This document shows, piece by piece, positions 1 to 28,346 of a DNA stretch of 28,346 nt. The notes beneath the pieces are model-generated. The model worked only from the letters and a program-made list of their open reading frames with translations, made no database searches and had not been told where the DNA came from. Both the position numbers and the translations under genes were made by a program. Origin of the DNA: a virus; IMG/VR virus record IMGVR_UViG_3300027784_000025, positions 1 through 28,346 of that record; one strand, given 5' to 3'. Position 1 is the first letter of the stretch, and every line of letters begins with the position of its first letter.

Positions 1-87
1 TATGCGAAGGCGGCTGAAGAGTTGGCAGGCCAAATGGTGAAGAACTTCCGAGAACGTTTGGAAACACTGCAACAGGAGGATGATTGA
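1..87 (+). CDS. C-terminal end of an unknown protein (partial, cut by window start)
   Basis: An open frame enters from the left edge and ends at TGA 85-87. The 28 visible residues are rich in Ala, Glu, Arg and Gln with no Pro or Gly breaks except one Gly, so this tail is probably a helix. The stop overlaps the ATG of the next gene by one base (TGATG), which suggests translational coupling. An AGGAGGA ribosome binding site for the next gene lies inside this reading frame. Nothing allows a function to be assigned. Confidence 0.6.
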   Translation, partial: YAKAAEELAGQMVKNFRERLETLQQEDD

Positions 88-299
88 TGGAAGTGCAGAT
101 TCGTTGCCCGCATTGTGATGGGTATAAATCACAGACATTGCGGAAGAGCGATGTAGCTTTGCAGTTGGGTGTCTGCGGTCATTGTGGTAGGCAGATAGCG
201 TTTCGGGTTCGGCAGGTGTATAAAGTGGACTGTTTTAAGCTCGATAAAGTCGATGTGCTGGTGGGTAAGGGTGTTGATTCCTTAGATTTGGAGTGGTGA
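87..299 (+). CDS. Small zinc-ribbon protein (Com-like)
   Basis: A 70-residue protein with two CxxC knuckles, C7/C10 (CPHC) and C30/C33 (CGHC), spaced as in a four-cysteine zinc ribbon. This resembles the small Com-like zinc-finger proteins of phages, some of which act as translational activators, but no target can be inferred here. I chose ATG 87 because AGGAGGA ends at 80; a TTG at 84 is an in-frame alternative giving one more residue. The C-terminal 35 residues are beta-like and mixed in charge. It is the first of three consecutive genes encoding four-cysteine zinc sites. Confidence 0.75.
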   Translation: MEVQIRCPHCDGYKSQTLRKSDVALQLGVCGHCGRQIAFRVRQVYKVDCFKLDKVDVLVGKGVDSLDLEW

Positions 300-303
300 C
301 CGT

Positions 304-690
304 ATGGTGATGACCCCGAAAGAATGTGACCAGGCGGTACGTTTGTACCGCCTTGGTTACAGCGACAAGGAAGTTGGGCGTTTCTTTGGCAAGCATCGGG
401 ATACGATACGGGCTGTGCGCCACGAAGAGGGCGTTGGACGACACGAAAAGGGAGAAGATGGTGACCTGTTCCTGGCGATCATGGACGGTGTTAAGAAAAA
501 CCGTGATGTGCGGGAATTGGCGAACGAACTGGATCTGCCCATAGAGGCTGTGGACGAGTTTTACGGGGATTATGAGAGCGTGTACCAGTCACGGGTGCGG
601 GAATATTGCCCGGTATGTAAACGTCCGGTCGTGGACAAAAAGCGCATGTGCTGGTTTTGCAGGCGGGTGATGGAATGGCACGTTGCGTAA
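304..690 (+). CDS. HTH protein with C-terminal zinc ribbon
   Basis: A 128-residue protein. Residues about 8-38 look like a helix-turn-helix of the kind found in site-specific DNA binders (a stretch reading LGYSDKEVGRFFGKHRDTIR). The middle (about 50-90) is acidic and helical. The C-terminus carries C102/C105 (CPVC) and C116/C119 (CWFC), a compact zinc ribbon. The combination suggests a nucleic-acid-binding regulator, but the family is not recognised. ATG 304 follows the previous stop by 4 bases. The next gene starts inside its last codons. Confidence 0.75.
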   Translation: MVMTPKECDQAVRLYRLGYSDKEVGRFFGKHRDTIRAVRHEEGVGRHEKGEDGDLFLAIMDGVKKNRDVRELANELDLPIEAVDEFYGDYESVYQSRVREYCPVCKRPVVDKKRMCWFCRRVMEWHVA

Positions 691-785
691 GTTGTGGCTC
701 GTATGCGGATATGCGACACGGCTATTGGTGGTATTGTTTGGCTTGTTATATGCGTCATCGCGATGGGGGTGCTGTAAATGCCTAA
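675..785 (+). CDS. Micro-gene: 36-aa zinc-ribbon protein
   Basis: This short frame starts at ATG 675, preceded by GGCGGGTGAT, and ends at TAA 783-785. It encodes only 36 residues but contains two CxxC pairs, C4/C7 (CVSC) and C21/C24 (CLAC), separated by an aromatic stretch with YWWY. That is the minimal layout of a treble-clef or zinc-ribbon knuckle. It overlaps the previous gene by 16 bases and the next start by 8, filling what would otherwise be the only gap in a run of touching genes. Paired CxxC motifs in so short a frame are unlikely by chance, but expression is unproven. Confidence 0.55.
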   Translation: MARCVSCGSYADMRHGYWWYCLACYMRHRDGGAVNA

Positions 786-978
786 GGTGCGGGATCTGCT
801 GATGGATCAAGCGGCCATCATTAGTACATTGCAGAGCTTGGTGAAAGATCGGGATGGTTCGCCCGAGGTGGCTAATTACCGGGAATTGTTGGAGCAAGAG
901 AAAGCGCGTTATCACAAGCTGGAAGAGTACGATTTGAACGATGAATTGCAGGACAAGGAGTATCGGGAGCTGGTTTAA
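778..978 (+). CDS. Small helical protein of unknown function
   Basis: A 66-residue charged protein, predicted largely helical with a coiled-coil-like segment over residues about 30-62 (many Glu, Lys, Leu and Arg with no Cys). ATG 778 overlaps the end of the 36-aa frame, and the stop TAA 976-978 shares its last base with the next ATG (TAATG). The position between zinc-ribbon genes and a nuclease suggests an accessory role in DNA metabolism, but this is guesswork from context. No family is recognised. Confidence 0.7.
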   Translation: MPKVRDLLMDQAAIISTLQSLVKDRDGSPEVANYRELLEQEKARYHKLEEYDLNDELQDKEYRELV

Positions 979-1277
979 TGAACTGGAAAAACCTTGAACG
1001 GACGGCGGCTCGAAAGCTGGGAGGGGAGAGGGTTTGGCGGGGTGATAACTTTTACCAGTCTGCGCCTGATGTAGAGCACCCGGGGTTGTCGATAGAGTGC
1101 AAATACCGCAAGGCTTTGCCAAAGTGGCTTGTAGAAGCGATGGAGCAAGCCAAGGGGTATGATGCACAGAAGATTCCGGTTGTCGTGCTGAAAGAGCGTT
1201 ACCAGCGGGGCGAATACGTCCTTCTGCAGTTGGATGACTTTGTTAGCATATGGGAGGCTGGTACGGATGACGTTTAA
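978..1277 (+). CDS. PDDEXK-family small nuclease (Holliday-junction-resolvase-like)
   Basis: A 99-residue protein with the core of a PD-(D/E)xK nuclease: an N-terminal helix with E7, then D31 in SAPDV, then E40-C-K42 in LSIECKYRK at the end of a strand, followed by an alpha helix and a last strand (VVVLKER). The E-D-ExK set coordinates a metal ion for phosphodiester cleavage. Very small phage members are often labelled putative Holliday junction resolvases or VRR-NUC-like nucleases. A role in recombination intermediates, debranching before packaging or host DNA degradation would fit. The start overlaps the upstream stop (TAATG); the tail overlaps the next gene by 11 bases. Confidence 0.75.
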   Translation: MNWKNLERTAARKLGGERVWRGDNFYQSAPDVEHPGLSIECKYRKALPKWLVEAMEQAKGYDAQKIPVVVLKERYQRGEYVLLQLDDFVSIWEAGTDDV

Positions 1278-1860
1278 AGAGTACATGAAAAAAGCCCTGA
1301 AAACGGCAAATCTGGATATTCCCGAAAATGATAAGCGGTATAACTTTGCGTTTGGGATCGTGGGTGAAGTAGGCGAGTTGATCGACTACCTGAAAAAGAT
1401 GTATTACCACGGCCACGAGTATGACCAGGACTTTGTCGTCAAAGAGGCTGGCGACGTGCTGTATTACACGGCTGTGCTGTCCAGTGTATGTGAAGCCGGC
1501 CTGGAAAAGCCGTCGGTTGTGGGTGATCTGGCGGAGTTTCAGCGTGGGATTGCCGCTTATATTGAGGAACGTGCTTGGGAAAGGGAAGAGCAGATTAAAG
1601 AAACGTGCCTGCGATTGGCGCAACAAGCGGGGAACGTGGCTGAGGAAGCGATGTTTCATTGTCTGGTGCCGACTGCTAAGCCTAAGAAGCAAAAGCGCAT
1701 GCAAAGGGAACTGGTCGTTTTGTTGGAAATCCTGACTCGTTTGTTGACGTTGCTGGAAACGCCGCCATTGACGATGGTGGCGCAGAAGAACAACGAAAAA
1801 TTGGCAAAGCGGTATCCTGCGGGGTTTGAGTCGGAGCGGTCTATTAACCGTGATGTGTAA
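1267..1860 (+). CDS. MazG-like nucleotide pyrophosphohydrolase
   Basis: A 197-residue all-alpha protein. The N-terminal 80 residues carry the MazG-type metal motif: E34 and E37 (GEVGELID), then E60 and D63 (KEAGDVLYY). Family members hydrolyse (d)NTPs to monophosphates and PPi. Phage MazG proteins are thought to clean nucleotide pools or tune the host alarmone response; the substrate here cannot be read off. The C-terminal half is a basic helical extension without a recognised domain. ATG 1267 is preferred because GGGAGG at 1252-1257 is ideally spaced; an in-frame ATG at 1234 would overlap the nuclease gene much further. The stop overlaps the next ATG (TAATG). Confidence 0.85.
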   Translation: MTFKEYMKKALKTANLDIPENDKRYNFAFGIVGEVGELIDYLKKMYYHGHEYDQDFVVKEAGDVLYYTAVLSSVCEAGLEKPSVVGDLAEFQRGIAAYIEERAWEREEQIKETCLRLAQQAGNVAEEAMFHCLVPTAKPKKQKRMQRELVVLLEILTRLLTLLETPPLTMVAQKNNEKLAKRYPAGFESERSINRDV

Positions 1861-2159
1861 TGGCATTTCCGCAGGAAATGATTGATGATTATAGCGAGAC
1901 CATTCGGCAATTACAGAAAACACTGTTGAGCACACCGTTGGGGGAGCGGGGCACAGTGCGGTCGATGATGGCTGAGTGCCAGCGTGTGCGTAAAATGCTG
2001 GAACGCTATTATGATCGCGACTATACTCTGCCCCGGTCACACTCGTTGGTGCAACCCGTGCATAGCAAGCGGGTACATTACCAAAACGATGTCTTGGAGG
2101 ACAAGATCGTTGATGCGATTGACCGTGGGCGGGATCCCGTGGAGGTGCTCGGGCTATGA
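1860..2159 (+). CDS. Unknown protein upstream of the sigma-like gene
   Basis: A 99-residue, mostly helical protein with no Cys clusters and no motif I recognise. Residues about 10-55 look coiled-coil-like and rich in Arg, Glu and Met. The C-terminus ends in a possible short helix-turn-helix-like segment (VDAIDRGRDPVEVL). The stop TGA 2157-2159 overlaps the ATG of the sigma-region-4-like gene (ATGA), so the two are almost certainly translationally coupled. A partner or co-regulator of that protein is a reasonable guess, not a demonstrated function. Confidence 0.75.
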   Translation: MAFPQEMIDDYSETIRQLQKTLLSTPLGERGTVRSMMAECQRVRKMLERYYDRDYTLPRSHSLVQPVHSKRVHYQNDVLEDKIVDAIDRGRDPVEVLGL

Positions 2160-2479
2160 GGCGGGAAATCCCGTTGCCGCCTGCGGTTTTGTCTAACCTG
2201 ATGGAGCAGGCGTGCGATATCACCGGTAGGCCGTATGAGGCTCCGGACAACAGCAGAGAGATCGACGAGATGAAAGCGTGTTTAAGCAAAGCGTTGTGCG
2301 AACTGTCTAAGCGGCAAAGGACGGTATTATACCTCTATTTTTGGGAAGAATTGTCGCAGGCAGAAATTGCTGTGATGCTGGGTATAAGCCAGCAAGCAGT
2401 GTCAAAGAGTATGCAGGGAGCGATTGAACGGCTCCGCAACAGTAAAAAGTTCGTTAAAAATACCGAGGCGGGGTTGTGA
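2156..2479 (+). CDS. Sigma-70 region 4-like transcription regulator
   Basis: A 107-residue protein whose residues 45-95 match sigma region 4: a helix ending LSKRQRTVLYLYFWEEL, then an HTH (SQAEIAVMLGISQQAVSKSM, about 67-86) and a recognition helix continuing into ERLRN. Region 2 (-10 recognition and core binding) is absent, so it is not a complete sigma factor. Comparable phage proteins (ArpU/RinA-like and other region-4-like regulators) control late operons of Gram-positive phages. Lying between the early genes and the structural genes fits a late activator. Overlaps the upstream gene by 4 bases. Confidence 0.8.
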   Translation: MRREIPLPPAVLSNLMEQACDITGRPYEAPDNSREIDEMKACLSKALCELSKRQRTVLYLYFWEELSQAEIAVMLGISQQAVSKSMQGAIERLRNSKKFVKNTEAGL

Positions 2480-2491
2480 ACCGGGCTTTGT

Positions 2492-2590
2492 TAGTTAGTA
2501 AGTGAGGGGGATCTATGTGCCCCTCCCTGTGCCCTGCGGGGGAGCAGTTGGGAACGCCCGGCTGTTCCCTCGTCCCCCTCCAATGGGAGG
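2492..2590 (+). promoter_or_regulatory. Structured leader RNA candidate before nrdG (possible riboswitch or translational switch)
   Basis: This is the largest gap in the first 12 kb. It opens with stops in all three frames within 14 bases (TAG 2492, TAG 2496, TGA 2503). Three helices can be drawn by eye. P1 pairs GAGGGGGA 2504-2511 with TCCCCCTC 2573-2580 (8 perfect pairs). P2 pairs 2518-2526 with 2538-2546 (one C/A mismatch). P3 pairs GGGAAC 2550-2555 with GTTCCC 2564-2569. Together they make a three-way junction ending just before the nrdG ribosome binding site GGGAGG (2585-2590). CCTCCC 2522-2527, the 5' arm of P2, is exactly complementary to that site, so two mutually exclusive folds are possible. 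I do not recognise a known riboswitch class. Confidence 0.45.
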
Positions 2591-2596
2591 TGCCGG

Positions 2597-3019
2597 ATGA
2601 TGCGTATTGCTGGACTGGATACGAGCTTTATTGACGGGGATGGCATTGCGTTTGTGGTGTTTTTCCAGGGGTGTACGTTGCGATGCCCGCACTGCCATAA
2701 CCCGGAACTGCAGTCTGTGGACGGCGGTATTGAGGTAGCACCGGAAGAGGTATTGCAACACCTGGACATGGATTTTTACGACTCTGTCGTGTTCTCTGGC
2801 GGTGAGCCATTGGGCCAGCCTGAAGCACTGCAGGAGTTGGCAAAGTATATTACCCTGCCAAAATGGCTTTATACTGGTTGGGAACTTAGCCAGATACCGT
2901 GGCATATAGGTGTTTTAATGGACGTGATTGTTGCTGGGCCGTATCGGGATGATTTGCGCACAGGTGGCTTCCCGGCGTCCTCAAATCAAATAGTATGGAG
3001 GCGATCCGGTGCGGTTTGA
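2597..3019 (+). CDS. nrdG: Anaerobic ribonucleotide reductase activating protein
   Basis: A 140-residue radical-SAM activase. C26, C30 and C33 form the CxxxCxxC motif (CTLRCPHC) that holds the [4Fe-4S] cluster, and FSGGEP (67-72) is the SAM-binding GGE motif. The protein cleaves S-adenosylmethionine and abstracts hydrogen from the C-terminal glycine of NrdD to create the glycyl radical. Its length is typical of NrdG. GGGAGG at 2585-2590 serves ATG 2597; ATG 2600 is also possible. The gene overlaps the start of nrdD by 11 bases, a usual partner arrangement although here nrdG comes first. Translation may be controlled by the structured leader just upstream. Confidence 0.93.
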   Translation: MMRIAGLDTSFIDGDGIAFVVFFQGCTLRCPHCHNPELQSVDGGIEVAPEEVLQHLDMDFYDSVVFSGGEPLGQPEALQELAKYITLPKWLYTGWELSQIPWHIGVLMDVIVAGPYRDDLRTGGFPASSNQIVWRRSGAV

Positions 3020-4871
3020 TATGACTTTGGACAAGGAATTCGACGAGCTATACCGGAGCTACAAGAACTCGGATTTTGGTCATCGGCTTTTGGCGATGGA
3101 TGGGATTGCCCCGGAGCAGTTGGACGTGGGGGCTATGTCCCGGAAATACTATACACAGGCGACGGCAGATGTGTCGGTGGACACAAACGCTAACGCCAAT
3201 GAGAATGTCTCGATTAACAATTACGCTAGCGAGGTTACGAAGGGGCTTTTGAAGCTGGAAGGGTATTATCTGCTGTACCATTACGCTCAGAAGCGGTTTG
3301 GTAGCCAACGGGCTATGGAACTCATCGAGGCGATTTGGGACGGCGATGTGTACTTCCACGATAGCTCTGGCCCGCAGATCCAGCAACCGTATTGTTTTAG
3401 TTACTCTACAACGATGGTGATGTTGGAAGGCCGCCCGTACGGGCAGTTAAAGAGTATGCCCCCAAAGCGGTCTGACAGCTTTATAGCGCAGGTTATCGAA
3501 ATGACGATGGATCTGTCCCAGGACTTTGCAGGGGCGATTACACCGGCGGATATGCTGGTGAATTACGCCTGGTTTGCGAAGCGGGAAGGTTTGACGGCAG
3601 ATTGTATTGTGAACGACCTGCAGAAGTTTGTCCACGTGATCAATAACAAGTTCCGGATGGGCGCACAGAGCCCGTTCGTTAACCTGAGCCTGTTTGACCG
3701 TCCGAACTTGGAAAAAGTCTTTTCCGGGCATGTGTATCCTGATGGGAGTGAACCGGACTTTGACTATATCATGTGGATCCAGCGGTTATTCGGGAATTGG
3801 TTTGCGAAAGGGGATCCATCGAGCGGATTGCCTTACCGTTTCCCGGTGGTGACATTGAATCTGACTCGTGGCGAAGATCGGGAAATCCTGGACGATGCCT
3901 TTTTGGACTGGGCCAGCGAGGCTAATCGGGCGTTAGGGTGCTTTAACTGGTACGTCAACGACGGTACTAAGTTGGCAAGTTGTTGCCGCCTGGTGAATGA
4001 TGCCACGCGGATGCAATTTCGGACGGACAGCTTTGGTAACGGCGGCCTGAACATCGGTTCGCACCGTGTTGTAACAGTAAACCTGCCCCGCTTGGGTTGG
4101 CTGTCCAAAGATGCGAAAGAGCTATACAATCGTCTGCAGTGGGCGTTGGATATTTGCCGGGATCTGTTGATTGTGCACCGAGAAGAAATTCTTAAACGCC
4201 GTATTGAGGCGGGTGTCTTGAAATTCTACGAGCCATTGCGTTGGTTTGCGCTGTCTCAGCTATTCTCGACGATTGGCATTGTCGGGGTTTACGAAATGAG
4301 CCAGCGGATGGGCTGGGATCTGACGGAAGACGATGAGGTGGAGGACGTTCTTCGGTACATTGAGGATCAAGCGATTCTCTATTCGGAGAAAGATCGCTGT
4401 TCGTACAACGTCGAGGAAATCCCCGGTGAAAGTGCGGCAGTGAAACTGGCATCGAAAGATGCGCTATTACTTCATGCCGATGAATACGAGCTTTATAGCA
4501 ACCAGTATCTGCCGCTGATCGCTGATGTGAGCGTGAAGGAGCGGATCGAGACAACAGGCCGCTATATGGATATCTTAAGCGGTGGCGGTATCCTGCACTT
4601 GAATATTAAAGAGCCGATTCCGGATCAGAGAACCATGCGCAAGCTGGTGAAATATGCTGTCAGCCAAGGGGTGTCCCACCTGAGTGTGAACTACGGCTTT
4701 GGTATCTGTGAGAATGGTCATACGTCAGTAGCTGGCACGGATACGATGTGCCCTGTGTGCGGAGAAGAAATCCAGGACTGGCTGACAAGGATAATCGGCT
4801 ATTTCACGCGGGTGAGCAGTTGGAACAGCAAACGACGGGATTATGAGTACGAACGGCGTGTCTTTATGTAG
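3009..4871 (+). CDS. nrdD: Anaerobic ribonucleoside-triphosphate reductase, class III
   Basis: A 620-residue glycyl-radical enzyme that reduces ribonucleotides to deoxyribonucleotides without oxygen. Visible landmarks: a VDTNANANENVSINNYASE stretch near 57-75; C129 (PYCFSYS) and C325/C326 (LASCCRLVN) as candidate active-site cysteines; a C-terminal metal site with C567, H571, C581 and C584; and RIIGY with G597 as the probable radical glycine. The N-terminal segment before C129 looks too short for a full ATP-cone, so overall activity control by dATP may be missing, as in small phage enzymes. GTG 3009 is chosen because GGAGG lies at 2997-3001; ATG 3021 is an alternative. It works with NrdG. Confidence 0.95.
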   Translation: MRFDMTLDKEFDELYRSYKNSDFGHRLLAMDGIAPEQLDVGAMSRKYYTQATADVSVDTNANANENVSINNYASEVTKGLLKLEGYYLLYHYAQKRFGSQRAMELIEAIWDGDVYFHDSSGPQIQQPYCFSYSTTMVMLEGRPYGQLKSMPPKRSDSFIAQVIEMTMDLSQDFAGAITPADMLVNYAWFAKREGLTADCIVNDLQKFVHVINNKFRMGAQSPFVNLSLFDRPNLEKVFSGHVYPDGSEPDFDYIMWIQRLFGNWFAKGDPSSGLPYRFPVVTLNLTRGEDREILDDAFLDWASEANRALGCFNWYVNDGTKLASCCRLVNDATRMQFRTDSFGNGGLNIGSHRVVTVNLPRLGWLSKDAKELYNRLQWALDICRDLLIVHREEILKRRIEAGVLKFYEPLRWFALSQLFSTIGIVGVYEMSQRMGWDLTEDDEVEDVLRYIEDQAILYSEKDRCSYNVEEIPGESAAVKLASKDALLLHADEYELYSNQYLPLIADVSVKERIETTGRYMDILSGGGILHLNIKEPIPDQRTMRKLVKYAVSQGVSHLSVNYGFGICENGHTSVAGTDTMCPVCGEEIQDWLTRIIGYFTRVSSWNSKRRDYEYERRVFM

Positions 4872-4882
4872 GGGGTGGGCAT

Positions 4883-4963
4883 ATGGAGGCATGGCCAATC
4901 CTGATGATCATTGCTACTCTGGCGATGATCTGGTGGTCGTTGCACGACAGCTACAGGGAGTAG
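4883..4963 (+). CDS. Micropeptide with one transmembrane helix (26 aa)
   Basis: ATG 4883 follows a G-rich possible ribosome binding site (GGGGGTGGG) and the frame ends at TAG 4961-4963. The peptide is a single hydrophobic stretch (WPILMIIATLAMIWW) with a short polar C-terminus. It fills the space between nrdD and the phosphoesterase exactly. Tiny one-helix membrane peptides are common in phage genomes and usually uncharacterised; a membrane-targeted role is the most that can be said. Not supported by any family match that I recognise. Confidence 0.5.
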   Translation: MEAWPILMIIATLAMIWWSLHDSYRE

Positions 4964-4969
4964 ATAAGC

Positions 4970-5725
4970 ATGGAACTGACAGTGGCAAAGCATGTGGATA
5001 AATCCCGTGCGCACTTGTATTGCATGAGTGACTTCCACCTGGGTTCTCCGGATTGTGCGGAGTCCTTCCTGGAAGAGGAAATAAAGCGCATAGCGGACGA
5101 CCCGTATGCCGTGGTGATATTGAACGGGGATCTCATGCAGATGGACGTTACAACGTCTGTGGGTGATGTATACGGGCAGCTATATACTCCGGAAGAGCAA
5201 AAATACCGCCTGCTGGAGCTTTTGGAGCCGCTGAAGGGCAAGATCATTGCTATGCAGGACGGGAATCATGACGGTGTCCGCTCCAAAGAGGGCTGGCGGC
5301 CGATTAAAGATGTGGCGTGGATGCTGGGTGTAGAGTACACGGGCCCACAGGTGTTGGTCAAACTACCTGTGGGTCGTCGTGCGAATGGGAAACCTTTTGT
5401 TTACGGTGTTTTTGCGACACACGGCTGGGGAAGCGCCCGGACAATGGGTGGTAAGGTCAATAAGCTGTATTCGCTTCGTGATGTGGTGCTGGCAGATGTG
5501 TACTGTATGGGGCATACGCACCAGCAGTTGGGTGTCCCCGATGTATATTACGTACCCGATTACCGGAATAATAAGGTGAACGTGGTGGAACGGCGGTTTT
5601 TGAACTCGGGATCTTACCAGACAAGAGGTGACTATCCCAGCCGTAATGGTATGCCAGCGACATTGCTGGGTACGCCTAAGGCGGTTCTACATGGTGATCG
5701 CAAGAAGGTGGAGGTGACGATATGA
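4970..5725 (+). CDS. Calcineurin-like metallophosphoesterase
   Basis: A 251-residue protein with all the binuclear-metal motifs of the family in order: D21-x-H23 (SDFHLGS), G53-D54 (NGDLMQ), N99-H100-D101 (DGNHD), H151 (ATHGWG) and H182-x-H184 (GHTHQ). It should hydrolyse phosphate esters; possible substrates include DNA ends, nucleotides or cyclic nucleotides. Phage members are often grouped with Mre11/SbcD-type or generic phosphoesterases, but no SbcC-like ATPase partner is adjacent. ATG 4970 follows GGGAGTAG and sits 6 bases after the micropeptide stop. The stop overlaps the next ATG (ATGA). Confidence 0.88.
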   Translation: MELTVAKHVDKSRAHLYCMSDFHLGSPDCAESFLEEEIKRIADDPYAVVILNGDLMQMDVTTSVGDVYGQLYTPEEQKYRLLELLEPLKGKIIAMQDGNHDGVRSKEGWRPIKDVAWMLGVEYTGPQVLVKLPVGRRANGKPFVYGVFATHGWGSARTMGGKVNKLYSLRDVVLADVYCMGHTHQQLGVPDVYYVPDYRNNKVNVVERRFLNSGSYQTRGDYPSRNGMPATLLGTPKAVLHGDRKKVEVTI

Positions 5726-5949
5726 AGCGAGAGCCTCGTTATCAGATGTTTGAAGAGCTTTCCGAAACATCGTTGCCGACCCGGATTCGCGGAAACGACT
5801 TGAAAGAAATGCAATGGCGGGCTGATTTGCTGTCGAGTGTATTGAAAAAGCCGCACACGATAAGGGAAGCGATGACAGGCGAGGTGGTGTCGTGGCATGA
5901 TGGATTACGAGGATCAAATAAAGGAATGGGCCGTGCAGAGGCTGGCTGA
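5722..5949 (+). CDS. Unknown small protein
   Basis: A 75-residue charged protein without recognisable motifs; the first 50 residues are probably helical. ATG 5722 forms an ATGA overlap with the phosphoesterase stop and is preceded by GGAGGTGA, a strong ribosome binding site. That is the best argument that the frame is translated. Its last 53 bases are overlapped in another frame by the following gene, and the C-terminal 20 residues (Gly/Arg-rich, low complexity) look less protein-like. The 3' end may be a by-product of the overlap. Confidence 0.6.
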   Translation: MKREPRYQMFEELSETSLPTRIRGNDLKEMQWRADLLSSVLKKPHTIREAMTGEVVSWHDGLRGSNKGMGRAEAG

Positions 5950-6142
5950 GGGTGAAGGATACGAGCGGGAGATCATGGACTTGTTCTATCGACAACGGTG
6001 CAAAGGCGAGTGGAAGTATGGGATGACGCTGGACGAAAACAAGATGTTTTTGCGAGAGCGTTTGGAACACCTGGAAGAGGAACTTATGGACGCTCTCGTC
6101 TATATACAGCATATTAAGGTGAGTTTAGATGCAGAAGGCTGA
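5897..6142 (+). CDS. Unknown acidic helical protein
   Basis: An 81-residue Glu-rich, mostly helical protein; residues about 50-75 could form a coiled coil. No family is recognised. The start is ATG 5897 (a second ATG is at 5900), with GAGGTGG upstream at 5881-5887. It overlaps the previous frame by 53 bases and the HNH gene by 14 bases. Its composition is like that of its neighbours, which supports it being the true gene over the overlapped stretch. Confidence 0.65.
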   Translation: MMDYEDQIKEWAVQRLAEGEGYEREIMDLFYRQRCKGEWKYGMTLDENKMFLRERLEHLEEELMDALVYIQHIKVSLDAEG

Positions 6143-6425
6143 GAAGCGTAAACGGGTGAGAAATCGGGCTCTGTTGCGGGATATGCGCCGGTTAGTCTGT
6201 GAAGTCTGTGGGGCTAAGGCGTATGGTGGAGTGCATCACATTATCACGCAAGGTGCAGGCGGGCCGGATCACCGGTATAACGTGATACAGCTTTGCTTTG
6301 ATTGCCATATCAACAAGGCCCATGGCGGCCACTATTCTAAGGACTTTCTGTTTGAGCACGTGGCCCGTCGGGAACGGGTCAGTAAGGACGAGGTTATCGA
6401 GTTGGTTTGGGATTTGAAAGCGTAG
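6129..6425 (+). CDS. HNH endonuclease
   Basis: A 98-residue protein with a zinc-supported HNH fold: C24/C27 (CEVC), H36-H37-I (catalytic HH), G44-G45-x-D-x3-N51, C56/C59 (CFDC), H60 and H65. The basic N-terminus (KRKRVRNR) could contact DNA. It nicks or cuts DNA with a single metal ion. Short free-standing HNH proteins are found near terminases, where some are needed for packaging-associated cleavage, and also as recombination nucleases (NinG-like). Here terS lies 2.4 kb downstream, so a packaging role is possible but not adjacent. Overlaps the previous gene by 14 bases. Confidence 0.85.
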   Translation: MQKAEKRKRVRNRALLRDMRRLVCEVCGAKAYGGVHHIITQGAGGPDHRYNVIQLCFDCHINKAHGGHYSKDFLFEHVARRERVSKDEVIELVWDLKA

Positions 6426-6437
6426 GGGAGGAAGAGC

Positions 6438-6740
6438 ATGGACGGGGCAAAACTGCGGATAGGCGGCATGGTTTATACGGTTGATGAGCAGGACACGGTG
6501 GAAATCGCGCAAGATCGCAACCACGCCGGGGCGTGTGATGTGGAGCATTGCCGCATCGAGTTGTTGCGGGATTTGGTGGAGCAGAGAAAAGCCCAGGTGC
6601 TGGTGCATGAGATCTGCCATGCGATGCTGACAGAGGCAGGGATAGAAGAGCACGAGGAATCCTTTGTCAACGTGTTGGGAAATGCTCTGCACCAGCTATT
6701 GCGGGATAATGACATAAGGGGGATTTTGGGCTATGAGTGA
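6438..6740 (+). CDS. Small HExxH zinc-metalloprotease-like protein
   Basis: A 100-residue protein with H57-E58-x-x-H61 (LVHEICHAML) in a helix, followed by acidic residues (EEHEESF) that can supply the third zinc ligand. The N-terminal half is a small beta domain. This layout matches short phage proteins related to the ImmA/IrrE metallopeptidase group. Full ImmA proteins cleave a repressor, but these small versions lack a visible regulatory domain and their substrate is unknown. Strong ribosome binding site GGGGAGGAAG before ATG 6438. Overlaps the next start by 8 bases. Confidence 0.75.
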   Translation: MDGAKLRIGGMVYTVDEQDTVEIAQDRNHAGACDVEHCRIELLRDLVEQRKAQVLVHEICHAMLTEAGIEEHEESFVNVLGNALHQLLRDNDIRGILGYE

Positions 6741-6909
6741 GCGAATTGTCTTTGTGGCGTCCATTCCGGATATCCAAAGTGCGATTAGCTTAAGCGGTGA
6801 AGGTAGTTCCCGTGTGAAAATCGACGTCTCGGAATCGGAAGTGGCTGAAGTGGTGAAGCTGTTAGCGTACCGGGGCCAGTCCTTTAAGGTGACGATTGAG
6901 CCGTTATAG
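6733..6909 (+). CDS. Unknown small protein (58 aa)
   Basis: A frame from ATG 6733 to TAG 6907-6909 encodes 58 residues with a clear alternating strand-helix-strand pattern: MSERIVFVAS, an acidic Ser-rich middle (VSESEVAEVVKLL), then a final strand (FKVTIEPL). It joins the preceding gene by an 8-base overlap and the next gene's ribosome binding site lies on its stop. Small proteins with this look are common in phage early regions, but I cannot assign a function. Confidence 0.65.
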   Translation: MSERIVFVASIPDIQSAISLSGEGSSRVKIDVSESEVAEVVKLLAYRGQSFKVTIEPL

Positions 6910-6919
6910 GAGGGGCGAC

Positions 6920-7684
6920 ATGGCAAGGGATAAGATTATCCGGGTGCCGATTAAGGACTTGACGCCTTATGAGAAAAACCCGCGCACACACACGAAAGAG
7001 CAGATTAAGCAGGTGGCGTCGAGTATCCAGGAGTTCGGTTTTACCAACCCGGTGTTGATTGGCGAGGACTATGATATTATTGCGGGCCATGCGAGGGTAG
7101 AGGCGGCGCAGACGGTCGGCATGGACGATGTGCCTTGTATTATACTGGACGGCTTGACCGACGAGCAGAAACGGGCGTATGTGATTGCAGACAACAAGTT
7201 GGCTGAAAATGCCGGTTGGGATTATGAGATCCTAACCGAAGAGCTAGAGCGTTTGGCACAAGAAGCGTATGACCTGGAGCATACGGGTTTTAACGAGAAG
7301 GAACTGGAAAAACTGCTTTCGGAAATCACGAGCCGTTATACGCAAAAGATTGAAACGCCCCATTACGAGCCCAAGGGCGAGAAACCAGCCTTGTCCGACC
7401 TCTTTGACCGCACTCGGATGGATGCTTTGATTGCCCAGGTGGAAGAATCAGACTTGGACGAGGATATGAAGGAGTTTCTACGGCTTTCGGCAACCCGGTT
7501 TGTGGAGTTTCGTTTTGATAAGATAGCCGAATATTATTCCCACGAGGACGAGGTTTTGCGAGAGTGGTTTGACCGCCATGCGTTGGTGATTGTGGATCAA
7601 GATCGGGCAATTGAAGAAGGCTTTTTAAGGCTTGCTAAGGGGATTCAGGAGCAACTAAGGACGGAGCTTACGGATGACGGATAA
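6920..7684 (+). CDS. ParB/sulfiredoxin-domain protein with unknown C-terminal domain
   Basis: A 254-residue protein. Residues 5-100 are a ParB N-terminal-like domain: the LTPYEKNPRTH start, an IQEFGFTNPVLI strand, I54-AGHARVEA (the ParB box, now known as a nucleotide-handling or nuclease site in relatives) and ADNKLAENAGWD, typical of phage members. Residues about 145-254 form a second, helical domain (LSDLFDRTRMDALI and EFLRLSATRFVEFRFDKIAEYY) that I do not recognise. No plasmid partition partner (ParA) is present. The next gene, a glycosyltransferase, overlaps by 11 bases, so this pair may act together on DNA. ATG 6920 follows AGGAGGGG; an upstream TTG 6896 is less likely. Confidence 0.8.
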   Translation: MARDKIIRVPIKDLTPYEKNPRTHTKEQIKQVASSIQEFGFTNPVLIGEDYDIIAGHARVEAAQTVGMDDVPCIILDGLTDEQKRAYVIADNKLAENAGWDYEILTEELERLAQEAYDLEHTGFNEKELEKLLSEITSRYTQKIETPHYEPKGEKPALSDLFDRTRMDALIAQVEESDLDEDMKEFLRLSATRFVEFRFDKIAEYYSHEDEVLREWFDRHALVIVDQDRAIEEGFLRLAKGIQEQLRTELTDDG

Positions 7685-8522
7685 CTGCTGTGTGTTCATA
7701 TTATCGCATGGACGGTCTGATAGGGTGTATACGTGGGATACATTGCGCAGACAGGGCTATACGGGGCCAATTTATGTTGTGGTGGATGATGAGGATAAAC
7801 AACTCGACGAGTATAAACGCCGCTTTGGTGATCACGTGCTCGTCTTTAATAAGGCCGAGGTAGCCAAAACCTTTGATGAAGGCGATAACTTTCAGGATCG
7901 GCGCACTGCGATATATGCTCGCAATGTGTGTCATGATCTCGCTCGGTCATTGGAATACCGCTATTTTTGGGAGTTTGACGATGATTATAAGAGGTTCGAG
8001 TTTCGCTACGAGCAGGATGGTTTTTTACGGGGTCATTTGATTGAGGATTTGGATCACTTGTTCGAGTTGTTTTTGGACTTTTTCCGATCTGTGCCGGCTC
8101 ATACGATTGCGATGGCACAGGGTGGCGATTATATTGGTGGCTTGGGCGGTTCTTTCGGGAACCGTATTTTGTTGCGGCGAAAGGCGATGAATACCTTTCT
8201 GTGCGATGTAGAACGACCGTTCAAGTTTGTAGGGTGTGTGAATGACGATGTGAATACGTACACTTCGTTGGGGCGTCGTGGCTTTCTGTTGTTTACAGTG
8301 GGTGGTGTTATGGTGCACCAGCTTCCGACACAGAGCAATGCCGGTGGAATGACGGATACGTACTTGGACTCAGGGACATACGTGAAGAGCTTTTACACGG
8401 TGATGTATTCCCCGTCCTCTGCGCGCATGACGGAAATGACGACGGCACACCGGCGAATACATCATGAAATAAGCTGGTCAAAGACGGTTCCGGAAATTGT
8501 GCGGGAAGATGTGACGGTTTGA
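7674..8522 (+). CDS. GT-A-fold glycosyltransferase, possibly TET-associated (DNA base glycosylation) type
   Basis: A 282-residue protein starting with FILSHGRSDRVYTWDTL and a Rossmann-like strand IYVVVDDED (33-41). It then has RNVCHDLA (83-90), the FDDDY motif D102-D104 expected to bind a metal-sugar nucleotide, and CVNDDVNTY (188-196) as the probable acceptor-side acidic motif. This order resembles the phage GT-A enzymes linked to modified DNA (TAGT-type), which attach sugars to hydroxymethylated pyrimidines. No TET/JBP oxygenase or hydroxymethylase is in the window, so the acceptor is unknown. Alternatives are glycosylation of a virion or host surface protein. It overlaps the ParB-like gene by 11 bases and precedes the terminase genes. 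Confidence 0.7.
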   Translation: MTDNCCVFILSHGRSDRVYTWDTLRRQGYTGPIYVVVDDEDKQLDEYKRRFGDHVLVFNKAEVAKTFDEGDNFQDRRTAIYARNVCHDLARSLEYRYFWEFDDDYKRFEFRYEQDGFLRGHLIEDLDHLFELFLDFFRSVPAHTIAMAQGGDYIGGLGGSFGNRILLRRKAMNTFLCDVERPFKFVGCVNDDVNTYTSLGRRGFLLFTVGGVMVHQLPTQSNAGGMTDTYLDSGTYVKSFYTVMYSPSSARMTEMTTAHRRIHHEISWSKTVPEIVREDVTV

Positions 8523-8537
8523 TGGGAGGGAAGAGCC

Positions 8538-8918
8538 ATGCCTGCAGGAAGGCCGAAGAAGCAGATTGACTATGAACTGGTGCGGAAGCTGGCGAATATC
8601 CAGTGCACGCAGGAAGAGATCGCATCGGTGTTGGGCGTAAGCACGCGCACACTGCAGAGAGACGAAGAATTTCGTCGCATCTATAAAGAAGAGATGGATA
8701 GCGGAAAAATCAGCCTGCGGCGCATGCAGTGGAGAGCGGCAGATCGTGGGTCTAATACGATGCTTGTCTGGCTTGGGAAGCAGTACTTGGGCCAACGGGA
8801 CAAGCACGACCTCGATGCTACGGTGGAAGAGCAGAACAAACCGGACTTCTCGACACTGACGAAGGACGAACTGAAGGCGTTGGCACAGCGGGCCAAGAGC
8901 GATTATGACTTCAATTGA
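8538..8918 (+). CDS. Terminase small subunit
   Basis: A 126-residue protein directly before the large terminase. A basic N-terminus (MPAGRPKKQ) leads to a helix-turn-helix over residues 21-41 (CTQEEIASVLGVSTRTLQR), followed by a segment GSNTMLVWLGKQYLGQRDK that is characteristic of phage small terminases. The C-terminal 35 residues are acidic and helical. It should recognise the packaging site and regulate the large subunit. GGGAGGGAAGAG precedes ATG 8538. Overlaps the large subunit gene by 14 bases. Confidence 0.88.
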   Translation: MPAGRPKKQIDYELVRKLANIQCTQEEIASVLGVSTRTLQRDEEFRRIYKEEMDSGKISLRRMQWRAADRGSNTMLVWLGKQYLGQRDKHDLDATVEEQNKPDFSTLTKDELKALAQRAKSDYDFN

Positions 8919-10296
8919 GCATTTGGCTTGGCGGGAACTGGCTAGGCTCGAATTCGTCGAGTTTGTTGAGTATGACGGGCGGGGTGGCTGGATACGGGCC
9001 CCGCACTTGGAAAAGCTGGCCGCTGTGCTTCAGAGTGTGTCGGAGGATACCGCGAACGGTAAACCTCGCCGGGTGATTGTGATGATGCCGCCCAGGCATG
9101 GGAAAAGTGAAATGGTGAGTAAAAAATTCCCGCCCTGGCATATTGGGAAATACCCGGATCACGAGATTATATTGGGTTCTTATACGGCTGATCTGGCTTT
9201 GGATCATTCTCGGGTAGCTCGCAACACACTGGCAGAACACAGTGATTTGTTTGGGGTTTCTGTGGCCCGTGATTCTTCGGCGGTGACTCGTTGGGGTATA
9301 GCTAATAACCGCGGAGGCTTGTTTGCCGCGGGTGTAGGCGGGCCCATCACCGGCCGGGGTGCTCATATAGGGATCATTGATGATCCGGTTAAAAACGCCG
9401 AGGAAGCGGCGTCTGAGACGGTTCGAGAGCGGATCTGGAATTGGTACACGACGACGTTCTATACTCGCTTGGCTCCGGGCGGATCTGTGATTGTTGTTAT
9501 GACCCGCTGGCATGAAGATGATCTCGTAGGCCGCTTGCTTCAGCAGGAGAGCGAGATTCCGTGGGAAGTTATCCGGTTGTCTGCTGTGGCTGGTGAAGAT
9601 GACCCGTTGGGCAGGAAGCCGGGCGAGGCGTTGTGGCCCGAGCGGTATCCGGTGGAAACGCTGGAAGAGATTAAGACGACACTGGGTAGTTATTACTGGG
9701 AGGCATTATACCAGCAGAACCCGATTCGCCGGGAAGGCGGTATGTTTAAACGTTCTTGGTTTGAGATCGTGGACTCAGCCCCCGCTTCTAAGAACGCGGC
9801 CCGCTATTGGGATTTGGCGGCGACAGAGGAAAAGCCCGGTGCAGATCCCGACTACACGGTGGGAGCTAAGATCGTGGAAAAAGACGGCGTGTATTACATC
9901 TGTGATATCCGTCGTGAGCGGGGAACACCGAAAACTATCGAACGCTTGGTACGCCAAACGGCTGAAACCGACGAAAGGCACACACTGATTTATATGGAGC
10001 AGGAGCCCGGATCTTCTGGTAAAAACACGATTGATCATTACGCTCGGAATATTCTAAGGGGGTTTCCGTTCCGTGGTGATAAGAAAACCGGCCCTAAGGT
10101 GCTGAACGCTGAAGTGTTAGCGGCGGCGGCTGAGGCCGGTAACGTAAAGCTGGTTAAAGGTGCCTGGAACAAGGAATTCCTGGACGAGCTGGAAGCGTTC
10201 CCGCATGGCCGCCACGATGACCAAGTGGATGCGGCTAGTGGGGCGTTGAATAAACTGAACCGTCGCCCACAATATCGTGCGGCTCCGTCGTTATAG
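8905..10296 (+). CDS. Terminase large subunit
   Basis: A 463-residue packaging motor protein. The ATPase half has Walker A PPRHGKSE (62-69), Walker B HIGIIDD (154-160) and a likely coupling motif VMTRWH (198-203). The nuclease half is RNase H-like, with D303 in YWDLAAT and the final acidic group D438-D439 and D442 (DDQVDAASGAL). It pumps DNA into the prohead through the portal and cuts the concatemer. Length is normal for the family and no motif is missing. The start lies inside the small subunit gene. Confidence 0.95.
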   Translation: MTSIEHLAWRELARLEFVEFVEYDGRGGWIRAPHLEKLAAVLQSVSEDTANGKPRRVIVMMPPRHGKSEMVSKKFPPWHIGKYPDHEIILGSYTADLALDHSRVARNTLAEHSDLFGVSVARDSSAVTRWGIANNRGGLFAAGVGGPITGRGAHIGIIDDPVKNAEEAASETVRERIWNWYTTTFYTRLAPGGSVIVVMTRWHEDDLVGRLLQQESEIPWEVIRLSAVAGEDDPLGRKPGEALWPERYPVETLEEIKTTLGSYYWEALYQQNPIRREGGMFKRSWFEIVDSAPASKNAARYWDLAATEEKPGADPDYTVGAKIVEKDGVYYICDIRRERGTPKTIERLVRQTAETDERHTLIYMEQEPGSSGKNTIDHYARNILRGFPFRGDKKTGPKVLNAEVLAAAAEAGNVKLVKGAWNKEFLDELEAFPHGRHDDQVDAASGALNKLNRRPQYRAAPSL

Positions 10297-10309
10297 GGGA
10301 GGTGATGCT

Positions 10310-11653
10310 GTGGATGAGTTGATTAAGCAAAAGCTAGCAGAGCAGGATATATCCAGCGAAATCATACGGGATATTCTGAAGGTGCACAGCGATGAAATGA
10401 ACCGTATGAAGGGTATGTACCGGCGTTACAAGCAGAAGGACTTGGCTATCCAGGAGCGTAGCTTTCCTGACCCGACGAAGCTGAACAACAAGATGCCGAA
10501 TGACTACCGGGGCGACATTGTGGTGCAAGTGAACGGGTATTTGTTCGGGCAGCCTTTGTCTTATCAGATCGAGGGAAACGAACAAGCACAGGAAATTTTC
10601 CGGGACTTTCGGCTTCGCAATCATCTTGAAGATCTCGATGCTGAGACGGGTAAGATGATGAGCGTGTGCGGCCGGGCCGCTAGGCTGTGCTATATCCATG
10701 ACGGCGAGGAATGGGTGATGAACGTCCCGCCGTGGGAAACGATATTTATCTATGATGCCAGTATTGACCAGGCGCAGTATGCTATGCGGGCATATCCTGT
10801 AGTGGTCAAAGAAGGCGACACGAAAGTGGAGCGTTGGCGTGTGGAGTGGTACGACAGCGAATATGTGACGTTCTTCATTGAGGATCGCCGAGGCGAGTTT
10901 GTTCTGGATCCGTCTAAGGAGGATAATCCGCTTCCGCACTTGTTTGACTTCGTGCCGTTAATGGAGTTTGTCAACAACGAAGAGGCATTAGGCGATTTTG
11001 AAAAGGTGGAGGATTTGATCGACGCCTATGATCGCCTGGTGTCCGATGTGCAGAATGAAATCGAAGAATTCCGGTTGGCGTATCTGCTCTTTGTTGGTGG
11101 TGCTCCGGACGCGGACGAGATTAAGAAGTTTCGCCAAACGGGTGCTGTGGAAGTGCCGGAGGACGGCGATGTGCGCTTCTTGACTAAGGACATTATCGAC
11201 ACGGTGATCGAGAACCATAAGCGAACGTTAAACGATAACATTTACAAGTTCAGCGGCACTGTGGATATGAGTAGCGAGGCGTTCTCTGGTACGAGTGCTT
11301 CGGGTGAGTCTCGTAAATGGCGTATGCTGGCTTTGGAAAACAAGTGTTCTGTGAAGGAACGTAAGTTCTCGAAAGCATTGCGGCGCATGTTTGAGGTCAT
11401 TGCCAGTGCTTGGCAGAAAAAGGGCTATGCGATTGACCACACGGAAGTTTCGTGGGATTTCAAACGCAACGTGCCGCTGGAACTGCGGATGGAAGCTGAA
11501 TTCCTGCAACTGACTGCTGGGCATGTGTCTGATAAGACACGTTTCGGGCAAGTTTCGTTTGTGGAGGATCCCGAGGAAGAACTGAACCGGATGCAGGAGC
11601 AAAGGGAAGCATACAACGTAACGCTGGAAGAGGATGACGACGATGAGGGATAA
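10310..11653 (+). CDS. Portal protein (SPP1 gp6-like)
   Basis: A 447-residue portal subunit of the SPP1 gp6 family. Recognisable stretches are NKMPNDYRGDIVVQVNGYLF (N-terminal wing), YDASIDQ, the ALGDFEKVEDLIDAYDRLVS helix, a long stem/crown helix region, and a C-terminal very acidic tail (EEDDDDEG). Twelve copies should form the channel at one capsid vertex and bind terminase, then the connector proteins. Start GTG 10310 is chosen because GGGGAGGTGAT is at 10297-10307; an in-frame GTG at 10277 would overlap the terminase. Overlaps the next gene by 11 bases. Confidence 0.93.
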   Translation: MDELIKQKLAEQDISSEIIRDILKVHSDEMNRMKGMYRRYKQKDLAIQERSFPDPTKLNNKMPNDYRGDIVVQVNGYLFGQPLSYQIEGNEQAQEIFRDFRLRNHLEDLDAETGKMMSVCGRAARLCYIHDGEEWVMNVPPWETIFIYDASIDQAQYAMRAYPVVVKEGDTKVERWRVEWYDSEYVTFFIEDRRGEFVLDPSKEDNPLPHLFDFVPLMEFVNNEEALGDFEKVEDLIDAYDRLVSDVQNEIEEFRLAYLLFVGGAPDADEIKKFRQTGAVEVPEDGDVRFLTKDIIDTVIENHKRTLNDNIYKFSGTVDMSSEAFSGTSASGESRKWRMLALENKCSVKERKFSKALRRMFEVIASAWQKKGYAIDHTEVSWDFKRNVPLELRMEAEFLQLTAGHVSDKTRFGQVSFVEDPEEELNRMQEQREAYNVTLEEDDDDEG

Positions 11654-12545
11654 GCTGGAAGGCATTGACCGCATCGTAGATCGCATGGCGAATCAGACGG
11701 AGAAGGAACTGCAACGCCGGTATGGAGCTTCTTTGCGTAACTTGCGTAGGATCCTGCGGGAGCTATACGACCAGTACGCCCGGGATGGGATCTTGTCCAT
11801 GGACGAAATGGGCCGTTATAACCGGGTGGATAAGGCGCACAAGAAGTTCGAGAAGGAACTGCGGGAACTGGTGAACGCAAAGAATCGGGAAATACGCCAG
11901 ACGTTGAGGGATACGTTCCGGGAGAGCTATTACCGCTCGGCCTGGGCTGTGGAAGCGGAAACCCTGGCGAAGCTTGGGTATTCTAGCGTTAAGCGTGAGG
12001 TAGTGCAAGAAGCTATCCAAAATCCGATAAGTGGGCTGAAGCTGAACGACCGTTTGGAGCGACACCGCTCTGATATTATCGGGAGAATACAGGAGACGAC
12101 CACGCAAGGTCTGGTACGAGGTGAGAGCTATAACGACATGTCTGGACGGTTGCGTGGCGAGTTGGAGGGTGATCTGGACAAAGCGTATCGTATTGTCCGG
12201 ACAGAGTGCCATCGTGTTCAAGAGGCTGGAAAACACAAAAGCCTGCAACATGCCTTTGATAAAGGCGTTTCCATGAAAAAGCGGTGGGTAAGCAGTCGGG
12301 ATGAAAGGGTACGGGATACACACGTCCACATGGACGGACAGACCGTCCGGTTTGATGAGGATTTCGAGAATCCTAACACGGGCGGGAGAGGGCCCACGCC
12401 AGGCCAATTGGGTGTTGCTGAAGATGATATTAACTGCCGGTGTATCTATGTTGTGGAAGAGGTACGGGCACCGGCTGATCGTCGCGAGCATCCGGAACTG
12501 GCGGATATGAGTTACGAAGATTGGCGAGGGGAAAGGGTAGCGTAG
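11643..12545 (+). CDS. Head morphogenesis protein (phage Mu F-like / SPP1 gp7-like)
   Basis: A 300-residue minor head protein. The N-terminal two thirds are helical. The C-terminal third has the Mu F-like signature: RTECHRVQEAG, a WVSSRDERVRDTH motif, then an INCRC end (C265, C267). Relatives bind the portal and stay in the capsid, affecting DNA ejection. The order portal, then this protein, then scaffold and capsid is the SPP1 order. ATG 11643 is preferred with GGAAGAGG 11625-11632 upstream; ATG 11634 is an in-frame alternative. No prohead protease gene accompanies it. Confidence 0.9.
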   Translation: MRDKLEGIDRIVDRMANQTEKELQRRYGASLRNLRRILRELYDQYARDGILSMDEMGRYNRVDKAHKKFEKELRELVNAKNREIRQTLRDTFRESYYRSAWAVEAETLAKLGYSSVKREVVQEAIQNPISGLKLNDRLERHRSDIIGRIQETTTQGLVRGESYNDMSGRLRGELEGDLDKAYRIVRTECHRVQEAGKHKSLQHAFDKGVSMKKRWVSSRDERVRDTHVHMDGQTVRFDEDFENPNTGGRGPTPGQLGVAEDDINCRCIYVVEEVRAPADRREHPELADMSYEDWRGERVA

Positions 12546-12713
12546 AAATGCCTCTCAGATTTCGAGAGAGCGTCTGTGCGAAGCGCATGTATATTCTAGG
12601 TGTTATACTAGGGGCCCCACACTCCAAACGCGTGTGCGGGCTCTCATGTCCAATACGCTTAAGACGTTAAACTGTGCGGAGAAAAGCCGACGGGCATAAA
12701 AACGGAGGTATGG
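12546..12713 (+). promoter_or_regulatory. Untranslated leader before the scaffold gene: candidate promoter and hairpins
   Basis: At 168 bases this is the longest non-coding stretch in the window. A candidate extended -10 element, TGTTATACT, is at 12601-12609, with no good -35. A CTCTC 12552-12556 / GAGAG 12564-12568 hairpin lies before it. Just after it, GCCCCACAC 12614-12622 pairs with GTGTGCGGGC 12632-12641 (nine pairs, one bulged C). If the promoter is real the second hairpin would sit near the transcript 5' end, where it could stabilise scaffold and capsid mRNA. The scaffold ribosome binding site GGAGG is at 12704-12708. No T-tract follows either hairpin, so neither looks like an intrinsic terminator. 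Confidence 0.4.
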
Positions 12714-13388
12714 ATGATGAAGAGGTTTCGGATGATGGATTTGCAACGGTTCGCTGAGGAACCGGAAGAGAATAACGCCGAGCAGGCGGGTACTGAACAA
12801 ACACAAGAGCACGGCCAGGAATCGGAGGCCGGTAAGACGTTTACGCAGGAAGATGTCGACCGCATTGTGGTGGACAGGCTTAAGCGTGAACGGGAGAAAT
12901 ACGAAAAACAGGTTGTGCCCGAGAAGATCAAGGCTTTCCAAGAAGAAAAGCTTCCGGAGTTGGTGGAAGAAGAGATTAAGCGTCGTTTCCCTGAGAAAAC
13001 GCCTGAGGAAAAGAAGCTCGCCGAATTGGAACAGCGTCTTGAGCAAGAAGCCCAAGAGCGCAAGCGGGAGAAGCTTTTGAATATGGCGTTGAAGGAAGCG
13101 ACCGACAAAGGCTTGCCCACCGACCTAGTCAACTTCTTCGTTGACGAGGACGAGGATAAGACACGGAGCAACTTGGAAATGCTGGAAGGGACGATTAAGA
13201 ACCGCGAGAAGAAATTGCGCGAAGAGGCTGTGCAAGAGGTCTTTAAGCGGAATTCGCGGGACGTGGATTCGGGGCCAGATCAAGCGGAGAAAGACGAGCT
13301 TACGCGGGAGAAGATCGAACAGATGACCCCGCAGGAGATCAACGAGAACTGGGATCGGATCCAAGAATTTCTGAAAAAGCAACGATAA
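12714..13388 (+). CDS. Scaffolding protein (DUF4355-like)
   Basis: A 224-residue, highly charged, helical protein immediately before the capsid gene. The N-terminus (MMDLQRFAEEP) resembles the LQFFAE start common to phage scaffolds. It is followed by an acidic Gln/Glu-rich linker and a long coiled coil (about 50-135). FTQEDVDRIV is a conserved-looking start of this domain, and the C-terminus has another charged helix ending in FLKKQR that may touch the capsid. It should guide procapsid assembly and then leave. GGAGG 12704-12708 fits ATG 12714 or 12717. The absence of a protease gene suggests it is released uncleaved, an inference. Confidence 0.85.
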   Translation: MMKRFRMMDLQRFAEEPEENNAEQAGTEQTQEHGQESEAGKTFTQEDVDRIVVDRLKREREKYEKQVVPEKIKAFQEEKLPELVEEEIKRRFPEKTPEEKKLAELEQRLEQEAQERKREKLLNMALKEATDKGLPTDLVNFFVDEDEDKTRSNLEMLEGTIKNREKKLREEAVQEVFKRNSRDVDSGPDQAEKDELTREKIEQMTPQEINENWDRIQEFLKKQR

Positions 13389-13401
13389 GGAGTGTTGATG
13401 T

Positions 13402-14256
13402 ATGAGCCTTAACCATTTTATTCCTGAAATTTGGGCCGCCCGGCTGTTGGAGAACCTGCAGAAAAACCTGGTATACGGGCAAGAAGGCGTTATTAACCGT
13501 GACTACGAAGGTGAGATCGCCGATGCTGGTGACACGGTTAAGATCAACAACATCTCGGCCGTCACGGTAGGTGACTACAGCAAGAACAGCAATACAGGTG
13601 AGCCGGATGACTTGGACGGAACGCAAACGACTCTGCAGATCGACCAGCAGAAATATTTCCATTTCCAAATCGATGACATTGATTACGCCCAGCAACGGCC
13701 GAAAATCATGGATGCGGCTATGGAAGAAGCGGCCTATGCCTTGCGTAATGCCGCCGACCAGTATATTGCTGAGCTTTACACGGAAGTGGATAGCGATAAC
13801 CGAATTGGCGAAGAAGGAGCCGCCGAGACACCGAATGCCAGCGATGCATACGAGTATCTGGTGGATCTGGCTGTTAAGCTGGACGAGGCGAACGTACCTG
13901 AAGGCGACCGTTTTGTTATCGTGCCGCCGTGGTATGAAGGTTTGATGCTGAAGGACGACCGCTTTGTGAAGGCCGGTGTTATGCCTTCCGAGGAACGTCT
14001 GGTAAACGGTCTAATCGGTGAAGCCGCCGGTTTCCGTGTGCTGAAGAGCAACAACGTGCCGTCCGATAGTGATAGCGATTATAAGATTATCGCTGGGCAC
14101 CCCATCGCATGGACATTTGCCGAGCAGATTGTCAGCGTTGAGGGATATCGTCCGGAACAGCGGTTTGCAGACGCTATGAAAGGACTCCACGTGTATGGTG
14201 CCAAAGTTGTGCGCCCGAGTGCACTGGCTCTACTGACTGCTGATCGTCCCAGCTAA
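13402..14256 (+). CDS. Major capsid protein (P22 coat/HK97-fold type)
   Basis: A 284-residue protein in the capsid position after the scaffold. It begins with SLNHFIPEIWAARLLENLQ and continues through a GDTVKINNISAVTVGDYS strand segment. It has a helical spine (IMDAAMEEAAYALRNAADQY), and an A-domain-like C-terminus (GAKVVRPSALALL). This pattern matches the P22 coat-like group of HK97-fold capsid proteins. It is slightly short for the group and there is no obvious large insertion domain. The surface is strongly acidic. AAGGAG precedes ATG 13402. Confidence 0.9.
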   Translation: MSLNHFIPEIWAARLLENLQKNLVYGQEGVINRDYEGEIADAGDTVKINNISAVTVGDYSKNSNTGEPDDLDGTQTTLQIDQQKYFHFQIDDIDYAQQRPKIMDAAMEEAAYALRNAADQYIAELYTEVDSDNRIGEEGAAETPNASDAYEYLVDLAVKLDEANVPEGDRFVIVPPWYEGLMLKDDRFVKAGVMPSEERLVNGLIGEAAGFRVLKSNNVPSDSDSDYKIIAGHPIAWTFAEQIVSVEGYRPEQRFADAMKGLHVYGAKVVRPSALALLTADRPS

Positions 14257-14273
14257 TATGGGAGGTGTAGCGT

Positions 14274-14972
14274 GTGGAACGTAAAACGATAGAACCCGAT
14301 GTGTTAGTGCGGGAGGGTAAAGTGGTGTCCGATTGGACGGACATTGATGTGAATGATCCGGAGCAAGCCGAGGCTGTCTTGGAAGCTGAGAGCGGGGCGG
14401 TGGTGGAGGTCACTGCCGCCTCTGGCGAAGATCTGGACGGTATAGACGGCAATGGTGTCGTGGTGAAAGTAGTTGACGAAGGGGATTCGCTGGACGCTTC
14501 TTACGAAGAGGGTGTCTTGACAGTGGATCTTGGAGGCGAGGATCGCTCTGCTGGTGATATTGCTTTCGAGATTGATGGCTTAGATGAGTTTGACGCCAGC
14601 GAGGAAGAAAGCGGCGACTTTACAACGGATGACGATGTGGGTCTGTCGGTGGAAATGGCTGGTGGCTTGGACAAGTATGGCGATTACCTGGAAATCGAAG
14701 AAGCGCAAGCGGAGCACCTCTTGATTGCTGTTGATAATGACTCGGGCGAAGATGCCCGCCTGGTGATTGAGCCGGGTGGCGAGTGGGCATTTCGCTCTGG
14801 TGTTGGCGAGAAGAAGATCGATGTAGAAGATGGCGACGAGGTGGTTGTTGCTGGTGTAGAGTCTGCCCGTCACCAGACGGTGGACGGTAAGATTCACCTG
14901 CATTTTGAGTCCGATGACTGGGACAACGTGTCCGATGGTGATATCGAATTGCGAGTGTGGCGACTGCCGTGA
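14274..14972 (+). CDS. Candidate capsid decoration protein with a domain shared with the tail sheath
   Basis: A 232-residue, extremely acidic, beta-rich protein directly after the capsid gene, where decoration or head-fibre proteins are usually found. Residues about 44-108 resemble residues 84-162 of the tail sheath in this window. Over the last 27 positions (82-108 versus 136-162) 17 are identical, including TVDL and RSA-DIA-EID. The C-terminal half (about 125-232) is a second beta domain without a known match. Start GTG 14274 follows GGGAGGTG. No enzymatic motif is visible. Decoration is inferred from position and composition. Confidence 0.65.
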   Translation: MERKTIEPDVLVREGKVVSDWTDIDVNDPEQAEAVLEAESGAVVEVTAASGEDLDGIDGNGVVVKVVDEGDSLDASYEEGVLTVDLGGEDRSAGDIAFEIDGLDEFDASEEESGDFTTDDDVGLSVEMAGGLDKYGDYLEIEEAQAEHLLIAVDNDSGEDARLVIEPGGEWAFRSGVGEKKIDVEDGDEVVVAGVESARHQTVDGKIHLHFESDDWDNVSDGDIELRVWRLP

Positions 14973-15175
14973 AGATGCGCAATTTGAAGCAAGGTACCGT
15001 GTGGGAGGTCAAAGGCGACCATTTGGAGCGTCTTTTGGCCTCCCCTGATTATGAGATCGCTGAAAGCTTGGATAAGTTGACGAAGGCGGATCTGGTGTAT
15101 GTGGCACAAGTGCGGGGTGTCCGTGCGCAGGAAAACTGGCTTAAAGACGAGATTGTGCAAGCACTAAGGAGGTGA
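14957..15175 (+). CDS. Small HeH/LEM- or Rho-N-like protein
   Basis: A 72-residue protein whose C-terminal half (LDKLTKADLVYVAQVRG, then a helix ending DEIVQALRR) has the helix-extension-helix look of the HeH/LEM/Rho-N group, often seen in small phage head-region proteins. It lies between the decoration candidate and the connector gene. The start is uncertain. GTG 14957 gives 72 residues; GTG 14969 makes a GTGA overlap with the previous stop; ATG 14975 is also possible; none has a strong ribosome binding site. The next gene's ribosome binding site overlaps its end. Confidence 0.65.
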   Translation: MATAVKMRNLKQGTVWEVKGDHLERLLASPDYEIAESLDKLTKADLVYVAQVRGVRAQENWLKDEIVQALRR

Positions 15176-15179
15176 GCCG

Positions 15180-15419
15180 ATGACTGAAGAGCAAATGGCG
15201 TGGGTCTATTGGGCCGAGGACTATTGCTGCAATGACTTCTCCAATCGGATCCCTCCCGGCGTGAAGATGTTTGCACAGAAGGCGGCTGAGTGGCAAAAGC
15301 AGGATCAGTCAATCCAGTCGGAGTCGATTGGTGATATATCCGTGACGTATGCCTCTGCCGATGTGCCTGCGGGCCTGTTGCGTCTGCTACGGCCTTATCG
15401 GAAGGTGAAGCTGCTATGA
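15180..15419 (+). CDS. Head-tail connector protein (gp6-like)
   Basis: A 79-residue helical protein that resembles the HK97 gp6/SPP1 gp15 connector group. RIPPGVKMFAQKAAEW is the central helix, and SESIGDISVTYASADVP followed by LLRLLRPYRKVKL is the typical end, where the SIGD-S-TY phrase is diagnostic. It forms a ring under the portal. AAGGAGGTGAG precedes ATG 15180. Overlaps the next gene by 4 bases (ATGA). Confidence 0.85.
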   Translation: MTEEQMAWVYWAEDYCCNDFSNRIPPGVKMFAQKAAEWQKQDQSIQSESIGDISVTYASADVPAGLLRLLRPYRKVKLL

Positions 15420-15862
15420 TATCCGTGAAGGATACCAACCGCATACCGGAGACTGTGCACCGTCTGACGGCGTTTCGTGGTAAACAGTTGAAGGTGGGTG
15501 TGCTGGGTGATGCAGGTAGCGAGATCTTGCTGATTGCCCGGGTGCATGAGTACGGTGCCCCGTCTATCTATGTGCCAGAGCGTTCATTTCTGCGAGCAGG
15601 CTTTGATAAACACTTTGAAGAGATCGCCAGCAAAAGCGAGGAGCTTGCTAAGCAAGTGCTTCGGGGTCATTTGGATGCTGAGGCCGCCTTGGATGCCTTG
15701 GGTGCGTTCTTGGCTGGTAAGTTGCAGGAATATATCACGGATCTATCGGAGCCGCCTCTGCAAGAGAGTACCATCCGGGGCCGCCGCTTTGGTGGAGCGA
15801 ACCCGCTGGTGGATACAGGGCGGCTTCGGCAGAGTATTACGTGGAAAGTGGTGGACGTATGA
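15416..15862 (+). CDS. HK97 gp10-like head-tail/neck protein
   Basis: A 148-residue protein with the familiar features of HK97 gp10-type tail completion proteins: LKVGVLG, a VHEYGAPSIYVPERSFLR block (about 43-60), a middle helix, and NPLVDTGRLRQSITWKV near the C-terminus. It is a neck component joining the head connector to the tail. The start ATG 15416 overlaps the preceding stop; the end overlaps the next start (ATGA). Confidence 0.85.
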   Translation: MISVKDTNRIPETVHRLTAFRGKQLKVGVLGDAGSEILLIARVHEYGAPSIYVPERSFLRAGFDKHFEEIASKSEELAKQVLRGHLDAEAALDALGAFLAGKLQEYITDLSEPPLQESTIRGRRFGGANPLVDTGRLRQSITWKVVDV

Positions 15863-16191
15863 TCCAGGACGTAATCCGCCGTTACTCCAAAACCTATACG
15901 CTGGAAGAACCCGGTGAAGGGGCGTATAGCGAAGAGGACGGCATGTGGGAAGAAGGAGAGGCGACGGAGCGGGAAATTGAGTGCGCCCTGTTGCCGTTGA
16001 CAACGGATGATCTGAAGTACGATGAGGCGGGCATGTACACGCTGGATGATCGCCGGGCTTATGCCTTGGAACCACTGCCAATAAACGGCAAGCTGAAGGC
16101 TTCTGACCGCACGTTCGTGATTCACGAAGGGAAGGTATACGAGGACTTCGGCGTGTATATCTATATGCTCCGGGCAGGTGATGACGTATGA
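15859..16191 (+). CDS. Head closure/adaptor-like neck protein
   Basis: A 110-residue beta-rich protein. The order between the gp10-like and terminator-like proteins, plus phrases such as KASDRTFVIHEGKVYEDFGV, suggests a head closure or stopper component similar in position to SPP1 gp16. Sequence similarity is not clear enough by eye to name the family. ATG 15859 creates an ATGA overlap with the previous gene; a longer form from GTG 15841 is possible. The end overlaps the next ATG by 4 bases. Confidence 0.7.
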   Translation: MIQDVIRRYSKTYTLEEPGEGAYSEEDGMWEEGEATEREIECALLPLTTDDLKYDEAGMYTLDDRRAYALEPLPINGKLKASDRTFVIHEGKVYEDFGVYIYMLRAGDDV

Positions 16192-16709
16192 TGGATTACC
16201 GCCAACTGCGGCGATTGTTTGTGCCTAAGTTGGAAGAATACCTGGACGACAAGGACTGCCGTGTGGTGTCTTTGCGCCCGGACGCGCCGAAACCGGACTA
16301 TCCGTACCTTGGCTATACGTTGATTACCCCGTACTCGCCAGGAGTGGGGTTTGTGGCGACAGAGGGCGTGACTGACGGCACGGATGGCTGGGAGTATGAC
16401 TTTCAGTATGACTTCGTCCATCAACCGACTGTGACGTTCTCTTTTACGGCCTGTGCGGCAGATGAAGATACGGCGACCGAAATTGCGAAACTGACTCATG
16501 AGTGGTTCGAGTTTGTCGGTTATATGTATCTGTCACAGAATGGCGTTGTGGTGGTGGAAGCGATGGACGTGGAGAACCGCGACACAATGCTGGACGACGA
16601 TTTGGAATTTCGCCGCGGGTTTGATGTGCGTTTGCGGCTGACTGACCGTGTACGCCAGCGGTTGGAGACGATTGAGGAAGTCCGAACGAGAAAGGGTGAG
16701 ATCGGATGA
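16188..16709 (+). CDS. Neck/tail terminator protein (gp12-like)
   Basis: A 173-residue alpha/beta protein in the slot just before the sheath, where the terminator ring protein is expected. The phrases PKPDYPYLGYTLITPY and QPTVTFSFTACAADEDTATE followed by a helix and strand (HEWFEF ... VVVVEAMDVENRD) match the phage neck terminator/LIC12-like group. It should cap the tube and sheath and join them to the head. Start ATG 16188 (or 16191); the end overlaps the sheath start by 4 bases. Confidence 0.8.
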   Translation: MMDYRQLRRLFVPKLEEYLDDKDCRVVSLRPDAPKPDYPYLGYTLITPYSPGVGFVATEGVTDGTDGWEYDFQYDFVHQPTVTFSFTACAADEDTATEIAKLTHEWFEFVGYMYLSQNGVVVVEAMDVENRDTMLDDDLEFRRGFDVRLRLTDRVRQRLETIEEVRTRKGEIG

Positions 16710-18028
16710 TTAAAGACGTACGAATCACCGTCTCCCGTGAGACAGCACCTATTACGCAGGCTGGTTTTGGCTTGCCGCTGATCGTGGGAGTCGATGATAA
16801 CGTTGATTTTAAGCTGTGCACGTCCACTGGTGATGTGGATGACGCTGGTTTTGATTCGAGCACAGATGTTTACAAGATGGCGGCTAAGATGCTAGCCCAA
16901 GAACCAGCACCACAGCAGATTGCTGTAGCTGGTGCCGAGCCGCAGGAGCGCAATGCGACTGTTGTCTTGGAGTCCGAGGACGGTGCCCGGATTCACGTGG
17001 AAGCAACCGGCGATAAATCCGGTGATGATGGTAATGATGAAGCGATTGAGATCGTTAACGAAGGCGATGAGTTTGAAGCCACGCATGGTGACGAAGGAAA
17101 CGGTGGTACGATTACTGTGGATCTGGCAGGGACTGAACGCTCTGCGGCTGATATTGCCCATGAAATCGACAGTTTAAGCGATTTCGAGGCTTATGTCCTG
17201 GACGGAGGGTATTTTGACCCGGATATGGATTTGCAGGACAAGGATTTCGAAGGCGGCGAGGATTCGTCCTTGGCGGCCGCTTTGGATGAGTTGGTGGACA
17301 AGGGCCATGACTTTTATTTCATCCTGGCTGATACCCGTGAAGAGTCTGATGTGCGGGAAATCGCCAGTTGGGCCGGTGCTAATGACAAGATGTATGTGGC
17401 AAGCCCGGATCGCGGCGTTAGCGAAATGATTGACTTGCAGAAGGATATTGCTTCGGATCGAGTTGTCTTGTTCTACCATGATGATCCGGAGGAATTCCTT
17501 GATGCGGCTGTTGTGGGCCGTTGTGCACCTGAAGATCCCGGTACGATTACCTGGAAGTTCAAGACGCTTAACGACGTAGCTCTGCCTGAGGTAACGGCGA
17601 CTGACATGCAAAAGTTGTATGGGGCTAATATCAACACCTATGTTGAGAAACTCGGCGTCCCACAGACGTCTGACGGCCTGACGACGGTTGGTGAGTATAT
17701 TGACGTGATTCGGGGTCAGGATTATGTGCAGGTACGTTTGAATGAGGACTTGCACCAGTTGCTCTTTAACGCACCGAGGGTTCCCTTCGACAGCCGGGGC
17801 ATTGCCCAGGTGAAAGCTGCGATTCGCAGCCGTTTGATTGATGCCGCGGATATGGGCATTATTGCGCAGAACGAGGATGGGCGTCCGATGTTTACGGTGG
17901 AAACACCTCGCCGGGCTGAAATACCAGAGGCGGATCTGGCAAACCGTCGCCTGCGCAACGTCGAATTTGAGTACACCACGGCCGGGGCTGTGCATTATAT
18001 TGAAGTCCACGGCGTTGTGACCGTTTAA
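16706..18028 (+). CDS. Tail sheath protein (DUF3383-like), with an acidic inserted domain
   Basis: A 440-residue contractile sheath subunit. The N-terminus (VRITVSRETAPITQAGFGLP) is typical of the DUF3383-type sheath group, the central part includes ADTREESDVREIASWAGAN, and the C-terminal domain ends in a strand (GAVHYIEVHGVVTV) that would join neighbouring subunits. Residues about 84-162 are an inserted beta-rich acidic domain resembling part of the protein at 14274-14972. It overlaps the preceding gene by 4 bases. The sheath is followed by the tube gene, the standard order for myophages. Confidence 0.9.
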   Translation: MIKDVRITVSRETAPITQAGFGLPLIVGVDDNVDFKLCTSTGDVDDAGFDSSTDVYKMAAKMLAQEPAPQQIAVAGAEPQERNATVVLESEDGARIHVEATGDKSGDDGNDEAIEIVNEGDEFEATHGDEGNGGTITVDLAGTERSAADIAHEIDSLSDFEAYVLDGGYFDPDMDLQDKDFEGGEDSSLAAALDELVDKGHDFYFILADTREESDVREIASWAGANDKMYVASPDRGVSEMIDLQKDIASDRVVLFYHDDPEEFLDAAVVGRCAPEDPGTITWKFKTLNDVALPEVTATDMQKLYGANINTYVEKLGVPQTSDGLTTVGEYIDVIRGQDYVQVRLNEDLHQLLFNAPRVPFDSRGIAQVKAAIRSRLIDAADMGIIAQNEDGRPMFTVETPRRAEIPEADLANRRLRNVEFEYTTAGAVHYIEVHGVVTV

Positions 18029-18041
18029 GGAGGGATGACGC

Positions 18042-18449
18042 ATGTATACGTATGATCCCCGTGAAGTTACGTTGACGGTGGACGGCGATGCTATTGTCGG
18101 CTTTGCCGAAGGCACGTATATCACGGCTGAAAAAGATGAGGATCTATACACGGAACACGTTGGTAGTCAAGGCGAAGTGACTCGTTCACGCAATCCCCAT
18201 CCCATGGGCGAAATCACGGTTACGTTGAAGTCGTCCAGCCCGTCTAACAAAAGGTTGTTTGACCTAAGCCAAAGCCAGGAGCTTTTCGGTGTCTTTGTTG
18301 TGGACGATAACACCGGTGCGTTCTCGGCTGGCGGCAATAAGTGCTGGGTGCAAAAACCCGCTGGACGGGACTTGGGACAGGAAGAAGGCGAACGGGACTG
18401 GACAATCCGTATCGCGGATTGGGATCAAGAAGAGGAATACAGAGGATAA
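18042..18449 (+). CDS. Tail tube protein (DUF3277-like)
   Basis: A 135-residue beta-barrel-like protein right after the sheath. It starts TYDPREVTLTVDGDAIVGFA and has EITVTLKSSSPSNKRLFDLS in the centre and WTIRIADWDQEEEYRG at the end, as in the DUF3277 tail tube group. It stacks in hexameric rings inside the sheath and forms the DNA channel. Strong ribosome binding site AAGGAGGGATG before ATG 18042. Confidence 0.88.
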   Translation: MYTYDPREVTLTVDGDAIVGFAEGTYITAEKDEDLYTEHVGSQGEVTRSRNPHPMGEITVTLKSSSPSNKRLFDLSQSQELFGVFVVDDNTGAFSAGGNKCWVQKPAGRDLGQEEGERDWTIRIADWDQEEEYRG

Positions 18450-18465
18450 CGGGAGGGCATAAAGC

Positions 18466-18711
18466 ATGGCTAAGCAGGACAAGGTGACGATTAATGGTAC
18501 GGAATATCATTTGCAACACCCGGGTGCCCGTTGGGTATTGCGCCTGCAGACACGGGCCAAGTACCAGGGCGAACCGGATTTGGAGAAAATGGCGCAGGAA
18601 TATCTGGAAAACGTTGTCGTAAAACCGAAGGTGACGCTTGACGACTTCGACGAGGACTTTGAGACGTTGGAAGAGTTGGTGACGGCGATAAACTCCTTTC
18701 TTAGGAGCTAG
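18466..18711 (+). CDS. Tail assembly chaperone, short form
   Basis: An 81-residue protein between tube and tape measure, the place of the short tail chaperone (gpG-like). It has a small beta start (KVTINGTEYHLQHPGARWVL) and a helical acidic C-terminus (FETLEELVTAINSFL). GGGAGGG precedes ATG 18466. Just before its TAG (18709-18711) another reading frame opens that continues for 64 codons without a usable start, so a longer frameshift product is likely. The short form would be the more abundant one and coats the tape measure during assembly. Confidence 0.85.
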   Translation: MAKQDKVTINGTEYHLQHPGARWVLRLQTRAKYQGEPDLEKMAQEYLENVVVKPKVTLDDFDEDFETLEELVTAINSFLRS

Positions 18712-18895
18712 CGAGCATTACGACCACAGGGCCATTGCCAAAGAGGCGTGGCCCTTGTGGCGTCTTATTCTGTTCGGTCTGGATCCGGGCTGGGTGGAAC
18801 AGTTGGATCTGGACGAGGTGGAAGAAGCGAACGCGGCGTTAGATCTCTACCACGAGGAAATGCAACGGCAACAGAGACGGAAAGGAGGTGGCTGA
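18466..18895 (+). CDS. Tail assembly chaperone, frameshift extension product (G-T type)
   Basis: If ribosomes move +1 (or -2) near codon 79, the frame becomes TTA 18701, GGA, GCT and on to TGA 18893-18895. The extra about 64 residues include EAWPLWRLILFGLDPGWVEQ and a charged helical end (YHEEMQRQQRRKGGG). The downstream frame has no ATG or GTG before it is well under way, and no ribosome binding site, so independent translation is unlikely. Tail chaperone pairs made by programmed frameshifting are known across tailed phages, including -2 in Mu-like phages and +1 in Listeria phage PSA genes. This fusion ends exactly where the tape measure starts. Confidence 0.75.
18692..18711 (+). other. Programmed +1 (or -2) frameshift window and candidate slip site
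   Basis: The new frame has TAA at 18689-18691 and the zero frame ends at TAG 18709-18711, so the shift must occur within these 20 bases. Zero frame reads AAC TCC TTT CTT AGG AGC TAG. Slipping of the tRNA from CTT (18700-18702) to TTA (18701-18703) while the rare AGG codon waits would give the +1 frame; CTT-AGG is the same pair used by the yeast Ty1 element. Slipping from TTT to TTC (18697-18700) is an alternative. An AGGAG at 18703-18707 overlaps the site. Confidence 0.65.
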
Positions 18896-21800
18896 TATCG
18901 CACTGCGGGAACTGGCGAATGTGATCCGCTTTGATATTGACGAAGGGCCGTTGAAAGAGGCCGACGCGATGATGGACAAGTTCCGGAGTCGCGTGGAAGA
19001 GTCGAGCGGATCCTTGGAGGAAATGGGCGAGTCGGGCGAAAGTGCCTTAGGAACGGTGGAGAGCAAGTCCAAGACAGCAAAAACCTCTTTGCAGTCCATG
19101 TCCAAGGAAAGTAGACGGGGCGGCAAGGAAATGAAAACAACATACCGCGGTGTAGGCGGCTCTTTGCAGAATCTGTCGTCTCAAGCCGGGCAAGCGTTTA
19201 GTGCTCTCCGTTCCGGTATGATGGGTATTATGGCGACCGGCTTTGCAGGTAAAATGTTCCAGGCTGCCTCCAATATTGAAACGTTGGAGATCCAACTGCG
19301 CCATGCGGCTGAAACCGAGAGCGAATGGGCATCCTTTACCGATGAAATGGAACGGCTGGAAGAACTTTCGGGCGGTATGTATCGTCAAGGTGACTTGATG
19401 GGTATTGCCCGGCAGGCCACGCAAATGGGTTTCTCTTTGCAGGAATTCGGCGAGATTGCTGAGGATGCCATGGTGCTGGCAGAAGCCCGAGGCGTGGACT
19501 TTGACCGCATGATGCGCCAACTGAATGAGACGATAGCTGCGGGCGTTGTGAGCCGCAGGCAGTTTGTCCGTTTAACGGGTATTGACTTAGAACAGGCGTT
19601 GCAGGAAGCTGGCTATTCGATGGCTGACTTCCGTTCGGAAATGGATGCGACACAGCGCAGGCAACTCTTGTATAACTTGATCCAACAGCAAAGCGGCGAA
19701 CACATGGATGCTTTTGAGGAAGTTGTGGAAAGCGGCGCAGGTTCTGTACAGGCTTTCCGGGGTGCACTCGGCGATATGGTGGAGATCATGGGTGAACCTC
19801 TCCTGGATCCATTATCGACGGTTATGCAGTGGCTGACGGACATATTCGACATGATTCGTGATGACCCGATAGGCGAACAGATGCTGAAATGGATCGGATG
19901 GGGTACTGCCATCGGCGGTGTGTCCATGGGTGTATTAGGCTTGTATAGAGCGTTCCAAATGCTCTTGCCCGTGATTACAGCGGCGGCTGTGCCGTTTCTG
20001 AAGTTTGCTGTGATTGGATCCTTGATCTTCCTGGCTGTTGAGGATATTGTCGGTGCGTTCATGGGTCTGGAAGAGACGATCACGGAAGATGTGTATTACG
20101 CCATCACGGAGGACTTCCTCGGCCTTGAAGGCGACTTTGGAGCGTTCCGTGACTCGGTGATTGAAAAACTCGATGCTGTTGGCAGAGCCATGGGTGGCTT
20201 GTTTGACGGCGATTGGGATATGGTGGCCGAGGCGTATATTGACTTCCGGGGTATTGACGACGATGAATTTGCGTCTCAGATCCTAAACGACTTGATTGCT
20301 GGTTTGGCCGCCGTTGGTTTGGGCGTGAAACTAGGCCCGGCCGGTGCTTTGATTGTCCCACTGATGCTGGCTATTGACTGGGAGTGGGTTGGCGATTCGA
20401 TTGTCGAATTTCTTGATGGCTGGTTGGACAGACTGCGGGACTTTACGGGGGCTGATGATCCAGAGACAGCGGCACGGGAACTGGGCCGCTTGGAAGAGGA
20501 AGAAGAGCGCAGGCAAACAATGCAGGAGCGTTGGGAAGAACTCTGGCCTCGTGATTACGGCGTTACAGGCCGCCGCCGAGTGCCTTTCGAGGACTTCGTG
20601 ATCCTGAAGGAACATGGTTTGCACGATGAGTTTATGGACTGGTACGAATCCCGGGAATGGGGCCGTTTTGAGGCTCCAACGTTAGAGGAATTCCTGGAAG
20701 ATACGGAGCACGATATTGAAGGATATCGCGAGGGTACACCTTGGACAGGCTCAGGCCCGGCTGATCGCTTTGCTGGCTTTGTGCACAACCGTGAGGCGGT
20801 GATTCCGGAAGATACGCTTAGAGAAGGGCCGGGAGCCGTCTTGTCGTTCTTAGGTATGGCCGGGTTCCGTGAAGGATACCGTCCTGGGCTGATAGCTGGT
20901 GGAGAGGCCGACGATGATCCTTTGGACGTGCGGATTGTGGCTGACGAAATTGAAGCAGAGTGGCACAGCTTTGGTGATCCTATAGATCGCTTGGATCCGC
21001 TGAGTGAGATGGAAGTGCATCCTTTGACGGAACAACGGGTTGCCCGTGATGTGGAAGTACCGGAGGAAATGCTCGACACTTTGGAAATCTTGCCCATGGC
21101 TCCGGGTGAATTCGAGTTTGAAGGAGATCCAACGGTGGGTGAAATTTACGATCAGATGATGGCTCACCAGATAGAAGTACCGGCACCGGTTTGGATGACT
21201 GGTGCAGGGGCTCAGATTACCGGTGGCTGGCTTACGAAAATAGCTAAGGCGGGTGAGGGAGCGAATCTATTCAAGAAACTCCCGTTTTTGGCTCCGGTGT
21301 TGATCCCTATTTTGAAAAAGGTGGGGCCGTTTATAGCGGCGGCTGGCACCGGTATTCTTGCTACGGCGATGGTTTCGCGTATGTTTCCGGAAGCTCTGCG
21401 GAGTGTCGTGATGGCCGCTGGTGGTCTTATTTCGGGAATAAGCGATACAATCTTCCCGGCTGAAATCGAAGATGAAGAGTTGACGGTATTTGAACGAGCG
21501 ATGCGTCTAGGTGAGCTTGAAGCACATTGGCGTGTGGCGCAACAGGAAGCCATGGAAGCGTTGGCGCACCAAACGGTGAATTTTATACTCAATTTGTTGG
21601 AGCATTGGCGAGAGTCGATTATCCGTGGCACAGTTATGGCTGTTTGGTATGGGCCGCAAGCATTGGCTGGGTTCTTGGCCGGCTATGTTAAAGAACGTTT
21701 GAAACTGGAATGGTGGGAACCCGGTATTGAAACGCTTACCAGGGACTTGGAAGCCATTGGACGAGGCGATCTCCTTGACGAAAAACCGGACATTGGCACG

Positions 21801-22166
21801 ATTGAGGAACCACCGGATCGTCCTTGGTGGGCGGATCCGTTGCAGATGTTGCCCGGGTTCCAGCGTGGTACTCCATGGACAGGACACGGGCCATTGAGCG
21901 AGCCTGCGGGCGTCGTGCATCGCCAAGAGGCTGTTGTGCCTTGGGAAACACTGCGAGGCGGTGCCGGGGCTGTATTGGACTTTCTCGGTATGTCTGGCGG
22001 TGGCTTTGTGTTCTCCCCGCAGGTTCAGGTAACGGTCGATGCGTCTGGTGAGCAACCAGAGCGAGCCGCTGAGCGTATGCGGGAGGCTGTGGAGTATCAA
22101 TTCGATGAAATGATGGAGAGGTATTATGCGCGCATGCGTAAGAAAGCTCCGCAAGTGGCGTTTTAG
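18888..22166 (+). CDS. Tail tape measure protein
   Basis: A 1092-residue protein, the longest in the window. The N-terminus (ADIALRELANVIRFDIDEGP, then a long helical region to about 130) is coiled coil. There are strongly hydrophobic segments at about 335-395, 467-499 and 799-829 that can insert into the host membrane on ejection. The C-terminal half is acidic and contains a 45-residue repeat seen twice. The length would suggest a tail of roughly 160 nm at 0.15 nm per residue. GTG 18888 overlaps its own AAGGAGGTG ribosome binding site and the chaperone extension stop, so translation is probably coupled to the frameshift product. An exact start a few codons later is possible. Confidence 0.92.
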   Translation: MADIALRELANVIRFDIDEGPLKEADAMMDKFRSRVEESSGSLEEMGESGESALGTVESKSKTAKTSLQSMSKESRRGGKEMKTTYRGVGGSLQNLSSQAGQAFSALRSGMMGIMATGFAGKMFQAASNIETLEIQLRHAAETESEWASFTDEMERLEELSGGMYRQGDLMGIARQATQMGFSLQEFGEIAEDAMVLAEARGVDFDRMMRQLNETIAAGVVSRRQFVRLTGIDLEQALQEAGYSMADFRSEMDATQRRQLLYNLIQQQSGEHMDAFEEVVESGAGSVQAFRGALGDMVEIMGEPLLDPLSTVMQWLTDIFDMIRDDPIGEQMLKWIGWGTAIGGVSMGVLGLYRAFQMLLPVITAAAVPFLKFAVIGSLIFLAVEDIVGAFMGLEETITEDVYYAITEDFLGLEGDFGAFRDSVIEKLDAVGRAMGGLFDGDWDMVAEAYIDFRGIDDDEFASQILNDLIAGLAAVGLGVKLGPAGALIVPLMLAIDWEWVGDSIVEFLDGWLDRLRDFTGADDPETAARELGRLEEEEERRQTMQERWEELWPRDYGVTGRRRVPFEDFVILKEHGLHDEFMDWYESREWGRFEAPTLEEFLEDTEHDIEGYREGTPWTGSGPADRFAGFVHNREAVIPEDTLREGPGAVLSFLGMAGFREGYRPGLIAGGEADDDPLDVRIVADEIEAEWHSFGDPIDRLDPLSEMEVHPLTEQRVARDVEVPEEMLDTLEILPMAPGEFEFEGDPTVGEIYDQMMAHQIEVPAPVWMTGAGAQITGGWLTKIAKAGEGANLFKKLPFLAPVLIPILKKVGPFIAAAGTGILATAMVSRMFPEALRSVVMAAGGLISGISDTIFPAEIEDEELTVFERAMRLGELEAHWRVAQQEAMEALAHQTVNFILNLLEHWRESIIRGTVMAVWYGPQALAGFLAGYVKERLKLEWWEPGIETLTRDLEAIGRGDLLDEKPDIGTIEEPPDRPWWADPLQMLPGFQRGTPWTGHGPLSEPAGVVHRQEAVVPWETLRGGAGAVLDFLGMSGGGFVFSPQVQVTVDASGEQPERAAERMREAVEYQFDEMMERYYARMRKKAPQVAF
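20730..20864 (+). repeat. Tape measure internal repeat, copy 1
   Basis: Encodes residues 615-659 of the tape measure protein. The copy begins GTPWTGSGP, has VHNREAVIPEDTLR in the middle, and ends FLGMAG. Compared with copy 2, 29 of 45 residues are identical. Glu-Ala-Val-x-Pro with a preceding Gly/His-rich turn resembles the GE-x-V-x-P motif found near the ends of many tape measures. Confidence 0.8.
21864..21998 (+). repeat. Tape measure internal repeat, copy 2
   Basis: Encodes residues 993-1037 of the tape measure protein. It has GTPWTGHGP, VHRQEAVVPWETLR and FLGMSG at positions equivalent to copy 1. Both copies follow an acidic segment, which suggests that a longer module was duplicated and then diverged, leaving this as the conserved core. 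Confidence 0.8.
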
Positions 22167-22177
22167 GAGGTGATCTC

Positions 22178-22732
22178 GTGGATGGCAAGGCGTTTTTGGG
22201 TGATGTGCAGATGTTGGTGGACAGTGAAAGCTTGGAAATGATAAACGAGATCACCGAAAAACCGGTGGAGCAGGGGCAGGAGGTAGCAGAGCACGTGCGC
22301 CACCTGCCCACCACTATATCCCTTTCCGGGGTTATTGCCGGTGAAGAAGCAAGCGAGCGGTTTGAAAAGTTGCAGGAATACCGGGACGAGGCTGAAGTCA
22401 TTAGCTTCGTAGGACGCCAGGTGTTGGATGATCTGGTGATCCAGTCGTTTTCTCCTACAGAGGACAACCAGATCCTGGATGGATTCCGCTTCACGATTGT
22501 GCTGAAGCAGATCCGCCGGGCCGAGGTACGCCGTGAGGAAATTGCGATACCGGAGGTGGCTCCGGAGGTGGCAGAGGAAGCAGACAAGGGGCGGGACGTA
22601 GCGCAAGATGCAGAAGAGTTGGATGATATGGATGATGGGCGCCGCCGTAGTGTGGCACGGAAGATTTGGGACGGCGTTAGTGAAGGCGAGTTGCGGAACC
22701 TGATTAGCGACACTTTAGAAGGTGATGAGTGA
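22178..22732 (+). CDS. Baseplate/tail hub protein (Dit-like)
   Basis: A 184-residue protein following the tape measure. It has an N-terminal beta domain with INEITEKPVEQGQEVAEHVR and LPTTISLSGVIAGEEASERF, then a strand-helix-strand pattern ending FTIVLKQIRRAEV. This phrase set resembles the Dit-like/hub proteins placed here in many Gram-positive myophages. The C-terminal 60 residues are an acidic, helical, probably flexible tail. GTG 22178 follows AGGAGGTGAT. The stop overlaps the next ATG (TGATG). Confidence 0.7.
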   Translation: MDGKAFLGDVQMLVDSESLEMINEITEKPVEQGQEVAEHVRHLPTTISLSGVIAGEEASERFEKLQEYRDEAEVISFVGRQVLDDLVIQSFSPTEDNQILDGFRFTIVLKQIRRAEVRREEIAIPEVAPEVAEEADKGRDVAQDAEELDDMDDGRRRSVARKIWDGVSEGELRNLISDTLEGDE

Positions 22733-23085
22733 TGCGTTACATTGCTGTCGACAAGGAAGCGATTCCGTACCGCACTCGTATCCGTTTGGATGGACGGACG
22801 TTTACGCTGGTGTTTCACTATAATACCGACGGTGACTTCTTCACGGTGGATATTTCTCGGGGCGACTTTGTGTCTTATGGCAACAAGCTTGTTTTGGATA
22901 GGCCGTTGTTGCGCTTTCTGAAGCCTGGTATGCCTGACTGTGTCCTGTTGCCACTGGCTGAGGACGCAGGCGTTACCCGGGTTGGCTGGAACGAATTGGG
23001 TGAAAACGTCTTTCTGTACCTGTTTTGTGAAGATGCGATACGCCGGTTAGTGGAGGCGATAGATCGTGAAGCTTTGGATTCGTGA
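22732..23085 (+). CDS. Baseplate plug-like protein
   Basis: A 117-residue protein with a beta-rich pattern: an N-terminal strand (YIAVDKEAIPYRTRIRLDGR), then FTLVFHYNTDGDFFTVDISR, GNKLVLDRPLLRFL and a C-terminal helix. The YN...FTVDI phrase resembles a small baseplate plug family known from simple contractile phages. It likely sits between hub and spike. ATG 22732 shares a base with the preceding stop; the end overlaps the next gene by 20 bases. Confidence 0.65.
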   Translation: MRYIAVDKEAIPYRTRIRLDGRTFTLVFHYNTDGDFFTVDISRGDFVSYGNKLVLDRPLLRFLKPGMPDCVLLPLAEDAGVTRVGWNELGENVFLYLFCEDAIRRLVEAIDREALDS

Positions 23086-23848
23086 AATCGAGGTACAGAC
23101 GGGCGGTTTGACCTTCCATTCCGATGATGTATTTATTACTTTCCAACTGCCGTTTGACGATAGTGCTGAGCCGAATACCGGCGAGGTGGTGCTCTTTAAT
23201 TTAAGCGATGATTCCCTGAACCAACTGCGTTCCGAAGAAGAGATCATCGTCAAAGCAGGCTATGAAGGTGATGCCGGTGTGATCTTCTTGGGTGTTGTGG
23301 AACGGGTCTGGTCGCAATGGGAGCGGGCAGATCGTTTGGTACGCTTGTCTGTGGGCGATGCTTCAGATCGCTGGTTTGAGGGTATTATCAGCCAATCCTT
23401 CCCGCCCGGTGTGCAGGCTTCGGAAGTGGCCCAAGCGTTGCTGGACGAGTTTGGCTTAGAAGTTGGTATGCTGGATTTGCCGGAAGATATTGAATACAAA
23501 CGCGGATATTCGGCTGAAGGGGCGTTAAAAGACGAATTGAAGCGATTAGCCAAGGATTGTGGAGCGAAGTTGCATATCACGCAGGGCACGGTCTATATGC
23601 ACGCACCGGAGGAAGGCACGGAAATGGTCACGGTGTTGAATCCCGAAACGGGTCTGGTGTTTTCCCCGGAACGACTCGAAGATGAGGAAGAGGGCTGGAA
23701 CGTCACGAGCTTGCTTAACCATCGAATACAGCCTGATGTACGGGTTAAAGTGGAAAGCGAAGCGATTAGCGGGACTTTTCGGGTGCGGAGCGGGGCACAC
23801 GTATGTAATGAGGCAGACTTTCTTACGCAAATGGAGGTGGTGGAGTGA
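23066..23848 (+). CDS. Baseplate hub protein (gp27/XkdQ-like)
   Basis: A 260-residue protein with the fold order of the trimeric hub proteins: beta barrels separated by a short helical segment. Recognisable pieces include VVLFNLSDDSLNQLR, a VIVKAGYEGDAGVIFLG-like barrel strand (residues about 61-77), the helical ALLDEFGLEVG, and a LKRLAKDCGAKLHITQGTVY block with TVLNPETGLV after it. GTG 23066 has GGAGG at 23052-23056. Its last codons overlap the spike start (GTGA). It should sit at the tube tip and hold the spike. Confidence 0.8.
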   Translation: MKLWIREIEVQTGGLTFHSDDVFITFQLPFDDSAEPNTGEVVLFNLSDDSLNQLRSEEEIIVKAGYEGDAGVIFLGVVERVWSQWERADRLVRLSVGDASDRWFEGIISQSFPPGVQASEVAQALLDEFGLEVGMLDLPEDIEYKRGYSAEGALKDELKRLAKDCGAKLHITQGTVYMHAPEEGTEMVTVLNPETGLVFSPERLEDEEEGWNVTSLLNHRIQPDVRVKVESEAISGTFRVRSGAHVCNEADFLTQMEVVE

Positions 23849-24708
23849 GTCATACGGTTGGATTTGTTGAGGATTTTATCGAAAATACGTTAAGCCGCCT
23901 CCATACGGCGATGATGGGCAAAATCGAGAAGTTTGATCCGGAAGCGATGAAGGCTGACGTCCAGCTTTTGGTCAAACGCAAGTATAAGAAGCACGAAGCG
24001 GCTTCTTATCCCTTACTGCAGGAAGTGCCCGTGATGACTGTGAAAACGGGTGCCTTTGTTGTGCGGCCGCCGTATCAGAAGGGCGACTTGGTGATGGTGC
24101 TATTCGCAGAGCGGGAGATCGATGCTGTGGTGCAGGAGGGCACGGAGGAAGAGCCGGTAAGCAAACGCCGCCACGCCTTGGAAGATGCTGTCGTTATTGG
24201 TGGCTGGATGCCGTTTTCCGAAGATCTACCGGAGGATAACGCCGATGATCTGGTGATTGCTAGAACGGACTTTTCAGCCCGCATTGTGATCCAGAAGGAT
24301 GACAACAAGGTACACATACAGACAGACGGGCCTGTTCTCGTTGAAGCGGAAGAGGACGTAGAGGTGAAAACCGAGGGTGACGCTATCGTTGAAGCTGAGG
24401 GCGACGTGAAGGTAGAAGCAGACGGCGAGGCAGTGATAGAAGCTGCGGACGATGTAACCGTTGAAGCTGGTGGCGATGCGACTGTTACGGCTTCTGGCGA
24501 GGCTCTGTTGGAAGCTGGTGGCGATGCGATAGTAGAAGGCTCTAGTGTCCTTCTCGGCGCAAGTGCGGGCGAAGCGGCGGTCTTAGGCGATTCTCTGTTG
24601 GCATGGTTGAATGGTCATACACACTCGCATCCTGAAGGCCCGACCGGTAGCCCGCAACAGGACGCGGGCGATGATCTGGTGAGCGGCAAGGTAGAGGTGG
24701 AGGACTAA
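23845..24708 (+). CDS. Baseplate spike (gp5/Mu gp45-like), OB-fold plus beta-helix
   Basis: A 287-residue membrane-piercing spike. Residues about 20-125 are an OB-fold-like domain (KADVQLLVKRKYKK, KGDLVMVLFAER). Residues about 164-243 are ten consecutive 8-residue repeats of the type VxVEAxGD, which form an intertwined triple beta-helix. The tip has HTHSHPEGPTG (258-268), a histidine cluster as in the metal-tipped spikes of Mu and P2-type phages, where iron is held by HxH. The repeat turns end in acidic residues. No lysozyme domain is present. GTGA overlap with the hub gene; the stop overlaps the next ATG. Confidence 0.88.
   Translation: MSHTVGFVEDFIENTLSRLHTAMMGKIEKFDPEAMKADVQLLVKRKYKKHEAASYPLLQEVPVMTVKTGAFVVRPPYQKGDLVMVLFAEREIDAVVQEGTEEEPVSKRRHALEDAVVIGGWMPFSEDLPEDNADDLVIARTDFSARIVIQKDDNKVHIQTDGPVLVEAEEDVEVKTEGDAIVEAEGDVKVEADGEAVIEAADDVTVEAGGDATVTASGEALLEAGGDAIVEGSSVLLGASAGEAAVLGDSLLAWLNGHTHSHPEGPTGSPQQDAGDDLVSGKVEVED
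24334..24573 (+). repeat. Ten 24-bp coding repeats (octads) of the spike beta-helix
   Basis: These 240 bases encode residues 164-243. Each octad is a hydrophobic-x-hydrophobic-Glu/Lys pattern followed by an acidic or Gly-rich turn, for example VEVKTEGD, AIVEAEGD, VTVEAGGD and ALLEAGGD. The codons drift from octad to octad, so selection is on the protein and the array is probably old. The last two octads lose the acidic turn, which marks the transition to the tip. Confidence 0.85.
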
Positions 24709-25070
24709 TGCGGACATTAGAAGTGACAAACGGCGATTTGGTGTTTGATAGTAACATGGAACTGCGTATGGTCGACGGCGTGGACGAGAAGGTGCAGTCG
24801 GTCGAAATCCTTTTGGGGACGCCCCGAGGGCAGTACTTCCTTAATACCCGCCACGGGCTGAATTACGACCCTTTGCTGGTGAAACAGCCTGACCTGGAAC
24901 GAGTACGAGCGGAGATCTTGCGGGCGTTTCGCCAAAGTCCGCGGATCGAGGAAGTTCTGGAATTAGATGTGGAGTTTGATCGCGAAGAACGGCGGCTGTA
25001 CGCTGATTTCAAGATCCGCATGGAAGGTGACACGGTTGTTGAAAGAGAGGGGGTCGAGTTGATTGGCTGA
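24708..25070 (+). CDS. Baseplate wedge protein, gp25/XkdS-like (DUF2634)
   Basis: A 120-residue protein with the gp25-like lysozyme-related fold: GDLVFDSNMELRMVDGVDE, the QSVEILLGTPRGQYFLNTRHG stretch around residues 30-50, and a YDPLLVKQPDLERVRAEILR helix. Despite the name no lytic activity is implied; it triggers sheath assembly on the baseplate. The start ATG 24708 overlaps the previous stop (TAATG), and the end overlaps the next gene by 8 bases. Confidence 0.85.
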   Translation: MRTLEVTNGDLVFDSNMELRMVDGVDEKVQSVEILLGTPRGQYFLNTRHGLNYDPLLVKQPDLERVRAEILRAFRQSPRIEEVLELDVEFDREERRLYADFKIRMEGDTVVEREGVELIG

Positions 25071-26247
25071 TTTTGGCTTAGGCCGCGACGGCTTTAAGCG
25101 TAAACGGTATGAGGACAGTATAACGAGTATGGAAGGCAGGGCTCGCTCCCTCTTCGGTAGTAACGTGAATTTGTCTGAACGCTCGCCACTGGGTATTATA
25201 TTCCAGGTGACGGCGTTTTTTATTGCGCAGGTTTGGACGGTAGCCGAACGGGTGTATAACAGTGCATTTGTGGATACAGCAGAAGGCGAAACCCTGGATT
25301 ATGTGGGTGCATATATCGGTATTCGCCGTTTGGACGCGTTACCTGCCACGGGCGAAGTGGAATTCACAGGGGATGATGGTACGGATATCAGTGAAGGCTT
25401 TCAGGTGGCAACAGAAGAGGGCGTGAAATTTGCTACCACAGAGGCAGGAACGATTTCTGGTGGCTCTGTGACGTTGCCTGTGGAGGCTGTGGAGCCAGGA
25501 GCGGATGGAAACCTACAGGCGGATACTGTGACCGAAGTGGTGAACCCGTTGGCGGGTATTGACTCTGTGACGAACCCCGAGGAAATGACCGGTGGACGGG
25601 AGCAGGAAACGGATCCGGAATTCCGGGAGCGGTATCGCGACTCTGTGGCTGGCACAAAGGCTTCGACACTGGAAGCAATCCGGGCCCGGCTTTTGAAAGT
25701 CACGGGTGTACGCACGGCGATTGTCTTGGAAAACAACACGATGGAAACTGTGGATGGAAGGCCGCCGAAGTCGTTTGAGCCGGTTTGCCTGGGCGGTGAA
25801 CCGGAGGAAATTGCCGAGGCGATCTTTGAAACCCGGGCCGCAGGGATTGCTACACACGGCGACGAGGAAGCGATTGCAGAAGATGTGGCGGGCAGAGAGT
25901 ACACTATCAAGTTTTCCTATGCTGACGAGATTGATCTTCACGTCTCGATGACTCTGACGACGGATGAGCGGTTCCCGGAAGAGGGCGAAGATCTTATCGT
26001 TTCTGCTTTGGTTCAGCTTATCGGTGGAGAGGACAAAGACGGCGAGATCTATGCCGGTCTTGGTATGAACGAAGATGTGTCTTATACGAAAGTGGTGTCT
26101 GCTGTTTATTCGGCTCCGGGTATTGTGGACGCGGACGTGGATATATCCGATGACGGTGAGTCGTTTAATAAGCAGAATATAGAAACCGACGAAACGGAAG
26201 TAGCAGAATTGCACTATGACAACGTGGTGATCGAGTATGCTGACTAA
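25063..26247 (+). CDS. Baseplate J-like protein
   Basis: A 394-residue wedge protein of the gpJ/gp6 family. An N-terminal helical part (NLSERSPLGIIFQVTAFFI) leads to AEGETLDYVGAYIGIRR, an inserted beta domain (about 98-165), and the conserved block TDPEFRERYRDSVAGTKAST, then VRTAIVLENNT. A C-terminal ferredoxin-like region ends in VVIEYAD. It joins spike hub and fibres and moves at contraction. The start TTG 25063 has GAGAGGGGG upstream. Overlaps the next gene by 11 bases. Confidence 0.88.
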   Translation: MADFGLGRDGFKRKRYEDSITSMEGRARSLFGSNVNLSERSPLGIIFQVTAFFIAQVWTVAERVYNSAFVDTAEGETLDYVGAYIGIRRLDALPATGEVEFTGDDGTDISEGFQVATEEGVKFATTEAGTISGGSVTLPVEAVEPGADGNLQADTVTEVVNPLAGIDSVTNPEEMTGGREQETDPEFRERYRDSVAGTKASTLEAIRARLLKVTGVRTAIVLENNTMETVDGRPPKSFEPVCLGGEPEEIAEAIFETRAAGIATHGDEEAIAEDVAGREYTIKFSYADEIDLHVSMTLTTDERFPEEGEDLIVSALVQLIGGEDKDGEIYAGLGMNEDVSYTKVVSAVYSAPGIVDADVDISDDGESFNKQNIETDETEVAELHYDNVVIEYAD

Positions 26248-26860
26248 GATGCTGAACCGTATGACTGCGAACTATGACCGGCGGGAGACAAGTAACCTCG
26301 GGCGTTTAATTCGTGTTGTGTCTGAAGAGATCGAAGAAGTGCAGGATACAGTACTGAGGACGGAGCTTTGGCGGGATTTGCGGGAAGCCCGGGGTAAAAC
26401 CTTGGATCGCATTGGTGGAAACGTCCAGCAGTACCGTGGGACGGCGACAGACGAGATTTATCGTATTCTGATCCGCAGTAAGATTGCCCGTAACCAAAGC
26501 ACAGGCGATATGAATACGATCTTGGAAATCCTGGCGACGGCTTTGGATTCTTCCCCGGATGAATTTGAGGTGGAAGAACGACCGGAGGATGAACCGGCTT
26601 CTATACGGTTCTCCGACGTGGATATCGAGGCGATTAACAGGGCCGGGATGACGAGTGAGCAGTTCGTTACTTTGGCGAGCCAAACGGTGGCTTGCGGTAT
26701 CAACGTTAGAACCGTTATGGTGATTGGCACGTTTCAGTTAGCGGATGGCGATGAAGTGCAAACGGATGACGAAGCTGGTTTCTCGGATGAGGATCAAGAA
26801 ATCGGCGGGTATTGGAGCGAGGTATTTGCTCCTGGATATGATTGGGACGTACCCCTCTAA
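26237..26860 (+). CDS. Tail protein I-like / baseplate wedge protein
   Basis: A 207-residue protein in the gpI position between the J-like and fibre genes. The helical N-terminus (SNLGRLIRVVSEEIEEVQDT) precedes LREARGKTLDRIGGNVQQYR, then DEIYRILIRSKIARNQSTGD and NTILEILATAL, a pattern seen in phage tail proteins of this slot in Gram-positive myophages. The C-terminal 60 residues are acidic and aromatic-rich and probably contact the fibre. The start ATG 26237 (also 26249) overlaps the J-like gene. Confidence 0.8.
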   Translation: MLTKMLNRMTANYDRRETSNLGRLIRVVSEEIEEVQDTVLRTELWRDLREARGKTLDRIGGNVQQYRGTATDEIYRILIRSKIARNQSTGDMNTILEILATALDSSPDEFEVEERPEDEPASIRFSDVDIEAINRAGMTSEQFVTLASQTVACGINVRTVMVIGTFQLADGDEVQTDDEAGFSDEDQEIGGYWSEVFAPGYDWDVPL

Positions 26861-26872
26861 GGAGGCTTATAA

Positions 26873-28315
26873 ATGGCTTATAATGAGGATCTCCCGAGGT
26901 GGGAGAATGAGGGCGTTGAGCCACCCGAGAGTAAGAAGGAAGAAGGCTGGGAAGTAGAAGAGAAGCCTCCGGCCTCGTGGTTTAACTGGCTCTTCAACCG
27001 TATCTATGAATCCCTTAAAGAACTACGGGAGAAGGCGCAGACGAAAGAAGATGCCGAGAGTGATTTGCAGGAAGCGAAAGACTACACGGATGATCACAAA
27101 GAACGGGATACCGATGTGCATGGCGTTGATGAGGGCACGGTCGAAAGCACTGTAGGAGCGCAGGCCAAAGCGGATAATGCTGAAACCGCCGCGAAGGAAT
27201 ATACGGATGATCACGAAGATCGAACCGACAATCCGCACGACGTGGATCATACGCAAGTGAATCCGGAAGGGGCCAGTGATGGTTCCAGCACAACGCAGAA
27301 TAAGCACATTGCGGATATTGACTATCGAAACTGGGAAAACCACCGGAGTGATGAAGAGAACCCGCATAACGTAACGGCTGAGCAGACGGGTGCTGTGGGC
27401 ACAGATCACTTGGATGACACAGATAACCCGCACGAAGTCGATCATACGCAGGTGTCTGCGGAAGGTGCTTCTGAAGGCACAAGTACGACACAGGATAAGC
27501 ATATATCTGATGCTGACTACAGCAACTGGGAAGATCACCGAAGTGATGAAGAGAACCCGCATAATGTCACGGCGGAACAAACGGGTGCTGTGGGCACGGA
27601 TCACTTAGACGATACGGACAATCCACACGAGGTGGATCATGGGCAAGTTGAACCGCCCGCGGTGTCTGAAGGAACCAGTACAACACGGGACAAGCATATT
27701 TCCGATGCTGATTATACGAACTGGGAAGATCACCGGGCCGCGACGGATAATCCGCATGGTGTTACGAAGTCGCAAGTTGGCTTAGGAAGTGTGGACAACT
27801 ATTCCCGAAGCCATTATGACAGTCGTTATCTGCGGGAATCCAACAACCTGTCGGACTTGGATAATGCTTCCAGTGCCCGCTCTAACTTGGGTTTAGCGTC
27901 TGTGGCTTCTTCGGGCAGTTATAATGATTTGAGTAATGTTCCGTCAGAATTCCCGCCAGAGAGCCATAACCATTCTGCTGATGATATTACTAGCGGAGAA
28001 TTGTCTTGGGATCGCGTGCCGGAACGTGTGTATACGGATTATTATTATGGTGACGGAGAAACGGAGTGGAAAAATGTAGCTCTTGATGGGACGGACGATC
28101 CTCCTATTTTAGTTACTATTGGGTCGTCTACGACCTTGACCATTATGCCAGGCTCTCATTCCAGCCCTGGCGGCGGTTGGACTTTCGACACTTCCGGAAA
28201 CATTACGGCTAGTGGTAGTGTAGGCGTCCATGCGTGGGATCAAACGGTCAGGATAAATGAATCTCATGGAAACGAAGATGACACTCCTTACACAATTACT
28301 GCATTCTATAAGTAG
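26873..28315 (+). CDS. Tail fibre protein with long NPHxV repeats
   Basis: A 480-residue fibre-type protein. The N-terminus (about 1-60) is acidic and includes a helix (SWFNWLFNRIYESLKEL), likely anchoring to the baseplate. Residues 120-310 hold two complete 65-residue repeats and a partial third, each with NPHEVDHTQV, TSTTQDKHISDADY, NPHNVTAEQTGAVG and LDDTD. The shaft continues with YDSRYLRESNNLSDL, typical of fibres, and HNHSADDI. The final 100 residues form a Gly/Ser/Asp-rich tip, where receptor binding is expected. AAGGAGG precedes ATG 26873. The downstream end is close to the window edge, so any chaperone gene is not visible. Confidence 0.88.
   Translation: MAYNEDLPRWENEGVEPPESKKEEGWEVEEKPPASWFNWLFNRIYESLKELREKAQTKEDAESDLQEAKDYTDDHKERDTDVHGVDEGTVESTVGAQAKADNAETAAKEYTDDHEDRTDNPHDVDHTQVNPEGASDGSSTTQNKHIADIDYRNWENHRSDEENPHNVTAEQTGAVGTDHLDDTDNPHEVDHTQVSAEGASEGTSTTQDKHISDADYSNWEDHRSDEENPHNVTAEQTGAVGTDHLDDTDNPHEVDHGQVEPPAVSEGTSTTRDKHISDADYTNWEDHRAATDNPHGVTKSQVGLGSVDNYSRSHYDSRYLRESNNLSDLDNASSARSNLGLASVASSGSYNDLSNVPSEFPPESHNHSADDITSGELSWDRVPERVYTDYYYGDGETEWKNVALDGTDDPPILVTIGSSTTLTIMPGSHSSPGGGWTFDTSGNITASGSVGVHAWDQTVRINESHGNEDDTPYTITAFYK
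27230..27802 (+). repeat. Direct repeats of 195 bp in the fibre gene (two full, one partial)
   Basis: Unit 1 is 27230-27424, unit 2 is 27425-27619, and a diverged partial unit 3 is 27620-27802. The first two units are both 65 codons. Near-identical residues run over HRSDEENPHNVTAEQTGAVG and GTDHLDDTD. DNA-level identity is less than protein identity, with many synonymous changes (for example cataacgtaacg versus cataatgtcacg). The array is therefore not a very recent copy, but recombination between units 1 and 2 could still change fibre length. Confidence 0.85.
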
Positions 28316-28325
28316 TTGATTAGAT

Positions 28326-28344
28326 GGGACTTAAAAGAAATCCC
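28326..28344 (+). terminator. Weak hairpin after the fibre gene, possibly a cut-off terminator
   Basis: Ten bases after the fibre stop, GGGA 28326-28329 pairs with TCCC 28341-28344 and TT 28331-28332 with AA 28338-28339, around a C/A mismatch and an AAAAG loop. The window stops two bases later, so a T-tract cannot be judged. It may be a terminator or the start of the next regulatory region; evidence is slim. Confidence 0.25.
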
Positions 28345-28346
28345 GC

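Follow-up and report, generated by a model that had tools for sequence, protein, structure and literature searches.

A frameshift conserved in tail genes was reportedly described by Xu, Hendrix and Duda in 2004. The lambda tail assembly chaperones G and GT and the tail-gene frameshift have been reviewed, a −2 shift is known for the tail chaperone of phage Mu, and a +1 shift has been proposed for that of the haloarchaeal virus HSTV-2 (PMC5009743). For haloviruses of the HF1/HF2 group, a TTT-CGC +1 site in the tail chaperone gene has been proposed without experiment (PMC7230728), and we verified this site in the HF2 sequence. Phage SPP1 is described as having a putative −1 shift at UUUUUUC in its chaperone gene (gp17.5/17.5*) and a +1 shift at CCC_U in its tail tube gene (gp17.1/17.1*) (PMC6316719). 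In bacteria, UUU followed by a pyrimidine (UUU_Ynn) has been documented to undergo +1 shifting with particular ease, and the known cases include the inferred YopN-TyeA site of Yersinia (PMC5009743). One tRNA-Phe reads both UUU and UUC, and its anticodon fits UUC better; Firth et al. predicted a general UUU_C class of sites, and the influenza A PA-X site is UCC_UUU_CGU (PMC3498833). Few conserved +1 sites lacking a stop codon are known from bacteria, and forward shifts have no recognized general motif (PMC10885494).

The window analysed here is a 28,346-base IMG/VR virus fragment with genes for terminase, portal, head, sheath, tube, tape measure and baseplate proteins, and the phage is contractile-tailed. 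The tail genes of the window and the elements in and around their overlap, described below, lie on the + strand. The tail sheath gene (16706–18028; phrog_205 tail sheath, E 5e-84; DUF3383) is followed by the tail tube gene (18042–18449; phrog_280, E 9e-37; KPP10_Orf10 family), the homologs of which include the ‘tail tube protein’ of rV5-like phages. Between the tube gene and the tape measure gene (18888–22166; phrog_167 and phrog_991, tail length tape measure) an ATG opens an 81-aa reading frame (18466–18711) for a short, G-like tail assembly chaperone (phrog_1778, E 1e-19), which we count as the 0 frame and which the sequence ends with TAG at 18709–18711. It is overlapped by a T-like extension in the +1 frame (18692–18895; phrog_37484, E 4e-7) that spans 67 codons from stop to stop and 64 after the shift; once shifted, translation would proceed from 18701, and the predicted fusion is 142 aa long if TTTC is read as one step. 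The two frames are open together for 17 nt only (18692–18708; AC TCC TTT CTT AGG AGC, with TAG next), where the 0-frame codons are TCC TTT CTT AGG AGC. The first-pass annotation had delimited this interval correctly, as 20 bases, and had also described the 64-codon second frame as having no proper start. That description is confirmed: no ATG, GTG or TTG lies upstream of the conserved core of the extension, and the earliest start-type codon is a TTG 19 codons in, within the conserved W..W motif.

To place the locus in its family, homologs from phages, IMG/VR, GTDB genomes and phrog_1778 family searches were grouped at 70% identity, which gave 43 clusters (<70% identity between them) of Firmicutes phages and prophages. 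Named hosts are Listeria, Levilactobacillus, Heyndrickxia, Exiguobacterium, Aeribacillus, Lysinibacillus and Paenibacillus, and the thermophilic phage D6E is also represented. All 43 clusters have the extension in the +1 frame, and the extension protein is conserved among the homologs, with a W..W..NAALD core. A lambda-type arrangement, that is, a −1 extension together with an X_XXY_YYZ slippery heptamer, was not found; the direction is +1 throughout. Two contigs are nearly identical to the window and keep both frames, one from IMG/VR (L002; 8 mismatches and 0 gaps in 8243 b) and one from a Syntrophomonadaceae metagenome-assembled genome (MAG) (L064; 10 mismatches and 0 gaps in 2627 b). Because these contigs are free of gaps and the 43 family clusters all keep the +1-frame extension, the sequencing error that was earlier raised as a possible refutation is excluded, and on the same comparisons so is an arrangement due to chance.

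Several members of the family have features of their own. The record of Exiguobacterium phage vB_EauM-23 (L005) annotates a transcription terminator between the tube and chaperone genes (3914–3931), and the +1 extension is left unannotated both there and in Aeribacillus phage AP45 (L009). Prophages L109 and L110 have chaperone ORFs of 169 and 177 aa, in which the C-terminal part is seemingly present as a tandem duplicate before the shift site (two profile matches per ORF), and the site itself is TTT_CGG or TTT_CGA in place of TTT_CTT. The Paenibacillus sp. 2.1 assembly holds several copies of the prophage tail region (L055–L059 and L061), with changes in L056 and L061 that break the extension or chaperone frame. 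The window also carries a gene for the large subunit of anaerobic ribonucleotide reductase (NrdD; 3009–4868), which fits an anaerobic host, and the host appears to be among anaerobic Firmicutes-type bacteria.

Within the overlap, the candidate +1 shift site is UUU_C (18697–18700), in the context UCC_UUU_CUU (18694–18702). TTT followed by C is found in 42 of the 43 clusters, at a conserved Phe column near the chaperone C terminus, and in 42/42 clusters where no CCC_A site replaces it. The site has the properties of the UUU_C class, with UUU before a pyrimidine inside the overlap and UUC or UUU in the new frame. Given the codon usage of each locus, the chance of TTT in all 42 clusters corresponds to a log10 P of about −9.8, which treats the clusters as independent; since they are related by descent, the P values are approximations. 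The ratio of TTT to TTC is 42:0 at the site versus 107:81 elsewhere in the same chaperone genes (Fisher p ~1e-9), where TTC makes up 43% of the non-site Phe codons and is more common than TTT before a C (26 versus 16). The most restrictive case for locating the shift is phage D6E (L010), in which the overlap is also 17 nt long and TTT CAA offers the sole good +1 re-pairing. In Paenibacillus phages and prophages, the overlap contains CCC AGC (CCC_A), TTT is followed by TTG, and a shift at TTT would run into TGA; one member (L060) has TTC CTA instead. This lineage serves as a natural control, in which, as judged from its codons, the constraint on TTT_C is lost and CTT is gone as well.

The codon after the site, CUU (18700–18702), would occupy the ribosomal A site and is preferred, non-essential. 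It is CTT in 36 of 42 clusters and CGG, CGA, CAG, CAA, CTG or CTC in the other six. CTT is enriched even among CTN codons at this position (Fisher p about 1e-12), and it is rare in the window, at about 9% of Leu codons. Such conservation goes beyond the needs of 0-frame Leu coding, so CUU should matter somehow: it may be a slow A-site codon, a second slip point, or a means of coding UUR Leu or UUC Phe in the +1 frame. The codon 3′ of CTT is AGG in 2 of 42 clusters and elsewhere GGN, AGA, AAC, ATG, GCN, CGA, CAA or ACA. The AGGAG that had been suggested as an internal Shine–Dalgarno-like pause is accordingly not a conserved element.

The protein evidence points to the same type of gene pair. 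An AlphaFold model of the 81-aa chaperone half, which covers that half alone and not the fusion, has a pLDDT of 94 and a pTM of 0.82. Its best neighbours in the PDB are YqbN (3klu) and the HK97 chaperone (2ob9; gp13), as weak matches (E 0.05–0.3, best E 0.05; TM 0.43–0.54), and its matches in BFVD include several annotated tail assembly chaperones, with E 9e-4 and TM 0.71 for ChaoS9. The predicted fold thus resembles that of tail chaperones, and together with the gene order and frame arrangement it supports a G/GT-type pair. Profile comparison gave no match to the rV5-type FV3 chaperone. The chaperone half corresponds to phrog_1778 and the extension to phrog_37484, or to phrog_1995 in Listeria-type relatives; all three are entered in PHROGs as ‘unknown function’. 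The gene of Halobacterium phage ChaoS9 (L134, 13492–14144) was considered as a further case of the site and was not counted: the chaperone gene does contain TTT_C, but the extension carries an ATG of its own and is read in the −1 frame. The predicted fold of this chaperone is similar, so frame direction differs within the fold family.

The order of the genes, their frames, the conserved site, the two conserved protein parts and a predicted fold like that of chaperones are direct observations. We infer that the shift occurs, how often it does, by which precise tRNA movement, and what the two products do. We regard it as very probable that the locus encodes a G/GT-type tail chaperone pair with a +1 shift at UUU_C, made by P-site tRNA-Phe moving from UUU to UUC, which is the simplest reading of the site. 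Most ribosomes would terminate at the TAG at 18709 and yield the 81-aa chaperone, and some would skip one base at UUU_C and make a second, extended version. By analogy with lambda, the short form would coat the tape measure protein and the extension would recruit tail tube subunits.

The frameshift into the +1 frame that the first-pass annotation proposed is supported by the frames, the family-wide extension and the conservation of the site. It had named the signal as a Ty1-like CTT-AGG slip pair. In such an event, P-site tRNA-Leu would leave CUU and re-pair with UUA, with a slow AGG in the A site. The Ty1 heptamer is CUU_AGG_C, and the window, with CTT_AGG_A, falls one base short of matching it. 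CTT is widespread in the family, mostly with A or G next, and slippage there would produce the same junction peptide; however, the homolog alignment called for in that annotation retains TTT_C (42/43) and not CTT-AGG, because AGG is next in 2/42 clusters, CTT is absent from six, and the C that completes the heptamer is not conserved either. An invariant TTT would also be unnecessary for a slip on CUU. Ty1 slippage depends on a UAG isoacceptor reading CUU (PMC5009743), whereas most of the host genomes tested carry tRNA-Leu(GAG), for which UUA would be a poor partner in re-pairing: ARAGORN confirmed it in eight family-carrying genomes, including the MAG with the contig nearly identical to the window, and a pattern search returned no match to it in G003, G005 and G108. 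In most of these hosts CUU is thus not left to tRNA-Leu(UAG) for want of a cognate, which removes the rationale for slippage on CUU, and we consider a Ty1-like event improbable. The frameshift looks real on the comparative evidence, yet its signal does not look Ty1-like.

A −2 frameshift, as in Mu, would reach the same +1 frame with one added residue, and tRNA-Leu on CUU could pair with the UUC two bases back. This reading is disfavoured because the members with CAA, CAG, CGG or CGA after TTT could not re-pair and the codon 5′ of TTT varies freely (ACC, AAC, TCC, CGG, GAA, AAA and others); we think it highly improbable. Independent translation of the second ORF, through re-initiation or a non-standard start codon and with no fusion made, accords with the in-frame ATG that lies in the overlap of some relatives, where the gene has been annotated in this way (for example, gp17 of Listeria phage B054). 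However, between the point where the +1 frame opens and the twentieth codon of the extension, an in-frame ATG is absent from 28 of the 43 clusters, 12 lack ATG, GTG and TTG altogether, and the constraint on TTT_C would be left without explanation, so that we give independent translation hardly any credence. A slip at UUU and a slip at CUU lead to the identical junction peptide, F-L-G-A-S; mass spectrometry of the junction therefore cannot separate them.

RNA folding predicts a strong hairpin 24–65 nt 3′ of the shift site (18721–18762; MFE −29.1 kcal/mol), inside the +1 extension gene. Synonymous recodings of this stretch average −14.6 (SD 2.9), and none of 2000 was as stable. Across the 43 clusters, a synonymous-codon scan gives a mean z of −0.93 for scan windows starting +42 from the slip codon, with z near zero well 5′ of the site, within the chaperone gene, and also further downstream; the synonymous-codon sampling signal is localized at +18 to +72. 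The strongest structure of the locus falls within +6 to +78 in 24/43 clusters versus 9.5 expected, and in the loci where the signal is strongest, the hairpin mostly starts 24–49 nt from the slip codon. Plain dinucleotide-shuffle folding gives a weak family mean (z −0.54). Hairpins are also predicted in L004 (4269–4300), L010 (D6E; 4174–4208), L050, L098, L017 and L085, and the one in D6E leads into a run of seven T and could act as a terminator or attenuator in that phage. A classic stimulatory hairpin 5–9 nt from the site was not seen, and the predicted spacing is too great for a classical stimulator. A composite +1 signal at UUU_CUU, with tRNA-Phe as well as tRNA-Leu able to re-pair one base forward (to UUC, and then to UUR or UUC) and the hairpin tuning the event at a ribosome–ribosome distance, is a rather unlikely arrangement in our estimation. 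If true, it would correspond, in the +1 direction, to the tandem −1 heptamer, as a signal stably maintained in evolution across Firmicutes tail chaperones.

Compared with the described systems, the locus under the favoured reading, a +1 shift at UUU_C, shares with lambda the order of tube, chaperone, frameshifted extension and tape measure and an N terminus common to both forms, whereas the lambda type shifts −1 on X_XXY_YYZ. With the bacterial UUU_Ynn sites it has in common the tetranucleotide and re-pairing by tRNA-Phe, but it differs in being conserved as a predicted programmed site of a phage tail gene, where CUU usually follows. The window has UCC_UUU_C in common with PA-X, and two relatives have TTT_CGA or TTT_CGG; here, unlike in PA-X, the A-site codon is usually CUU, the host is bacterial and the gene is unrelated. 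The HF1/HF2 group is similar in the +1 frame and in having TTT_C where the chaperone gene ends, and differs in being archaeal viruses with CGC rather than CTT. SPP1 likewise infects Firmicutes and has a frameshifted chaperone and, in a different tail gene, a +1 shift, but its chaperone shift is −1 and its +1 shift lies in the tail tube gene.

A full-text literature search, from which the 2009 genome paper on Listeria phage B054 was absent, found no report of UUU_CUU in phages, and a Firmicutes-wide chaperone family with conserved UUU_CUU and a lineage switched to CCC_A is apparently unreported. The family provides 43 diverged natural versions of one signal (42 with UUU_C and a preferred A-site codon, and one CCC_A lineage), which makes the rules of +1 shifting directly testable. 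It also gives a likely function to phrog_1778, phrog_37484 and phrog_1995, and explains why the second half of the chaperone often goes unannotated.
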